A stretch of 64,000 nt of DNA, from assembly GCF_005843985.1 (NCBI RefSeq), contig NZ_CP040463.1, positions 601,001 through 665,000 on the forward strand, written 5' to 3'. Numbering within the stretch: position 1 is the stretch's first letter; the number at the start of each line of letters is the position of its first letter. The position numbers were made by a program, and so were the translations under genes. The notes below the pieces were generated by a model that saw only the letters and a list, made by a program, of their open reading frames with translations, searched no databases and had not been told where the DNA came from. Source of the DNA: Caminibacter mediatlanticus TB-2 (GTDB taxonomy: Bacteria; Campylobacterota; Campylobacteria; Campylobacterales; Nautiliaceae). Shown here piece by piece: positions 1 to 64,000 of the stretch.

Positions 1-2
1 AA

Positions 3-680
3 ATTTTTAAAACTATTTCACTTGGAGAGAGTGTAGATTTATATCAAAATGGATTAGGAGATGGATTAGCCGCTACACAATATGAATATTCATTATTAAG
101 AAATAAAATAATTCCTATTGCATTAATTGATAAATCTAATGGAGCAGATGTTATAATGTCTAATCTAAGTATAGAAAAGCTTAAAAGACAGAGTAAAATT
201 TATGTGTTTTTAGAATTACATTCAGTAAATAGTATTTTATTAAATCAATTTTTAAAAATTTACCAAATTCCTAAAAATAGAATTTATATTAAAAATTTAG
301 ACCAACAAGAAATAGTTGATTATGATTATGATTTTAAAAAGCCACTGTTAATTATTACTTATGCTCCTTATGATGATATGTTAAAAAAAAGAGGATTTAA
401 AATAGTCGATTCTACTAAAAACACTAAATATTTAGTTGTGGATGCATTATTTATCGATAAAAAATATAAAAATGATTCAAGAATAAAAAAATTAAAAAAA
501 TATCTTTTTATAGCAATAAACGAGATACAAAAACATCCAAAAAAAGTATATGATGAAATAAAAACCTATTATTTAAATTATTCATATGAAGATTATTTAA
601 ATGATTTAGAAAATATTAAGTGGATAAATGGAAATAAAAAAATATTAAATGAAGTATTTGGAGAGATTCATGAGAATTAA
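3..680 (+). CDS. Periplasmic substrate-binding protein, NMT1/SsuA-like, 5' partial
   Basis: The reading frame is open from the window edge to the TAA at 678-680, so the true start and any signal peptide lie upstream. The visible part resembles the NMT1/THI5/SsuA class of ABC-transporter binding proteins: a stretch ending NGADVIMSN, then a segment on residues that normally read as 'KIGV..GSVN', a second lobe, and a closing LVVDALFIDKKY. No permease or ATPase gene follows. Instead the last 11 bases overlap the start of a membrane GGDEF-EAL protein, so this is probably a ligand sensor feeding c-di-GMP signalling rather than a transporter part. The class is fairly clear; the ligand cannot be read from the sequence. 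Confidence 0.65.
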   Translation: MFKTISLGESVDLYQNGLGDGLAATQYEYSLLRNKIIPIALIDKSNGADVIMSNLSIEKLKRQSKIYVFLELHSVNSILLNQFLKIYQIPKNRIYIKNLDQQEIVDYDYDFKKPLLIITYAPYDDMLKKRGFKIVDSTKNTKYLVVDALFIDKKYKNDSRIKKLKKYLFIAINEIQKHPKKVYDEIKTYYLNYSYEDYLNDLENIKWINGNKKILNEVFGEIHEN

Positions 681-2625
681 ATCTTTTTTGATTTTGATAA
701 ATTTATTACTTGTTATTGTATTAACATCATTGTTTTATTATTTTTATTTAATGCAAAAAGAGAGAATTTTTAGTTATTTAAGTGATAATCTTAATAAAGA
801 AATACTTGATGCAAAATTTATAATTAAAAAATATTTAGCAAAAGATGAAGATTTAGATGAAATTAGACCTTTTTATGATAGGCTTGTTTTAAAAAGTGAA
901 TTAATAAAGGGTGTTTTATTAAAAAAGGAAAATAAAACAATACTAATATCAGGAGATATTGAGAAGTTAAATAATATAATTATTTATAAAGAAAGATTAA
1001 AGTTTAATGAAATTTTAGAATCTAATGTAATTAAAGTTCCTGTTAAAATATTTAGTAATAATAAATATGTTAATTATACAATTTATCTATTTTTAAATAA
1101 AAATGTAATAACAAATTTAGTTGAAGATTTGAAATTTAAATTTATGTTTGTATACTTTTTTATATTGATGTTAGTTTTTAGTATCGAGAATTATTTGGTA
1201 AATAAATTTATAGTAAAACCTTTAATTAAGCTTAAAAATTTTTCTAAGAAACTTGAAACAGAACCTAAAAATCTGAAAATAAAAGAATTTAATGAAATAA
1301 AAACTTCTCTTAAACAAAGCTTTGATAAGCTTGAAATGACTATTGATGATTTATATAAAACTACTTTAACTGATTATTTAACAAGACTTGGTAATAGAAA
1401 ATTTTTAGAAAAAAGTGTAAAAGAATTAATCAATAAAAATGAAAAATTTTGTATGGTGTTTTTGGATTTAGATAATTTCAAAGAGATTAATGATTATTAT
1501 GGTCATAGTGTAGGAGATGAGTTAATTATAGAGATTTCAGAAATATTAAAAGAGTTTACAAAAGAAGATGAGATAATATCAAGAGTTGGGGGAGATGAGT
1601 TTGTATTGATATTGAAAGGATGTGATGATAAAACTTATATTAACAATAGATTAAATAAATTATTGAATCAATTAAATAGAAGATGGGTTTTAAGAGATTA
1701 TGAAATTAAAACATCTGTAAGTATGGGAGTTAGTATTTATCCTGATAATGCCATAATATATGAGGAGTTATTAAAAAAATCAGATATTGCGCTTTATGAG
1801 TCAAAATCAAGAGGAAAAAATAGTGTTACATTTTTTGATGATATGCTTGAAGTAAAAGTTAAAAAAGAATTTATTATTAAAAATGATTTAGTTAAAGCAC
1901 TTGAAAAAAATGATTTTTCTTTATATTTACAGCCAAAAGTTGATATGACAGGTAAAATTGTAGGTTGTGAAGGATTAATTCGTTGGATAAAAAATAATCA
2001 AATAATTCCCCCTAATGAATTTATTCCTATTGCAGAAAAAAGTGGTTTGATATTAAAAATTGGTGAGTGGGTAATGAAAAAAAGTTTTGATATAGTAAAA
2101 GAATTTCAAAATGATGAAGATTTAAAAAATATTAAGCTTTCATTTAATGTTTCACCCCTTCAATTTAAGTGCGAGAACTTTTTATTTAATCTTGAAAAAA
2201 TAAAAGAGTTTGCAAATATGTTAGAAATAGAAATAACTGAATCAGTTTTTATAGAAGATAAGAAAAAAGCCAAAGAAATAATTGAAAAAATACATAATTT
2301 AGGGTTTAAAATAAATTTGGATGATTTTGGAACAGGATATTCTTCATTATCAGTACTTAAAGAGTTTGATATTGATTATTTAAAAATAGATAAAGCTTTT
2401 ATAGATGATATTATGAGTGAAAATGGTATGGTTTTTGTAAAAACTATTGTGAATATGTCTAAAAGTTTAAGTATAAAAACAGTTGCTGAAGGAGTAGAAA
2501 GTAAAGAGCAGTTTAATATTCTTAAAAATATAGGAGTTGATGTATATCAAGGATATCTTTTTTCAAAACCTCTTCCAAAAGAAGAGTTTATAAAATTTGT
2601 AAAATCATATACCTTTAATCTTTAA
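670..2625 (+). CDS. Membrane GGDEF-EAL protein (c-di-GMP synthesis/degradation)
   Basis: I start at ATG 670, which follows GGAGAG and gives an immediate membrane segment; an in-frame ATG at 649 lacks this. Layout (651 aa): TM about 7-27, a periplasmic region of about 120 residues, a second TM near 155-175, a linker, a GGDEF domain with intact GGDEF at 307-311, and an EAL domain whose signature reads EGL (434-436). The EAL domain keeps NVSP, EITES, LDDFGTG, LKID and AEGVE, so phosphodiesterase activity looks possible; GGDEF also looks active. It overlaps the binding-protein gene upstream by 11 bases, which suggests that ligand binding in the periplasm controls c-di-GMP turnover. Confidence 0.9.
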   Translation: MRIKSFLILINLLLVIVLTSLFYYFYLMQKERIFSYLSDNLNKEILDAKFIIKKYLAKDEDLDEIRPFYDRLVLKSELIKGVLLKKENKTILISGDIEKLNNIIIYKERLKFNEILESNVIKVPVKIFSNNKYVNYTIYLFLNKNVITNLVEDLKFKFMFVYFFILMLVFSIENYLVNKFIVKPLIKLKNFSKKLETEPKNLKIKEFNEIKTSLKQSFDKLEMTIDDLYKTTLTDYLTRLGNRKFLEKSVKELINKNEKFCMVFLDLDNFKEINDYYGHSVGDELIIEISEILKEFTKEDEIISRVGGDEFVLILKGCDDKTYINNRLNKLLNQLNRRWVLRDYEIKTSVSMGVSIYPDNAIIYEELLKKSDIALYESKSRGKNSVTFFDDMLEVKVKKEFIIKNDLVKALEKNDFSLYLQPKVDMTGKIVGCEGLIRWIKNNQIIPPNEFIPIAEKSGLILKIGEWVMKKSFDIVKEFQNDEDLKNIKLSFNVSPLQFKCENFLFNLEKIKEFANMLEIEITESVFIEDKKKAKEIIEKIHNLGFKINLDDFGTGYSSLSVLKEFDIDYLKIDKAFIDDIMSENGMVFVKTIVNMSKSLSIKTVAEGVESKEQFNILKNIGVDVYQGYLFSKPLPKEEFIKFVKSYTFNL

Positions 2626-3333
2626 ACTAAGAAGACCAAAATATTCGTGAATAGCTTTATAACTTGCATTCAAGGAGTTCATCTTTGGAAAATAATCCCA
2701 TATACTCTCAATTGGTTTAGAATAAAATCCAACAGGTTTTGTTATTATTTTAAATCCAAAAAATTTAAAAATCTTATAACTTCTTTTCATATGATAAGCG
2801 TTTGTAACAAGATAAATATTTTTAGGTAATTTTAACTTTTTAAAAAGTAGGGCAGTATACATTCCATTTTGGATAGTATTTAATGATTTGTCTTCAAAAT
2901 ATGTTGTAATATTTACATCAAAAGTTTTAGTTAAAAGTTGAACATCATGTTTTGTATTTTCAGCTTCACTTATTTTTCCTATGCCACCTCCACTAAATAC
3001 AAAAGGTATATTATAAGTTTTAGCTAAAATAAGTCCGTAAACTTCTCTTTTAAATGCATCTGGAAATGCTTTTATTGTGTCTTTTGGATTACTGCCACCT
3101 CCAAGGACTACAACTGCTGAGGGAGTTATATTGTCTTTATGTTTAAAATTTTCTAATGGATTTAAAAGCATATTAGAAACTGGTTGAATACTTAATAAAT
3201 AAAGTGTCAAAGCTGATATAAAGAAAAGAATTTTAAATCTTTTTGCAAAAATAGTGGCTATAAGTAAAATAATAATAAAAATTCCAGGTGGTAAAAATAG
3301 ATAAGTAAAAAGTTTTGATATGATATAGAACAT
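2605..3333 (-). CDS. YdcF/ElyC-like DUF218 membrane protein
   Basis: This 242-aa protein has two N-terminal hydrophobic segments (about 5-27 and 31-50) followed by a DUF218 domain: VVVLGGGS near 75, FSGGG near 115, ED.S.NT near 148, and LVTNAYHMKRS near 177. The family includes SanA, ElyC and YdcF of E. coli, linked to envelope integrity, with no firmly established reaction. The gene converges on the GGDEF-EAL gene and their ends overlap by 21 bases. The start at 3333 gives a plausible membrane anchor. The short space to the rightward SDR gene must hold divergent promoters. Confidence 0.75.
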   Translation of the reverse strand: MFYIISKLFTYLFLPPGIFIIILLIATIFAKRFKILFFISALTLYLLSIQPVSNMLLNPLENFKHKDNITPSAVVVLGGGSNPKDTIKAFPDAFKREVYGLILAKTYNIPFVFSGGGIGKISEAENTKHDVQLLTKTFDVNITTYFEDKSLNTIQNGMYTALLFKKLKLPKNIYLVTNAYHMKRSYKIFKFFGFKIITKPVGFYSKPIESIWDYFPKMNSLNASYKAIHEYFGLLSLKIKGI

Positions 3334-3372
3334 TTAAGTCCTTTTTTTGTGAAATTATATCAAAGGAAAGTT

Positions 3373-4101
3373 ATGAATATTGTTATTACTGGCGCAAGTA
3401 GAGGAATTGGAAGAGAGTTAATAAAAAGATATTTAAATAGGGCTAATAAAATTTATGCAATTGCAAGAGATGAAGAAAAATTAAAAGAATTAAAAAAAAT
3501 ATCTAATAAAATTGAAATAATTTCTCTTGATTTAGCTAATTTAGATAAAGTAAGAGAAGTTTCAAAATATTTAGGCGATAAAGAGATTGATTTAGTAATT
3601 TTAAATGCAGCTATTTCTTTGCCTCATTCACCAAATTTTACACCATTTGAGGATTTTAAAAGAAGTTTTGATGTTAATTTTTTAAGTATTCATGCACTGC
3701 TTGAATATATTGTCCCTTCAATGCAAAAAAGAAAAAGAGGAAAAATTGTTTTTATCTCTTCTCTTGCATCACTTATAGCTTCTCCAACATCACTTCCATA
3801 TAGTGCAACTAAAAGGGCGATTAATTCATATGCACAATCTCTTAGAAACTTGCTTGCAAAAGATAATATAAAAGTTATAAATATTCTTCCTGGATTTATA
3901 AAAACTGATATGACTGCAAAGAATAATTTTTATATGCCTTTTTTGATGGAGTTAGAGGATGGAGTAGATAGAATACAAAAAGCAATTGAGAAAAATTATA
4001 AAGAGTATGCTTTTCCAAAGAGATTTTATTACTTAATTAAACTTTTTACTTTTTTACCTTTAAATTTACAAGATAAATTATTGCAAAATTTAGTTAAATA
4101 A
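3373..4101 (+). CDS. Short-chain dehydrogenase/reductase (SDR)
   Basis: The start is ATG 3373, preceded by AAAGGAAAG and followed at once by the Rossmann strand; an in-frame ATG at 3349 would add eight unlikely residues. The classical SDR motifs are all present: TGASRGIG for the dinucleotide, NAA (NAAIS), a catalytic Ser in ISSLAS, and YSATK as the YxxxK pair. At 242 aa the length is normal. A C-terminal hydrophobic patch hints at a membrane or lipid substrate, but the substrate is unknown. It is followed 27 bases later by the formate-dehydrogenase-like gene. Confidence 0.85.
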   Translation: MNIVITGASRGIGRELIKRYLNRANKIYAIARDEEKLKELKKISNKIEIISLDLANLDKVREVSKYLGDKEIDLVILNAAISLPHSPNFTPFEDFKRSFDVNFLSIHALLEYIVPSMQKRKRGKIVFISSLASLIASPTSLPYSATKRAINSYAQSLRNLLAKDNIKVINILPGFIKTDMTAKNNFYMPFLMELEDGVDRIQKAIEKNYKEYAFPKRFYYLIKLFTFLPLNLQDKLLQNLVK

Positions 4102-4128
4102 GATATATTTTGTCAAAAAAGGGTATTT

Positions 4129-6168
4129 ATGATATCTGTTTGTACTTATTGTGGGGTAGGGTGTGAGATTGATGTTGAGGTAGAAAATAATATGATAAAA
4201 AAGATTAAACCTCTAAAAAATGGAATTTCAAGTGGTGGGGAGTTATGTATTAAGGGTAAGTATGGATATGATTTTTTAGATTATAGACTAAAAAATCATT
4301 TAGTAAGTTATGAATTTATAAAAAAGAATGCTAATGATATGCCTTTTTCACTGCAAGTTAGACTTGCTAATTTAATAGAGTATGATGAGAGATTTTACTC
4401 AGCCCCATTTAGTTTAGCAGTAGATTTAACAGCGTGGAAATTAAAAGAGATAATTAATAAAAATTCTTCAAATTCAATTGCTTGTATTGGAGGAGCAAGG
4501 ACGAATATAGAGAGTGCTTGGTTTTTTCAACATTTTGCAAGAAAAATTCTAAAAACTCCACATATTGATAATTGTGCAAGAGTTTGTCACTCTCCAAGTC
4601 TTAGTGGTCTTAAAATGAGTATAGGAGAGGGAGCAAGTAGTGTTGATTTTGATTCTATTTTTGATGCTGAGACTATTTTTGTAATAGGCTCTAACACCAC
4701 AGAAGCCCATCCTATGGTTGCAAGTAGAATTATTAAAGCTAAAAGAAAAGGTGCTAAATTAATCGTTGTTGATGTTAGAGAAATTCCTTTAATGAAATTT
4801 GCAGATATTAGTGTTATTTTACCTTTTGAGAGTAACTTACTTTTTTTAAATGCTATTGCAAAAGAGTTAATTCAAAAAGATTTAATTAATAAAGAGTTTA
4901 TTAAAAATAGATGTGTTAAATTTGATAAATATAAAGAGTTGATTTTAAAAGATAGATATTCAAAAGAGTTTTTTAAAAAGTTAAAAGGTTTTGAAAAAAT
5001 ATCAGCTCAGATAGAAGAGATTGCAAAACTCATAACTAAAAAAACAATTTTTACTTGGGGACTTGGAATAACTGAGCATATTGATGGGACTGAGAGTGTA
5101 AATGCAATAAGTAATCTTGCAATGCTTACAGGAAATTTTAAAAAAGGAGCAGGAGTTTTACCTCTTAGAGGTCAAAATAATGTCCAAGGGGCTTGTGATG
5201 TTGGATGTTTACCATATTATCTGCCAGATTATATAAGGCCAAAAGAGGATGAGATAGGGCTTATGACTCCTGATATTATTGATGCTATTTTAGATAATAA
5301 AATAAAAGCAATAATAAATATGGGAGAAGATATCTTGCATATTCATCCAAATCAAAATAAAATACATAAAGCCTTTGAAAAGTTAGAATTTTTAGCAGTA
5401 TTAGAAGTTATGGAAAATGAGATAACTAAAAAAGCTGATATAGTGTTTGGTGTAAAAAGTGGATATGAAAAGGAAGGTGTTTTTGTAAATGCTGAGAGAA
5501 GACTTCATTTAACAAAACCATTAATTAAAAGTAATTTGCCAGATGACTGGGAAGTATTACAAGCAATTGCTAAAAAGTTTAATGAAAATGTTAATTTTAA
5601 TTTAAGCAAGGAAGTTTTTGAAGAGTGTACAAAAGAAGTAAAAAGATTTGCTGGGGCTACATATGAAAGATTAGAAAAAAAACCTCTTCAATGGCCAATT
5701 AAAGAGGATGGAACTGACTCTCCTATTTTACATTTAGAAAAATTTTCAACTCCTGATGGAAAAGGACATTTTCATTATTATAAATACCATTTAAGAGGGG
5801 AAGTAAAAGATTTAATTGAAGGAAAGAAAAATTGGTATTTAAATTCAGGAAGAGCACTTCCACAATATAATAATGCAGCCCAAACTAAAAAAAGTGAAAA
5901 ATTAAATACTAAATATAGTGATGATGTTTTATTAGTTAATGAAATTCATAAAAAAGAAATTTCGAGTAAAGTTAAATTAAAATCAAAATATGGAGAGAGT
6001 GAAATTTTAAATGTTAAATTTACTAACAAAGTTAGACCATACACTCTTTTTACAACATTTCATTTTGCAAAAAATAAAATCAACTTTTTATTTGGAGATG
6101 AAGCAGACCATAAAGTAAAAACAGCAAGATTTAAATCAGTTAAAGTTGAGGTAATTAATGTAAATTAG
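4129..6168 (+). CDS. Molybdopterin oxidoreductase, formate dehydrogenase catalytic-subunit type (Cys form)
   Basis: This 679-aa protein starts directly with a [4Fe-4S] motif (Cys 5, 8, 12 and 40) and continues with bis-MGD domains: GSNTTEAHP, a QNNVQGACDVG stretch, and the C-terminal MGD-binding domain with SGRALPQYN. The metal-binding site reads CARVCHSPS, so Cys153 (TGT at 4585) sits where E. coli FdhF has selenocysteine, followed by the conserved His. No signal peptide, electron-transfer subunit or membrane subunit lies nearby, so it is probably cytoplasmic and its partner is encoded elsewhere. FdhF-like formate dehydrogenase is the best call; another molybdoenzyme of the same branch is possible. 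Confidence 0.8.
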   Translation: MISVCTYCGVGCEIDVEVENNMIKKIKPLKNGISSGGELCIKGKYGYDFLDYRLKNHLVSYEFIKKNANDMPFSLQVRLANLIEYDERFYSAPFSLAVDLTAWKLKEIINKNSSNSIACIGGARTNIESAWFFQHFARKILKTPHIDNCARVCHSPSLSGLKMSIGEGASSVDFDSIFDAETIFVIGSNTTEAHPMVASRIIKAKRKGAKLIVVDVREIPLMKFADISVILPFESNLLFLNAIAKELIQKDLINKEFIKNRCVKFDKYKELILKDRYSKEFFKKLKGFEKISAQIEEIAKLITKKTIFTWGLGITEHIDGTESVNAISNLAMLTGNFKKGAGVLPLRGQNNVQGACDVGCLPYYLPDYIRPKEDEIGLMTPDIIDAILDNKIKAIINMGEDILHIHPNQNKIHKAFEKLEFLAVLEVMENEITKKADIVFGVKSGYEKEGVFVNAERRLHLTKPLIKSNLPDDWEVLQAIAKKFNENVNFNLSKEVFEECTKEVKRFAGATYERLEKKPLQWPIKEDGTDSPILHLEKFSTPDGKGHFHYYKYHLRGEVKDLIEGKKNWYLNSGRALPQYNNAAQTKKSEKLNTKYSDDVLLVNEIHKKEISSKVKLKSKYGESEILNVKFTNKVRPYTLFTTFHFAKNKINFLFGDEADHKVKTARFKSVKVEVINVN

Positions 6169-6419
6169 CATAGGCCCGATTTAATAAATAGATGTTTAAA
6201 ATTTCTCAACAGAAGAGTAAATTTTTTAACATTTTGCAATAGCCAAAAAGCATTAACTCACTTCGTCCAAACAAAATGCTTTTTTACCTCTTTTGCTACA
6301 CTAAAATTTGCAATTGTTTCGTCATTTTAAAAATTTAATTTTTGTTTTATATTTTCTATCGAATTCACGTTAAATTAATGATCTTTTAATAAATAGTGAG
6401 TTTTTTATACTAAAAATAC
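6169..6419. other. Intergenic region downstream of the formate-dehydrogenase-like gene
   Basis: No ORF of useful size and no tRNA-like fold. The base composition is less uniformly A/T than the neighbouring spacers. It contains one long-loop hairpin (6245-6284), further bracketed by TAGC (6239-6242) and GCTA (about 6294). It could hold a transcription end or an untranslated RNA; I cannot say which. Confidence 0.4.
6245..6284 (+). terminator. Hairpin followed by T-run, possible terminator of the fdh-like gene
   Basis: AAAAAGCATT (6245-6254) pairs with AATGCTTTTT (6275-6284), a perfect 10-bp stem ending in a T-run, with a 20-base loop. It lies 77 bases past the stop of the fdh-like gene. The loop is longer than usual for an intrinsic terminator and only two pairs at the core are G-C, so this is a moderate call. 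Confidence 0.45.
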
Positions 6420-6448
6420 TTGACTTTATTGTAGTAAAGTTGTATAAT
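6420..6448 (+). promoter_or_regulatory. Sigma-70 promoter of the YfdX-like gene
   Basis: TTGACT (6420-6425) and TATAAT (6443-6448) are separated by 17 bases. A start of transcription near 6455 would leave a leader of under 20 bases carrying AAGGAGGGG just before ATG 6473. Confidence 0.8.
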
Positions 6449-6472
6449 AACAGAAAAATTAAGGAGGGGAAA

Positions 6473-7348
6473 ATGGCAGAAAACAAAAGAATGGAAGAAA
6501 AAAAAGAGGTAACACAAAAAGTTGAAAATGCTCAAAATAACTATGTAGATGAGAGAGTAAAAAAAATTACCCAAGAAGCAGTTGAAGCAATAAATCTTGT
6601 AACATCAGTTATTGAAGCATTAGATAATAAAGATAAAAATAAAGCAATTGAAACTATTGAAAAAGCGCTTGGAAAACTTGAAGTTTTAGTTGCAAGAGAC
6701 CCAAATTTACAAGTAGTACCTGTGGATGTAAAAGAGCAAGTAATAGATTTTCCAGGAACAGTTGATGATGTTGAAGCTGCAAAAACTGAAATAGTAGCTT
6801 TAATAAAAGCTGGTGAAGTGCAACTTGCAAGAGATATTATGCTAAATTTAGCAAGTGAGCTTGATATTTATGTAACAGCACTTCCTATTGGAACATATCC
6901 AGTTGTATTAAAAGCAATTATTCCATTAATTGAACAAGAAAAATTTGAAGAAGCTAAAAAACTAATAATTGAAGCACTTGAAACATTAGTAATTGAAAAA
7001 ATTGTAATTCCATTGCCAATACTTAGAGCAGAACAAGCAATTATTAGAGCAAATGAACTTGCTAATAAAGAAAATCCAAATAAAGATGAATTAAAAGAGC
7101 TTTTAGCTTATGCAAAAGAGCAACTTCAACTTGCAGAAGCACTTGGATATGGAAAAGTAGAAATAGATTACAAAGACTTATATGAAGAAATTGAAAAACT
7201 TGAAAAAATATTAGCAAGTGATGAATCAACAGAAGATATCTTTAAAACTCTTAAAGAAAAATTATCTTCAATTATGGTTAAATTTAATAAACCAAAAGCT
7301 CCAACAAATATGCCAAAAGCAGAAGATAAAAAAGAGGAGTCTAAATAG
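6473..7348 (+). CDS. YfdX family protein
   Basis: The start is ATG 6473, behind a very strong AAGGAGGGG site; an in-frame ATG at 6440 lies inside the promoter. The 291-aa product is acidic and almost all helical, with repeated helix pairs rich in A, E, K and L. The middle has the proline-spaced segments I associate with the YfdX family (VVPVDV near 87, ALPIGTYPVVLKA near 146, VIPLPILRAEQA near 185), and the ends are charged tails. E. coli YfdX is exported and linked to acid and heat stress; here there is no signal peptide, so it should be cytoplasmic. It is transcribed alone from a consensus promoter with a strong ribosome site, suggesting high expression. Confidence 0.65.
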   Translation: MAENKRMEEKKEVTQKVENAQNNYVDERVKKITQEAVEAINLVTSVIEALDNKDKNKAIETIEKALGKLEVLVARDPNLQVVPVDVKEQVIDFPGTVDDVEAAKTEIVALIKAGEVQLARDIMLNLASELDIYVTALPIGTYPVVLKAIIPLIEQEKFEEAKKLIIEALETLVIEKIVIPLPILRAEQAIIRANELANKENPNKDELKELLAYAKEQLQLAEALGYGKVEIDYKDLYEEIEKLEKILASDESTEDIFKTLKEKLSSIMVKFNKPKAPTNMPKAEDKKEESK

Positions 7349-7459
7349 GCTCCTTATATCAATTTTGAATAAGTTAATTACTTTAAAAATATTTAAAACT
7401 CCAATTCTTTCAATGCTTTTTATAATTTTCTATTATCTATTTTTCATTGTTAATTGGTA

Positions 7460-8557
7460 TTATTTTACTCCATGAGAATGTAAAAAATCTTTTCTTGAAA
7501 TTAAATTTTCTAAAATTGCAAATAAAATCATAAAATTAATAAAACTTGTGCCTCCATGACTTAAAAGAGGTAAAGGTACTCCTACAACTGGTGCTAAATT
7601 CATTGTCATTGCTATATTAATAAAAGCATATATAAAAATCATTAATGCAACACCTATATACATAACTTTTGCAAAGTAATCATTTCCCAATTTTTCAGCT
7701 TTTTTTAATAAATACACTATTAAAATAAAATAAAGGATAATTATAAATGAAGCTCCTATAAATCCAAATCTTTCTACTAAATATGCAAAAATAAAATCAC
7801 TACTTGCAATTGGCAAAAATTTTAATTGAGTTTGAGTTGCATTTTTTTTACTTTTTCCAGTAAGTCCTCCACTACCAATTGCAATTAAGGATTGTTTTAC
7901 ATGATAGCTTGGTTTATTTAAAAAATGTTCAATTCTTTTTTTTTGATAATCTTTTAATAAAAATTTATATGCTATTGGAGTAAAGATAATTGCAAAGATT
8001 GATAAAGTAATCCATATTTTTTTATCAACTCCAATTATAAACAATACTCCAAATCCAATAATTAAAGTAATTAATGCAGTCCCTAAGTCTGGTTCTTTGG
8101 CTATAAGTAAAAAAGGAATTATAATGTAAATAGATAGTCTTAAAAACTCTTTTAAATTATATACAGGTCTTGGTGGATATTTGTAAATTAAATATCCAAG
8201 CATTAAAAGAAGAGTTGTCTTCATAAATTCAGCAGGTTGAATGGTTAAATTTATTATTGGAATTTTGAGCCATCTTTGAGCTCCAAGGATTTTTATTCCA
8301 AATAAATCAACCATTATAAGTAAGATTATATTTAACCAATAGATAAAAGGAATTATCCAAAGAAGTTTTCTTATTGGAATAAAATAAACAAAAATAAAAA
8401 CTATAAATCCAATAGAAATATAGATTAACTCTTTTATAAATAGTCTATGCGAAATTTCATTTACAAGAAATAAACTAATTAAAATAAAAGGAATTAAAAG
8501 GAGAATAAGAAAAAAATCGAATTTTTTAATTGCAAGGTTGTTTTGTATACTCCTCAA
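7460..8557 (-). CDS. rodA: RodA, SEDS-family peptidoglycan polymerase of the elongasome
   Basis: About ten hydrophobic segments and the SEDS signatures identify it: TIQPAEFMK near 108, AKEPDLGTA near 154, and [14 protein letters not shown] near 330. The last is the RodA rather than FtsW form. RodA polymerises lateral-wall peptidoglycan together with PBP2. The start is a TTG at 8557 behind GGAG, inside the end of the chemoreceptor gene upstream (overlap 32 bases); another TTG at 8536 is possible. It is the last gene of the leftward ribA operon. Confidence 0.9.
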
Positions 8558-9953
8558 ATAGTTTCTCCATTTCTTCTGATAATTGGTGTGATGCTTTTTC
8601 TACTTTTTTGAATGTTGCAATTATATCATCTTTTTTCTTAATACATGTTTTATTTTCTGTACAAGTTAGAGCATTATTTGTTAATTCGTGAATTTGTGGA
8701 TGAATTTTGTCTTTAATAATTTTATATGATGGAAGACAACCAACTTTTTTAGCTGTTATTTCATTATTTAACCATTTACCAAATTCACAATTAGTAGGAG
8801 GTACTTTTTCGATAGGTTCTTCTTCAACTACTGCTTCGTAAGCATTGAGTTTATAAATTAGATGAGAAAGTTTAGCTAAATCTAAAAACATTCTTGTTAA
8901 AGCAAAATCAACATTTCTTCTATTTTCCATAGCTTTATCTCTAAATCCTATAACAAGATTGCTTACTAAATCTATATCTTCTTTTGAAGAGTTTGCCATA
9001 TTAGTAATTGTTTCAGCATTTGCTTGAATTTCACTTGTTTCTTGTTGAAGAGTTTTAATTGTGATTGAAATTTCACTTGTTGCTTTTTGAGTTCTCTCAG
9101 CAAGTTTTCTAATTTCATCAGCAACAACTGCAAATCCTCTTCCATGTTCACCAGCTCTTGCAGCTTCAATTGCAGCATTAAGTGCAAGAAGATTTGTTTG
9201 GTCAGCAATATCTGTAATTAATTCTACAATTTTTCCAATCTCTTCTGCTCTTTGAGATAACATATGAATTGCTTCGTTTGTATGATATATAAATTCAATT
9301 AATTCATTTAATACATTTGATAAATTCTCTATTTTTGTAGCTGAATCATCAGCCCCATTGTAAATATCTTGTGATAATTCATCGATTCTTTCCATAAATG
9401 CTTTTAGTTTAGTATTAAATGATTGTTTAATATCACTAATTTGTTGTTTAACTCCACCACCAAGGTTATTAAGTGTTATAAACAGTTCACTTCTATTTTG
9501 CTCTTTTATAGCAGTAGAGATAGCTTTTACTGCTTCATTTATCATTTCAGCTGTTGCTCTAAATCTTCCTTTATATCCTTGAAGTGCAATATCTCTATAA
9601 TCGATTCCACTCTCAGCTGCGTGAATTGATTCTTTAATATCTCTTTCAAATGCTTCAAGTTGGTCAAGTAAATCATTTACATCCCATGCAAAATTATAAT
9701 ATGGGCTACTATGAGGAATATTTGTTATTCTTTCGTTAAAATCACCATTTGCTGCTTTTTTTATTACATATTGAATTTTTTGTAATAATTCATCATTTGA
9801 ATTTTCTTTTTCTTTTTTAGATAAAGGTAATAGAGTAATAATTATTCCGATAATCCCAAGACCACCAATGATATAATCTCCTTTATAAACACCATATCCA
9901 CTTACTACTAAAAATAAAATTGATGCAATTGTATTAAAAATTTTATAGTTCAT
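8526..9953 (-). CDS. Methyl-accepting chemotaxis protein with C-terminal zinc-binding CZB domain (CetA-like)
   Basis: The 475-aa protein has two short hydrophobic stretches at the N-terminus (about 7-25 and 28-45), with almost no periplasmic loop, then a HAMP-like region. The signalling hairpin tip [19 protein letters not shown]... runs through [16 protein letters not shown]. After about residue 350 comes a CZB domain: His in KLSHLIYK, Cys in NCEFGKW, His in IHPQIHEL and His in KASHQL, the four expected zinc ligands. The gene follows a PAS-domain gene with an 11-base overlap. This matches the split CetA/CetB energy-taxis receptor of Campylobacter, in which the receptor has no sensing loop of its own. 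Confidence 0.85.
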
Positions 9954-10476
9954 TGATAATTCCTTTTTGGATTTTTATCATTAATTCATTAAAAGTTAAC
10001 TGTTTTGATTTTAAAAGTTCATTTACAGCATTTAGTGAGGCATCCATACCTTGTGAATCTTCTATTGATTTAAGTTTTGAATAAAGTGGCTCTATTATAC
10101 TTCTAAAAGATTCAATTGGTTTTCTTCTTACAGAATAGTATCCAATAATATTATTATTTACATCAAAAGTAGGGGAAATATTGGCAAAAACCCAGTAATA
10201 TCCTCCATCTTTTCGTAAGTTTTTAACAAACCCAAACCACTCTTTTCCATTTTGGATATGGTCATAAAGAATTTTAAATGCACATCTTGGCATATCAGGG
10301 TGTCTAAGGATATTATGTGGTTTTCCAAGAAGTTCATTTTCCTCATATCCACTTATTTCAATAAAAATTTTATTTCCATATAAAATTCTACTTTTTGTAT
10401 CTGTTTTTGAAACAATAAAGTCTTCTTCTTTAAGTAAAACCTCTTTGTTTGTTGGAGTTACCGATGGTTTTTTCAT
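9943..10476 (-). CDS. Aer/CetB-like PAS sensor for energy taxis
   Basis: A single PAS domain of the Aer type fills about residues 15-120: [28 protein letters not shown], and a W in [12 protein letters not shown]. In Aer and CetB this PAS binds FAD and reports redox state. The 177-aa product has no membrane segment, and a helical tail (about 135-177) could contact the receptor. Its end overlaps the chemoreceptor gene, so the two probably work as one bipartite receptor. A second, similar PAS protein sits at 30793-31221. Confidence 0.8.
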
Positions 10477-10852
10477 TTAAACTCTCCTTTAATTTTACGG
10501 CATCGATTCCTAAAATTGCCACTTCTTCAATTTCATTAAAATTTGAAATTAAATAAACAATTTTAGTATCAAGCAAATATTCGTTGGCAATTTTTTGGAA
10601 ACTTGATGCCTTTTGGAGTATATCGGTAAAAATATATTTTGCTTTAAGGTTTGAGACAAAAATTAATTCTTTTATATTAGAAATTATAACTCCATAAGGA
10701 ATATTATTATTTTTGCAAAAATTAAATAATTCAAGTGAAGAATCACAATAATGGAATATTAAAGTTGAATTATTAGGAGAGTTTTTAATATCATCTAATG
10801 TTTTAACTCTAAAAAAAGTCTCTTTGCAAAATGGTTTTTCAAGAATTAGCAT
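10430..10852 (-). CDS. Conserved hypothetical protein
   Basis: I start at the ATG at 10852, because AAGGAG lies just before it; an in-frame ATG further up (10882) falls inside the preceding gene. The 140-aa product alternates strands and helices (TLIFHYCDSS, IPYGVIISN, KYIFTDILQ, TKIVYLISN) like a small Rossmann-type or receiver-like fold. It has no catalytic motif that I recognise. Its 3' end overlaps the PAS gene by 47 bases, so it belongs to the same transcript and may be linked to energy taxis. The function is unknown. Confidence 0.6.
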   Translation of the reverse strand: MLILEKPFCKETFFRVKTLDDIKNSPNNSTLIFHYCDSSLELFNFCKNNNIPYGVIISNIKELIFVSNLKAKYIFTDILQKASSFQKIANEYLLDTKIVYLISNFNEIEEVAILGIDAVKLKESLNEKTIGNSNKQRGFT

Positions 10853-11042
10853 AACACTCCTTGCATATATTTTTTCCATCAATTTTTTTTATTTCATTTT
10901 TAGGATAAAATGTTTTACATTTATCACATAAAATTAAGTCTTGTGATTCATCTTTTTTTTCTTCATTATTAACTTTTGGTTTTTTAATAAAAAAATAATA
11001 AATTGCTCCAATAATTAGTAATAAGATGATTATTTTGCCCAT
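10839..11042 (-). CDS. Small membrane-anchored zinc-ribbon protein (PP0621-like)
   Basis: This 67-aa protein has one N-terminal membrane helix (about 4-19) followed by a charged linker and a four-Cys ribbon, CDKC and CKEC, separated by about 17 residues. It resembles the PP0621 family, which is of unknown function. It overlaps rsmG upstream by 13 bases and the next gene downstream by 14, so it is translationally coupled within the ribA operon. Confidence 0.65.
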   Translation of the reverse strand: MGKIIILLLIIGAIYYFFIKKPKVNNEEKKDESQDLILCDKCKTFYPKNEIKKIDGKNICKECYANS

Positions 11043-11560
11043 TTTTCTCCTTTAATAAATAAATAATTTCTATTACCTCTGCTTATAATAGAAGCATCAA
11101 TATCTTGTAATTCATCTAAAACATTTGAACCTTTATATAAAAGTATTGTACTATCTTTTTTTAAAAAAGGTTTTATTATTTTTAAAATATCATTTGTTTT
11201 CATTACAGCCCGACTTGTTATTAAATCTACTTTTGGTAAATTAGCTTTTTCAACTCTATCTCTAATAACTTCTACATTTTTTAAATTAAGAATTGTTTTA
11301 ATGTAATTTAAAAAGCTATATCTTTTTTTAAGGGGTTCAACTAAATACCATTTGGTATTTGGCATAGCAATTGCTAAGATTAATCCTGGAAATCCAGCAC
11401 CTGTGCCAATATCAATTGCTGTTTTAGAATCTTTTATTTTTTCAAGTGGATATAGACTATCTTCTATTTGTTTTTTTATTTCATCTTCATTATAATTTGT
11501 AAGTTTATGTGTTTTATTCCATTTGAGTAATTCGTTTGTAAATATTTCAAATTTATTCAT
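11030..11560 (-). CDS. rsmG: 16S rRNA (guanine527-N7)-methyltransferase RsmG
   Basis: The 176-aa protein carries the GidB/RsmG signatures: LTNYNEDE near 20, an SAM-binding IDIGTGAGFPGL near 50, VEPLKKRYSFL near 74, and TSRAV near 115. RsmG methylates G527 of 16S rRNA, the base whose loss of methylation confers low-level streptomycin resistance. It is slightly shorter than the E. coli enzyme, as is usual in Campylobacterota. It follows ribA by 8 bases, the same order as in Campylobacter jejuni as I recall it. Confidence 0.93.
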   Translation of the reverse strand: MNKFEIFTNELLKWNKTHKLTNYNEDEIKKQIEDSLYPLEKIKDSKTAIDIGTGAGFPGLILAIAMPNTKWYLVEPLKKRYSFLNYIKTILNLKNVEVIRDRVEKANLPKVDLITSRAVMKTNDILKIIKPFLKKDSTILLYKGSNVLDELQDIDASIISRGNRNYLFIKGEKWAK

Positions 11561-11568
11561 AATCTCTC

Positions 11569-12126
11569 CTATAATTTGTGACCAAGTTTTTCCTTTTTTG
11601 TTTTAAGATATTTTTCATTATAAGGATTAGGAGTTGGTTTAATGGGAATTCTTTTTACAACCTCTATATTTTTTAGGCTAAATTCTTTTTTGGGATTGTT
11701 AGTTAGAAGTTTTATTTTTTTTATATTAAATTCTTTTAAAATCTCTTCTACTATACTAAAATCTCTTAGATCTGCTTCAAATCCAAGTTGATGGTTTGCT
11801 TCAACTGTATCAAACCCCTTATCTTGAAGTGCATAAGCATTTACTTTATTAAAAAGACCAATTCCTCTTCCTTCTTGTCTTAAATAAATTATCATTCCTC
11901 CATTTTCATTTATAATTTCCATAGCCTTTTGGAGTTGTTCGCCACAATCACATTTTAAACTTCCTAACGCATCTCCTGTTAAACATTCACTATGGATTCT
12001 AACAATTGGAATTTCAGGTAAATTTTCAGTAAATATAACTAAATGTTCTTTATCATTTTCTTTAAAAGATTGAATTTTAAAGTTACCAAACTTTGTAGGA
12101 AGATTAGCAATTTTAGATTTTTCCAT
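11569..12126 (-). CDS. ribA: GTP cyclohydrolase II
   Basis: This 185-aa stand-alone RibA opens riboflavin synthesis by converting GTP to 2,5-diamino-6-ribosylamino-pyrimidinone phosphate. The zinc cysteines are in ECLTGDALGSLKCDC, and the GTP-binding and catalytic segment is YLRQEGRGIGL, followed by DLRDF and LTNNPKK. There is no fused DHBP synthase (RibB) domain. It is the first gene of a leftward operon reaching rodA and shares a 57-bp divergent promoter region with argF. Confidence 0.95.
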   Translation of the reverse strand: MEKSKIANLPTKFGNFKIQSFKENDKEHLVIFTENLPEIPIVRIHSECLTGDALGSLKCDCGEQLQKAMEIINENGGMIIYLRQEGRGIGLFNKVNAYALQDKGFDTVEANHQLGFEADLRDFSIVEEILKEFNIKKIKLLTNNPKKEFSLKNIEVVKRIPIKPTPNPYNEKYLKTKKEKLGHKL

Positions 12127-12183
12127 AAATTACCTTTTTTTGATAAAATTATATCTTAATAAAAATTACTCAAAGGATAAATA
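12127..12183. promoter_or_regulatory. Divergent promoter region ribA/argF
   Basis: Rightward, TGATAAAAT (12141-12149) is an extended -10 for argF. Leftward, the complement of 12148-12153 reads TATAAT, a -10 for ribA. The two -10 elements nearly touch, so the polymerases may exclude each other. No clear -35 boxes are visible, as is common in this phylum. Confidence 0.5.
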
Positions 12184-13125
12184 TTGAGACACTTTTTAAG
12201 TTTAATAGATTATACCAAAGAAGAGATAAAAGAGATTATTGATTTAGCTTTTCAAATAAAAAAAGAGACAAAAAATAGGATTTTTAAGCCATATTTAAAA
12301 AATTATCAACTTGCTATGATATTTGAGAAAAGCTCAACTCGAACAAGAGTATCTTTTGAAGTTGGAATTAATCAGCTTGGAGGAAATGGAATTTTTTTAA
12401 GCTCTCGTGATATACAGCTTGGAAGGGGAGAGCCAATTAAAGATACTGCAAGAGTTATTAGTAGAATGGTTGATATGATTATGATTAGGACTTTTGGGCA
12501 AGAAAGACTTGAAGAATTTGCTAAATATTCAAAAGTGCCTGTAATTAATGGACTTACTGATAAATGTCATCCCGTCCAATTACTTGCAGATTTAATGACA
12601 ATGATTGAATATAAAAAATTTGATTTTGATAATCCTCAAAAAACAGTAGTAGTTTATATTGGGGATGGAAATAATATGGCAAATTCTTGGGTTATTTTAG
12701 CAAGTAAGCTTGGATTTAATTTAAGAGTTGCAACTCCAAAAGGGTATGAAATAGATGAAGATATTAAACAAAAAGCATTAGAATTTGCTAAACAAAGTGG
12801 GGCTAAGATAGAATTTTTATATGATGTAAAAGAAGCAATAAAAAATGCTGATGTTGTGACTACTGATACTTGGGTTAGTATGGGGCAAGAAGATGAAAAA
12901 GAAAAAAGAATAAGTGATTTTAAAGGATTTGAAGTTAATAGTGAATTGATGAATTTAGCAAAAAAAGATGCGATTTTTCTTCATTGTCTTCCAGCATATA
13001 GAGGGTATGAAGTTAGTGAAGAAGTTTTTGAAAAACATTCAAATGAGATATTTGATGAGGCGGAAAATAGACTTCACGCTCAAAAAGGATTAATGGTATG
13101 GCTAATGAGACAGCTAAAAAATTAA
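12184..13125 (+). CDS. argF: Ornithine carbamoyltransferase
   Basis: The 313-aa enzyme makes citrulline from ornithine and carbamoyl phosphate. Diagnostic motifs are the carbamoyl-phosphate loop SSTRTR near 55, HPVQLLAD near 134, and the ornithine-binding [12 protein letters not shown] near 272. The start is a TTG at 12184 behind AAAGGA, and no better ATG exists nearby. Its last 28 bases overlap the next gene. Confidence 0.95.
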
Positions 13126-13469
13126 ATACAAATACAGTTGTAGAGTGTAAAGAGTTTGAAGTTTTACAAGGAGATTTAAATGAGCCAATTTGGGTTATGA
13201 TTACTCCTGATAATAATTTAAAGGTAGTGTTATCTCCTGAGGAATATGATAAATTAATAGAGAGTTTAAAAAACAGTTTAAAAGAAAACTTAGAATTAAA
13301 GCTTGAAAAAGCAATTTTAAGTGAATTTCCAATAGATTATGATGATGTAAAAGCAGTTGTTTTAGAAGAGATGAAAAAATCAGATAAATCAATTAAAGAG
13401 ATAGTTGAAAAAGTAAAGCTTGAACATCCTAATCTTTTTTACAATTTAGACCTCGATAAAATCTTTTAA
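13098..13469 (+). CDS. Conserved Campylobacterota protein, DUF2603/UPF0763-like
   Basis: The 123-aa acidic, mainly helical protein begins at an ATG inside the end of argF. It has an N-terminal strand region ([17 protein letters not shown]) and then [22 protein letters not shown], followed by [13 protein letters not shown]. This pattern matches my memory of the UPF0763/DUF2603 proteins confined to Campylobacterota; I am moderately sure. There is no membrane segment or cofactor motif. The function is unknown. Confidence 0.6.
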
Positions 13470-13499
13470 AAAATAATTTTTTTCTTTTCATTTTTTTTC

Positions 13500-13528
13500 T
13501 TGACAAATAACAAAGTTTAGCTTATAAT
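13500..13528 (+). promoter_or_regulatory. Consensus sigma-70 promoter of the selenocysteine peroxiredoxin gene
   Basis: TTGACA (13500-13505) and TATAAT (13523-13528) are both perfect consensus with a 17-base spacer. Transcription would start near 13535, right at the first leader hairpin. This is one of the strongest promoters in the window. Confidence 0.88.
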
Positions 13529-13534
13529 ATTGAA

Positions 13535-13599
13535 TGGGAATAATCCCAAAAGTATTACTCACAGGTTGTGAGTAATCCAAAAAAAAAGCTCAGGTGAGC
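13535..13599 (+). promoter_or_regulatory. Structured leader with three successive hairpins
   Basis: Hairpin 1: TGGGA (13535-13539), loop ATAA, TCCCA (13544-13548). Hairpin 2: ATTACTCACA (13554-13563), loop GGT, TGTGAGTAAT (13567-13576), a perfect 10-bp stem. Hairpin 3: GCTC (13588-13591), loop AGGT, GAGC (13596-13599), ending directly before the ribosome site AAGGAGG (13600-13606). They fill nearly the whole leader. They could stabilise the mRNA, bind a regulator, or (hairpin 2 as DNA) serve as an operator downstream of the start site. Confidence 0.65.
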
Positions 13600-13611
13600 A
13601 AGGAGGAAAAA

Positions 13612-14304
13612 ATGGAAGAAGTAGTAAAAACACAAGAAGGTGTATTAGTATTAAAGAATATGCCAGAATTTAAAATGGAAGCATATGATGCAGCAACAGG
13701 TCATTATACAGAAGTTAGCAGTGAAGATTATAAAGGAAAATGGACAGTAATTTGTTTCTATCCAGCAGATTTTACATTTGTTTGACCTACTGAAATAGCT
13801 GCCGTGAATGCAGCATTACCATTCTTTAAAGAACTTGGAGTAGAGGTTTTAGCAGTATCAACAGATACAAAATTCTCACATAAAAGATTTGTAGAAACTG
13901 AACCATTATTAAAAGATTTAAAACTTACATTAGCATCAGACCCAACATTAGAAGTTACAAAAAAATTTGGAGTTTTAATAGAGGGTGCAGGACTTGCGCT
14001 TAGAGGAAGATTTTTAATTAATCCAGATGGACAAATAGTAGCTGAGGAAGTTCAATCACCACCAGTTGGAAGAAGTGTAAAAGAGTTTTTAAGACAAGTT
14101 ATGGCACATCAATATGCATACAAAACAGGAGAAGTTTGTCCAGCAAACTGGAAACCTGGTAAAAAAACATTACCTGTAAATACAGATATAGAACCAATGA
14201 CAGGAAATGTTGGAAAATATGTAACATTAGAAGATTTAATTGATGAAAATGATGTAAAAGAAATGAAAGAGATGTTAGAAAAATTTAAAGAAATTTCTAA
14301 ATAA
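13612..14304 (+). CDS. Selenocysteine-containing 2-Cys-type peroxiredoxin (UGA at 13783-13785 read as Sec)
   Basis: The frame runs from ATG 13612 (AAGGAGG five bases ahead) to TAA 14304, interrupted only by UGA at codon 58. The context FTFV-U-PTEI aligns exactly with FTFV-C-PTEI of the paralogue at 14846-15592, where the Cys is the peroxidatic residue of AhpC/Tsa peroxiredoxins. Read through, the product has 230 residues, the same as the paralogue without its N-terminal extension. The resolving Cys is Cys176 (EVCPANW). A SECIS-like hairpin follows the UGA. The enzyme would reduce H2O2 and organic peroxides with a selenol. An in-frame GTG at 13594 is an alternative start but lies in hairpin 3. 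Annotation pipelines would split this gene in two at the UGA. Confidence 0.87.
13783..13824 (+). promoter_or_regulatory. UGA codon plus bacterial SECIS element
   Basis: After UGA (13783-13785), GCUGC (13798-13802) pairs with GCAGC (13810-13814) around the loop CGUGAAU. The loop GU is 19-20 bases after the UGA, close to the position of GU in the E. coli fdhF SECIS. GAA (13792-13794) may pair with UUC (13822-13824) as a lower stem. In the cysteine paralogue the same codons read GCAGCA AUG AAU GCAGCA, which cannot form this stem and lacks the loop GU. I could not identify a clear bulged U as in fdhF. Confidence 0.8.
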
Positions 14305-14325
14305 TCTCTTTCTTTTTTCTAAATT

Positions 14326-14342
14326 AGCCAGAAGGCTTTTTT
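14326..14342 (+). terminator. Intrinsic terminator after the Sec peroxiredoxin gene
   Basis: AGCC (14326-14329), loop AGAA, GGCT (14334-14337), followed by a run of T. The stem is short but G/C-rich for this genome and lies 22 bases past the stop codon. Confidence 0.65.
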
Positions 14343-14365
14343 ATAAAAAAGATAGAAAGGATAGT

Positions 14366-14761
14366 ATGAAAAATTTAAAAAGTTTACTTGAAAGTACTGA
14401 ATTAAAAATTACACCTCAAAGACTTGCAATATTAAAAGAATTAGAAAATTTTGGACATGCAACTATTGAGGAGATTTATGAAAATATTAAAGAGATATTC
14501 CCTTCAATCTCTCTTGCAACTATTTATAAAAATATTAATGCCCTAAAAGAAGCAGGCATTATTTGTGAAATATGTACTCCATATAAAAATAAATATGAAA
14601 TAAATAAAGGAGAACATGGTCATTTTATATGTGCTAAATGTGGAAATATTGAAGATTTTGAATTAACTGATGAGATGATAAAATCGATTGAGAATAAATA
14701 TCCAAATACTAAAAAAGAGATTTATATCTATGGAGTGTGTGAAAATTGTAATAAAAACTAA
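14366..14761 (+). CDS. perR: Fur-family peroxide-type regulator (PerR-like)
   Basis: The 131-aa protein has the Fur architecture: a winged helix at about 10-80 (LKITPQRLAILKEL, ISLATIYKNINALKEAG) and a C-terminal metal and dimer domain with HGHFICAKCG and VCENC, giving the two CxxC pairs of the structural zinc site. Its position between two peroxiredoxin genes argues for PerR rather than Fur. It probably represses one or both, releasing on iron-catalysed oxidation. ATG 14366 follows AAAGGATAGT. Distinguishing PerR from Fur by sequence alone is not secure. Confidence 0.8.
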   Translation: MKNLKSLLESTELKITPQRLAILKELENFGHATIEEIYENIKEIFPSISLATIYKNINALKEAGIICEICTPYKNKYEINKGEHGHFICAKCGNIEDFELTDEMIKSIENKYPNTKKEIYIYGVCENCNKN

Positions 14762-14791
14762 TGGAAAAAAATTATTTATTAGAAAAAAGTA

Positions 14792-14826
14792 TTGACAATC
14801 GGTTGCTATTTTATTATAATATAAAA
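14792..14826 (+). promoter_or_regulatory. Promoter of the cysteine peroxiredoxin gene with overlapping inverted repeat
   Basis: TTGACA (14792-14797) and TATAAT (14815-14820) are perfect consensus with 17 bases between. The -10 box is the centre of TTTTAT-N6-ATAAAA (14809-14826), a perfect inverted repeat and a candidate PerR-type operator. In such AT-rich DNA the repeat could be chance. Confidence 0.75.
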
Positions 14827-14845
14827 AAACAAAAAGGAGTGGCAA

Positions 14846-15592
14846 ATGGCTTGCGAAAAAGATACAAAAGAATTAAATAAAACAACAAAAGAGGAAAAAA
14901 TGGAAGAAGTAGTAAAAACACAAGAAGGTGTATTAGTATTAAAGAATATGCCAGAATTTAAAATGGAAGCATATGATGCAGCAACAGGTCATTATACAGA
15001 AGTTAGCAGTGAAGATTATAAAGGAAAATGGACAGTAATTTGTTTCTATCCAGCAGACTTTACATTTGTATGTCCAACTGAGATTGCAGCAATGAATGCA
15101 GCACTTCCAATTTTAAAAGAACTTGGAGTAGAAGTTTTAGCAGTATCAACAGATACAAAATTCTCACATAAAAGATTTGTAGAGACTGAACCATTACTAA
15201 AAGATTTAAAATTAACTATTGCAGCGGATCCAACAGGTGAGGTTACAAGAAAATTTGGTGTAATGATTGAGGGTGCAGGACTTGCACTTAGAGGAAGATT
15301 TTTAATTAATCCAGATGGACAAATAGTTGCTGAGGAAGTTCAATCACCACCAGTTGGAAGAAGTGTAAAAGAATTTGTAAGACAAATTATGGCACATCAA
15401 TATGCATACAAAACAGGAGAAGTTTGTCCAGCAAACTGGAAACCTGGCAAAAAAACACTTCCTGTAAATACAGATATTGAACCAATGACAGGTAATGTTG
15501 GAAAATATGTAACATTAGAAGATTTAATTGATGAAAATGATGTAAAAGAAATGAAAGAGATGTTAGAAAAATTTAAAGAAATCTCTAAATAG
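14846..15592 (+). CDS. 2-Cys peroxiredoxin, AhpC/Tsa family (cysteine paralogue)
   Basis: The 248-aa protein has peroxidatic Cys in FTFVCPTEIAA (about residue 76) and resolving Cys in GEVCPANWKP (about residue 194), typical of 2-Cys peroxiredoxins that reduce peroxides through a disulfide. ATG 14846 follows AAGGAG and lies about 20 bases behind the start site of its promoter. An internal ATG at 14900, at the point where similarity to the Sec gene starts, is a second possible start. The 18-residue extension carries an extra Cys at position 3. The first 160 bases from ATG 14900 and the last 120 bases are almost identical to the Sec gene. Its stop overlaps the next gene by one base. Confidence 0.95.
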   Translation: MACEKDTKELNKTTKEEKMEEVVKTQEGVLVLKNMPEFKMEAYDAATGHYTEVSSEDYKGKWTVICFYPADFTFVCPTEIAAMNAALPILKELGVEVLAVSTDTKFSHKRFVETEPLLKDLKLTIAADPTGEVTRKFGVMIEGAGLALRGRFLINPDGQIVAEEVQSPPVGRSVKEFVRQIMAHQYAYKTGEVCPANWKPGKKTLPVNTDIEPMTGNVGKYVTLEDLIDENDVKEMKEMLEKFKEISK

Positions 15593-15867
15593 TGGTCATT
15601 ACAAATCTAATTTTAGATTTTGACCTTCCTTTTGTTTTTTCTTTAAAAGAAAGAAGAAAAATAATAAATTCTATAAAAGATAAACTTAAAAAATTTAATC
15701 TTTCTATTCTTGATATTTCAGGAGAATATCCAAAAGAAGCAAGTATTGCTATTTGTTATTTAGCTCATAATGAAAAACAAGCACATCAGATAAAAGAAAG
15801 AATAGAAGAGTTTTTATATAAAAACTTTCCAGAGATTGAATTTAATATTGAATATGAAATAATTTAA
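15592..15867 (+). CDS. DUF503 family protein (YlxP-like)
   Basis: The 91-aa protein matches DUF503: a first strand ILDFDLPFVFSLKERRKII, then SILDISGEYPKEASIAICY, and a C-terminal helix with KERIEEFL and a final strand. The fold is a small ferredoxin-like domain; B. subtilis YlxP sits in a translation operon, but no reaction is known. The start is a GTG sharing its first base with the stop of the peroxiredoxin gene, implying coupled translation. Its end overlaps the convergent pyk by 4 bases. Confidence 0.75.
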   Translation: MVITNLILDFDLPFVFSLKERRKIINSIKDKLKKFNLSILDISGEYPKEASIAICYLAHNEKQAHQIKERIEEFLYKNFPEIEFNIEYEII

Positions 15868-17246
15868 ATTTCAATTACTCTTATCATATTTGTAGTGCCT
15901 TCTTTTCCAACTATGCTTCCCATTGTAATTATCACTTTATCATTTTTATTTAATATATTGCTCTTCAATGCGATTTCTTTGAATTTTTCGATTAATTTTT
16001 CAGGATTTTTAATTTTTGGAATTTCTATAATATTTTCAACTCCCCAAACTACTTTTAATTTTCTGCTTGTATTTCTATCGTGAGTTACAGCAATAATAGG
16101 TGCTTTTGGTCTGTATTTTGAGATTGACTTTACAGTTGTACCACTACTTGTAAAACTTACAATTGCTTTTGGTTCGATTGTTTTTGCTAAATCACTTACA
16201 CTAAGTGCTATTGCATCCTCATCTTCTGTTTCATATTTTTTATGATAAGGATAAATTGATTGAATTTCTTTAATTATATTTTTTAAAGTCTCAACAGCTT
16301 TTACAGGATATTTCCCTACTGTCGTTTCATCACTAAGCATTACTCCATCGCTTCCATCCATTACAGCATTTGCTACATCACTAACTTCTGCTCTTGTTGG
16401 AAAAGGAGAGTTTACCATAGAAAGAAGCATTTGAGTAGCAGTGATTACTGGTTTTTTTAATTTATTAGCTTTTCTAATTATCTTTTTTTGAATAACAGGT
16501 ACTTTTTCTATACCAACTTCAATTCCTAAATCTCCTCTTGCAACCATTACCCCATCACTAACTTCTAAAATTTCATCTAAATTATCTACTGCTTTTTTAG
16601 TTTCTATTTTTGCAATAATCCAAGGATTAGCATTGTTTTCTTTTAAAATTTTTTTTGCTTTTAAAATATCTTCTTTGTTATTAACGAAAGAGATTGCAAC
16701 TAAATCAACTCCATTTTTTGCTCCAAAAATTAAATCTTTTTCATCTTTTAGAGTAATTGCAGAGATATTTAAATTTGAGTGAGGAAAATTAACACCTTTT
16801 TTACTTGATAAAACTCCACTATTTTTAACTTCAAGTTCTAAAAAATCTTTTGTTTTATTTATTACTTTTGTACGGATACTACCATCTGCAAAAAATACAT
16901 ATTCTCCACTATTGATTTGGTCGATTATTTCTGGATAACTGATTGTAAGTTCTAATTTATTTTTTGGATTTTTTTTAACGAGTTTTATTTTATCACCTCT
17001 TTTTAACTCTAAAATTCCATCAATTTCTCCTATTCTGATTTTAGGACCACTAATATCTTGTAAGATTGCAGTTTTAGAATTTAGTTTTTTTGCTGTTTCT
17101 CTTATCTTTTTAATTGAATTTTTATGAGTTTTATGGTTTGCATGTGAGAAATTTAGTCTAAATACATCAACTCCTGCTTTTATCATTTCTTCAATTTTGT
17201 CAAAGCTTGAAGGACCAAGTGTAGCTACTATTTTTGCTTTTTTCAT
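15864..17246 (-). CDS. pyk: Pyruvate kinase
   Basis: The 460-aa protein has all main PK signatures: TLGPSS, FRLNFSHA near 30, the catalytic KIETKKAV near 215, and TRAEVSDVANAVMDGSDGVMLSDE near 285. It turns phosphoenolpyruvate plus ADP into pyruvate plus ATP. The C-terminal domain is present but near the short end of the family. It follows the HTH gene with a one-base overlap (17246), so it is cotranscribed with the HTH/KaiC-like pair. Confidence 0.95.
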   Translation of the reverse strand: MKKAKIVATLGPSSFDKIEEMIKAGVDVFRLNFSHANHKTHKNSIKKIRETAKKLNSKTAILQDISGPKIRIGEIDGILELKRGDKIKLVKKNPKNKLELTISYPEIIDQINSGEYVFFADGSIRTKVINKTKDFLELEVKNSGVLSSKKGVNFPHSNLNISAITLKDEKDLIFGAKNGVDLVAISFVNNKEDILKAKKILKENNANPWIIAKIETKKAVDNLDEILEVSDGVMVARGDLGIEVGIEKVPVIQKKIIRKANKLKKPVITATQMLLSMVNSPFPTRAEVSDVANAVMDGSDGVMLSDETTVGKYPVKAVETLKNIIKEIQSIYPYHKKYETEDEDAIALSVSDLAKTIEPKAIVSFTSSGTTVKSISKYRPKAPIIAVTHDRNTSRKLKVVWGVENIIEIPKIKNPEKLIEKFKEIALKSNILNKNDKVIITMGSIVGKEGTTNMIRVIEI

Positions 17247-17890
17247 TATAATCCTTTTGATGCTATATAGTCTTTAATTTCTTTAAGTAATTCAGCTGGA
17301 TTTTTTATTGGATAATTAATGTTTTTAACAATTTCTTCACCTGAAATGCCTTTAATTGAAATGTGTTTTAATCTTTCTATTAAAGTATCAGGTGATGTGA
17401 TAGGATAATGAACTCCTTTTATATTTTTTAATACAATATAACTCCAAGGAGCATCACACTCCATTGTGATTTTTTCTGCCATATTTCTACAATATTCCAT
17501 AACAGTTTGAGAATCTTCACCATCTTTTACTAATTTGTGTGCAAGTTTAGCAATTCCTCCTGCTGTATGAACTTTTAGTTGTTTTTTTTCTTCTTCATTT
17601 AATTCATCAATATGTTCTATTTTATAAAGAGCTAAATTTGGGTCTGCCCTTAGAATTTGTCTTACTGTATTTCTTGAAATTCCAACGAATTTTGCAATTT
17701 CATCTTCTGTTTTTAAATATTCTTCTCTAAGTACAATTACAAAACTTGCTCTTGCTAAGCTTGGTAGCCAAGTTAAATTTCTATATTCTGCTAATTTATC
17801 AAGACCACCTACTAAGTCTATTGATTTAAAAAAAACTCTCTCAGCCAAATATTTAATTTCATAGTCACTTGTTTTTATTTCTAAAATCAT
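17246..17890 (-). CDS. HTH regulatory protein paired with KaiC-like ATPase
   Basis: The 214-aa protein has a helix-turn-helix around residues 62-85 (EIAKFVGISRNTVRQIL), a middle helical region, and two copies of a C-terminal repeat: HYPITSPDTLIERLKHI and NYPIKNPAELLKEIKDYI. No membrane segment. It resembles predicted regulators that I associate with archaea and thermophilic bacteria, where they stand next to KaiC/RAD55-like ATPases, exactly as here (4-base overlap with the gene upstream). I do not know its targets; pyk, which follows directly, is a candidate. Confidence 0.55.
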   Translation of the reverse strand: MILEIKTSDYEIKYLAERVFFKSIDLVGGLDKLAEYRNLTWLPSLARASFVIVLREEYLKTEDEIAKFVGISRNTVRQILRADPNLALYKIEHIDELNEEEKKQLKVHTAGGIAKLAHKLVKDGEDSQTVMEYCRNMAEKITMECDAPWSYIVLKNIKGVHYPITSPDTLIERLKHISIKGISGEEIVKNINYPIKNPAELLKEIKDYIASKGL

Positions 17891-18738
17891 CTCTCCCCTC
17901 CCTCAATTGGATTTAGTACTCTAACAAGTCCACTCTCAGTTATTTCAAAAAACCTAACTTTTGTATCGTGTCCACACATTCTACATCCATATATTCTAAA
18001 AAGTCTTACAATTTCACCAATAGGTTTTTTATAAATTTTAGCTTTATATTGAGTATCAATTAACTCTTTACTTAAAACAATTGTACCATCTACTATATGT
18101 CCAACAGCATATCCACCAGCAGCCTCACTACTAAGTATTTCGTGGCCACTTCTTTTTTGAGAAATTAAAATGCTTGTCTGGTACCATTTTTTTAGAAAGC
18201 TATAAACTCTTCTAACTATGCTTCTTGCTAACATTTCTTTATTTTCAAAAAGCCCTGTAATACTATCTATTATAGTAAAATTAATTTTATATTCTTTAAT
18301 AGCATATGCTAAGGTATTTAGTAAAATAGGAATTTCTTCTCTTAATTTATAATTACTACTTGCATCTATAAAAATTATATTTTCATCAATCCATTTTTCA
18401 TCTATATTCATCGCCTTAGCTCTTAATTTCATACTTGATACTACAAAATTAGCAGGTGTTTCAACTATTATAAAGCAAATTTTATGAAATTGAGATTGAA
18501 AAATTGCAAATTGCTCAGCCATAAGGCTTTTTCCAGTATCGTTTATACCTGTGATATTACAAACACTATATTTTAGCATTCCACTAAGTAATTTTTTTAC
18601 AGGTTTATTGTTTTCAATTTCAGTATAGTAAAATAACTCATCTAAACCATCTATTCCTGTTGGAACACCTTCTAATTTTGGAGCTTTTTTTGAGGCTTCT
18701 TTTGCAGTTATTATGGCTTCTTTTATAATTTCTTCCAT
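17887..18738 (-). CDS. KaiC/RAD55-like RecA-fold ATPase
   Basis: The 283-aa protein begins with the KaiC-type entry GVPTGIDGLDELF (about 24-36), has a Walker A GINDTGKS near 63, an acidic FTIIDSITGLF near 155 as Walker B, and the QKRSGHE segment near 195. Towards the end, YGCRMCGHDT supplies Cys/His that may bind metal. It has one RecA core, unlike KaiC with two. Such single-domain proteins are widespread in archaea and thought to act in signalling. It is coupled to the HTH gene downstream. Confidence 0.65.
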   Translation of the reverse strand: MEEIIKEAIITAKEASKKAPKLEGVPTGIDGLDELFYYTEIENNKPVKKLLSGMLKYSVCNITGINDTGKSLMAEQFAIFQSQFHKICFIIVETPANFVVSSMKLRAKAMNIDEKWIDENIIFIDASSNYKLREEIPILLNTLAYAIKEYKINFTIIDSITGLFENKEMLARSIVRRVYSFLKKWYQTSILISQKRSGHEILSSEAAGGYAVGHIVDGTIVLSKELIDTQYKAKIYKKPIGEIVRLFRIYGCRMCGHDTKVRFFEITESGLVRVLNPIEGGER

Positions 18739-18815
18739 TTAAAGCCTTTTTTATAAATATAACATAAAAATAATAAGTTTTCAAGAGTAAAAAAAGATGA
18801 GGAGAAGAGACTAAA

Positions 18816-19874
18816 TTATTTAACTTTAATACAATCTGTCTCTTTTTGTTTATCAAACTCCCACCATTCTTTTTGATTCCATGGTTTTAATTCTTTTAGT
18901 TTATTCATTAAATATTCAAAGTCTCTTGGAAGTAATGCTTGGTCACCATCACTTAGAGCTTCTTTTGGACAATTATGAATTTCAATAATTAACCCATCTG
19001 CTCCAGCTGCCATACCAGCATAAGCTAACGCACTTACAAATTCTCTTTTACCTGCCGCATGGCTTGGGTCTACAATAATTGGTAAATGTGTCATTTTTTG
19101 CATAATAGGAACTAATGTTACATCAAGAGTGTTTCTTACACTTGGCTCATATGTTCTTGTTCCTCTAAGACATAAAATTACTTTTTCATTTCCCTCACTC
19201 ATAATATATTCAGCACTCATTAAATGCTCTTTTACAGTTGAGCAAATACCATTTTTTAATATTACAGGTTTATCAAGTTTCCCTATTTCTTTAAGTAAAG
19301 GGAAATTTTGCATATTTCTTGCCCCTATTTGAATAACATCTGCATATTTATATACTACATCAATATCACTAATACTCATAAGTTCAGTTACAATAGGAAG
19401 ACCTGTTTCTTTTTTAGCCTCAGCAAGCATTTTTAAACCTTCTTCTCCATGTCCTTGGAAAGTATATGGAGATGTTCTTGGTTTGTATGCCCCGCCTCTA
19501 AGCATCTTAGCTCCATTTTCTTTTGCTACTTTTGCTAAATAAATTACATTTTCTAATTTATCAACACTACAAGGTCCAGCAATTACAACTTTATTTCCTC
19601 CACCAATTTTTACTCCATCAACTTCAATAATACTATCTTCTGGATGGAATTCTCTACTTGCTCTTTTATATGGAGCTGAAACTTCATATACTTTTGCTAC
19701 TCCTGGAAGTGTATGAAGAGGTCTTCCAAGTAAATCAGTTTTATCTCCTATAATCCCAATTACTACTTGTTTTTCACCTGGTGCTACGCTTACATCATGC
19801 CCCCATTTTTTTATCTGGTCTATTGTTTGTTGGATTTCATCTTTGCTTGCTCCAACCTTCATAACTAATACCAT
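18816..19874 (-). CDS. aroF: 3-deoxy-7-phosphoheptulonate (DAHP) synthase, type I beta with N-terminal regulatory domain
   Basis: Residues 1-70 form a ferredoxin-like domain (VMKVGASKDEIQ, VVIGIIGD) as in the Thermotoga enzyme, where it gives feedback inhibition by aromatic amino acids. The catalytic barrel follows: IAGPCSVD, GGAYKPRTSPYTFQG, ELMSISD, IGARNMQNF, CLRGTRTYEP, and IVDPSHAAGKR. It condenses PEP and erythrose 4-phosphate, the first step of the shikimate pathway. The 352-aa length is normal. The start at 19874 is followed by a second ATG four codons later, so the exact start is uncertain. Confidence 0.93.
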   Translation of the reverse strand: MVLVMKVGASKDEIQQTIDQIKKWGHDVSVAPGEKQVVIGIIGDKTDLLGRPLHTLPGVAKVYEVSAPYKRASREFHPEDSIIEVDGVKIGGGNKVVIAGPCSVDKLENVIYLAKVAKENGAKMLRGGAYKPRTSPYTFQGHGEEGLKMLAEAKKETGLPIVTELMSISDIDVVYKYADVIQIGARNMQNFPLLKEIGKLDKPVILKNGICSTVKEHLMSAEYIMSEGNEKVILCLRGTRTYEPSVRNTLDVTLVPIMQKMTHLPIIVDPSHAAGKREFVSALAYAGMAAGADGLIIEIHNCPKEALSDGDQALLPRDFEYLMNKLKELKPWNQKEWWEFDKQKETDCIKVK

Positions 19875-19982
19875 TTTTGTCCTTTTTATTTTTTTTAGAT
19901 ATTATAGCAAGTTTGATAAGCTATTTCAATAAAAAAAATTACTAAATAATAATTTTTTTCCATTTTAATGTTTCTTTTTTGT

Positions 19983-19988
19983 TATAAT
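19983..19988 (+). promoter_or_regulatory. Extended -10 element upstream of the exonuclease gene
   Basis: TGTTATAAT (19980-19988) is an extended -10. It would start transcription about a dozen bases before ATG 20007, which argues against the earlier in-frame ATG at 19968. The rest of the 19875-20006 gap shows only A/T tracts. Confidence 0.6.
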
Positions 19989-20006
19989 TTCTTAAAAAGT
20001 TTAGGG

Positions 20007-20753
20007 ATGTTTGAGAAATTATTAAATAAATTAAAAAATGGAGTAACAAAAAAAGAGTTTTTAACCTTAACAAAAAAATATTATCCAGATTTCGACTTTA
20101 AAACCATATATGAATTATTAAAGTTTCAAGGTTTACCGTTAATTCAAAAACAAAATAAAATTTTTCTTAAAACGAAATTCACTTCTTATAATAAATCAGA
20201 ATATACTATTTTAGATTTGGAAGTAAATAATTCTAAGCCAAAAGAAGGACAAATTATTGAAATTGGAGCTGTTAAACTTAAAAACTTAGTACCAATTGAT
20301 GAGTTTTCCTTTTTAATTTACGCAAAAGATATTCCAAGATATGTTACAAAAGTTACAGGTATAAATAATCAAATGCTAAAAAATGAAAAGTCACAAAAAG
20401 AAATTTTAGAAAAATTTAGATTATTTTTAGGTGATAGTGTTATTGTAGCACATGCTGCTGATTTTGATTTTAATTTTTTAGCAAAACAATTTGAAAAAGA
20501 AAATTTAGGATATCTTTTAAATCCGCATCTTTGTACAATTACACTTGCAAAAAAAACATTAAAAGCTAATAGATATGGTCTTAAATATTTGAAAGATGAA
20601 TTAAATTTACCAGAAGAAATTGACCACAGAGCCCTTGGAGATGCAAGGACTACCACAAGAGTTTTCTTAAAGTCTCTTGAAAATTTGCCAAAATCTATAA
20701 AAACTACTCAAGATTTAATTGAGTTTGCAAAACCAAATAAAAACAAATGTTAA
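20007..20753 (+). CDS. DnaQ-like 3'-5' exonuclease (DEDDh, DNA polymerase III epsilon family)
   Basis: After an N-terminal helical region of about 70 residues comes a DEDDh exonuclease: Exo I in ILDLEVN, Exo II in VAHAADFDFNFL, and Exo III in DHRALGDARTT. The N-terminal region (VTKKEFLTLTKKYYPDF) is found in Campylobacterota epsilon-type proteins rather than in E. coli DnaQ. It could be the proofreading subunit or a separate repair nuclease. I use ATG 20007 because a promoter -10 overlaps the earlier ATG; ribosome spacing is poor in both cases. It converges on a GGDEF gene with a 4-base overlap. Confidence 0.8.
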   Translation: MFEKLLNKLKNGVTKKEFLTLTKKYYPDFDFKTIYELLKFQGLPLIQKQNKIFLKTKFTSYNKSEYTILDLEVNNSKPKEGQIIEIGAVKLKNLVPIDEFSFLIYAKDIPRYVTKVTGINNQMLKNEKSQKEILEKFRLFLGDSVIVAHAADFDFNFLAKQFEKENLGYLLNPHLCTITLAKKTLKANRYGLKYLKDELNLPEEIDHRALGDARTTTRVFLKSLENLPKSIKTTQDLIEFAKPNKNKC

Positions 20754-22360
20754 TTTTCAAAAATAACTATTTTATTTCTTCCACTGTTTTTTGCTTTATA
20801 CAGTGCAATATCAGCATTTTTTATACATTGCCATGGAGAATTACAGGTATCTGGATATAAAGAAGCCCCCATACTTATTGTTTTTTTAATTTTTCCTTGT
20901 GGTATTTTAAATTCATATTCTTCAATTTTTTTTCTTATTTTTTCTAATGTTTTAAATAAACATTCTTTATCTTTAATATTATTAAGAATAATTAAAAATT
21001 CTTCTCCACCAAATCTTACAACAATATCGCTTTCTCTTATTGAGGATTTTAAAATATTTGCAAGGTGTTTTAAAATCATATCTCCTACGTCATGTCCATA
21101 AGTATCATTTACTTTTTTAAAATAATCCATATCAATCATTACAAATGCAACTTTTTGATTAGTTCTATCTGCATTAGCAATAATTTTATTTAGAATATTT
21201 TCTAAAAATCTTCTATTGTAAAGTTTTGTTAATGGGTCAATAATAGTTTGATTATGTAGCAATTCTAAGGTAAATTTTGATTCAACAATTGATGAAACTT
21301 CTTTTAGGTAAGCTTTAATATATGCAATAGTGTCTTTATCAATATGTTCAATATCCATAATCTTTAATATACCTGTAAAATTACCGCTTTTACTAAAAGG
21401 AATACATATATAACTGTTTTTACAAAAATGTCTTTGACAAATATTAGGAAAGTCTGAGGATTTAATAATATTTTTAGTTCTATATGCTCTACAAAATTCT
21501 TGCTTGTCTTTAATATCACAACAAATATCACCTTCATTATATTCAAAAATTACAGTTTTTTTTGTGTTATCAATGCCAAAAAGGGCAAAGTGTTTGATAT
21601 TGAATTTTTTAATTATCTCAATTAATCTATTTAAAACAACTTCTGTTGATATATCTTCTTCGATTACTTTTTTAAATTTGAAAATATCTGCAAGTTGAGA
21701 GATTGTATTTTTTGCATCTTCTAATGGATTTTGACTTTTTTCTTTTTCAATTAAAGATGTGTATTTTTCTTCTATAACTCCAAAACTATTTTTTAAATCT
21801 TCTAAAAATTTATTATAATTATTAACAAATTCTTTTGCTTCACCTTTAAGTTTAGTTGTTATTTTTTTATCAAAATTTCCTTTTGATATCTCTTTTGTAG
21901 ATTTTTTGACATTTTCTAATATTTCTAAGTAAGGTGTTAAAAAATAATTGACTATCCATATAATAATTATTAAAGATGTAAGTCCTATTATAAATAGTTT
22001 TATGCTTATATTTAAAATATTATTAAAATAATCCTTTGCATTATATTTTATATCTAAATAGGATTCTGAATTAAAAGGAGTAATTATTTGAATATATTTT
22101 TGTTTAAGATTTATATTTATTTGTGTAGATTTTATTTTTCCTTTTTTTAATTTAATATCTTCAATAGCATAAGAATCTTTAATGATTTGTAAATAATCTT
22201 CTTTATTTATAACTTCGTATAAAATATCTTTAATTAACATTGTTTGATTTAATATTAATTGTTTTGCAAATGCAATAAATGAATATTCTACAAGTGATGT
22301 ACGTATTATAGTTGAAATAATCATTATTAGTGCAATTATGATTAAAATTTTCTTTTTCAT
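20750..22360 (-). CDS. Membrane GAF-GGDEF diguanylate cyclase
   Basis: Layout (536 aa): TM about 5-25, a periplasmic region, TM about 122-145, a HAMP-like stretch (ISKGNFDKKIT), a GAF-like domain at about 225-375, and GGDEF with GGEEF at 451-455 preceded by DPLTKLYNRR. The signature is compatible with an active cyclase making c-di-GMP. The GAF part holds a cluster of cysteines (ICCD, FCRAYR, NICQRHFC, YICIPF) that could bind a metal or an iron-sulfur group. It overlaps glnD by 4 bases and is cotranscribed with it. Confidence 0.88.
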   Translation of the reverse strand: MKKKILIIIALIMIISTIIRTSLVEYSFIAFAKQLILNQTMLIKDILYEVINKEDYLQIIKDSYAIEDIKLKKGKIKSTQININLKQKYIQIITPFNSESYLDIKYNAKDYFNNILNISIKLFIIGLTSLIIIIWIVNYFLTPYLEILENVKKSTKEISKGNFDKKITTKLKGEAKEFVNNYNKFLEDLKNSFGVIEEKYTSLIEKEKSQNPLEDAKNTISQLADIFKFKKVIEEDISTEVVLNRLIEIIKKFNIKHFALFGIDNTKKTVIFEYNEGDICCDIKDKQEFCRAYRTKNIIKSSDFPNICQRHFCKNSYICIPFSKSGNFTGILKIMDIEHIDKDTIAYIKAYLKEVSSIVESKFTLELLHNQTIIDPLTKLYNRRFLENILNKIIANADRTNQKVAFVMIDMDYFKKVNDTYGHDVGDMILKHLANILKSSIRESDIVVRFGGEEFLIILNNIKDKECLFKTLEKIRKKIEEYEFKIPQGKIKKTISMGASLYPDTCNSPWQCIKNADIALYKAKNSGRNKIVIFEN

Positions 22361-24804
22361 TTAGTTAAAGCCTTTAAAATTTCATCTTTTTTTTCACAAA
22401 ATCCACTATCTTTTGAAATAATAAATAAATCTCTTGCAATATTTTTTTGAGATGAAATTTTAACATCTTCAACATTTACTTCAAATTTATCTAAAACATC
22501 CATTATTGTAGAAATTATTCCTTTTTTATCTTTTGTTTTTAATTTTAATGCGGCATAGTTTGGAGAGTGATTACAATCAATAGTAAAATTATCTTTTTTG
22601 AATACTATTTTATTTTTTATTTCTTTTTTATCAAAACTATCAATTATATATTTTCTAATTAATTCTAAATCATATTCATTAGCTTTTTTTTCGAAAAGAA
22701 TTTTAAAATATTTGATTTCTCCAATTTTATAAATTGATAAGTGATTTAAATTATAATTTTGAAGTTTTTCAAGTAACCATCCAAGAGATAGGTTTAAATT
22801 ATTTTTTTTAGCTATATGTATAATTAGATGTTTATCATTTTCAAATTTAATTTTAAAATCTTCTATATCTTTTATCCATTCCAAGATTTCGATAATAGAA
22901 TTAATAGAATTTTGTAAAAACAGTTGGTTAGATGGAGATTTAAATAATTCTTTTTGTAATTTTTTTGGTAAATTTTTAAATTCTTCTTTTGAACTAATCA
23001 TTTTTTCTTTTCTTTTTCTTATTGTAATTTCATTAATTAATTCTTTATTATTTAGGGCTTGTAATGTATTCTGATATAAAGTTTTTAATAAATATTTTTT
23101 ATATGAATTAAAAACACCTTTTCCAACAGCTTTTATATCGGCAATAGTTAAAATATATAAATACTTTAAAAAGCTTTCATCTTTTACAATTTCAGCAAAT
23201 GATAAAATAACTTTATCATTAAAAATATCTTCTCTTTGGGCAACATTTGACATTAAAGTATGATGTTTAATTAATTTTTCTATTATATCAATACTCGAAA
23301 AATTAATATTTTTTGCAAATTCTTTTGCTATTTTTGCTCCAACTATTGAATGGTCTTCAAGTCTACCTTTACCTAAATCGTGAAAAAAAGATGCAAATCT
23401 TAATATTGCTTTTTCTTTTTCTTCTAATTCATTAAACTCTTTTATTGTTTCTAATTCTTTTAAAGTATACAAAGAGTGGATATCAACAGGGTATTGATGA
23501 TATCCATCAAATTGTGCAAGATATTTTACTTTTTCAAACGGAGGAATTATCTTTTCAAGTTTATTTGCTCTATATAATGCCATAAAAATTGGATATATGT
23601 TTTTATTATAAAAAAGTTTTTTAGTTAATGTTTTAGTGATATTATTTTTTTTAGATTTTAAATTATAGATAGTTGAAATATCAGTGTTATTAAAATTTTC
23701 TATTTCTAAAATGTTGTTTAAATATTCTTTAAATGATAAACTTGTTTTAAAAGTTGAATATAATTTATTATCACATTTATAAAAATATTTTTTAATTCTT
23801 TTTTCTTTTGCTTCTTTAAAACTCATTTTATAAAGATAAGGTTTAATTATTTTTTTTATTGATATTTCACAAAAAGTATTTATTGTCCATAGTGATTTTA
23901 ATAAATCTTTTATAAATTTTCTCTCAGCCCTTAGTCTTGGAGAATCAGTATATCCCATTTTTAATGCAATATCTCTTTGATATTCTAAATAAACAGTATC
24001 AATTTTCTTTTTAGCAACTAAATGTAAAAACACTCTTGTTTTAAATAAGAATTCAAGAGCACTTCTATACTCTTTAAATTCCTCTTCTTTTACATATTTT
24101 GGTACTAAATAAGAAGTATTTGGAAAGTTAAATATAACTTTACTTATCCAGAGTAAAGTATTGGAATCTCTAATACCACCAAAACCATCTTTAATATTGG
24201 GTTCCATTGAAATTGGATATTTTTTATGTCTTAACTTCATCTCTTCATATTTAGCTAATATAAAATCTTTTTTATTGTAGTTTCTTATTTTATTAAGTTC
24301 ATTTTGAGTTTCATACCATAAAAATTTACTTCCATAAATATATCTACTCTCAAGAATTGCAGTTTTTATAGTAATATCTTCATTACTTGCAGGAAATAAA
24401 TCATTTATTTCATGAACTCTATGTCCTATTTTAAGTCCTAAATCCCAAAGCATTGTAATAAAATTTTCTATTATTATTTTTGTGTTATAACCAGGAATGT
24501 CTTTATAAACAATCATTATGTCTATATCAGAATAAATTGATAATTGTTCACGACCATAACTTCCAAGAGCTATAATCGTTATTGGAATATTATTTATTGA
24601 AGGTAAATAATTAAAAAAAGTTTTTTTTAAAATATATTTATAAATTAACTTTATAAAAAAATCCATTTTTTGAGTGTGTTTTACAAAAAAATCTTTCCCA
24701 CCTTCGATTTGAATTTTTTCTAAATATGCTTTAATTTCTTGTTTTATTTTTTTTGTAATTTCTAAATCATTATTTGATTGATAAATTAACTCTTCAAGTT
24801 GCAT
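22357..24804 (-). CDS. glnD: [Protein-PII] uridylyltransferase GlnD
   Basis: The 815-aa protein has a nucleotidyltransferase domain with GSYGRE at 81-86 and Asp93/Asp95, the GlnD-type EPNIKDGFGGIRD stretch near 200, an HD domain (HSLYTLKEL ... FFHDLGKG, about 440-490), and an ACT domain at the end (about 740-815). In enterics GlnD uridylylates PII when glutamine is low and removes UMP when it is high. The enterobacterial enzyme has two ACT domains; here one is evident and the preceding region is diverged. No PII gene is nearby. Confidence 0.88.
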   Translation of the reverse strand: MQLEELIYQSNNDLEITKKIKQEIKAYLEKIQIEGGKDFFVKHTQKMDFFIKLIYKYILKKTFFNYLPSINNIPITIIALGSYGREQLSIYSDIDIMIVYKDIPGYNTKIIIENFITMLWDLGLKIGHRVHEINDLFPASNEDITIKTAILESRYIYGSKFLWYETQNELNKIRNYNKKDFILAKYEEMKLRHKKYPISMEPNIKDGFGGIRDSNTLLWISKVIFNFPNTSYLVPKYVKEEEFKEYRSALEFLFKTRVFLHLVAKKKIDTVYLEYQRDIALKMGYTDSPRLRAERKFIKDLLKSLWTINTFCEISIKKIIKPYLYKMSFKEAKEKRIKKYFYKCDNKLYSTFKTSLSFKEYLNNILEIENFNNTDISTIYNLKSKKNNITKTLTKKLFYNKNIYPIFMALYRANKLEKIIPPFEKVKYLAQFDGYHQYPVDIHSLYTLKELETIKEFNELEEKEKAILRFASFFHDLGKGRLEDHSIVGAKIAKEFAKNINFSSIDIIEKLIKHHTLMSNVAQREDIFNDKVILSFAEIVKDESFLKYLYILTIADIKAVGKGVFNSYKKYLLKTLYQNTLQALNNKELINEITIRKRKEKMISSKEEFKNLPKKLQKELFKSPSNQLFLQNSINSIIEILEWIKDIEDFKIKFENDKHLIIHIAKKNNLNLSLGWLLEKLQNYNLNHLSIYKIGEIKYFKILFEKKANEYDLELIRKYIIDSFDKKEIKNKIVFKKDNFTIDCNHSPNYAALKLKTKDKKGIISTIMDVLDKFEVNVEDVKISSQKNIARDLFIISKDSGFCEKKDEILKALTK

Positions 24805-24848
24805 TTTCCCTCTTTTTGTGCTATTTTATCAAAAAAAAAAGGTAGTAT

Positions 24849-25913
24849 ATGGATGAAATAATAAATAAAATTTTATCTAAAAATGTAGAGTTTGATGATT
24901 ATTTAAAATTATATGATTTAGATTTACATATTCTTGGAGAAATTGCTTATAAAATTAGAGAAGAAAAGTATGATAGAAAAGTTTTTTTTAATATTAATAG
25001 ACATATAAATCCTACTAATATTTGTAAAGACATATGTAAATTTTGTGCATTTTCTGCTCATCGTAAAAATCCAAATCAATATATAATGAGTATTGAAGAT
25101 TGTGTAAAGATTGCAAAAGATTCATATAAAAAAGGTGCAAAAGAGGTCCATATTGTATCAGCTCATAATCCAGAAGTTGGATATGATTATTATATTAATA
25201 TTATAAGAGAAATCAAAAAAGAAGTGCCTAATATTCACATTAAAGCTTTTACTGCTGCTGAGGTCAATTTTTTAAGTGAATTAAGTAATAAGAGTTATGA
25301 AGAAGTTTTAGATGATATGATTGAGGCTGGTGTGGATTCTATGCCAGGTGGAGGGGCTGAAATTTTTGATGAATCAATTAGGGAAAAAATTTGTAAAGGT
25401 AAAGTAAATTCTCAAAATTGGCTAAAAATTCATAAACTATGGCATATAAGAGGTAAAAAAAGTAATGCTACAATGCTATTTGGTCATATTGAAAATAGAG
25501 CTCATAGGATAGACCATATGTTAAGACTAAAAAAACTTCAAGAAGAGACAAATGGTTTTAATGCTTTTATTCCACTTGTTTATCAAAGAGAAAATAATTA
25601 TTTAAAAGTGGAAAAATTTTTAACAGGAGTAGAAATTTTAAAAACAGTAGCTATTAGTAGAATTATTTTAGAGAATATTCCTCATATTAAAGCATATTGG
25701 CCTACATTTACTTTAAATTTAGCTCTTGTAGCACAAGAGTTTGGAGCAGATGATATTGATGGAACAATTGAAAAAGAGTCTATCCAATCTGCCGCAGGTG
25801 CTAATTCTAAAAAAGGGCTTGATATGGAGGAGCTTATTTACCAAGTAAAAGATGCAGGATTTATCCCTGTTGAAAGGGATAGTTTATATAATGAATTAAA
25901 AATTTATAAATAA
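24849..25913 (+). CDS. mqnE: Aminofutalosine synthase MqnE (radical SAM)
   Basis: The 354-aa protein has the radical-SAM cysteines in NICKDICKFCAF near 60, an MPGGGAEIF segment near 170, and ATMLFGHIENRAHRIDH near 208. It adds a SAM-derived adenosyl radical to the chorismate-derived enolpyruvyl-oxybenzoate made by MqnA, giving aminofutalosine, in the futalosine route to menaquinone used by Campylobacterota. The HINPTNICKDICKFC context and the MPGGGAEIF segment favour MqnE over the related MqnC. It starts behind AAAGG, divergent from glnD. Confidence 0.88.
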   Translation: MDEIINKILSKNVEFDDYLKLYDLDLHILGEIAYKIREEKYDRKVFFNINRHINPTNICKDICKFCAFSAHRKNPNQYIMSIEDCVKIAKDSYKKGAKEVHIVSAHNPEVGYDYYINIIREIKKEVPNIHIKAFTAAEVNFLSELSNKSYEEVLDDMIEAGVDSMPGGGAEIFDESIREKICKGKVNSQNWLKIHKLWHIRGKKSNATMLFGHIENRAHRIDHMLRLKKLQEETNGFNAFIPLVYQRENNYLKVEKFLTGVEILKTVAISRIILENIPHIKAYWPTFTLNLALVAQEFGADDIDGTIEKESIQSAAGANSKKGLDMEELIYQVKDAGFIPVERDSLYNELKIYK

Positions 25914-26266
25914 CTTGCTGCTTTTTCTAAAATTTCCATTGGATTAATAGGCTTAATAACTACTTCATCAGCTCCTTTTTGTAAAGCTTCTTGTTTTTTT
26001 GTATCGTCAGTTGTTAAAACTATTATTGGAATGTTTGCGTATTCTTTTTTTTCATTTTTAATTATTTTTAAAAATTGCATACCATCAAGTAAAGGCATTA
26101 AAATATCTAAAAAAACTATCCCTATATCAGGAGATAATTTATCTAAAGCCTCTGAACCATTTTCAGCTTCTATTACTTCATATCCACCTTGCATTGAAAG
26201 AATTGTTTTTAGTAGCTTTCTATTTGTTTTGTCATCATCTACTACTAAAATTTTCTTTTTATTCAT
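25904..26266 (-). CDS. Single-domain response regulator (CheY-like receiver)
   Basis: The 120-aa receiver has the acidic pair in VVDDDK, the phosphoacceptor Asp in VFLDILMP near residue 54, Thr in VLTTDD and Lys in VIKPINP. There is no output domain. It overlaps the hybrid kinase gene by 4 bases, so it is the terminal or side receiver of that phosphorelay. Its end overlaps mqnE by 10 bases. Confidence 0.92.
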
Positions 26267-29200
26267 TGATTACCTTTTATTTTTTTTATTGCATTATTTA
26301 GTGTTTCTGGATTTAGATCTTGAATTATACCATTTATGTTTTCATAATTTGTATCACCAATAACTAAAATTTTTATATTAGGATAATCTTCTTTAATTGT
26401 ATTAATTAATATATTCATATCTGCTTCATTAAAATTCTCTTCAATAATTAAAATAGTATTATCATCTATTTTTTTATTTAGTTCATTTAAATTAGATGCA
26501 ATATCAAAATCTTCTTCTAAAATACTTTTTAAATATTTTGTTAAAAAGCTACTTTCAGTAGCTACTATTATTTTATTTTCTTTATTGCTTTCTACATTGA
26601 TAGCTTTAATAGGTTCTTTGCTCTCTTGTATTGAGTTTTGTTCTTCAATTTCTTCATTTGGAGTATATTTATGTTTTGCTATATTTTTAATTACTCTTTC
26701 TAACTCATTTGTTTCAATTGGTTTTGAAATATAATCATCCATTCCTGTTCCAAGAAATCTCTCTTTATCTCCTTTTAATACATTTGCAGTAACTGCAATA
26801 ATTGGAGTATGAGGTATACCTTCTTCTTTTTCAAATTCAATAATCTCTTGTGTGGCTTCAATACCATCCATTGTAGGCATTTGTATATCCATGAATATTA
26901 CATCATATTTTTCTGGATACATTGTATATTTATTAAAAGCATCTAAACCGTTCGTTGCAATATCTGATTCTATACCCATAGATTTTAATTTAGTTTGAAG
27001 TAATTTTCTATTAATAGGATTATCCTCAGCAATTAATGCTTTTATTTGATAAATTGGTTTTTCTTGTATTGTAGTTTTTCTTTTTTGAATTATTGGTGCT
27101 TTATTTTTTATTGTTGATAATGCTTGATAAGTTTTAGAAGGATAGTTAGGGTCAAAAATTGATGCTTCTGGATTTAGTTTATCAATATTTTCTTTATAAA
27201 CAAATGAAGTAATTGTTATTATAGGTATATTTAAATCTGTAAGCTCAAAAATATCTTCTTTATTACTTTCTTCAAAAAATACAACTATTGCATCAATTTT
27301 TTCACTGTTTTTTAATTCAATTAACTCGTTTTTATTATTAAACCCAATTCTACTTACTCCAAAATAATTTAAATATTCAATTGCATATTCTTTTCTTAAA
27401 GTTTCTTTTGATGTGTTAAGAATTGCTAAGGTTGTATTATTAAAACTATTTTGTTTATAGCGAGGTTTAGAATCTATTACTTCTAAATTTATTGTAAAAT
27501 AAAATCTACTACCTTTATTAATTTCACTTTCAACATTTATGTGACTTCCCATCATTTCTAAATAACTTTTTACGATAGTAAGTCCAAGTCCTGTTCCACC
27601 ATATTTTCTTGTAACAGACGCATCAGCCTGAGTGAATGCTTCAAATATTTTTGCTTTTTGTGCTTCACTCATACCAATACCAGTATCTCTTACTTCAAAA
27701 TAGATTTTTGCTTTATTGTTTATTATTTCTTGTAATAATATTTTTACACTAATAATTCCATTTTCTGGTGTAAATTTAATAGCATTGTTTATTAGATTTG
27801 TAATAATTTCTTTAATTTTTAAAATATCACCTTTTAAAATTGAAGGCATATTTGGAGAAATTTCTGTTACATATTGAATATGTTTATGTGAAGCTGGTGT
27901 TGCAAAAATTTCAAGTGTGCTTTCAAATTCATCTAATGCTTTAAATTCAATTTCTTCAATAGTGACTTTGTTACTTTCAATTTTAGAAATATCTAAAATA
28001 TTATTAACAATTTGTAGTAAATTTTTAGCACTTTGTGAAATAGTATCTACATATTCTTCTTGTTCTGGTGTAAGATCTGTTGTTTTAAGTATTTCTAAAA
28101 ATCCTAAAATCCCATTAAGAGGGGTTCTTATTTCATGGGACATATTCGCTAAGAAAAGAGATTTTGCTTTTGTAGCTTCTTCAGATTTTTTAATTGATTC
28201 TTGAATAATTTTTATTGAATCATTAACAACTTTAATAGCTTCATTAATACCTTTTGTTGAGCTAATGTCAATTTGGATATTTTTTCCAGTAATAGGTGCT
28301 AATGTTGTTAATAGGTTTGAAAGTTCATTAATATGAGATTTAATTAATTTAACAATATACATACCTAAAATAAGAATTAAAATTGAAAGTAAAAATATAA
28401 TACTATTTATTATTAAGTTATTTGTAGCATTTTTTACAATTAAATTTAGATTTGTATTAACTTCATTATTTAATTTGTTTACTGAATTATTAAAAAAGTT
28501 AATTCTTTTTGTAAATAAGTTAAAGTAATCATAAGCATCAATAGCATATCCATCAAATGTATTATTTATATAATATTGCATATTTGCTTGTTGTAAGTAA
28601 AAAATTACAGTTTTAATATCCTTTTCAATTTTTTTGAATTCACTGTTATTAAAAAATTTTTCTATATTTGGAGATTTTAATAATAAATTTGAGTCATGAT
28701 AGTATTTTAGTAAAACATTTTTATACTCTTTTTCACTCATAGGTGTATCAGCAGTAATATAGTATGAACCAAAACCTCTAACAATTCCACTATATGCAAT
28801 AATTTTTTCTATTGGTAGTTTAATTGCGTAAATACTTTTTATTTTATCAGGATAATAAGCTTGTATTTGTGTAAGTGACTTTAATATTTCTTGTTCAAGT
28901 TTAGTATAGTATGTAAAAAAATATGTTTTAATGTAATTATCTTTAAAAGTATCGATTTTTTTTCTAATAACAGGTAGATTATTTGCAAGAGAGATTATGT
29001 TGTTTACATTTTTATAAAACTCGGGATTTTTATTAATAAATTGTTTTAAGTCGTTTATACTATTTGAGAATAAGATTCTTTTTTGAGTAATAAGTTTCTT
29101 TACATTAGGATATTTACCCTTAGATACAGAATAAATTGATGAAACTCCTCTTTCTTGCCCGAGATAGATTAACATATTTTCTAATTTTTTTGTAAGTTCC

Positions 29201-29334
29201 AAATATTTTTTACTTTCTTGTACTTTTTGATATTGTACAAAGTTTTTATAAAGAAAAAACCCACTAATCGAAAGAAGAATTAATGTAGGTACAAATACTG
29301 CAATTGAAATCAATTTAACTAATGAGCCTCTCAT
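26263..29334 (-). CDS. Hybrid histidine kinase with NIT-type sensor domain
   Basis: Layout (1023 aa): TM near 10-30, a large helical periplasmic domain (about 45-300), TM near 308-328, a HAMP-like linker, HisKA with His400 in [11 protein letters not shown], HATPase with NAIKFTP, DTGIGMS and GGTGLGLTI, a degenerate receiver near 650-740, an intact receiver with Asp816 in FMDIQMP, and another degenerate receiver at the C-terminus. The sensor shows the [10 protein letters not shown] and RGFGSYYIT patterns of the NIT (nitrate- and nitrite-sensing) family. Nitrate respiration is common in this order, so a nitrate or nitrite signal is plausible but not proven. Confidence 0.88.
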
Positions 29335-29336
29335 TT

Positions 29337-29771
29337 TTAATCCTTTTTAATTTTTAAATTTTTCATATCAACTTTATTACAGAAGTAATTGTTTTTTATT
29401 GCTAAGTTTAAATATTTTTTTGCAAGTTGTTTTTTGTTGGTTTTTATATATAATTTGGCTAAACAACAATAAGCTCTTGTATTTCCAAGTTCGATTGACT
29501 GTTTGAAATATTTTTCAGCTATAGAAAAATTTTGTTCTACTCCCCATCCATTTAGATACATTTTCCCCAGCATAAAATAGATTTGAGAAGAAGGTCTTTC
29601 TTTTATAGTTTGAAGTAAAATATAAGATTTTTGAAAATATTCTTGTGCTTTTTGTGGATTGGTTTTTTCTAATTTTTCTCCTTTTTTAAAATATTGATAT
29701 GCTTTTGTAAAAGTAAAATCAATAGCAAAGATACTTGTGATAAATAAAATTACTAAAATAATTTTTTTCAT
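29337..29771 (-). CDS. Exported Sel1/TPR-repeat protein
   Basis: The 144-aa protein begins with a signal peptide (about 1-16, [16 protein letters not shown]). After it come about three Sel1/TPR-like repeats: [38 protein letters not shown] and [22 protein letters not shown]. It probably sits in the periplasm as a protein-protein adaptor. It lies between the Hpt gene and the hybrid kinase gene with 2-base gaps, so it may present a ligand or partner to the kinase's periplasmic NIT domain. Confidence 0.75.
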
Positions 29772-29773
29772 AG

Positions 29774-30796
29774 TTATTCCTTTATTATATTTTCAAGTTC
29801 TTCAAATGAGGAAATTTTTGTGTTAAGTAGTTTTTCAATATATTTTAAATCTTTTTTAAATTTTTTTTCGTTTTGAGTTGTTAAATAATCTTCAATTGTA
29901 TTTAATATTAGTTTTTTAATTTCTTTTGGTATTTTTGGTTTTGGTTTATTTATTTCTAATTTTTCTAAAAATTCATAAAATTTGTTAATTAAATATTCTA
30001 ATTTGTGAATATCTTTTTTTTCTTTTGAAAATTCATCTATCTTTTTAAGTATATATGATAAATTGCTTAGTCTTAAATTTAATGCTGCACCTTTTAATTT
30101 ATGAGCAGTTTTATGTAATAAAATATAATCTTTTGTTTTTAATGCTTTAAAAAAAGTTGATTTTTCACTTTTTAACATTTCAAAAAGTTCATCTTTTAAA
30201 TCATAAATAGTCTCTATATCAATACTAAGTTCTTTTGCAGCTGTTTCAAGTTCATTTGAAAGTTCTTTTGAAGCTTCTTCTTTACTTAAATTTAACATTT
30301 TTTCTATTTCAGAAAACTCATCTTCAAAATTAATTGAAATTTCTAAGTTATTAGGAGAGATTTCAATTTTATCTTTTGATGTAGTAGAGTGTTCTATATC
30401 TATTTGAAAATTATTAGTGTCTATTTTAGCTTCATTTATTTCTGTTGATGATTCAAAAGATTTAATTGGATTAACATTGATAGTTAATGGCTCTTCTTGT
30501 GGTTGTAAATTTAGTGGTTCAATTTCAGGAGTTATATAAATTTGTTCAGATTGTAAATTTGTAGATTTATTATCTTCTTCTAAATTAAAAATATTTATAT
30601 TGTATATTGATAAAATATCGATTTTTTTTACTTTAAATGATTTAGAATGTATATTAATATTTTCATTTTTAAAAGATGATATGTGTAAATCAATTTCGTT
30701 TATTAAAGATGAAAGAGTCTCTAAATTTATATTAAGCAGTTTTAATAACTCTTTATCAATTCCTATAATTTTAGAATCTTTAAAAATTATAATCAT
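29774..30796 (-). CDS. Histidine phosphotransfer (Hpt) domain protein
   Basis: The 340-aa protein has a typical Hpt bundle around 195-290 with the phosphoacceptor His232 in AHKLKGAALNL. Before it lies a long, low-complexity acidic linker (about 80-170), and at the start is a small folded segment of unknown type. The C-terminal 50 residues are helical. It should shuttle phosphate between the hybrid kinase and a receiver. It overlaps the PAS gene upstream by 4 bases. Confidence 0.8.
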   Translation of the reverse strand: MIIIFKDSKIIGIDKELLKLLNINLETLSSLINEIDLHISSFKNENINIHSKSFKVKKIDILSIYNINIFNLEEDNKSTNLQSEQIYITPEIEPLNLQPQEEPLTINVNPIKSFESSTEINEAKIDTNNFQIDIEHSTTSKDKIEISPNNLEISINFEDEFSEIEKMLNLSKEEASKELSNELETAAKELSIDIETIYDLKDELFEMLKSEKSTFFKALKTKDYILLHKTAHKLKGAALNLRLSNLSYILKKIDEFSKEKKDIHKLEYLINKFYEFLEKLEINKPKPKIPKEIKKLILNTIEDYLTTQNEKKFKKDLKYIEKLLNTKISSFEELENIIKE

Positions 30797-31221
30797 AATT
30801 CTTCCTTTTGTTTCATTTCAGCATAAATTTTTTCATATTTTTTCTTATCTTCATCTGAAACAGGCTTTCTTGTTGCAATATATCCTATTTTAATTCCGTT
30901 ATCATCAAAGATTGGTTCAATATGAACTTCTATCCAATAATATTTTCCATCTTTTCTTAAATTTTTTACAAAACCTCTCCATTTTTGGTTTTTTTCTATT
31001 GTATCCCATAATTCTTTAAATACTTTTTTAGGCATATCAGGATGTCTTATAATATTATGGGGCTTTCCTAATACTTCTTCTTTTGAATAACCTGATAATT
31101 TACAAAAAGGAGTATTTACAAAGGTAATTATACCTTTTAAATCAGTTTTACTTATAATTGGTCTATTTTGAACTCCAACATCTTCAAATGTAACCTCTTC
31201 ATTTAATATTTTTTTACTCAT
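30793..31221 (-). CDS. Aer-like PAS-domain protein
   Basis: This 142-aa protein is nearly all one PAS domain, closely similar to the CetB-like protein at 9943-10476: SGYSKEEVLGKPHNI, RHPDMPKKVF and [14 protein letters not shown]. The Aer-type signature suggests FAD binding and redox sensing. It is the first gene of the Hpt/hybrid-kinase operon, so in this case redox input probably feeds a phosphorelay rather than a chemoreceptor. No membrane segment is present. Confidence 0.8.
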   Translation of the reverse strand: MSKKILNEEVTFEDVGVQNRPIISKTDLKGIITFVNTPFCKLSGYSKEEVLGKPHNIIRHPDMPKKVFKELWDTIEKNQKWRGFVKNLRKDGKYYWIEVHIEPIFDDNGIKIGYIATRKPVSDEDKKKYEKIYAEMKQKEEL

Positions 31222-31310
31222 ATTAAACCTTTATAATTACCTTTTGCAATTTTAACTTATTTTAAGTAAAATTCAAGTATTATTTATATAAAAATTTAAA
31301 AAGGATGTGT

Positions 31311-31751
31311 ATGAAGGTTTTATTAATTAAAGATGTAAAAGGGCTTGGAAAAGCAGGAGAAATTAAAGAAGCAAAAGATGGTTATGCAAGAAACTATTTA
31401 ATTCCAAAAGGATTTGCAAAACTTGCAACTACTGAGGTTATTAAAGAGTGGGAAAAAGAAGAAGCAGAAAAAAGAGCAAAACTTGAAGCAGAATTAAAAG
31501 AATTAAATGAGTTAAAAGAAAAAATAGAAAATACAAAATTGATTATTAAACATAAACTTGGTGCAAATGGTCAGTTACTTGGAGCAGTAACAAATAAAGA
31601 AATTGCGGAAAATTTAAAAGAAAAAGGTATAGAAGTCGAAAAAAAACAAATTGAACACATTTCTATAAAAGCACCAGGAGAATATAAAGTAGCAATTAAG
31701 TTAGGTCATGGTATTACAGCATATTTAACTATTGAAGTTGAAGGTGAATAA
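31311..31751 (+). CDS. rplI: 50S ribosomal protein L9
   Basis: The 146-aa protein begins [17 protein letters not shown], the usual L9 start, then [13 protein letters not shown], a long connecting helix rich in E and K, and a C-terminal domain with [17 protein letters not shown] 31311 sits five bases behind AAGGA; the ATG at 31305 overlaps that site. The stop codon shares a base with the start of hslV. Confidence 0.95.
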
Positions 31752-32299
31752 TGGGTATTAATTTAGAAGCTACTACAATTTTAGGATATAAAAAAGATGG
31801 TGTTGCTGTAATAGGAGGTGATGGTCAAGTTACCTTTGGAAATGCAGTTTTAAAGGGAAATGCTAAAAAAGTTAGGACATTATATAATGGAAAAATATTA
31901 GCTGGATTTGCAGGAAGTACTGCTGATGCTTTTATTTTATTTGATATGTTTGAAAACCATCTTCAAAATAGAAAAGGCGATTTATTAAAAGCAGTTATTG
32001 ATTTTGCAAAAGAGTGGAGAAAAGATAAATATTTAAGAAGACTTGAAGCTATGATGATAGTACTTAATACAAAACATATTTTTATTTTAAGTGGTAGTGG
32101 AGATGTAGTTGAGCCAGAAGATGGAAAACTTGCAGCAATAGGAAGTGGAGGAAACTTTGCAATTTCAGCAGCAAGAGCTCTTGATAGACATGCTAATTTA
32201 GACCCTGAGAGTTTAGTAAAAGAGTCTTTACAAATTGCAGGGGAACTTTGTATTTATACAAATACAAATATTACTTTATTAAAATTGGAGGATAAGTAA
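31751..32299 (+). CDS. hslV: ATP-dependent protease peptidase subunit HslV
   Basis: The 182-aa HslV contains ATTILGYK, then [12 protein letters not shown] and [11 protein letters not shown]. The catalytic nucleophile is the Thr that must become the N-terminus. Here it is preceded by MGINLEA, seven residues, so a short propeptide must be removed; E. coli HslV has only the initiator Met. In Helicobacter and Campylobacter the leader is also present but shorter (MFxA, from memory). No start codon exists that would place Thr second. The gene overlaps hslU by one base (TAATG). Confidence 0.93.
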
Positions 32300-33612
32300 T
32301 GAATATGACACCAAAAGAGATTGTCAAATATCTTGATGAATATGTTGTGGGTCAAAGAGATGCAAAAAAAACTATTGCAATAGCTCTTAGAAATAGATAT
32401 AGAAGAATGCAACTTCCAAAAGAGTGGCAAGATGATATTTTGCCAAAAAATATTTTGATGATAGGGCCAACAGGAGTAGGAAAAACAGAAATAGCAAGAA
32501 GAATGGCTAAAATGATGAAAGTTCCTTTTGTAAAGGTTGAAGCAAGTAAATATACAGAAGTTGGATTTGTAGGGCGTGATGTTGAGAGTATGATTAGAGA
32601 TTTAGTAAATAACTCTTATAATTTAGTAAGAGCTGAGATGGAAGAGAGAAGTAAATCTCAAATTGAAGAAGAAATAATTAATGAAATAACAAGAAAATTG
32701 ATTCCTCCACTTCCAAAAAATGCCCCGGAAGAAAAATTAAAAGATTATGAAAAAACTTTTGAAAAGATGAAAGAGAAAGTAAAAAAAGGTGAGGTTGATC
32801 ATTTAAAGATAACTATTGAAGTAGATGAAACAAATCAATTAGATGATAATCTTCCACCTGAAATGATAAAAGCGCAAGAGAGTATTGTAAAAATAATAGG
32901 AATATTTAATAAAAATAAAGAAAAAAAAGAAGTTACAGTAAAGGAAGCAAAAGAACTTTTAAGAAAACAAGCAGCTGAGAAGTTTATTAATAAAGATGAA
33001 TTAAAAAAAGAAGCTCTAAAAAGAGCTGAAAATGGAATTATTTTTATAGATGAAATTGATAAAATTGCAGCAACTGGAAATACAAGACAAGATCCAAGTA
33101 AAGAGGGAGTTCAAAGAGATTTATTACCAATTGTAGAGGGAAGTACTGTAAATACAAAATATGGGTATGTAAATACTGACCATATTTTATTTATTGCAGC
33201 AGGGGCATTTCATGTAAGCAAACCAAGTGATTTAATTCCAGAGCTTCAAGGAAGATTTCCATTAAGAGTAGAGCTTCAAAGTTTAGATGAAGAAGCACTA
33301 TATCAAATATTAACAAGGCCTAAACATTCATTAATTAAACAATATCAAAAACTTCTTGAAGTTGAAGGTGTAAATTTAGTATTTGAAGAAAGTGCATTAA
33401 AAGAAATAGCAAAATATGCATTCTTGGCAAATGAAAAAACAGAAGATATTGGAGCAAGAAGACTTCATACGGTAGTTGAAAAAGTATTAGAAGATATTAA
33501 TTTTAATGCTGAGGAGTATAAAGATAAAGATTTTATAATTGATGAAGAGTATGTAAAAAGTAAGTTAGAAGATATTGTTGAAAATGAAGAAATATCTAAA
33601 TATATATTATAA
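32299..33612 (+). CDS. hslU: HslU, AAA+ unfoldase of the HslUV protease
   Basis: The 437-aa ATPase starts with TPKEIVKYLDEYVVGQ, has Walker A GPTGVGKTE near 55, the substrate pore loop GFVGRDVESMIRDL near 88, a variable I domain (about 110-225), Walker B FIDEIDKIA near 250, and ends in the conserved C-terminal SKYIL that docks into HslV. It unfolds substrates for HslV. It follows hslV with one shared base and precedes era by 8 bases. Confidence 0.96.
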   Translation: MNMTPKEIVKYLDEYVVGQRDAKKTIAIALRNRYRRMQLPKEWQDDILPKNILMIGPTGVGKTEIARRMAKMMKVPFVKVEASKYTEVGFVGRDVESMIRDLVNNSYNLVRAEMEERSKSQIEEEIINEITRKLIPPLPKNAPEEKLKDYEKTFEKMKEKVKKGEVDHLKITIEVDETNQLDDNLPPEMIKAQESIVKIIGIFNKNKEKKEVTVKEAKELLRKQAAEKFINKDELKKEALKRAENGIIFIDEIDKIAATGNTRQDPSKEGVQRDLLPIVEGSTVNTKYGYVNTDHILFIAAGAFHVSKPSDLIPELQGRFPLRVELQSLDEEALYQILTRPKHSLIKQYQKLLEVEGVNLVFEESALKEIAKYAFLANEKTEDIGARRLHTVVEKVLEDINFNAEEYKDKDFIIDEEYVKSKLEDIVENEEISKYIL

Positions 33613-33620
33613 GGAGATAA

Positions 33621-34502
33621 ATGCCAAAAAGTGGATTTGTAGGAATTATAGGAAAGCCTAATGCAGGTAAATCAACTCTTCTGAATTGGCTTCTTGGAGA
33701 AAAAATAGCTCTTGTTTCTCCAAAAGCTAATGCAAGTAGAAAAAGAGTTAATGCAATTGTTATGCATAATGATGACCAAATTATTTTACTTGATACCCCT
33801 GGACTTCATGAAAAAGAAAAACTTTTAAATAAATTTATGTTAAAAGAGGCGCTAAAAGCTCTTAGTGACAGTGATTTAGTGCTTTTTTTGGCAGATGTAA
33901 GAGATGATTTAGAAGGGTATGAGTGGTTTTTAGAATTAAATAAAAAAAATATACCTCATATTGTAGTATTAACTAAAACTGACTTAGTAAATGAAGAAGA
34001 AGTAAAAAATAAAATTGAAGAATATAAAAAAATAGGAAAAGCATTAGCAATAATTCCAATTAGTGCAATTGAAGGAAAAGGAAAAGAAGAATTATTAGAT
34101 GAAATAGTAAAATATCTTCCTGAACATCCATATTATTATGACCCAGAAATAATATCCACAGAAAATATTAGAGATATTTATAAAGAGTTAATTAGAGAAG
34201 CTCTTTTTGAAAAATTAGGTGACGAAATTCCTTATCAAACTGATATTTTAATAGAAAAAATAGAAGAGTTTGAAAATTTAGATAAAATTTATGCTACAAT
34301 TATTGTTGAGAGGCCGTCACAAAAAGGTATGATTATTGGAAAAAATGGAAGAAAGATTAAAGAAATTGGTACATATGCAAGGAAGTTATTAGAAAATTTT
34401 AGTGGCAAAAAAATTTATTTAGAATTATATGTAAAAGTAGTTCCAAATTGGACTAAAAATAAAAAAATGCTGGAAGAACTTGGATATGAGGTAGATGGAT
34501 GA
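33621..34502 (+). CDS. era: GTPase Era, 30S ribosomal subunit assembly
   Basis: The 293-aa protein has G1 GKPNAGKST, G3 DTPG, G4 TKTD, G5 SAIEG, and a C-terminal KH domain with GMIIGKNGRKIKEIG that contacts the 3' end of 16S rRNA. Its stop overlaps the next ATG (ATGA), so the MSHA/Cts-like genes start as part of the same transcript. Confidence 0.96.
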   Translation: MPKSGFVGIIGKPNAGKSTLLNWLLGEKIALVSPKANASRKRVNAIVMHNDDQIILLDTPGLHEKEKLLNKFMLKEALKALSDSDLVLFLADVRDDLEGYEWFLELNKKNIPHIVVLTKTDLVNEEEVKNKIEEYKKIGKALAIIPISAIEGKGKEELLDEIVKYLPEHPYYYDPEIISTENIRDIYKELIREALFEKLGDEIPYQTDILIEKIEEFENLDKIYATIIVERPSQKGMIIGKNGRKIKEIGTYARKLLENFSGKKIYLELYVKVVPNWTKNKKMLEELGYEVDG

Positions 34503-36073
34503 AAAAGGAAATAAAAACTAATAAATTTAAAAAAATTTTTAATAATATAAATCTTTTTAAAAAATATAATTATAATATTAATGAGGTTGTAGGTGTTAAA
34601 GATAATGAAAAATATATTCTTTATGTTGACAAAAAATTAATTAGAATTTATAGAGGTCCTTTAAAATCAGCTCCATTAATATGCTCATCTTTATTATTAG
34701 AAGATGCAATATTTTATAATTTTGAAATTGAAAAAAATGTTATCAATAAAGTTGACATAAGTTCTTTTATTGAAACAAAAGTATATGAAGAAGCTGGAAT
34801 TGATGAAACTGAAGAATATGAAATAAAATATAAAATAGTTGATAAATTAAAAGATGATAAATATGTAATTATTGAGACTGTTATTGTTCCTATTTCAAAA
34901 ATAAATCAGAAATTTGAATATATTCTAAAAGAAACTGGATATATTGATTATATAAGCTTTCCTGCTTTTTCTTATAAAGCTTTATATGAAGAGCAAATTT
35001 TAAAAAAAGCAAATGATATTTTTGTTGTGATATTATTTGATAAAATTTTTTTAACATATTATTCTGATGGTGATTTAATTGGAATGACTACTGTTTCAGG
35101 TGGGCTTGATAAAATTTATGAATCATTAGCTGAGCTTAAAATCAAAGGGTATGATGAAGAACTATTTAAAAAACTTATAACTAAAAAAGGTTTATCTATT
35201 GGTAAATACTCTTCTAATGAATTAATAGTTTTAGAAAAATTAAAAAAATCTTTTTCAAAGATTGCTTCATATCTTACACAAGAAATAAATAAAATAAAAG
35301 ATAAATATAATATAATAGATATTGATAGAATTTTTATTACAAGTGAATATGGAGATATTGAGGGAATAGGTGAGTATTTAGAATCAGTATTAGATATACA
35401 AGTAAACAATTTTGAGTTTTATGAAAAATATAATTTAGATAGATTACCAATTGACCCATTTTTATTTCTTGGAATGTTAGAAACTCATTATGCATATAAG
35501 TTTGACAATCAAGAATACAACTTTTCACAATTTTTAAGAAAACCAACCTTTTTTTATCGTCCTTCTGGAATTTTCTTATTAACTTCTATTATAGTCTTAT
35601 TGGCTTTAAGTGCATATCCATTATATTTATTTATAAATGGTAAAATTTTTGAAAATAAAAATAAATTTTTAAATTCAGAAATATCAAATTTAATGAAAAC
35701 AAATATAAAATTAAATTCAGATTTAAAAAAACTCCAAAAACAAGCTAATTCTCTTGATAAAAGAATTAATTTAATTAAACAAGAAATTTCATATATACAA
35801 AGTTTTATAAAGGATGTGTATAAATTTAAATTTTCTTATTTGCCAAAATCTCAAGAATTAGTAGATATAACATATTTAATGAATAAAAATAAAGTATATG
35901 CTAAAATTATCAAATACAACAATGGAATTTATGAAATAAAAGTATTTTCATATAAAGAAACAAATATACCTAATCTTGTAAAAGATTTAACAGATAATGG
36001 ATTTTCAGTTGATTTTGATAAAATTGAATATAAAAATGGAAAATATAATTCTATTATTAGGATAAAAGAATGA
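34499..36073 (+). CDS. Type II secretion/MSHA-like assembly protein (PilM-PilN/MshI-like)
   Basis: The 524-aa protein has an actin-like cytoplasmic part (about 1-340) without clear nucleotide motifs, one membrane helix at about 352-376 (LTSIIVLLALSAYPLYLF), and then a periplasmic coiled coil (about 380-440) and a small folded domain. This is the layout of PilM fused to PilN, or MshI. It is the first of six overlapping genes ending in an ATPase and a TPR protein, comparable to the Cts transformation/secretion cluster of Campylobacter. Sequence similarity is weak; context carries the call. Confidence 0.55.
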   Translation: MKKEIKTNKFKKIFNNINLFKKYNYNINEVVGVKDNEKYILYVDKKLIRIYRGPLKSAPLICSSLLLEDAIFYNFEIEKNVINKVDISSFIETKVYEEAGIDETEEYEIKYKIVDKLKDDKYVIIETVIVPISKINQKFEYILKETGYIDYISFPAFSYKALYEEQILKKANDIFVVILFDKIFLTYYSDGDLIGMTTVSGGLDKIYESLAELKIKGYDEELFKKLITKKGLSIGKYSSNELIVLEKLKKSFSKIASYLTQEINKIKDKYNIIDIDRIFITSEYGDIEGIGEYLESVLDIQVNNFEFYEKYNLDRLPIDPFLFLGMLETHYAYKFDNQEYNFSQFLRKPTFFYRPSGIFLLTSIIVLLALSAYPLYLFINGKIFENKNKFLNSEISNLMKTNIKLNSDLKKLQKQANSLDKRINLIKQEISYIQSFIKDVYKFKFSYLPKSQELVDITYLMNKNKVYAKIIKYNNGIYEIKVFSYKETNIPNLVKDLTDNGFSVDFDKIEYKNGKYNSIIRIKE

Positions 36074-36711
36074 AATTGTTTGATAGAATAGATGAGTATT
36101 TTTATAGTAAGAGTAAAAAAGAATTCATTTATACAATATTATTATTTATTATTTTAGTTGCATTCATAATTTATTATTTTATTTATCCTATTGCACAACA
36201 ATATAATAAAAAACAAGAAAGTCAATTTCATTCACTTACTACTAAACTTAATAATTTAAAAATAACAAATAATGTTTTGCAAGCAAGAATAAATTTATTA
36301 AATAAAAAAATAAAACAACAAACATTGGAATTAGCTACTTTAAGTAAGAAAAAAATGTTTTATAATGAATTAGCTAATTTATTAGATTTTGCAGAGTTTG
36401 ACCAATATAAATGGGCAAAGTTAGTTAAAGACACTGTAAATGATGCGAAAGCAAAAGGTATGCTTGTTACAAATGTTGAAAACAAAATTTATGATGTAAA
36501 TATTATAAATAATAATAAACAAACAAATAAATTACCAAAGATTATAAAAAGAATGGATATAGGTATTGAATTAGAAGGTAAATATAAAAACTTTATTTAT
36601 TATTTATATAATTATGAAAATAGAAAAGAATTGATAAGGGTAAAAGAGATGAAAATTACTTCACCTTCAACTTTTTATGTGAAATTTTCTGTGTATGGAT
36701 ATGACAGATGA
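36070..36711 (+). CDS. PilO/MshJ-like inner-membrane assembly protein
   Basis: The 213-aa protein has a short cytoplasmic start, one membrane helix (about 20-42), a coiled coil (about 50-95), and a ferredoxin-like C-terminal domain ending in VKEMKITSPSTFYVKFSVYG. This is the PilO/GspM/MshJ layout. Such proteins pair with PilN in the inner-membrane platform. Overlaps of 4 bases on each side tie it into the operon. The call is by architecture and context. Confidence 0.55.
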   Translation: MKLFDRIDEYFYSKSKKEFIYTILLFIILVAFIIYYFIYPIAQQYNKKQESQFHSLTTKLNNLKITNNVLQARINLLNKKIKQQTLELATLSKKKMFYNELANLLDFAEFDQYKWAKLVKDTVNDAKAKGMLVTNVENKIYDVNIINNNKQTNKLPKIIKRMDIGIELEGKYKNFIYYLYNYENRKELIRVKEMKITSPSTFYVKFSVYGYDR

Positions 36712-37130
36712 AAAAGTTTATAATATTAGGGACTTTAAATTTATTTTTATTTGCACAAAATGATATATATTTAGAATATGTTAATAAACTTGTAAACTAT
36801 AACTTTGTTCTTAAAAATATTGAAAATAAAAATGCACCTTTTGAAATAAAAGAAAAACAAAATAAGGTATTTAATCAATTTCAAAAATTAGAGAAAAAAA
36901 TTAAAGTAAAGTTAATTAATATTTTTGATAATCAAGCGTATGTAAAAATTATACATTATTTAGGTGACCAAATTACAAAAGTAGAAAAAAAATGGATTAA
37001 AGTCGGAGATAAAATTGGTACATGTAAAGTTGATAGAATTACATTTGATAGTTTAATTTTAAAATGTAAACATAAAACCATTACTAAAACAGTAAATAAA
37101 AAGATAATAAATATTAAGGAAGAGAGATGA
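36708..37130 (+). CDS. Small exported protein, MshK/PilP-like (possibly CtsR-like)
   Basis: The 140-aa product begins with a signal peptide (about 1-16, ending LFLFAQ). The C-terminal half reads as a small beta domain (VKLINIFDNQAYVKI, KWIKVGDKIGTCKVDRIT), like the PilP/GspC homology region that links the inner-membrane platform to the secretin. It lies directly before the secretin gene with 4-base overlaps, exactly where pilP or mshK is expected. It has no other recognisable motif. Confidence 0.5.
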   Translation: MKKFIILGTLNLFLFAQNDIYLEYVNKLVNYNFVLKNIENKNAPFEIKEKQNKVFNQFQKLEKKIKVKLINIFDNQAYVKIIHYLGDQITKVEKKWIKVGDKIGTCKVDRITFDSLILKCKHKTITKTVNKKIINIKEER

Positions 37131-38479
37131 AAAAGTTTTTTGTAATAATCTTTGTATTAATTACATCCATTTATGCAAATAGTTGTGAAGGTAAATTATT
37201 TAGTTATTCTAATAGTTTAAATGAAAAAGACAGACTAAGCATAAAAAACTTTTTATATGTACTTGCTACACAAAAGTGTAATATTAATGTAATAATAAAA
37301 GATGAAAAAGCAAGAAAAATATTAAATCAAAAAATGCCATTTGTTAGAATAAAAGATTATACTTTAACCCAAATAATGGATTTAATTTTAAAACAAAGAG
37401 GTCTTTTTTATGACTTAAATAATAATGAATTAACTATTAGTTATTATAAAACAAAAAATTATAAAATTGATTTTATTTCAAGTACAAGAAAAGGCGAAGC
37501 AGTTTTAGATGCAACTAATAATAAAATTACAAATAATTATGATTTTAATTTTTGGGATACTTTAAAAGAACAATTAACTATTCTTCTTAAAAATAACACT
37601 GAAAATAAAAATATATATGAACCAATAGTAAATAAAGACACTGGAATTGTTGTAGTTACAGGGGATATGAAACAAATTAAAGCAGTTGATAAATTTATGA
37701 ATAATTTATTAAACTCTTTAACAAAAGAAGTATTAATAGATGTAAAAATTTATAGCGTTGAACTTAGTAAATCTCATAAAACAGGTATAGATTGGAGTCA
37801 ATTATCGCTTTCACTTCCTAACTCATCTGTTCCATTAAGAGCAAAATATATATTTGGAAGTGGTTCTATTTTTAATTCTGCTACATTTAATTCAGCAGCA
37901 TTTTTGAACTTTTTAGCTCAAAATGGTAATGTTAATTCAATCTCTAATCCAAAAATAATGACTCTTAATAATCAAAAAGCGATAATAAGTGTTGGTGATA
38001 CGATTTATTATAAATATGCTTCAAAAGTTGTTACAGACCAAAATGGTAATCCTCAAACTCAATATACTATTGGGAATAAATTTGTAGGTGTTATTTTGGA
38101 TATTACGCCTCAAATTAGTGATGATGGTACAATTATTTTAAGTATAGCTCCTCGTATTAGTGCATTTAGAGATTTAAATCAATTAAGTACTCAAACAGTT
38201 AGAGACATGCCACCTGATACAAAAGATAATACAATGCTTAGTGTTGTAAAAGTAAAAGACAATGATACAATTGTACTTGGTGGATTAATCAGTGATGATA
38301 AAAGTTTAAAAGTAAATGGTGTTCCTATTTTAAAAGAGATTCCTATTGTAAAATATCTTTTTTCATCAAAAGAGAGAATAACTAATAAAAAAGAATTAGT
38401 TTTTGTAATTACACCTCACATTATAAATTTAAAAAAGAAAAAAACATTAAGGGATTTAGGATTTGGTAAAATTCAGTGA
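37127..38479 (+). CDS. Secretin (GspD/PilQ/MshL family, CtsD-like)
   Basis: The 450-aa protein has a signal peptide (about 1-17), an N-terminal STN-like domain (about 40-110), a linker, and the secretin core: VVTGDMKQIKAV near 182, VEISDVKIYS-type strands near 205, SNPKIMTLNNQKAIISVG near 280, GVILDITPQISDDGTIILSI near 325, and the closing IPIVKYLFSSKERITNKKEL. It forms the outer-membrane ring of type II secretion, type IV pilus or DNA-uptake machines. The short length fits MshL and CtsD rather than PilQ. Confidence 0.85.
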   Translation: MKKFFVIIFVLITSIYANSCEGKLFSYSNSLNEKDRLSIKNFLYVLATQKCNINVIIKDEKARKILNQKMPFVRIKDYTLTQIMDLILKQRGLFYDLNNNELTISYYKTKNYKIDFISSTRKGEAVLDATNNKITNNYDFNFWDTLKEQLTILLKNNTENKNIYEPIVNKDTGIVVVTGDMKQIKAVDKFMNNLLNSLTKEVLIDVKIYSVELSKSHKTGIDWSQLSLSLPNSSVPLRAKYIFGSGSIFNSATFNSAAFLNFLAQNGNVNSISNPKIMTLNNQKAIISVGDTIYYKYASKVVTDQNGNPQTQYTIGNKFVGVILDITPQISDDGTIILSIAPRISAFRDLNQLSTQTVRDMPPDTKDNTMLSVVKVKDNDTIVLGGLISDDKSLKVNGVPILKEIPIVKYLFSSKERITNKKELVFVITPHIINLKKKKTLRDLGFGKIQ

Positions 38480-39197
38480 AGCAAAAGAACTATTTAGGGA
38501 TGTAGTTGATTTAAATTCTTATATTCCTCTTACCTCTTCTGAGAAAACAAAAAATGATCTAATCAGTGCTATTGAGCAAAAAGAAAAAATGATTTTATTA
38601 ACAGGTGAAGCAGGAAGTGGTAAAAGTCTTTTATTAAAAAAAATATATAATGAATTACAAAGTAAAAAAAAGATTTTTTATGTAACAAACCCTTATTTAG
38701 AAATAAATTCACTTTTAAGTTTATTAAAAAATATTGAATTAAATGTACATCAAATTTTACTTTTAGATGAAGCACAACTTTTAAATTCAGAAACTTGGGA
38801 GAATTTGAGAATTTATGCTGATAGAGGAAATGTAACAATTGTCTTTGCAACACATGATACTAATGTTAAAGAGTTATTGGAAAAGAAACATTTTAGTACA
38901 AGGATAAACTATATTATCCCATTAAAAAAAGTTTCCAAACAAGAAGTAGAGAAGTTTATTATGACTAAACTTTTAAAAAATAATTTAAATGAGATTGCAG
39001 ATATGTTTACTGACAAAAATTTTAAAAAAATATATAAGTATTCAAAAGGTTCTTTAAGAGCAGTAAATCAATTAATGTTTAAATTGTTTGATGTATTAGA
39101 TTATTTTAATAAAAAATATCCTAATAAAATTGGTAGTAAAATTGATAATAAATATATTGAAATAGCTATAATGGATTTAAAGGCTCATAATGCATAG
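38463..39197 (+). CDS. ExeA/MshM-like AAA ATPase (CtsP-like)
   Basis: The 244-aa ATPase has Walker A TGEAGSGKS (about 44-52), Walker B ILLLDEAQ near 100, and sensor 1 IVFATHD near 123, followed by a helical lid. It lacks the C-terminal peptidoglycan-binding domain of ExeA, so it corresponds to MshM or CtsP. The start is a TTG at 38463 inside the end of the secretin gene (17-base overlap), since no ATG fits. It probably supports assembly of the machine; the main secretion ATPase (GspE type) is not in this window. Confidence 0.75.
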   Translation: MVKFSEAKELFRDVVDLNSYIPLTSSEKTKNDLISAIEQKEKMILLTGEAGSGKSLLLKKIYNELQSKKKIFYVTNPYLEINSLLSLLKNIELNVHQILLLDEAQLLNSETWENLRIYADRGNVTIVFATHDTNVKELLEKKHFSTRINYIIPLKKVSKQEVEKFIMTKLLKNNLNEIADMFTDKNFKKIYKYSKGSLRAVNQLMFKLFDVLDYFNKKYPNKIGSKIDNKYIEIAIMDLKAHNA

Positions 39198-39924
39198 ATA
39201 TGAAGAGTTAGAAAAGTTATATTATAAAAAAAAACGGATAAAGATTCTTATATTTTTTATAATAAGCTTATTTTTTTTAATTTCTTTTTATATTATCTTA
39301 AATTCAAAAAAATTTTTTAATCAAAAAAAAATTACTGAAGTTAAAGAAAACTTAATTTTAGAAAAAAATATTTCAGTAGGAATTAATAAAAAAGAAAATA
39401 ATATAAGTATAAAAAAGAAAAAAATATTGGTTACGGATAAAAATAAAAGTAGTATTTCTTATAAAAAAATAGTCAAGCTTACATTTATATTGCCTAAGTT
39501 AGATAAGGATGATATTAATTTAGTTAAATCTTCTCAAAAACAAAATAAAAATAAAATTAAAAACAATAAACCTCAAAAAACAATCCAAGAGACTCCTAAA
39601 ATAATAACTAAAAATATTCAATTAAAAGAGAAAAAAACAGATATTAATAATTTAATTAAAAAATTTGAAGCTAATCCATCTTATGATTTAGCATTAAGTA
39701 TTGCAAAATATTATTATAATTTAAATAAAATAAAACTTGCTCAAATTTGGACTATTAAAGCTAATAACTTAAATCCATCAAAAGTTGATAGTTGGATAAT
39801 GTTTGCCGATATATTAAAAAAAGAAGGTAAAACACAAAAAGCAAAAGAAATTTTAAAAATTTATATAGAACAATATGGCGATAATGAAAAAATAATAAAA
39901 AAATTAAGGAGTCTTGGTGAATGA
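39190..39924 (+). CDS. TPR membrane protein, MshN-like
   Basis: The 244-aa protein has a charged start, one membrane helix (about 18-38), a long lysine-rich disordered region (about 50-155), and two to three TPR-like repeats at the end (ALSIAKYYYNLNKIKLAQ, SWIMFADILKKEGKTQKAK). The same layout is seen in MshN of the MSHA pilus system. It is the last gene of the set: neither the GspE/MshE ATPase, the GspF/MshG platform protein nor pilins follow. It overlaps the HDOD gene by 8 bases. Confidence 0.6.
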   Translation: MHRYEELEKLYYKKKRIKILIFFIISLFFLISFYIILNSKKFFNQKKITEVKENLILEKNISVGINKKENNISIKKKKILVTDKNKSSISYKKIVKLTFILPKLDKDDINLVKSSQKQNKNKIKNNKPQKTIQETPKIITKNIQLKEKKTDINNLIKKFEANPSYDLALSIAKYYYNLNKIKLAQIWTIKANNLNPSKVDSWIMFADILKKEGKTQKAKEILKIYIEQYGDNEKIIKKLRSLGE

Positions 39925-40699
39925 TAAAATTTTAAAAAGAATAAATTCTTTACCACCTCTACCTAAGTCAGTATTAGAAGTACAAAGAATTACATCAGAT
40001 GAAAATGCTTCAATAAAAGATTTAGTGAAAGTGATAAAAGAAGATCCTATGCTAACAGCAAATCTATTAAAAGTTGCTAATTCACCTTTGTATGGTTTTG
40101 CAAGGGAAATAAAAAATGTTGACCGAGCAGTTTCTTTATTTGGAATGACACCAATTAAAGGGTTCGTTATTTCTTTTGCAGTAAGAAATAGTATGAAATT
40201 TGATTTGAGTGCATATGGAATTACTGAGACAATGTTTCATGATGTCTCGATTAAAAGGAATGCATTGGCCTTTAATTGGTATAAAGGTTCGAAATTACTT
40301 GATGTTATTGCAACAGATTCGTTTTTATTAGATATTGGAGCTGTAATTATTTCATTAATATTAATTTCAGAAGATAAAGCAGATGAGTTTAAAACAAAAC
40401 TTAATAAACAAAATAGGGAAGAATTAGAAAAAGAATATGTAGAAGCTACAACAATAGAGATTACTTATGAAATATTTAAACATTGGCATTTTGGTGATGA
40501 TTTAATCGCTCCAATAGAAAATTTAGCAAAAAATGAGCTTTCTAATGAAAGTGCTTGTGCATTAGATGTAATTAGGACAATGTTTAATATGTTAGGAGAA
40601 GATGAAAAAGATTATAAAAAAGCTTTTGAAAAAGCTAAAAATTATAATTTAAATTTAGAAAAGTTGAATAAAGCATTTGAGATTGTAAAAGGAAATTAA
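39917..40699 (+). CDS. HDOD-domain signalling protein
   Basis: I place the start at GTG 39917, five bases behind AAGGAG; a TTG one codon earlier is too close to that site. The 260-aa protein is an HDOD domain: INSLPPLPKSVLEVQ at the start, IKEDPMLTANLLKVANSPLYGF near 38, and AVSLFGMTPIKGFVISFAV near 68. HDOD proteins are HD-like but lack the catalytic pair and act as adaptors in chemotaxis, motility and stress signalling. The gene sits between the secretion-like operon and rnr with overlaps on both sides. Confidence 0.85.
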   Translation: MNDKILKRINSLPPLPKSVLEVQRITSDENASIKDLVKVIKEDPMLTANLLKVANSPLYGFAREIKNVDRAVSLFGMTPIKGFVISFAVRNSMKFDLSAYGITETMFHDVSIKRNALAFNWYKGSKLLDVIATDSFLLDIGAVIISLILISEDKADEFKTKLNKQNREELEKEYVEATTIEITYEIFKHWHFGDDLIAPIENLAKNELSNESACALDVIRTMFNMLGEDEKDYKKAFEKAKNYNLNLEKLNKAFEIVKGN

Positions 40700-42651
40700 T
40701 GAAAGAATTTGTATTTAAGCTTGTAAAAGGTTTAGCAAGAAAAGATATTCCAAGGGATAAGAGAGACATTATTAATGATTTAATTGCTCTTGGTATTTTA
40801 GAAAATGGTCAAATTTTGAAAATAAAACCTAAATATAGAGCAGGGAAGGTTGATATAACGAAAAAAGGTTTTGGGTTTTTAATTCCGATTGGAGTTAAAG
40901 AGAGAGATTATATAATAGAATCTCATCATTTAAATGGAGCAAGCAAAGGTGATTTAGTAATTGCTGAAATAATTAAAAGAAAAAAAGGTCGTCCTAAGGC
41001 TAAGGTAGTTTATATTTTAGAAAAATCTTTTGTATATAGTGTTGTTTATTTAAAGTATGAATTTAAAAATGGTAGAAAAGTGCCAGTTTTAAGAAATGTT
41101 AAAACAGACCAACCAGTATATGTTAATGAAAAGAAAAAAACATTAAAAAAACTTCCTGATGGAGCTGTATTTAAAGTTAATAATTATACGGCTAAAATTG
41201 AAGAAGTATTAGGAGTTTTACAAGACCCTTGGGTTGATGAAAAAATTTCTCTTGGGCTTTATAATAAAAAAGAGGAGTTTAGTAAAAAAGCTATAAAAGA
41301 AGCAAAAGCATTTGGAGATTATGTAGATAAATTAATGTATCCTGATAGGGTAGATTTAACTAATTTATCATTTTGTACAATTGACCCTCCTACTGCAAAA
41401 GACCATGATGATGCTATTTATTTTGATAAAGAAAAAAACGAGTTATATGTTGCTATTGCTGATGTTAGCGAATATGTGTATTTAAATGGAAATATTGATA
41501 AGGAAGCAAAAGAAAGAGGTTTTAGTATTTACTTTCCACATAAAGCAATTCCTATGCTTCCAAGAGAACTTAGTGAAAATATTTGTTCTTTGAAAGAAAA
41601 TGAAGATAGATTAGCGTTTGTTTTTAAAATTTCTTTTGATGATAATAATGAAGTAATAAAAGAAGAGCTATTTGAAGCTATTATTCACTCACATAGGAAA
41701 TATTCATATGATAGAGTAGATGAATTTTTAGAAGGAAAGTTTGAAAATATTGATGAAATTGATAAAGAGATTTTGTCTTGGCTTATGCCTTTGTGGGAAA
41801 AGGTAAAACATATAAGAACTGAGAGACTAAAAACAGGTTTAGAATTTGAGAGTGATGAAATTAGAATGAGTTTAGATGAAAATGGAATGATAAAAGAGGT
41901 TAAAATAGAAAAAGAAACTCCTTCTCATAAACTTATAGAAGATTGTATGTTACTTGCAAATAAAGCAGCAGCTAAAATGATAGATTTTGGTATTTTTAGA
42001 GTTCATGAAAAACCATCTCAAACTTCACTTGATGAACTTTATTCTGAGCTTGGAGCTTTAGGGATAGATGTTGATGTAGATGAAAAAGATTTTGTAAAGG
42101 TTGTAGAAAAAATTCAAGCCCAAGCAAAAGAGTTAGGAATTAAAAAATTTGTTGATAAACTAATAATTCGCTCTCAACAACAAGCAAGATATGATGCTGC
42201 TTGTACACCTCATTTTGCATTAGGTTTTGATAGATATACACATTTTACTTCTCCAATTAGAAGATATTCTGATTTAACTCTTCATAGGCTTCTTAAAGCA
42301 ACAATAAAAAATCAGCAAAAAATAGTTGATTATATTTTAAGAAATGTAGAAGCATTAGTAGTTAAATTAAGTGAGCTTGAAAGAGAAGCTATGAAAGTGG
42401 AATGGGATTTTTATGATAGAAAATATGCAAGAGTTGCTGAGCTTAATATTGGTAAAAAATATGAAGGAATTATTGAAGATAAAGAAATTCCTCCAATTGC
42501 TAAAATTTTAGAAGATAAATTGCTTGGTGCAAGAGTATTTTTAAAAAATACAGAAAAATTTAATCTATTTGAAAAAGTAGATGTAGAGATTGTAAGTAGT
42601 AATATTGCTACTGCGAAAATAAAAGGAAAAGCTTATAAAAAATTAGTATGA
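40699..42651 (+). CDS. rnr: Ribonuclease R (RNase II/RNR family exoribonuclease)
   Basis: The 650-aa protein has an N-terminal helical part, cold-shock-like domains (VDITKKGFGFLIP near 55), and the RNB catalytic domain with CTIDPPTAKDHDDAIYFD near 230 and TSPIRRYSDLTLHR near 520. The C-terminus holds a reduced S1-like region, much shorter than in E. coli RNase R, as usual for Campylobacterota. It degrades structured RNA 3' to 5'. It shares one base with the end of the HDOD gene and overlaps the convergent fadL-like gene by 9 bases. Confidence 0.92.
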   Translation: MKEFVFKLVKGLARKDIPRDKRDIINDLIALGILENGQILKIKPKYRAGKVDITKKGFGFLIPIGVKERDYIIESHHLNGASKGDLVIAEIIKRKKGRPKAKVVYILEKSFVYSVVYLKYEFKNGRKVPVLRNVKTDQPVYVNEKKKTLKKLPDGAVFKVNNYTAKIEEVLGVLQDPWVDEKISLGLYNKKEEFSKKAIKEAKAFGDYVDKLMYPDRVDLTNLSFCTIDPPTAKDHDDAIYFDKEKNELYVAIADVSEYVYLNGNIDKEAKERGFSIYFPHKAIPMLPRELSENICSLKENEDRLAFVFKISFDDNNEVIKEELFEAIIHSHRKYSYDRVDEFLEGKFENIDEIDKEILSWLMPLWEKVKHIRTERLKTGLEFESDEIRMSLDENGMIKEVKIEKETPSHKLIEDCMLLANKAAAKMIDFGIFRVHEKPSQTSLDELYSELGALGIDVDVDEKDFVKVVEKIQAQAKELGIKKFVDKLIIRSQQQARYDAACTPHFALGFDRYTHFTSPIRRYSDLTLHRLLKATIKNQQKIVDYILRNVEALVVKLSELEREAMKVEWDFYDRKYARVAELNIGKKYEGIIEDKEIPPIAKILEDKLLGARVFLKNTEKFNLFEKVDVEIVSSNIATAKIKGKAYKKLV

Positions 42652-43896
42652 ATAGTTCATACCAAATGCAAATAGATAAGCTCCTCCTTCTTTAAATGTT
42701 CCATTTATATAGCTATTTGAGATATTATCATATATTTTTGCATTTCTATTTTTTTGTTTTGTATATAATGCTGAAATGCCAATTGTTAACCTATCATCAT
42801 ATTTATATTTAATTCCTCCTGAGAAGATATGTTTATCACTATCTGGTAGACTAAAATCAATTGTAGAATCAGGTACTGGAGTTTTATCATAGGCATATCC
42901 AAGCATAGCAGTTAATTTATCTGTACATTTATGAGTAATTCCTATCCTATAAGTGTTGACATCTTTCCAGTTTTTTTGCTTAGCTGTTCCAAAAATTCCA
43001 TTAACAATAGGGTCTTCAAAATCAAAATCTAATTTTTTATAACTTGACCAATATGTTCTATCGTATACAAATTCAATAGTTGTTTTATTAAATGTTTTTG
43101 CAAAAGCAATATTTAATGTTGCAGGAAGTGGAATTGTGACTTTTCCTTTTGTATTAAATGTTTTTACAGCGGTTGTTGGTTGTTGAAGTAAGGCAAGTGA
43201 ATAATAGCCACTTGCATTTCCTGAAAGTGATAAATTTATTTTTGAGCGATAAGTAATTGCAAATTTTGTTGAATTATTTAATCTATATGAAATTGCAGCA
43301 TTCCATCCTTTATCAAAACTTGTTCCATTTAAATATTCAGAATATAAAGGAGTGTAAGTACCATTTCCGTTAGGTTTTAATCCTAAAACATTTGCAATTC
43401 CTTCTGATTTTACAAATCTAATTCCAAAAGCAATTGCTAAATTTTCATTTATTTTTTTAGCAATTGAAGGGTTGATTTCTATTGTTTTTAAAGTGAATTC
43501 TTTAGCGCCTGCTTCTGGAATAGTATCATCCCATCTTTTAGATAAGCCTCCGGGATAAATTATAGAGAGTCCAAATCTATATGAGTTATAATCTTTTGAA
43601 GCAAAATGAAAAATAGGAAGTGCAAAATCTTCTTTTCTTGAATAATAAATTTCACCATTATTATTTTGAAATTTAACTTTATTTAAATGAATAAAAAGAG
43701 AAGTTAATTCAAAATAATTTTTATTTGGATTATTAAATGTCATATTTGCTGGGTTATAATATGCACTATCTGCACCATTTGCATTTGCAACATTAGCAGC
43801 ACTTAATGCAAGCCCGTTTAATGATTGTTCAGGAATTTTATATCCATTAGCAAATAAATAACAAGCCGTTAATGATACAAGAATAGTTTTTTTCAT
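42643..43896 (-). CDS. FadL/OmpP1-type outer-membrane transport protein
   Basis: The 417-aa protein has a signal peptide (about 1-17) followed by GYKIPEQSLNGLALSAANVANANGADSAYYNPA, the hatch and plug signature of FadL-family porins, and then regular amphipathic strands ending in an aromatic residue (NYSY), as outer-membrane barrels do. The family imports hydrophobic compounds such as fatty acids or aromatics. It stands alone; no fatty-acid degradation genes are nearby, so the substrate is unknown. Confidence 0.88.
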   Translation of the reverse strand: MKKTILVSLTACYLFANGYKIPEQSLNGLALSAANVANANGADSAYYNPANMTFNNPNKNYFELTSLFIHLNKVKFQNNNGEIYYSRKEDFALPIFHFASKDYNSYRFGLSIIYPGGLSKRWDDTIPEAGAKEFTLKTIEINPSIAKKINENLAIAFGIRFVKSEGIANVLGLKPNGNGTYTPLYSEYLNGTSFDKGWNAAISYRLNNSTKFAITYRSKINLSLSGNASGYYSLALLQQPTTAVKTFNTKGKVTIPLPATLNIAFAKTFNKTTIEFVYDRTYWSSYKKLDFDFEDPIVNGIFGTAKQKNWKDVNTYRIGITHKCTDKLTAMLGYAYDKTPVPDSTIDFSLPDSDKHIFSGGIKYKYDDRLTIGISALYTKQKNRNAKIYDNISNSYINGTFKEGGAYLFAFGMNYSY

Positions 43897-43912
43897 TTTT
43901 TTTCCTTTTTAG

Positions 43913-43918
43913 TATAAT
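43913..43918 (+). promoter_or_regulatory. -10 element ahead of holA
   Basis: TATAAT (43913-43918) lies between the divergent fadL-like gene and holA. It would start transcription near 43925, leaving an unusually short leader before ATG 43936. Confidence 0.5.
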
Positions 43919-43935
43919 TTTACAAAAAGTTGAGG

Positions 43936-44853
43936 ATGTATAAAAAAGATTTTGATAAATTAAAAGAATATCCATCATACTTAGTGTTATATGGTGACAA
44001 CTTCTTTTTACAAGAGTATGAGAGAAAGATAATAAATCATTTTAAACAAGATAATATTGTCAAATTATATTTTGATGAATATGATTATGAAGAGGTTAAA
44101 AGTTATCTTATTGAAAACTCTTTGTTTGGAAATAAAAACATTATAATTATCAAGCATAATAAAATTCCTACCAATATTGATAAATTAAAAAAATTTGCTA
44201 AAAATAACTATTTATTTTTTTTCTACTACGGTAATAAAAAAATCGATATTTTTGATAAAAATTATGTTAGATTCTTTCCTCCTACGTATAAAGAAAAATT
44301 TATGATTATTGAAGAGATTGCAAAAGAGTATAAAGTATCTATAAGTAAAGAGGCAATAGATTTTTTAACTAAAAGTGTAGAGCCTATCTTTTTTAGAAAA
44401 GAAATAGAAAAATTATCTTTATATACTAATAATATTTCATTAGATGATGTTAAGAAATTAGTATTTATTTATAAAGAAGAGTCTTTTGAAGAACTTTTTG
44501 TACAAATTTTAAGAGGTGAAGATTTTTATGAAATGCTGTTTTCTTTTTTAGAAACTATAGACTACAAAAGAATAATTCCTGCTTTAATAAAATATATAAA
44601 TGATTTATACCAATACAATTTATATATTAAAAAGACTGGAAATAATTCTTTAAAAGGATATTTAGGTTATCAGTTGCCATTTGATATAGAAAAACAAAGA
44701 ATATCTCTTGCAATAAAATTTAAAGATAGGGACTATTTTTTACTATTAAAAAAATTACTTGAATTTGAGCTTAAAATGAGAAATACTGATAAAAATAAAG
44801 AAGCAATATTCTTTGAAGCAATGAGTTTTTTAAAAAATTTTAATTCTTTTTAA
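43936..44853 (+). CDS. holA: DNA polymerase III delta subunit (clamp-loader component)
   Basis: The 305-aa protein starts YPSYLVLYGDNFFLQEYERK, contains YEEVKSYLIENSLFGNKNIIII near 55, and its C-terminal helical domain fits the HolA family, though similarity across phyla is low. Delta opens the sliding clamp during loading. A TTG at 43930 is an alternative start; GAGG directly abuts the ATG, so neither choice has ideal spacing. The stop overlaps the convergent ygbA-like gene by 14 bases. Confidence 0.75.
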   Translation: MYKKDFDKLKEYPSYLVLYGDNFFLQEYERKIINHFKQDNIVKLYFDEYDYEEVKSYLIENSLFGNKNIIIIKHNKIPTNIDKLKKFAKNNYLFFFYYGNKKIDIFDKNYVRFFPPTYKEKFMIIEEIAKEYKVSISKEAIDFLTKSVEPIFFRKEIEKLSLYTNNISLDDVKKLVFIYKEESFEELFVQILRGEDFYEMLFSFLETIDYKRIIPALIKYINDLYQYNLYIKKTGNNSLKGYLGYQLPFDIEKQRISLAIKFKDRDYFLLLKKLLEFELKMRNTDKNKEAIFFEAMSFLKNFNSF

Positions 44854-45193
44854 GTAGAGAGTTAAATTTATTTTTTACCTTTAATAATCCAAGTTTCATA
44901 CCAGAGTATCGCATCATTTTTGCCATCTTTTTCCATTCATTTTTGTCATAACAAGGATTAGGGCATTTTCTACATCTTGGCTTAATTTCATGAGGGCAGT
45001 TTTGAAGTTTTTTTATAGCATAATCTAATAAATTATGACACTCTTTGCAAAGACATACTTCTTCTTTTAATATTAAATTTTTATATTCTATTTCATAATT
45101 TTTACATAAAATGTTTTTATGCTTATCAGTGCAGTATATTGAAAAAAACTTTATTAAAGTATTTATTTCGCTTTTGAATTTTTCTTCTTGCAT
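44840..45193 (-). CDS. YgbA-like protein ('nitrous oxide-stimulated promoter' family)
   Basis: The 117-aa protein has a Cys-rich core: YCTDKHKN, VCLCKECHNLLDYAI, LQNCPHEIKPRCRKCPNPCYD, and MAKMMRYSGMKL. This is the spacing I know from E. coli YgbA (PF11756), which is induced by nitrosative stress. The cysteines suggest metal or iron-sulfur binding. In a nitrate-respiring organism a role in coping with NO fits. It is separated from the Ca/Na exchanger gene by no gap. Confidence 0.75.
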   Translation of the reverse strand: MQEEKFKSEINTLIKFFSIYCTDKHKNILCKNYEIEYKNLILKEEVCLCKECHNLLDYAIKKLQNCPHEIKPRCRKCPNPCYDKNEWKKMAKMMRYSGMKLGLLKVKNKFNSLLKKN

Positions 45194-46120
45194 TTATATC
45201 CTTATTTGATTTAATAAAAAAATTCCAAGTATTGATAATAAAGCAATTGCAGCTGAACGATTATAAAGTTTATTAGCTGTAATAAAGAGTAACATTAATG
45301 ATACTATAATTGCAGTTAATATATCAAAACTATATGCTTTAATGTTAAAAGTTAAAGGTTTGATTATGCTTGCTCCACCTATTACTACACTAAAATTAGC
45401 TATATTTGAGCCAATTATATTTCCAATACTCATATCAGCTTTACCTTTTTTAGCTGCAATAATGCTTACTATTAATTCAGGTAAACTCGTACCAAAAGAA
45501 ATTAATAGTAGTCCAATTAACCACTCACTAATTCCTAAGCTTTGAGCTATGTTAGTAGCTGAGAGTACTAAATAATCAGCTCCATATATTACTAAAATAA
45601 ATCCAATTATTAAAAATATTATTGTTTTAATTGTATTAAACTTTTCTTTTTCTATTTCAATTTCTTCTTCAACTAATTCTGGATTTCTAAATAAAAATAA
45701 CATATATCCAAAAATAAGGATAAAAAATAAAAAACCTTCACCTCTTGTGATAACCCCATCAAAACTAACTAATATAAATGCAAATAAAGGAAAAAGTGAC
45801 CACGCTGCGTCTTTTGTAAAGATATCTCTTTTTGGTTTAATTTTTTTAGCAATTAAAAATATAAGACCTAAAACAAGAGTAATATTAAAAATAACACTAC
45901 CTATTACATTGGAAACTACAATGTCGCTTTTATTTTCCAAAGTTGCAGCAATTGCAGTAGCAAGTTCTGGTAGACTTGTTCCAATCGCAATAAGAGTTGC
46001 ACCAATTATAAATTCACTAATTCCAAATTTTAATGCTATTTTTTCAGCTTCTTTTATTAATAAATCAGCACCTTTTATTAATGCTATTAATGATATAAAA
46101 AATTTAATATAATCTACCAA
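45194..46120 (-). CDS. Calcium/sodium antiporter family protein (YrbG-like)
   Basis: The 308-aa membrane protein consists of two inverted halves, each with about five helices and an alpha-repeat: GATLIAIGTSLPELATAI (about 40-57) and GLLLISFGTSLPELIVSI (about 200-217). These carry the GTSLPE ion-binding motif of the CaCA superfamily. It should exchange Na+ or H+ for Ca2+. Its start overlaps the end of trmL by 7 bases. Confidence 0.92.
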   Translation of the reverse strand: MVDYIKFFISLIALIKGADLLIKEAEKIALKFGISEFIIGATLIAIGTSLPELATAIAATLENKSDIVVSNVIGSVIFNITLVLGLIFLIAKKIKPKRDIFTKDAAWSLFPLFAFILVSFDGVITRGEGFLFFILIFGYMLFLFRNPELVEEEIEIEKEKFNTIKTIIFLIIGFILVIYGADYLVLSATNIAQSLGISEWLIGLLLISFGTSLPELIVSIIAAKKGKADMSIGNIIGSNIANFSVVIGGASIIKPLTFNIKAYSFDILTAIIVSLMLLFITANKLYNRSAAIALLSILGIFLLNQIRI

Positions 46121-46575
46121 GAAAAATCCTTAAAATTTTGTCTAATTGCCTCATATAAAATAATACCACAGCTTACTGCTAAATTAAGACTTCTTCCTTC
46201 ATTTGTCATAGGTATAGTAATATTATTTTCTTTATATTGATTTAAAATTTTTTCATCAATTCCTTTTGTCTCACTTCCGAAAATAAAATAATCTCCTTTT
46301 TTATACTTTTTTTCAAAATAGGGAGTTTTTGTTTTAGTAGTAGCAAAAAAACATCTATTTGTATCTACATTTTTTAAAAATTCTTCTACACTTTCCCATA
46401 CTTTTAAATCAAGTTTATCCCAATAATCAAGTCCAGCTCTTTTAACTGCTTTTTGTGAAATATCAAATCCAATAGGCTTTACTATATGAAGTTTTGCCCC
46501 TGCATTTACACAAAGCCTTCCAATATTTCCTGTATTTGGTGGAATTTGTGGATTAAAAAGGACAATATTAAACAT
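46114..46575 (-). CDS. trmL: tRNA (cytidine/uridine-34-2'-O)-methyltransferase TrmL
   Basis: The 153-aa SPOUT enzyme has the three SPOUT motifs: NPQIPPNTGNIGRLC near 8, FGSETKGI near 97 and IPMTNEGRSLNLAVSCGI near 119. TrmL methylates the wobble ribose of tRNA-Leu isoacceptors. Length and motifs are normal. Confidence 0.93.
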   Translation of the reverse strand: MFNIVLFNPQIPPNTGNIGRLCVNAGAKLHIVKPIGFDISQKAVKRAGLDYWDKLDLKVWESVEEFLKNVDTNRCFFATTKTKTPYFEKKYKKGDYFIFGSETKGIDEKILNQYKENNITIPMTNEGRSLNLAVSCGIILYEAIRQNFKDFSW

Positions 46576-46682
46576 TTTTTTGCCTTTTTATTATATGAGT
46601 TAAAATTTTTGCAATAGATTTAGGCCGAGAGGAAAAGATATTTTTTAATCTATCTTTGATGATTTTATTTTTAATTTCTTCC
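46576..46682. other. Spacer between trmL and purU
   Basis: No gene seen. In the leftward direction, downstream of purU, AAAGATA and TATCTTT (within about 46630-46655) can pair around an A-rich loop, a weak candidate terminator. A promoter for trmL must also lie here, but no clear box is visible. Confidence 0.35.
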
Positions 46683-47510
46683 TTAGAGGATAATTGTTTT
46701 GTTTGCATAAACAAATATCCTATCTTCAATTGCTTTTTTTATAGCTCTACTAAGGACAATTTTTTCAATATCTCTTCCTTGAAGTCTCATCTCTTCCCAA
46801 CTCATTTCATGGTTTACTCTTATTACATCTTGTTCGATAATTGGTCCATCATCAAGATTATTATTTACAAAATGAGCAGTAGCCCCAATAATTTTTACTC
46901 CTCTATCATATGCTTGTTTATATGGATTTGCTCCAATAAAAGCAGGAAGAAATGAGTGATGAATATTAATTATTTTATTTGGAAATTCTTCTACAAAATT
47001 TGGAGTTAATATTCTCATATATTTAGCTAATATAATAAAATCTGGATTTAGAGGTTTTATTATTTTTAACATTTCATTTTCGTGTTCTATTCTACTTTTA
47101 TTTTCAGCTGGAATATAATAAAAAGGAATATCAAATTTTTCAACTAAATCTTTTAAATTTTCTCTATTAGCTATAACTCCTAAAATTTCTACATCTAAAT
47201 CACCTGAATATTGTTTAATTAAAATATCTCCAAGAGCGTGAGCTTCTTTTGTTGCCATTAAAAATAGTCTTTTTTTTCTTTTTTTAAAAATTCTAACATT
47301 AGCACATGGAATTTCTTTTTTTATTTCATTTGTAAGTTTATCTTTATCTACTTCTCCAACTATTACTGCCCTAAAAAAGAATTTATTATTTTCTTTATCA
47401 ACAAATTCTTGTTGAGTTTCTATATTAAAATCATTTTCATATAATACTTTGGAAATTTTATATACAAGCCCTTTTTTATCATTACAGTCAATTAATAAAG
47501 TATATTTCAT
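46683..47510 (-). CDS. purU: Formyltetrahydrofolate deformylase
   Basis: The 275-aa protein has an N-terminal ACT domain (about 1-80, LLIDCNDKKGLVYKISKVLYEN) and a formyltransferase-like domain: LAKYMRILTPNF near 160, the catalytic INIHHSFLPAFIGANPY near 185, and GATAHFVNNNLDDGPII near 211. PurU hydrolyses 10-formyl-THF to formate and THF. It ends the leftward leu-cca block, one base after cca. Confidence 0.93.
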   Translation of the reverse strand: MKYTLLIDCNDKKGLVYKISKVLYENDFNIETQQEFVDKENNKFFFRAVIVGEVDKDKLTNEIKKEIPCANVRIFKKRKKRLFLMATKEAHALGDILIKQYSGDLDVEILGVIANRENLKDLVEKFDIPFYYIPAENKSRIEHENEMLKIIKPLNPDFIILAKYMRILTPNFVEEFPNKIINIHHSFLPAFIGANPYKQAYDRGVKIIGATAHFVNNNLDDGPIIEQDVIRVNHEMSWEEMRLQGRDIEKIVLSRAIKKAIEDRIFVYANKTIIL

Positions 47511-47511
47511 T

Positions 47512-48570
47512 TTAGGCCTTTTTAATCAAAATTTTATCATAACTTCTAATCTCTTCAATTATTGATTTTCTTGGATTTTTAGGGTCAATATGTTTTGGCT
47601 TATATTTTTTATCCCATAAATTATTTTTAATAATCCATTCCCTGCAACAATTTAAATTTAAAATACTAAAAGTTTTTAGAGGATATTTTAAAGCTAAACC
47701 GTATAGAAATCTATTAGTTACAATTTTTGGGCATTTTTTTATTTTTATCTCTTTTTTTAATCTATTTGGGAGATTTAAAACTTTTATTACTTTTTCGTGA
47801 TTTAAGTTTTTATAATAAATTAAATGATACAGAAAAAAACTTTCAATAGGATTATTTTTATAAAGTTTTGCTAAATGAAAAAATTCTTTTTTATTAAACT
47901 CTAAATTTAAAAGTTTTTTTGCAATATCTAAAACTATAAAGTAATAAAATCCATAATAAAGAAACTTGCTTTTAAACATTTTTTCAAATTCCATATAAAT
48001 TCTATCTTTGCTTAAATCATTTAAGTCTATTTTTTTACAAAGTTCAATAGTTTTTTTGTGAATTTTAAAATGAAGTCTACTTGCAAATTGCATAGCTCTA
48101 AGGACTCTTAGGGAATCTTCAATAAATGTTTTATCATCAATATGTCTTATTATTTTATTTTTTATATCTTTCATTCCTCCCCAAAAATCAAGTATTTCAT
48201 TAGTGTAAATATTTTCCATTAAAGCATTCATAGTAAAATCTCTTCTTTTTGAGGCTAATTTTTCATCTTGAATAATTTCTACTTCAAATCCTCTATGTCC
48301 TTTTGCTATTTTTGTCTCTTTCCTTGGAAGGGCTATATCAAAATTTTTCCATTTATATACAAAAAAACTTTTACCAACACCTTTTGCACCAAGTTTTTTC
48401 ATTAATTTATCAAATTTTTGGGGAGAGATATCATACACTTCTAAATCAAATTCATTTGGAGTAATTCCTAAAAACTCATCTCTTACACAACCACCTACTA
48501 AATAAACTCGTTTAGTAAAAGGAGCAAAAAAATTTTTTAAAAATTCCAAATCAGGATTTGAGTTTTTCAT
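47512..48570 (-). CDS. cca: CCA-adding enzyme/poly(A) polymerase-family tRNA nucleotidyltransferase
   Basis: The 352-aa class II nucleotidyltransferase has VYLVGGCVRDEFLG near 22, EFDLEVYD near 40 as the metal-binding DxD-like site, RRDFTMNALMEN near 108, and RVLRAMQFASRLHF near 155. The C-terminal part has diverged. It probably adds or repairs the CCA end of tRNAs. In C. jejuni the gene also stands beside purU, as I recall. It overlaps the ciaD-like gene by 20 bases. Confidence 0.82.
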   Translation of the reverse strand: MKNSNPDLEFLKNFFAPFTKRVYLVGGCVRDEFLGITPNEFDLEVYDISPQKFDKLMKKLGAKGVGKSFFVYKWKNFDIALPRKETKIAKGHRGFEVEIIQDEKLASKRRDFTMNALMENIYTNEILDFWGGMKDIKNKIIRHIDDKTFIEDSLRVLRAMQFASRLHFKIHKKTIELCKKIDLNDLSKDRIYMEFEKMFKSKFLYYGFYYFIVLDIAKKLLNLEFNKKEFFHLAKLYKNNPIESFFLYHLIYYKNLNHEKVIKVLNLPNRLKKEIKIKKCPKIVTNRFLYGLALKYPLKTFSILNLNCCREWIIKNNLWDKKYKPKHIDPKNPRKSIIEEIRSYDKILIKKA

Positions 48571-48802
48571 CGATTTTGCTTAACAGATATTCCAAAAAAT
48601 TAAGAGTCACATCAAGCTTTACATCTAAATTTTCAGTATTTGGTGATTGTAGTCCATCAAAAAGTATAAGAAGCCTTTCTCTAATTTGTTTCAAAAATTC
48701 CTTATCACATTCTTTTTTAGTTTCTTTTTTTTCAAATTCTTCTATTATTTCATTTTGTTCAAACTCTTCTAATGTTTGAAGAATTGTTTCTTTTAAATCC
48801 AT
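48551..48802 (-). CDS. CiaD-like protein (Campylobacter invasion antigen D C-terminal domain)
   Basis: The 83-aa protein has an acidic N-terminal half (FEQNEIIEEFEKKETKKE) and a C-terminal helical part LKQIRERLLILFDGLQSP followed by DVKLDVTLNFLEYLL. This C-terminal pattern matches CiaD (Cj0788) of C. jejuni, and the neighbours cca and purU are the same as there. CiaD is known as a secreted host-cell effector in Campylobacter, but a conserved copy in a vent-type organism suggests an older housekeeping role. Overlaps on both sides show tight coupling. Confidence 0.65.
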   Translation of the reverse strand: MDLKETILQTLEEFEQNEIIEEFEKKETKKECDKEFLKQIRERLLILFDGLQSPNTENLDVKLDVTLNFLEYLLSKIDEKLKS

Positions 48803-49041
48803 TAAAACTCACTTAGCCATTTTTCAAATTCGTATCTATTTTTTTGATTTATTTTATTGAATTCTTTGAGTTTTATAATATTTACTCCTTCAAATTTTTT
48901 GCGTTTTTTTAATCTTTTGATTGATTCAATTATTTCTTCATCATCAGGATATTTTTTTAAAAGTTTATTATATATTTCTAAGGCTTCATTTTTGAAGCCT
49001 TGTGATTCTAATATTTTTGCATATGTTTTAGTTAGAGGCAT
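48802..49041 (-). CDS. Small TPR-like protein
   Basis: The 79-aa protein holds one TPR-like helix pair at the start ([25 protein letters not shown]) and a charged lysine-rich tail ending FEKWLSEF. There is no signal peptide. It overlaps leuB by 14 bases and the ciaD-like gene by one base. Its position suggests the counterpart of the small gene next to ciaD in Campylobacter (I recall Cj0787). Function unknown. Confidence 0.6.
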
Positions 49042-50092
49042 TTTCAGCTATTAAACTTCCCATTTCTGATGTTGTAACAATTTCTTTTGCATCAAATGAT
49101 GATAAATCTTTTGTGCGATATCCATCAGCCAATACTTTTTTTATTGATTTTTTAATCCTATCAGCTGCCTTTTTTTCATCTAAATAATCAAGCATCATAG
49201 AAGCACTTAGTATCGTTGCTATTGGGTTTGCAATTCCTTGTCCTGCTATATCAGGAGCACTTCCATGAATTGGCTCAAATAGGCCTACTTTTCCTCCAAT
49301 GCTTGCACTTGGAAGAAGACCAATACTTCCAACTATCATACTTGCCTCATCACTTAAAATATCTCCAAAAATATTTCCTGTTAAAATTACATCAAATTGT
49401 TTAGGGTCTCTTATTAGTTGCATAGCTGCATTATCTACATACATATGTTCAAGCTCTACATCAGGATAGTTTTTTGCAACTTCTTCTACTACTTCTCTCC
49501 AAAGTTCGCTTACTTCTAAAACATTTGCTTTATCAACAGATGTTACTTTTTTGTTTCTTTTACTCGCTTCTTTAAATGCAACATGTGCAATTTTTTCTAT
49601 TTCCTCTCTTGTATATATCATTGTGTTGTACGCTTTATTATCATCTTTGTACCTTGGTTCGCCAAAATATATCCCACCTGTAAGCTCTCTTACTACTGTT
49701 AAATCAACGCCCTTAATAACTTCTGGTTTTAGAGTAGAGGCATTAACTAATTCATCAAAAATAATAGCAGGTCTTATATTTGCAAAGAGTCCAAGAGATT
49801 TTCTAAGTTTAAGAAGTCCACTTTCTGGTCTTTTTTCTTTTGGTAATTTATCCCATTTTGGACCTCCAATAGACCCAAATAAAATAGCATCAGAATTTAA
49901 GCATCCCTTAATGGTTTCATCAGGACAAGGATTATCAAATACATCAACAGCACTTCCACCAATTAAATATTCATTAAATTCAAAATTTATTCCTTCTTTT
50001 TCTGCTACTGCATCTAATACCTTTATTGCTTCATCAACAATTTCAGGTCCAATACCATCACCTTTTAGTACGGCGATTTTATAAGTTTTCAT
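49028..50092 (-). CDS. leuB: 3-isopropylmalate dehydrogenase
   Basis: The 354-aa protein starts [16 protein letters not shown], has GSIGGPKWD near 73, [13 protein letters not shown] near 135, [15 protein letters not shown] near 190, [19 protein letters not shown] near 238, and [18 protein letters not shown] near 270. These are LeuB signatures. It oxidatively decarboxylates 3-isopropylmalate in leucine synthesis using NAD+. Its start overlaps leuD by 14 bases; leuA and leuC are elsewhere. Confidence 0.96.
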
Positions 50093-50588
50093 TATTTTCC
50101 TTTAATATTTCTTTTGCATAATTTATAAGTCCTCCTGCTGCAATTAAATTTTGCATAAATGGAGGAATTGGTGCAAATTTATAATTTTTTCCTGTATCTA
50201 CATTATGAATAATACCTTTATCTAAATCAATTTTAATTAAATCACCTTCATTTATTTCATCACTTTCAAGTAATTCAAAAATAGGAAGTCCCATATTAAA
50301 GCTATTTCTATAAAAAATTCTTGCAAAACTTTTTGCAATTACAGCACTAATGCCTGCTGCTTTTAGAGCAATTGGAGCATGTTCGCGGCTACTACCACTT
50401 CCAAAGTTATATCCTGCTACAATTATATCACCAGGCCTTACTTTTTTTGGAAATTCAGGGTCAGCATCCTCCATGACATGTTTTGCAAGTTCATGAGGGT
50501 CTGATGTATTTAGATATCTTGCTGGAATAATTAAATCTGTATCAATATTATCTCCAAATTTCCAAACTCTTCCAGTAATAATATTCAT
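50079..50588 (-). CDS. leuD: 3-isopropylmalate dehydratase small subunit
   Basis: I use the ATG at 50588, which follows AAAGG and gives the normal LeuD start [23 protein letters not shown]; upstream in-frame codons reach into a promoter-like region. The 169-aa subunit has [15 protein letters not shown] near 61, the swivelling-domain signature. It works with LeuC to isomerise isopropylmalate and heads the leftward block reaching purU. Confidence 0.93.
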
Positions 50589-50688
50589 ATAAAACCTTTT
50601 TATTGCAATTTTATCAAAATTTAGTTTAATAAAAAAATTTCTCTTTTTTATCAAAAAGTTTTATAATTATAAAAAAAAGGTTTTATTA

Positions 50689-51618
50689 ATGAATGTAAAT
50701 GTAACAACATGTATAATCAAAGGAATTAAAGACCTTTTTAATAAAGATGTTTTAAAAGCTATTTTGTTAATTTCACTCCCAATATTTATTTTATATATTT
50801 TAATTTTAGGAATTTTTTGGGACAAAATTATTATTGTAAATGATATATTAATTTCTTGGATTCCATTTAGTGTATTAAAATTAAATGGTGCTTTTTTTAT
50901 TTTATTTTTTTTGTGGTTTTTAGCAGTTGTTGTTACATATGGATTTATAAGTATTATATTTTTTCCATTATTAAATAAATTTGAAGAAAAAACAATTTAT
51001 TACTATTCGATTTTTTTATTAATTATTATTGCTATTTTTTATTCTGTCGTTTTTATATCAAATTGGGATAATATTTATTTAGAAGTTAAAAAATTATTAA
51101 CTTTACTACCATTTACTACTATTTCAAAAGGGGTAGGAGCATTAGTTACTATTTATATATTTTATAATTTATTTATTTTAACACTTTATCTTTCAATTTT
51201 TTTTATAAAAAGAGAATTTATTGAGGCAATAAAAGAATTAGAATATGGTGAAATAGAGATTAAAGAGAATAATGATACTTTTAAGTACAAAAAAATTTTC
51301 ATTAAAGATATTTTAACTTTTCTCATACTTTTTATTTTATTATTTCCACTTTTTTTTATTCCTGTTATTAATATAGGAGTTCAACTTTTTCTTTGGTCTA
51401 AACTTTATCATGATTCGTTTTTATATCTTTTATGTAATAAGTATTGTGATAAAAAAGATTTTGAAAATTTAAAACATCATCAATTTAAAACAATATTAGT
51501 TTCCATAATCGCAGCAAGTTTTAATTTTATACCTATTATTAGCTTTTTTGCACCTTTTTTTGCACTAATTATGTTCTTTCATTGTATTATGCAGTTAAAA
51601 TCTCAAACTATCTCTTGA
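50689..51618 (+). CDS. EI24/CysZ-like integral membrane protein
   Basis: The 309-aa protein begins GIKDLFNKDVLKAILLISLPIF and has about six to seven hydrophobic segments, with the C-terminal pattern INIGVQLFLWSKLYHDSFLY and FIPIISFFAPFFALIMFFHC typical of EI24 (PF07264) proteins in Campylobacterota. CysZ, a member, is linked to sulfate uptake; no such role can be assigned here. TTATAAT about 30 bases ahead of ATG 50689 is the likely -10. It converges on flgG (11-base overlap). Confidence 0.7.
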   Translation: MNVNVTTCIIKGIKDLFNKDVLKAILLISLPIFILYILILGIFWDKIIIVNDILISWIPFSVLKLNGAFFILFFLWFLAVVVTYGFISIIFFPLLNKFEEKTIYYYSIFLLIIIAIFYSVVFISNWDNIYLEVKKLLTLLPFTTISKGVGALVTIYIFYNLFILTLYLSIFFIKREFIEAIKELEYGEIEIKENNDTFKYKKIFIKDILTFLILFILLFPLFFIPVINIGVQLFLWSKLYHDSFLYLLCNKYCDKKDFENLKHHQFKTILVSIIAASFNFIPIISFFAPFFALIMFFHCIMQLKSQTIS

Positions 51619-52396
51619 GATTATTAACAGTTTGAAGCATTTCATCACTTGTCATAATGGCTTTACTTGCTGCATCATAAGCTCTTTGACCAGTAATTAA
51701 ATCTGTCATCTCTTCTACAAGCTGGACATTACTCATCTCAATAAATCCTTGTCTAATTTCACCAAGTCCTGTTTGTCCAGGTACATCTACAATTGGGTCA
51801 CCTGATGCAGAAGTATTTATATATAAATTACTCCCAAGTGAATGAAGACCTGCTGGATTTATAAACTTAGCAAGTTGTATTTGTCCTATTTGTTGCATTT
51901 GAGTTTGTCCTGCTTGAAGAATACTTACAGTGCCATCAGTTCCAATAGATACTTGAACTGTATCTGGTGGAAGGGTGATATTTGGAATTAATTTATATCC
52001 ATCACTTGTTACAATATTGCCATCAGCATCAAGTTTAAAAGCTCCATCTCTTGTATATCCTATCCTTCCATCGGGAAGTTGAACTTGAAAAAATCCATCG
52101 CCTTGAATTGCTAAATCTAAATTATTATTTGTCTGTTTAAGATTTCCTTGTGTAAAAATTTTTGTAATAGCTGTTGGTCTAACTCCAAGCCCTACATTTA
52201 TTCCCGTTGGAGATTTTGTTGTAGTAGAAGTTGCAGTCCCTGCATACTCCATTGTTTGATAAAACAAATCCGCAAATTCAGCTCTTTGCTTTTTATATCC
52301 AATAGTATTTACATTTGAAATATTATTTGAGACAACATCAATTTGAGTTTGTTGTGCCATCATACCAGTTGCAGCTGTATATAGGCTTCTTACCAT
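51608..52396 (-). CDS. flgG: Flagellar distal rod protein FlgG
   Basis: The 262-aa protein has the rod N-terminal motif LYTAATGMMAQQTQIDVVSNNISNVNTIGYKK, the FlgG core LAIQGDGFFQVQLPDG and TRDGAFKLDADG, and the C-terminal motif FIEMSNVQLVEEMTDLI followed by QRAYDAASKAI. It builds the distal rod of the flagellum. A sigma-54 promoter lies just upstream, separate from that of flgF. Confidence 0.95.
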   Translation of the reverse strand: MVRSLYTAATGMMAQQTQIDVVSNNISNVNTIGYKKQRAEFADLFYQTMEYAGTATSTTTKSPTGINVGLGVRPTAITKIFTQGNLKQTNNNLDLAIQGDGFFQVQLPDGRIGYTRDGAFKLDADGNIVTSDGYKLIPNITLPPDTVQVSIGTDGTVSILQAGQTQMQQIGQIQLAKFINPAGLHSLGSNLYINTSASGDPIVDVPGQTGLGEIRQGFIEMSNVQLVEEMTDLITGQRAYDAASKAIMTSDEMLQTVNNLKR

Positions 52397-52429
52397 TTTA
52401 TCTCCTTATTTATAAATCTAATATACTAA

Positions 52430-52443
52430 GCAATTTTTGTTCC
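52430..52443 (-). promoter_or_regulatory. Sigma-54 promoter of flgG
   Basis: On the minus strand, from 52443 to 52430, the sequence reads GGAACAAAAATTGC: GG and GC separated by ten bases, followed by TTAG. This fits the TTGGAAC-N5-TTGCTT pattern of RpoN promoters in Campylobacter flagellar genes. The GC lies 34 bases ahead of the flgG ATG. Confidence 0.8.
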
Positions 52444-52455
52444 ATAAATTTTTTT

Positions 52456-52490
52456 ATCATTTTCCATTGCCCATTTTTAATTTTCAATTG
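52456..52490 (-). repeat. Heptameric tandem repeat, five units
   Basis: On the minus strand it reads as CAATTGA, AAATTAA, AAATGGG, CAATGGA, AAATGAT, units of the form NAATKRN. It starts a few bases after the flgF stop codon and fills the space before the flgG promoter. Related arrays flank nadE. Confidence 0.6.
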
Positions 52491-52493
52491 GTA

Positions 52494-53282
52494 TTACGCT
52501 CTTACATTAGCAAGTTTTTCAATAGCATCTTTATTTAAATCATCCATAAATGTGGTCATTACTTTTTGATATTGTTCTACCAATCTATTAGTTTCAATTA
52601 AATCGGTCATTTCCTTTATTACATTTACATTCGATTTTTCTATAAATCCTTGTATTGTTGTATTTTTAGTACTTATTATTTCACTTCCTGGAACAAAATC
52701 CCACATATTATTTCCTACCTTTTTTATATCTTTTAAATTATCAATACTTACAATTTTGAGTGTAGTTAATTTTTCACCATTTATGTAAATATTAGCATCA
52801 TTATCAATTGTTATGTTTTTAGTATTTTTGGGAAGTTTTATAGGTTTATCATTTATATCTAATACTTTAAATCCTTTTTTATTGACTAAAAATCCATTTT
52901 CATCTAAACTAAAAGCACCATCTCTGGTTATTTTATCACCTGATGGAGTATCAAGTACAAAAAAACTGTTTTTATTTTTCAGTGCAATATCAAGAGGATT
53001 TGAAGTTTTTATCATATTTCCAAGGGAAAAATTTGTATATTCTTCTACAATTTGAGGGACTTTGTTTAAGTTTCTATTTAAAAATTTTGCAGCTTCTTTT
53101 GTATTATTTTCAAGTGGTAATTTATCTCTTGTTTGTTTAAACAATCTCTCAAATGTGCCGATAATAAGACTATCTTGTTTAAAGCCATTTGTATTAACAT
53201 TGGCTAAGTTATTTGAAATTTGATTTAATCGATTAAATTGTGTAACCATTGCACCGGTTGTATCATAAAAACCATTAATCAT
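52494..53282 (-). CDS. flgF: Flagellar proximal rod protein FlgF (FlgG2-type)
   Basis: The 262-aa rod protein is a FlgG paralogue: GFYDTTGAMVTQFNRLNQISNNLANVNTNGFKQ at the start, PLDIALKNKNSFFVLDT and TRDGAFSLDENGF in the core, and GFIEKSNVNVIKEMTDLIETNRLVEQYQ at the end. In Campylobacterota this gene is often called flgG2 or flgF and forms the proximal rod. It has its own sigma-54 promoter and is followed by flgG after a 97-base spacer. Confidence 0.85.
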   Translation of the reverse strand: MINGFYDTTGAMVTQFNRLNQISNNLANVNTNGFKQDSLIIGTFERLFKQTRDKLPLENNTKEAAKFLNRNLNKVPQIVEEYTNFSLGNMIKTSNPLDIALKNKNSFFVLDTPSGDKITRDGAFSLDENGFLVNKKGFKVLDINDKPIKLPKNTKNITIDNDANIYINGEKLTTLKIVSIDNLKDIKKVGNNMWDFVPGSEIISTKNTTIQGFIEKSNVNVIKEMTDLIETNRLVEQYQKVMTTFMDDLNKDAIEKLANVRA

Positions 53283-53308
53283 TGATTAACCTTTTTTATT
53301 TATAATAA

Positions 53309-53322
53309 GCAAAATATGTTCC
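53309..53322 (-). promoter_or_regulatory. Sigma-54 promoter of flgF
   Basis: On the minus strand, from 53322 to 53309, the sequence reads GGAACATATTTTGC, preceded by TTTT and followed by TTAT, giving TTGGAAC-N5-TTGC with GG-N10-GC spacing. It lies 27 bases ahead of the flgF ATG and is a near-perfect RpoN promoter. Confidence 0.85.
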
Positions 53323-53343
53323 AAAATAAATTAATATTAATAT

Positions 53344-53351
53344 GGTATAAT
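53344..53351 (+). promoter_or_regulatory. Extended -10 promoter of rpoD
   Basis: The sequence TGGTATAAT (53343-53351) is an extended -10 with a perfect hexamer at 53346-53351. No -35 is seen. Transcription would begin near 53358, directly before the leader hairpin. Confidence 0.7.
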
Positions 53352-53361
53352 TACAGTTTGC

Positions 53362-53406
53362 AAGCTAAAGAATTTAAAACTTTATGAGTTTTAACTTCTT
53401 CAGCTT
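53362..53406 (+). promoter_or_regulatory. Long hairpin in the rpoD leader
   Basis: AAGCTAAAGAA (53362-53372) pairs with TTCTTCAGCTT (53396-53406) with one A-C mismatch. After a 2x2 internal loop, TAAAACT (53375-53381) pairs with AGTTTTA (53387-53393) around a 5-base loop. It ends 4 to 5 bases before the TAAGGAG ribosome site. There is no T-run behind it, so it is not a terminator. Confidence 0.75.
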
Positions 53407-53422
53407 AATTTAAGGAGTATAA

Positions 53423-55237
53423 ATGGCACTTCCAAAAGAAATTGTTAAGTTATTCAAAGACAATAGAAATGGTATTGTTACATATGAAAGTTTAGTTAAT
53501 TTTTTTGATAAAGCACCTACAAAAACTGATACAAAAGAGATATTAAAATTAGCTAAAGAGTATAATATAAGATTAATGACTGCTGCTGAGGTTGCAAAAC
53601 TTAAAAATTTAGAAGATGTTGTAAAAAGCGAGGAAGAGAGAGAAAGAAAAAAAGAGGAATTAGCAGAAGATATTTTAAAAGATAAAGAATTACTTGAATG
53701 GAGCCGCTCAGACTCTCCTGTTAGAATGTATTTAAGAGAAATGGGGCATATTCCACTTCTTGATAAAGATGAAGAAGTAGAAATTTTTAGAAGAATTCAA
53801 CTTGGAGAAGAAATTATTCTTGATGCTATTTGTTCAATTCCATTTTTGATTGATTTAGTTTTAAAATATAAAGAGCCATTACTTAATAGAGAAAGAAGAG
53901 TAAAAGAATTATTTAAAAACTTTGTGGATGAAGAAGAAGTAGAAGATGAAGATACAAAAGAAGGTAAAAAAAATAAAAAAATATCACTTAGAGAAAAAAG
54001 AATTAATGAATTATTTAAAAACTTAGAAAAAGCAAAAAAAGAGTGGGAAAAAGTTATTGATGAATATGATAGAATATTAAAAGATACTTCAATGCCAGAA
54101 GATGAAAGGTTGCATAAAATCCTTCAATTAACTTTTAAAAAGAAAAAAGTAAAAGATGCTCTAAATGAACTTGGTTATACTTCAAAACTTATTAATGAAA
54201 TTGTAAAAACAGTAGAAACGGCTTTGAAAGGTGATAAAGATTTTGAAAAAGAGCTTAAAAAAAGAGAATATAGACTACCTTTATTTAATGAACAGTTAAG
54301 AAATTTACATAAAGAAATTTTAAGCAAAATTACAGAACTTAGCAAAGAAGATATTGCAGCAATGGTACCTGAACATACTATGGTAAATGTTTATATGGAT
54401 ATTAAAAAGTTAGTTGAAGCAAAAAAAGCCAGTGAAAATATGTTTGGGATGGACCCTAAAAAACTTGAAGTAATTTTAGAGCAATTAAAAAGAGGTAAAA
54501 AAATAGTTACAGAAGCAAAAGAGAAAATGGCAAGGGCTAATTTAAGACTTGTTGTAAGTATTGCTAAAAAATATACAAATAGAGGACTTCCCTTCCTTGA
54601 TTTAATTCAAGAAGGAAACATTGGGCTTATGAAAGCTATTGATAAGTTTGAATTTGAAAAAGGATATAAATTTTCAACTTATGCAACTTGGTGGATTAGA
54701 CAAGCAATTTCACGTGCAATTGCAGACCAAGCAAGGACAGTTAGGATTCCAATTCATATGATTGAAAATATAAATCAAATTAATAAAATTATTAGAAAAT
54801 ATGTCCAAGAAGAAGGAAAAGAACCAAGCTTAGAAGTTATTGCAAAAGAGATGAAGATGCCAGTTGAAAAAATTAAACAAATTCTTAAAATTTCAAAAGA
54901 ACCTATCTCTCTTGAAGCACCAGTTGGAGAAGAAGAAGATGGAAAATTTGGAGATTTTATTGAAGATAAAAGTTTCTCAAATCCTTATGATGAGGTAGTA
55001 TTAGAAGATTTAAGAAAGCATATTGATGAGATTTTAGAAAATCTAAATGAAAGAGAAAAAGCAGTTATTAAAATGAGATTTGGTCTAATGCCAGATAAAA
55101 GTGAAAGAACATTAGAAGAAATTGGAAAAGCACTTAATGTAACTCGTGAGAGAGTTAGACAAATTGAAAGTAGTGCAATTAAAAAACTTAGACATCCAAA
55201 TATTGGTAAACTTCTTAAAAATTATATTGAAAGCTAA
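53423..55237 (+). CDS. rpoD: RNA polymerase primary sigma factor (sigma-70)
   Basis: The 604-aa protein has region 1.1 at the start (about 1-60), region 1.2 with [13 protein letters not shown], a long acidic/basic non-conserved region (about 130-360), then 2.1-2.4 with [34 protein letters not shown] and [15 protein letters not shown], region 3, and 4.2 with [20 protein letters not shown]. It is the housekeeping sigma factor. ATG 53423 is behind TAAGGAG. The unusually structured leader suggests extra control of sigma level. Confidence 0.96.
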
Positions 55238-55242
55238 TTTTA

Positions 55243-55284
55243 ATGGAAAATGGACAATGGAAAATGAGCAATGAAAAATGGGAA
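55243..55284 (+). repeat. Heptameric tandem repeat, six units, at the 5' end of nadE
   Basis: Units ATGGAAA, ATGGACA, ATGGAAA, ATGAGCA, ATGAAAA, ATGGGAA run without gaps from 55243. Because each unit starts with ATG, the array offers start codons in several frames, two of them in frame with nadE. It encodes the first residues of NadE. Confidence 0.8.
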
Positions 55285-56061
55285 TTAATTGAAGATTTTT
55301 TAATTAGATTTATATATGAAGAGATAACAAAAACAGGACTTAAAAAAGGTATTTGTGGGCTAAGTGGTGGAATTGATAGTGCAGTGGTAGCTGTTTTAGC
55401 AAAAAAAGCACTTGGTAAAAATTTTAAAGCTTTTATGCTTCCAAGTCAATTTTCCTCTTCTTCAAGTATAGAAGATGCAAAAGAGTTATGTAAAAAGTTT
55501 GATATTGAGTATGAGATTATTTCAATTGAACCTCTTTTAAATGCTTATAAAATAGAAGATAAAGTAAGACTTGGTAATTTTTCTGCAAGAATGAGAATGG
55601 CAATTTTGTATGATAAATCAGCAGAGCTTAATGCATTAGTAATTGGTACAAGCAATAAAAGTGAATTAATGCTTGGATATGGAACTTTATATGGCGATTT
55701 AGCAAGTGCACTAAATCCAATTGGGGATTTATACAAAAGCGAAATATTTGAATTTGCTAAATATTTAGGAGTGCCAGAAAGTATTATAAAAAAACCTCCA
55801 AGTGCTGATTTATGGCAAGGACAAAGTGATGAAGCAGAACTTGGATATAGTTATAGCGAGATTGACCCTGTTTTAGAAGATTTTGTTGATAATAGATCAA
55901 CAAAAAAAGAGTTGCTTCAAAAATATGATAAATATTTAGTTGAGTTTGTATTAAAAAAGGTTTATCAAAATCAATTTAAAAGAAAACTACCTATTATTGC
56001 AAAACTAAAAAGTAGGACTATTGGTCATGACTTTTTATATGAAAGAGATATTAGATTGTGA
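55243..56061 (+). CDS. nadE: NAD+ synthetase, ammonia-type
   Basis: The 272-aa protein has the PP-loop CGLSGGIDSAVVAVLAKKA near 38, the NARMRMAILYD-type helix, IGTSNKSELMLGYGTLYGDL near 133, and PPSADLWQGQSDEAELG near 185. It amidates nicotinic acid adenine dinucleotide using ammonia; no glutaminase domain is present. The start is uncertain: ATG 55243 and ATG 55264 both lie in the heptamer array, and neither has a good ribosome site. The second gives the more usual length. It follows rpoD by 5 bases. Confidence 0.93.
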   Translation: MENGQWKMSNEKWELIEDFLIRFIYEEITKTGLKKGICGLSGGIDSAVVAVLAKKALGKNFKAFMLPSQFSSSSSIEDAKELCKKFDIEYEIISIEPLLNAYKIEDKVRLGNFSARMRMAILYDKSAELNALVIGTSNKSELMLGYGTLYGDLASALNPIGDLYKSEIFEFAKYLGVPESIIKKPPSADLWQGQSDEAELGYSYSEIDPVLEDFVDNRSTKKELLQKYDKYLVEFVLKKVYQNQFKRKLPIIAKLKSRTIGHDFLYERDIRL

Positions 56062-56094
56062 ATTGAGAATGGAGAGTTGAGAATTGAGAATACA
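56060..56094 (+). repeat. Heptameric tandem repeat, five units, after nadE
   Basis: Units GAATTGA, GAATGGA, GAGTTGA, GAATTGA, GAATACA follow each other from 56060, the first starting within the nadE stop codon. The unit is of the same type as the array at the other end of nadE. Confidence 0.75.
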
Positions 56095-56126
56095 ATATTT
56101 CATACTTTATACTAAACAAGTACACT

Positions 56127-57017
56127 ATGAATAAAATATATAATTTTTTTGAAGAGATGCTTTTTTATCCAAAGTGGTATCACTATCCTTTTATAATTTT
56201 ACTTCTTCCTTTTTCTTTTATTTATATGATAATTCTTCATTTTAAATTTCCAAAAACATATGAAGATTTAAAAATTCCTATTGTTTCTATTGGAAATATA
56301 ATTATAGGAGGAAGTGGAAAAACTCCTTTTGCTATAAGCTTAGCTAATTATCTTCAAAAATATAAACCAGCAGTTGTGTTAAGAGGATATAAAAGAAAAA
56401 GTAAAGGACTTATTGTAGTTAGCGATGGAAAAGAAATATTAGTAGAAGTTGAAAAAAGTGGTGATGAAGCTTTGGAGATTGCGAATTTAACTAAGGCTAT
56501 TGTAATTGTTAGTGAAGATAGAAAAGAAGCTATTTTAAAAGCAAAAGAGTTAGGGGCTGGATTTGTTATTTTAGATGATGGGTTTGATAAACCATTTAAA
56601 AAGTTAAATATTGTAATTGATATTACAATTAAAAATCCTTTTGTTTTACCAGCAGGCGGATATAGATATCCGAGATTAGCTTTAAGATATGCAGATTTAA
56701 TTTTAAAAGAGGATAGAGATTTTAAAAGAAAAGTAAATCTCCCAAATGGAGATATTTTAATAAGTGCAATTTCTAAACCAAAAAGACTTCTTACATATTG
56801 GAAAAAAGAATATAAATTTTTTCCTGATCATTATAATTTTAAGTTAAAAGACATACAAAAGTTTAAAGATAAAAAAATAGTTACTACTTTTAAAGATTTT
56901 GTAAAATTAAAAAAATTCAACTTAAATTTAGATGTTATTACACTAAAAGTAGAGATAAAAAAAGATGTTTTAAGAAAAATTGAAGAATATTTGATAAAAT
57001 TTCAACAAAAAGGTTAA
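56127..57017 (+). CDS. lpxK: Tetraacyldisaccharide 4'-kinase
   Basis: The 296-aa protein has an N-terminal hydrophobic anchor (about 18-40), the Walker A GNIIIGGSGKTPF near 56, VVLRGYKRKSKG near 83, SGDEALEIA near 111 and VILDDGFDKP near 148. It phosphorylates the lipid A precursor disaccharide at the inner membrane. The C-terminal domain is shorter than in E. coli, as in other Campylobacterota. It precedes the YfgM-like gene by 3 bases. Confidence 0.93.
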   Translation: MNKIYNFFEEMLFYPKWYHYPFIILLLPFSFIYMIILHFKFPKTYEDLKIPIVSIGNIIIGGSGKTPFAISLANYLQKYKPAVVLRGYKRKSKGLIVVSDGKEILVEVEKSGDEALEIANLTKAIVIVSEDRKEAILKAKELGAGFVILDDGFDKPFKKLNIVIDITIKNPFVLPAGGYRYPRLALRYADLILKEDRDFKRKVNLPNGDILISAISKPKRLLTYWKKEYKFFPDHYNFKLKDIQKFKDKKIVTTFKDFVKLKKFNLNLDVITLKVEIKKDVLRKIEEYLIKFQQKG

Positions 57018-57020
57018 TAT

Positions 57021-57578
57021 ATGGATATCAAAGAAGTAAAAGAAGAGATTAAAAAAGAAGAGGAATTACTTGTAAAAGTATTTAAGCTTGAAAAATTTAT
57101 AAAAAAATATAAAAAACCTTTAATAGCATTTTTGATAGTTTTAGTAGTTGGATTAATAGGGTATAATGGATATAATTATTACAAGTTACAAGAAAAGATA
57201 AAAGCTAATAACCTTTTAGAGGAAGTTATTTCAAATCCAAATAACAAAGAAGCTTTAAATGAATTAAAAAAATATAAAGATTTGTATAACTTATATCTCT
57301 TACAAAAAGGTAATTTTAATAAAATAAATTCAACACTTTTAGAAGATATTAAAGCTTATGAAATAGCAATTAAGAAAGGGGATATTAAATCTCTTGAAGA
57401 GTATCTAAATAATCCAAATTATACTATTTTAAAAAATGGAGTTAGAGTTGCATTAATTAGACTTTATTTAGAAAAAGGAAATAGAGACAAAGCATTAGTT
57501 TACGCAAATGAGATTCCACAAACTTCTCAGTTTAAACAGTTTGCAATATTTTTAATTCATTATGGGATAGTTAAATGA
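57021..57578 (+). CDS. Membrane-anchored TPR-like protein (YfgM-like)
   Basis: The 185-aa protein has a cytoplasmic charged start, one membrane helix (about 32-52, LIAFLIVLVVGLIGYNGYNYY) and a periplasmic helical domain with TPR-like pairs (KANNLLEEVISNPNNKEAL, GVRVALIRLYLEKGNRDKALVYA). This is the layout of YfgM, an ancillary SecYEG/BamB-associated protein in E. coli. As there, it directly precedes a BamB-like lipoprotein gene, with a 4-base overlap. Confidence 0.65.
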   Translation: MDIKEVKEEIKKEEELLVKVFKLEKFIKKYKKPLIAFLIVLVVGLIGYNGYNYYKLQEKIKANNLLEEVISNPNNKEALNELKKYKDLYNLYLLQKGNFNKINSTLLEDIKAYEIAIKKGDIKSLEEYLNNPNYTILKNGVRVALIRLYLEKGNRDKALVYANEIPQTSQFKQFAIFLIHYGIVK

Positions 57579-58576
57579 AAAAGTTAAATTTAATTCTTTT
57601 AGGTAGTTTAGTATTTATTGGGTGTAGTTCTAAAAATTTTGAGCCAAAAACTTTTATAAATAAAAAATTACCTCAAAAAGAAAGAAACTCTTATCTTCAA
57701 GACTATACAAAGAATACATTAACTTTTAAAGAACTTAAATTAAAATATACTACTACTTCTTTTTTTGATGATGGAATTAGGGGAGAGTGGGTATATTTTG
57801 ATGAGGAAGGAAATAAATTAGAAAAATTTGTAAAAGTTAATAAAGATTTAGCAAAAAGAGGAGATAAGCTATTATTAATAAAAGAAAAAAAAGTAGTAAA
57901 AATGCCATATTTAATTGCATCTGCTACAAAAAAAAATAATTTAATTGCACTTGTTTTTGAAAATAATTCAATAGGAATTTATGATTTAAATAAAGATAAA
58001 ATAGTTTTTTATAAACAATATCCTAATGTTTTAGCAGCAAAATATTTAAAATCATCACCTCTTTTTTATGATAATTTAATTTTATTTCCTCTTTTAAATT
58101 CAAAAGTAGCAATTTATGATTTAGCTAATAATAAATTTTTAAGAGATATTGATTTAGCAGATGATAACATAATTAATAATATCATTTTTATGAAAATTGT
58201 AGATAATAGCCTTTTTATTTCTACACCAAGTAGATTAATTTTATTTAATCCTAATTTTTTAGTTAATTATAATGCTGATATAAAACATATTATTGATTAT
58301 AATGGTTATTTATATCTTTTCTTGATTAATGGGAAAATAGTCAAACTTGATACAAAACTAAAAAAAATAAAAGAAATTAAACTTCCTTTTGCTGATTTTT
58401 TTGCACCATCAGTTTGTAATGGAAATATTTATACTATTGCAAATAAATATTTAATAAAAATAACACCTGATTTAAATGTAACAGTTTATGGGGGTAATGA
58501 TTTTGATTTAGATTCTCCTTTAAATATAAAAAATTGTAAAATTTATAATTCAAATAAGGTTTATTTTATTGAGTAG
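57575..58576 (+). CDS. BamB-like outer-membrane assembly lipoprotein
   Basis: The 333-aa protein has a lipoprotein signal with the lipobox FIGC at Cys17. The mature part is made of beta-propeller-like repeats: LIALVFENNSIGIYDL, NLILFPLLNSKVAIYDL, SLFISTPSRLILFNPN and YLYLFLINGKIVKLD. BamB forms an eight-bladed propeller that helps BamA insert outer-membrane proteins. The sequence is diverged and shorter than E. coli BamB (about 390 aa), so context and repeats carry the call. Confidence 0.65.
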   Translation: MKKLNLILLGSLVFIGCSSKNFEPKTFINKKLPQKERNSYLQDYTKNTLTFKELKLKYTTTSFFDDGIRGEWVYFDEEGNKLEKFVKVNKDLAKRGDKLLLIKEKKVVKMPYLIASATKKNNLIALVFENNSIGIYDLNKDKIVFYKQYPNVLAAKYLKSSPLFYDNLILFPLLNSKVAIYDLANNKFLRDIDLADDNIINNIIFMKIVDNSLFISTPSRLILFNPNFLVNYNADIKHIIDYNGYLYLFLINGKIVKLDTKLKKIKEIKLPFADFFAPSVCNGNIYTIANKYLIKITPDLNVTVYGGNDFDLDSPLNIKNCKIYNSNKVYFIE

Positions 58577-59396
58577 GTATTTAGAAGCATTTTTAGAATA
58601 TCTTTTAATTAATAAAGGTGTAAGTAAAAACACTTATGAAGCTTATAAAAGAGATTTAGTCCAATTTGAAAAATTTATTGAAAAAGATATTATTGATGTA
58701 GATTCAAATGATGTAATTAGATTTTTGTCTCAAATTGATAATAAGCGTTCACTTAATAGAAAACTAAGTGCAATTAATTCTTTTTTTGATTTTGCGTATA
58801 AAAGAAATTATGTCGATGAAAAATTTAAAATAAAACAGGCAAAACTCCCTAAATCTCTTCCAAAATATTTAAGTAAAGAAGAGATTTTAACTCCTATTTC
58901 TCATATTGATTCAAACTCTTCTTGGTTTGAATTAAGAGATAAGGCTTTAATTTTATTTTTGTATGCAACAGGACTTAGAATTAGTGAAGCATTAAATATA
59001 AAATTAAGTGATATAGAAGATGGATGGGTAAGAGTAGAGATGGCAAAAGGTGAAAAACAAAGATTAGTTCCAATAGCTGATGTTGTACTAAAAGCAATTG
59101 AAGAATATTTAGCAAAAAGACCTTGTAGAAGTGAATATCTTTTTGTTAATAAAAATTGTAATAAACTTAGTAGAATTAGTGCTTTTAATATTACTAAAAA
59201 GTATTTAGCAGTATCTCCACATGTTCTTAGACATTCATTTGCAACTTCTCTTGTATTAGGAAATGCTGATTTAAGAGTAGTCCAAGAATTACTTGGACAC
59301 GCTTCACTTAATACTACTCAAATTTATACCCATATTCAAAAAGAGAATTTAAAAGATACAATATTAAAATACCATCCTCTTGAAGATTTAGAATGA
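58569..59396 (+). CDS. Tyrosine recombinase of the XerC/XerD type
   Basis: The 275-aa protein has a SAM-like core-binding domain (about 1-80) and a catalytic domain with the full set: Arg in TGLRISEAL near 141, Lys in AKGEKQR near 165, HVLRHSF near 215, His in LLGHASLNTTQIY, and its Tyr. The start is a TTG at 58569 in the end of the BamB-like gene. It may resolve chromosome dimers. Campylobacter uses the longer XerH; this shorter form is more XerD-like, and no dif site is recognised nearby. Confidence 0.85.
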   Translation: MSRYLEAFLEYLLINKGVSKNTYEAYKRDLVQFEKFIEKDIIDVDSNDVIRFLSQIDNKRSLNRKLSAINSFFDFAYKRNYVDEKFKIKQAKLPKSLPKYLSKEEILTPISHIDSNSSWFELRDKALILFLYATGLRISEALNIKLSDIEDGWVRVEMAKGEKQRLVPIADVVLKAIEEYLAKRPCRSEYLFVNKNCNKLSRISAFNITKKYLAVSPHVLRHSFATSLVLGNADLRVVQELLGHASLNTTQIYTHIQKENLKDTILKYHPLEDLE

Positions 59397-59698
59397 AAGA
59401 AATAATAGACCTTTTACAAAAAAACAGAGTAATTTGTAAAAAATTAGAAGAGATTAAGTTAAATACTAAAAAGAAAATAAAAGCATTTTTAGGAGTTAAT
59501 TTAAAAAATGAATATTGTTTAATAGTAATTTTTTATAAAAAAAGTAGATTTTTAAATAAAGATGTTGAGATTTTAAGAGAAATTGAAGACAAGTTAAAGA
59601 TTAATTTTAGATATAAAAGAAAATATTTAATTTTAAGTGGAGAGATTTGCTCTAAGTCAAAAGAGAATTTAAAAGATTGGAGGATTTTTTGGTTTTAG
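59393..59698 (+). CDS. Conserved hypothetical protein
   Basis: The 101-aa basic protein has an alpha/beta pattern: a helical start (IIDLLQKNRVICKKLEEI), strands KIKAFLGVNLKN and YCLIVIFYKKSR, a helix DVEILREIEDKL, and strands to the end. No motif known to me. It overlaps xer by 4 bases and coaX by 10, so it is surely translated within this operon. Function unknown. Confidence 0.6.
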   Translation: MKEIIDLLQKNRVICKKLEEIKLNTKKKIKAFLGVNLKNEYCLIVIFYKKSRFLNKDVEILREIEDKLKINFRYKRKYLILSGEICSKSKENLKDWRIFWF

Positions 59699-60291
59699 TA
59701 GATATTGGGAATAGCTTTTTTCATATATATAAAAATGGAGAAATTTATAATTTAAAAGAACCAAAAAAATTTAGTGAGGATGTTTTTTATATAAGTGTTA
59801 ATCAGAAAAAAGAAAAAGAGTTTTTAGAATTAAATAAAAATGCAATAAATTTAGAAAAATATGTAAAATTTGATACTTCTTATGTTGGACTTGGAATTGA
59901 TAGGATTATGGCTTGTAAAACAATTAAGGATGGAGTAGTAGTTGATGCTGGTAGTGCAATTACTATTGATATTATGCAAAATAGTATACATTTAGGTGGA
60001 GTTATAATGCCAGGAATTAGAGGTTTTAGAGAAGCTTTTGTTAAAATTTCTAAAAAGTTAAATTATAATTTTTGTGAAGTTGATTTTAATAAATTACCTC
60101 ATAATACACAAGAAGCAATATCTTATGGAAGTATAGGGGCTATTATTCTAATGATAAAAAATTTAAAAAAAGATAAAAAAGTTTATCTAACAGGTGGAGA
60201 TGGTAGATTTTTAAGTAGATTTGTAGATGGAATTTATATTAAGGATTTAGTATTTAGAGGAATGATAAAAACGATAAAGGAAGATTTATGA
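59689..60291 (+). CDS. coaX: Type III pantothenate kinase
   Basis: The start is TTG 59689, five bases behind GGAGG; an earlier in-frame TTG (59677) lies on top of that site. This 200-aa CoaX begins VLVDIGNSFFHIY (phosphate-binding DxGN), has VGLGIDRIMACKTI near 83, VVDAGSAITID near 97 and HLGGVIMPGIRGFREA near 113, plus YLTGGDG near 170. It phosphorylates pantothenate, the first step to coenzyme A. It is short for the family (about 250 aa) but keeps all motifs. Confidence 0.9.
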   Translation: MVLVDIGNSFFHIYKNGEIYNLKEPKKFSEDVFYISVNQKKEKEFLELNKNAINLEKYVKFDTSYVGLGIDRIMACKTIKDGVVVDAGSAITIDIMQNSIHLGGVIMPGIRGFREAFVKISKKLNYNFCEVDFNKLPHNTQEAISYGSIGAIILMIKNLKKDKKVYLTGGDGRFLSRFVDGIYIKDLVFRGMIKTIKEDL

Positions 60292-60899
60292 TAGTTGCAT
60301 TGCCAAAAGGAAGAATTGCAAATGAAGTATTAAATATTTTTAAAAAAATTTTTAATGAAGAGTTTGAGTTTGAAAATAGAAAACTTATATTAAAAAAAGC
60401 TGGTTTTACATTTTTAAATGTTAGAAATTGGGATGTTGCTACATATGTTCAAAAACAAGCAGCAGATATTGGAGTTGTTGGATTAGATGTAATAACTGAG
60501 CTTAATAGTGATGTATTAGAAGTTTTGGATTTAGGGCTTGGTAAATGTAGAGTTAGTGTTGCTGGGGTTAAAGGCGATAATTCTTATAAAAATAAAACTG
60601 AAATTAAAGTAGCAAGTAAACTATCAAACATTGCAAAAAACTATTTTAGTAAAAAAGGAATTCCAGCAGAAATTATAAAACTTAATGGTTCAATAGAACT
60701 TGCTCCATTAGTTGGGCTTAGTGATGTGATTGTAGATATAGTAGAAACTGGTAATACTCTAAGAGAAAATGGCTTAGAAGAAAAAGAAGTTATAATGCAC
60801 TCATCTGCAAGAGTGATTGTAAATAAAAACTCATTTTTAACTAAAAAAAGAGAAATTTTAGATTTAATAGAAAAAATTAAGGAAAAAAATGGGTCTTGA
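60288..60899 (+). CDS. hisG: ATP phosphoribosyltransferase, short form
   Basis: The 203-aa HisG has VALPKGRIANEVLNIF at the start, DIGVVGLDVITE near 63, and the PRPP loop DVIVDIVETGNTLRENGL near 145. The C-terminal regulatory domain is missing, so this is the short form (HisGS), which needs HisZ for activity; hisZ is not in the window. It catalyses the first step of histidine synthesis. It overlaps coaX by 4 bases and the methyltransferase gene by 11. Confidence 0.95.
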   Translation: MIVALPKGRIANEVLNIFKKIFNEEFEFENRKLILKKAGFTFLNVRNWDVATYVQKQAADIGVVGLDVITELNSDVLEVLDLGLGKCRVSVAGVKGDNSYKNKTEIKVASKLSNIAKNYFSKKGIPAEIIKLNGSIELAPLVGLSDVIVDIVETGNTLRENGLEEKEVIMHSSARVIVNKNSFLTKKREILDLIEKIKEKNGS

Positions 60900-61566
60900 A
60901 TTATATGCAAAAGTAGAAGAGCTTTTCTTAGATAAAGAAGCAGCTCATATTTTATGGTCAAAGTTTATAGAAATATTAAAAAATTATAAAATAAATGAAG
61001 TTTTAGATATTGGATGTGGTAGTGGTGATTTTTGTTTAATGGCAAATAAAAACGGAATTGAGGTAAGAGGAATTGATTTAAGTAAAAATCAAGTTAAAAA
61101 AGCTATTAAAAAAGGGTGTGATTGTATTGTAAAGAATGTATGTGAATTAGATAAAAAGTTTGATAGTGCAGTTGCTATTTTTGATGTAATAAATTATATG
61201 AATGAAAAAGAGTTAAAAAAATTTTTTGAATGTGTCAAAAAAGTAATAAATAGATATTTTATTTTTGATGTCAATACTTTATATTCAATGGAAGATTTGG
61301 CAATCGGGACATTAAAAGCAGAAGATGAAAATAGATTTTCTGTTTTATATAGTGAATTTGAAGATAATAAATTAATAACTGAAATTACATTGTTTGAAAA
61401 AGAAAATAATTGTTATAAAAAAACTCAAAAAAGGATAATTCAATATTATCATTCTTTAAAGATAATAGAGAAGTTATCTCAAATGGAATTATTAGAAATT
61501 ATTCCGATTTCATTATATGGAAGTGAAGAGGCTGAGAAATTAATTTTAGTTTTTAAGAAGGTTTGA
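60889..61566 (+). CDS. SAM-dependent methyltransferase
   Basis: The 225-aa class I methyltransferase has motif I VLDIGCGSGDFCLMA near 40, then GIDLSKNQVKKA near 60 and FDSAVAIFDVINYMNEKEL near 90. Its C-terminal half (about 130-225) resembles small-molecule methyltransferases with a beta-sheet insert. Substrate unknown. It starts within hisG and its end overlaps nth by 14 bases. Confidence 0.82.
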   Translation: MGLELYAKVEELFLDKEAAHILWSKFIEILKNYKINEVLDIGCGSGDFCLMANKNGIEVRGIDLSKNQVKKAIKKGCDCIVKNVCELDKKFDSAVAIFDVINYMNEKELKKFFECVKKVINRYFIFDVNTLYSMEDLAIGTLKAEDENRFSVLYSEFEDNKLITEITLFEKENNCYKKTQKRIIQYYHSLKIIEKLSQMELLEIIPISLYGSEEAEKLILVFKKV

Positions 61567-62197
61567 AGTTTTCTTTACTAATACAAAAATCACTTACAAA
61601 ACATTTTTCGCATTTAGGGTTTTTAGCGGTACATATATATCTTCCAAATAAAACAAATGCTTGATGAAGTTCGTTTAAGTCAGTTTTAAAAGCTTCAACT
61701 AAATCTTTCTCAGTTTCCTTAACACTTCTTGCATCGGTAATTCCAAGTCTATGGACTACCCTAAATACATGTGTATCAACAGCCATTCTATTTGCACCAT
61801 CAAGTTCAATTAAAAATACATTTGCTGTTTTATTTCCAACTCCGGGCAATTTAATTAACTCTTTGTGTTCATGCGGTATTTTAGAATTAAAAGTGTCTTT
61901 TACAATTTTTGCCATTGCAACTAAGTTTTTTGCTTTATTATTGTAAAAATTACATGATTTTATACATTCTTTAACTTCTTCTACATCAGCACAAGCTAAT
62001 GAGTCAATATTTGGGTATTTTTCAAAAAGTTTAGGTGTTACCATATTTACTCTTTTATCTGTACATTGAGCAGAGAGTATAATAGCTACAAGTAATTCAT
62101 AATCATTTTTATAATTTAATTCGGTTTTACTTCCTTTATATTTTTCTAAAAATCTTTTTTTTATTTCTTGAAGTTCCTTAGGAGTTCTTAAAATCAT
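61553..62197 (-). CDS. nth: Endonuclease III
   Basis: I use the ATG at 62197, five bases behind AAGGA; upstream codons are antisense to yebC. The 214-aa glycosylase has the [17 protein letters not shown] segment near 35, the helix-hairpin-helix [13 protein letters not shown] near 112 with catalytic Lys, Asp in VDTHVFRV near 133, and the [4Fe-4S] cysteines in [17 protein letters not shown]. It removes oxidised pyrimidines from DNA and cleaves abasic sites. Confidence 0.95.
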
Positions 62198-62246
62198 CGA
62201 AATCCTTTTTTGTGATATAATAACAAATATTTTTAAAAGGAGATAT

Positions 62247-62963
62247 ATGGCTGGACATAATAAGTGGTCTAAGGTTAAACATATAAAAGCAAAAGAAGAT
62301 GCTAAAAAAAGTAAAATCTTTACTAAACATGTAAGAGCTATTATGACAGCTGCAAGACAAGGAGGTGGAAATCCAGAAAACAACCCAGCTCTTCGTCTTG
62401 CAATTGAAAGAGCAAAAGCTGATTCAATGCCTATGCAAAATATTCAAAGGGCAATTGATAAAGCCACAGGAAATTTAGAAGGTGTGACATTAAGTGAAGT
62501 TACATATGAAGGTTATGGACCTGGCGGTGTTGCTATTATGGTAGAGTGTTTAACAGACAATAAGAATAGAACTGTTGCAGAAATTAGACACGCTTTTAAA
62601 AAAGCAGGTGGTAGTCTTGGTACAAGTGGAAGTGTTGCTTGGATGTTTGAAAAAAAAGGTATAATTGTAGTTAATAAATCTAATAAAGATGAAGAAGTAG
62701 AAGAAAAAGCAATTGAGGGTGGGGCTGAGGATATTAAAGATATGGGAGAAGTATTAGTAATTGAAACAGCCCCTGAGGATTTTAATACTGTTTTAGAAGC
62801 AGTAAGTAGTATAGATGGAATAGAAATAATTGAAAGTAATGTGCAACTTGTTGCAACAAACTTAAGTGATGTAGATGATGAAACAGCTGAGAAAGTTGAA
62901 AGACTTATTGAGGTTTTAGAAGATATTGATGATGTTCAAAATGTAATACATAATATGGAATAA
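62247..62963 (+). CDS. YebC/PmpR/TACO1 family protein
   Basis: The 238-aa protein starts [26 protein letters not shown], continues [27 protein letters not shown], and has [20 protein letters not shown] near 92. These are invariant in the family. Members were named transcription regulators but also act in translation of difficult sequences such as proline runs. The start is ATG 62247 behind AAAAGGAG. It is divergent from nth. Confidence 0.93.
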
Positions 62964-62972
62964 GGAGATATA

Positions 62973-63851
62973 ATGAAAAAAATAATAATAGGTAGTTTAA
63001 TAAGTATAGGAGCACTTTTTGCATTTCCAGGTATGGCTGGTGGAAGTATGATGGGAAAAGCTGGGATGGTTGGAAAACCACTTCCTGGTCTTAAAGATAA
63101 TACAGTTGTAGCTGAGGTAAATGGTAAAAAAATTACTGTTGCTGAGATTAATGCATATCTACAAGGGATTACAGGAGATAAAAGAATTAAACTTCAAGAC
63201 TTACCTGCTCAACATGTAAAAAAGTTAGTTAAAGACTATGCAGATACTTTGACAGTTTATGAGAAAAAAGCAAAATCAATTGAAAATACTCCACAATTTA
63301 AAGCTGCAAAAATGAAACTTGCAGTTGATATGTGGCTTAAAAAAGAGTTTGATAATATTAAAATAAGCGATAAAGAAGCAAAAGCATTTTATGAAAAAAA
63401 TAAAGATGTATTTTTTAAATCAACTCCTCAAATTAAAGCAAGACATATTTTAGTTAAAGATGAAAAATTAGCTAAAAAACTAATAAATGAACTTAAAGGT
63501 CTAAAAGGAAAAGCATTAGAAGAAAAATTCGCTGAGCTTGCAAAAAAATATTCAATTGGACCAAGTAAAGTGCAAGGTGGTGAGCTTGGATGGTTTAGTC
63601 CAAAACAAATGGTTCCAGAATTTGCAAAAGCTGCAGAGAGTTTAAAACCGGGTGAAATTACTCTAAAACCGGTTAAAACAAGATTTGGTTATCATATTAT
63701 TTTAGTTGAAGGTAAAAAATCAAATACGTATATACCATATGAAAAAGTAAAAGACCAAATAATTGGATATCTTAAAAATCAAAAATTAAAAAAAGAACTT
63801 GAAACTCTTAAAAAACAAGAAAAAATTAAATTTTTAGTACCTGTTAAATAA
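62973..63851 (+). CDS. Periplasmic peptidyl-prolyl isomerase (PEB4/SurA-like parvulin)
   Basis: The 292-aa protein has a signal peptide (about 1-23) and then a Gly/Met-rich stretch (GMAGGSMMGKAGMVG), a SurA-like N-terminal helical region (about 40-145), a parvulin domain (about 150-250: KARHILVKDEKLAKKL, GGELGWFSPKQMVPEFAKAA, VKTRFGYHIILVE), and a C-terminal helix. It should assist outer-membrane protein folding, as PEB4 does in C. jejuni. There, too, nth, peb4 and fba are neighbours, as I recall. The Gly/Met-rich linker is unusual. Confidence 0.88.
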   Translation: MKKIIIGSLISIGALFAFPGMAGGSMMGKAGMVGKPLPGLKDNTVVAEVNGKKITVAEINAYLQGITGDKRIKLQDLPAQHVKKLVKDYADTLTVYEKKAKSIENTPQFKAAKMKLAVDMWLKKEFDNIKISDKEAKAFYEKNKDVFFKSTPQIKARHILVKDEKLAKKLINELKGLKGKALEEKFAELAKKYSIGPSKVQGGELGWFSPKQMVPEFAKAAESLKPGEITLKPVKTRFGYHIILVEGKKSNTYIPYEKVKDQIIGYLKNQKLKKELETLKKQEKIKFLVPVK

Positions 63852-63865
63852 AAAAGGAGGAAAGG

Positions 63866-64000
63866 ATGTTTGAGTTTGTAAAACCAGGGGTTTTAACAGG
63901 AAGTGAAGCTGCAAAAGTTTTAGATGTATGTAAAGAAAAAGGTTTTGCTCTTCCTGCAATTAATATTGTTGGTACAAATTCAGCAAATGCTGTAATGGAA
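63866..64000 (+). CDS. fba: Class II fructose-bisphosphate aldolase, 3' partial
   Basis: ATG 63866 follows AAAGGAGGAAAGG, a strong ribosome site, and 45 codons run to the window edge: VLTGSEAAKVLDVCKEKGFALPAINIVGTNSANAVME. The ALPAINI segment and the following Asn are typical of zinc-dependent class II aldolases. It catalyses the aldol step between triose phosphates and fructose 1,6-bisphosphate in gluconeogenesis and glycolysis. Confidence 0.88.
   Translation, partial: MFEFVKPGVLTGSEAAKVLDVCKEKGFALPAINIVGTNSANAVME

What the first reader, a model, noticed from the sequence alone, without database searches (positions are those of the whole stretch)
13612..14304. Selenocysteine peroxiredoxin: in-frame UGA replaces the peroxidatic cysteine
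Seen: a peroxiredoxin frame is interrupted by a single TGA at 13783-13785, exactly where the neighbouring paralogue has TGT for the peroxidatic Cys (FTFV-C-PTEI). The frame continues intact for 172 further codons to the same C-terminus. Known: Sec replaces catalytic Cys in some bacterial peroxiredoxins, and Campylobacterota such as C. jejuni insert Sec in other proteins. Inferred: this is a true selenoprotein that standard annotation would split into two fragments.
Basis: partly seen in the sequence, partly recalled or inferred. Interest (0 to 1): 0.93.

Follow-up and report, generated by a model that had tools for sequence, protein, structure and literature searches.

The report
Selenium-using peroxidase gene with cysteine twin
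In a bacterium related to the deep-sea-vent family Nautiliaceae, a peroxide-detoxifying enzyme gene carries a UGA stop codon where its neighbouring twin gene encodes the catalytic cysteine, and an RNA hairpin just after it, found at the same place in three distant relatives, is predicted to make the ribosome insert selenocysteine there instead of stopping.

Summary
Confirmed and extended. Peroxiredoxin frame 13612-14304 is open except for one TGA (13783-13785) at the peroxidatic Cys. The genome (one contig, rated 100% complete) has selA, selB, selC and selD; selD and a formate-dehydrogenase-type gene also carry in-frame TGAs. A SECIS-like hairpin (13798-13814) starts its loop 17 nt after the UGA, as in 6 of 8 SelD genes of the family. 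97 of 98 distinct Cys-type sites lack it; the exception, a sister-genus gene with TGT and the identical hairpin, is a likely fossil SECIS. Three genomes in two other families also have TGA there, with the same hairpin (one with a G-U pair) and selB. The hairpin goes with a Met-to-Val change in the protein. The Sec and Cys copies flank a PerR-like gene and look like a gene-conversion mosaic: near-identical ends, about 76% identity around the Sec site. On the protein tree the eight Sec-labelled rows (four inferred without DNA) fall in four places, so Sec codon plus SECIS either arose repeatedly or persists and moves as a short island. Sec-peroxiredoxins are known; this Campylobacterota lineage was not found in the paper searches made. 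Selenium incorporation itself is untested.

The parts
13500..13528 (+). sigma-70-like promoter TTGACA-17-TATAAT of the Sec copy
   Evidence: 12 of 12 consensus match; the total number of promoter-like sites in the region is no more than in shuffles (10 against a mean of 11.2)
13554..13576 (+). inverted repeat / leader hairpin ATTACTCAC-AGGTT-GTGAGTAAT, function unknown
   Evidence: 13534-13625 folds with z -4.71, 0 of 200 shuffles as well; expected by chance 0.00 with up to 3 mismatches
13600..13606 (+). AAGGAGG ribosome-binding site
   Evidence: sequence
13612..14304 (+). selenocysteine peroxiredoxin, 230 residues read through the TGA
   Evidence: PF00578 121.3 bits and PF10417 39.7 bits; dN/dS 0.13 after the TGA
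13783..13785 (+). TGA, predicted Sec58, at the peroxidatic Cys (motif PxxxTxxU)
13798..13814 (+). SECIS-like hairpin GCUGC-CGUGAAU-GCAGC
13804..13806 (+). GTG, Val65, where Cys homologues have ATG; supplies the loop G
14137..14139 (+). TGT, Cys176, predicted resolving Cys (VCPANW)
   Evidence: role recalled from the family
14366..14761 (+). Fur-family, PerR-like regulator gene between the two copies
   Evidence: PF01475 93.9 bits; best NCBIfam model a PerR at 97.1 bits, under its cut-off of 180
14792..14820 (+). sigma-70-like promoter of the Cys copy
   Evidence: 12 of 12 consensus match
14846..15592 (+). Cys-type twin (TGT at 15071-15073), without the hairpin

Best explanation
The gene encodes a typical 2-Cys peroxiredoxin whose peroxidatic cysteine codon is TGA, followed 12 bases later by a five-pair hairpin, in a genome with selA, selB, selC and selD, and it is therefore predicted to be read through with selenocysteine at residue 58. 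Inferred steps: SelB with Sec-tRNA would bind the hairpin loop and decode the UGA; Sec58 would attack peroxides and become a selenenic acid; Cys176 would resolve it as a selenenylsulfide; a thioredoxin-type reductase would recycle it. The Cys copy beyond the PerR-like gene would be a selenium-independent partner or backup. Shown by sequence: the two copies are near-identical at both ends and diverged around the Sec codon, and Val replaces Met where the hairpin loop needs its G. Inferred: gene conversion homogenises the copies, and conversions that erase the Sec codon or hairpin are selected against.
For: Machinery complete; two other TGA genes in the genome, selD and a formate-dehydrogenase-type gene. 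U aligns with the peroxidatic Cys of solved peroxiredoxins. Hairpin loop at offset 17, as in 6 of 8 SelD genes (17) and near 6 of 6 FdhA-type genes (18) of the family; descriptor passes 13 of 14 such positive controls. TGA plus the same hairpin in G495, G498 and G499, each with selB over its cut-off and with selenium or formate genes beside it: seleno_YedE 486.9 bits, cysteine desulfurases, FdhD. dN/dS 0.13 after the TGA. Three of nine short database proteins end exactly before the site (P0122, P0123, P0128).
Against: No experiment. In the family only this genome has TGA (1 of 20 places). Hairpin fold energy ordinary and no Rfam match. Descriptor misses one true Sec gene (L151) and finds another in a shifted register (L150). 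The organism also has a Cys copy, so the Sec copy could be dispensable.
Confidence: 0.94

Rival explanations
1. The TGA is a nonsense mutation or sequencing error in a redundant duplicate, and the hairpin is chance.
For: A Cys copy is present, so loss would be tolerated; only this genome of 21 in the family has the TGA; hairpin background 1.0-4.5%.
Against: dN/dS 0.13 and no indel after the TGA; same TGA and hairpin in three genomes of two other families; full Sec machinery.
Confidence: 0.03
2. The UGA is read as another amino acid (Trp) or is a programmed stop that yields a short regulatory product; no Sec.
For: Two database proteins have W at the site (P0085, P0136).
Against: W at a peroxidatic Cys would abolish the enzyme (recalled chemistry); the likelier reading of the W is a gene caller using a code with TGA as Trp (inferred; DNA not seen). 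A dedicated Sec tRNA and SelB exist.
Confidence: 0.03
3. Evolutionary rival, compatible with the Sec function: the Sec form arose several times independently by Cys to Sec, and the shared hairpin is convergence on what SelB needs.
For: Sec-labelled rows need four changes on the protein tree, forced by well-supported branches, and 0% of 200 bootstrap trees unite them. Ala codons give the stem almost for free: probability 0.42 under window codon usage. Zhang et al. count five Cys-to-Sec events in peroxiredoxins (PMC1794560 Table 1).
Against: Window gene and G015 share 27 contiguous bases (13789-13815), with ATA outside the hairpin. The exact codon set has probability about 0.0006 given a pairing stem, with window usage taken for all. 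Four of the eight Sec rows rest on proteins without DNA, and the bootstrap had not settled.
Confidence: 0.5

Closest known systems
PrxU-type selenocysteine peroxiredoxins (Eubacterium acidaminophilum; NCBIfam NF040737; Prx with TxxU in PMC13188914, passages seen)
   Same: Peroxiredoxin fold with Sec for the peroxidatic Cys in PxxxTxxU.
   Different: 191.4 bits against a cut-off of 270; G495, G498 and G499 proteins 213.0-217.4 bits, also under it. Branches with Campylobacterota Cys peroxiredoxins in a tree that held no PrxU.
AhpC / Cys-type peroxiredoxin of Nautiliaceae (own twin and relatives)
   Same: 96% protein identity to the twin, 80-93% to full-length matches of the family; same place upstream of the PerR-like gene as in L104 and L132.
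   Different: TGA and hairpin; Val65; no MACEKDTK-type N-terminal extension; structured leader.
Known epsilonproteobacterial selenoproteins (Fdh, SelD, SelW, a thioredoxin, DUF466, a C. curvus thiol peroxidase; PMC4607533, passages seen)
   Same: Minimal SECIS: 5/6-bp hairpin a few bases after UGA with an invariant loop G.
   Different: Its main text has 0 hits for peroxiredoxin, Prx and AhpC; for the C. curvus thiol peroxidase the database homologues have Sec at another position. Supplements not read.

Membership tests
Bacterial selenoprotein | In-frame UGA aligned with a conserved redox Cys | tested here: met
Bacterial selenoprotein | Genome encodes SelA, SelB, SelD and tRNA-Sec | tested here: met
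Bacterial selenoprotein | SECIS hairpin just after the UGA with a loop G | tested here: met
   by descriptor and conservation, not by SelB binding; no Rfam match
Bacterial selenoprotein | Selenium in the protein | not testable with these tools
   needs 75Se or mass spectrometry
Typical 2-Cys peroxiredoxin | AhpC-TSA domain, 1-cysPrx_C domain, PxxxTxx(C/U) and a C-terminal resolving Cys | tested here: met
   (U58, C176); with U in place of the peroxidatic Cys
AhpC equivalog TIGR03137 | Score of at least 272 bits | tested here: not met
   198.8 bits; the Cys twin 202.6
PrxU equivalog NF040737 | Score of at least 270 bits | tested here: not met
   191.4 bits
C. curvus-type Sec thiol peroxidase | Sec position and family | not tested
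   only passages of PMC4607533 seen

The most novel reading that the evidence does not exclude
The Sec codon and its hairpin form a short island of about 25-30 bases that outlives the gene around it: the rest of the Sec gene is overwritten by gene conversion from the local Cys copy, while the island persists, moves between peroxiredoxin genes of different genera by recombination, and can revert to Cys and leave a fossil SECIS. Selenocysteine would then be inherited as an active-site cassette and not as a gene.
Probability: 0.4. Interest if true: 0.82.

Novelty: new variant of a known kind. Interest (0 to 1): 0.66.

Why it matters
How Sec residues are gained and lost is mostly inferred from trees. 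Here a Sec codon and the matching Cys codon of its twin lie 1.3 kb apart, a sister genus keeps the SECIS without the Sec codon, and an RNA element seems to dictate a protein residue (Met to Val). That would make the gain, the loss and the protein cost of selenocysteine testable in one small gene family. By table 11 the gene reads as two ORFs, and database proteins suggest that other such genes were split or read with Trp.

Tried and rejected
Considered first: a recent lineage-specific Cys-to-Sec change in a fresh duplicate, because only this one of 21 family genomes has a TGA or a second close copy. Dropped as the whole story when the identical hairpin appeared in G015 with TGT and in G495, G498 and G499 with TGA, and when synteny put the Sec copy at the ancestral place before the PerR-like gene (two relatives looked at).

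A covariance model of SelD and FdhA hairpins was planned; MAFFT did not put the two loops in register, so a plain descriptor was used and no model was built. Rfam gave nothing. Leaders were compared by folding: the four Sec leaders are structured (z by simple shuffles -3.35 to -9.84), but those of G495 and G498 look like terminators of the gene before, and no common element was shown.

Not counted as Sec genes: P0131 and P0135 (C-terminal fragments that begin with ATG at the Val/Met site) and P0133 (foreign N-terminus). Of nine short N-terminal proteins, three end at FTFV; five run past the site (four with C, P0126 with F) and P0129 stops before it. The TGA flag of G507 is not at the site, which reads TGC. 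Not run: structure prediction, plasmid, phage or metagenome searches.

Full report
Observation. Window 13612-14304 encodes a 230-residue peroxiredoxin interrupted only by TGA at 13783-13785. PF00578 and PF10417 match over their cut-offs, and the two alignments shown to solved 2-Cys peroxiredoxins put residue 58 on the Cys of FTFVCPTEI; that this is the peroxidatic Cys, and Cys176 the resolving one, is family knowledge (recalled). A Cys-type twin lies at 14846-15592 with a Fur-family, PerR-like gene between. ATG 13612 has AAGGAGG at 13600-13606, and each copy has a 12-of-12 sigma-70-like promoter.

Machinery. The genome is one contig of 1,685,887 bases. selA (1563578-1564876), selB (1564894-1566702), tRNA-Sec (1566714-1566807, minus strand) and selD (1569980-1570900) lie close together; ARAGORN calls tRNA-SeC with anticodon tca. 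selD and a formate-dehydrogenase-type gene each have an in-frame TGA. Records of nearest kin are titled Nautiliaceae.

SECIS. Twelve bases after the UGA lies GCUGC-CGUGAAU-GCAGC (13798-13814). As positive controls I took 8 SelD and 6 FdhA-type genes of the family: 13 of 14 pass a strict descriptor (loop at 17 nt in 6 SelD genes, 18 in 6 FdhA-type genes; L150 passes in a shifted register at 16; L151 fails). The window gene's loop is at 17. Among 99 distinct peroxiredoxin sites two have the hairpin: this gene and L104 of G015. Background: 504 of 23,734 ORF codons, 10 of 223 Cys codons, 0 of 27 terminal TGAs; 196 of 18,703 in a narrower form. Folding energy is ordinary. The layout fits the epsilonproteobacterial SECIS of Cravedi et al. 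(PMC4607533, passages).

Other genomes. TGA and the same hairpin are in G495 and G498 (family f20, genus g49) and G499 (family f6, genus g94; last pair G-U). selB passes its cut-off in 6 of 9 genomes tested: G495, G498, G499, G015, G088 and G100; not in G062, G102 (70% complete) and G103. Beside the Sec gene stand a seleno_YedE transporter (L166), cysteine desulfurases (L167, L168) and FdhD (L168). In one search, 76 of 398 order genomes match at the threshold; by the open-frame column, and by DNA for those fetched, four have TGA at the site (G000, G495, G498, G499). In one search, 46 of 397 phylum genomes match, and G000 alone has a TGA inside. Further Sec genes are inferred from proteins whose DNA was not seen: P0122, P0123 and P0128 end just before the site (3 of 9), P0132 and P0134 begin with V at the Val codon, and P0085 and P0136 have W at the site together with Val.

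RNA and protein. The loop G is the first base of the Val65 codon. Of 141 proteins fetched or made (capped lists), 130 hold the motif: 126 have C with M, two W with V, one C with L, and one is the query itself. In the DNA set the one Cys gene with Val is G015. A search for PTE(I/L)AAVNA-type DNA in 397 class genomes found only G000 and G015; G495, G498 and G499 were not among those genomes. The four Sec genes use the same codons at 5 of 5 hairpin positions, against 11-32 of 29-45 elsewhere by pair; 149 of 4,753 pairs of Cys homologues agree at the four comparable codons. GCC and GTG are rare in the window (4.0% of Ala, 3.6% of Val codons).

Fossil SECIS. G015 has one close copy, placed before a PerR-like gene (by likeness to the window's), with TGT, the whole hairpin, and 27 contiguous bases in common with the Sec copy (13789-13815). 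It has selB, and selD and an FdhA-type gene with TGA. The simplest reading is Sec reverted to Cys with its SECIS left over, as Zhang et al. describe for other families (PMC1794560, passages and tables). Import of the tract without its TGA is not excluded.

Mosaic pair. In L104 and L132 the order is argF-like, a small gene, peroxiredoxin, PerR-like, a small gene, pyk-like (by likeness to the window ORFs); the window has the Sec copy in that place and the Cys copy as an extra one after the PerR-like gene. Identity of the copies by segment, 5' to 3', is 100, 98.8, 75.9, 97.2, 75.6, 98.0, 93.3 and 98.2%. A run of 66 identical variable sites is reached in 1 of 20,000 permutations. In the two diverged segments the copies differ about as much as genes of other species do. 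This suggests gene conversion that has spared, or been selected against in, the Sec-SECIS segment; the second diverged segment is unexplained.

History. On a 76-row protein tree the eight Sec-labelled rows need four changes, forced by well-supported branches, and 0% of 200 bootstrap trees unite them. Four of those rows are inferred (P0085, P0136, P0132, P0134); the rows with DNA fall in two places. The bootstrap had not settled, and only part of the Cys homologues were given to the tree. Either the Sec form arose several times, helped by an Ala-Ala-x-x-Ala-Ala motif that nearly folds into the stem already (0.42), or a short island persists and moves. The G015 tract and the rare codons favour the island for G000 and G015; the rest is open.

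Known or new. Sec-peroxiredoxins are known (PMC13188914, passages; PMC1794560 Table 1, counts five Cys-to-Sec events). The window protein fails the PrxU and AhpC equivalog cut-offs. The library held no paper with selenocysteine + peroxiredoxin + Campylobacterota, selenoprotein + Nautiliaceae, or selenoprotein + peroxiredoxin + Sulfurospirillum. Searches with hits were seen as listings; I opened passages of four papers. The N. profundicola genome paper reports a tRNA for selenocysteine and an Ahp homologue with a peroxide regulator of the next gene number (PMC2628731, passages). Hence: a new variant of a known kind.

Noticed in passing
window 13534-13625: The Sec copy's leader is strongly structured (z -4.71, 0 of 200 shuffles) with the inverted repeat 13554-13576 and a small hairpin at 13588-13599; the Cys copy and two relatives' leaders are not. 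The G499 Sec leader has a hairpin with the same CTCACA/TGTGAG stem core. Possible regulatory element.
   Followed up: partly
window codons 98-123 of the Sec copy (about 13903-13980): A second diverged segment between the Sec and Cys copies (75.6% identity) that lies outside the Sec-SECIS segment and has no explanation here.
   Followed up: partly
G000:C1:1542546-1543400 and G000:C1:1569980-1570900: A formate-dehydrogenase-type gene and selD each with an in-frame TGA, so the genome has at least three Sec-type genes; 13 of 21 family genomes (some incomplete) show no SelD match, so the trait is patchy.
   Followed up: partly
L166 (G495), just upstream of the Sec gene: A 26-bp near-perfect hairpin (simple-shuffle z -9.84) between a carbonic-anhydrase-like ORF and the Sec gene, terminator-like or regulatory (the ORF named by eye).
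   Followed up: no
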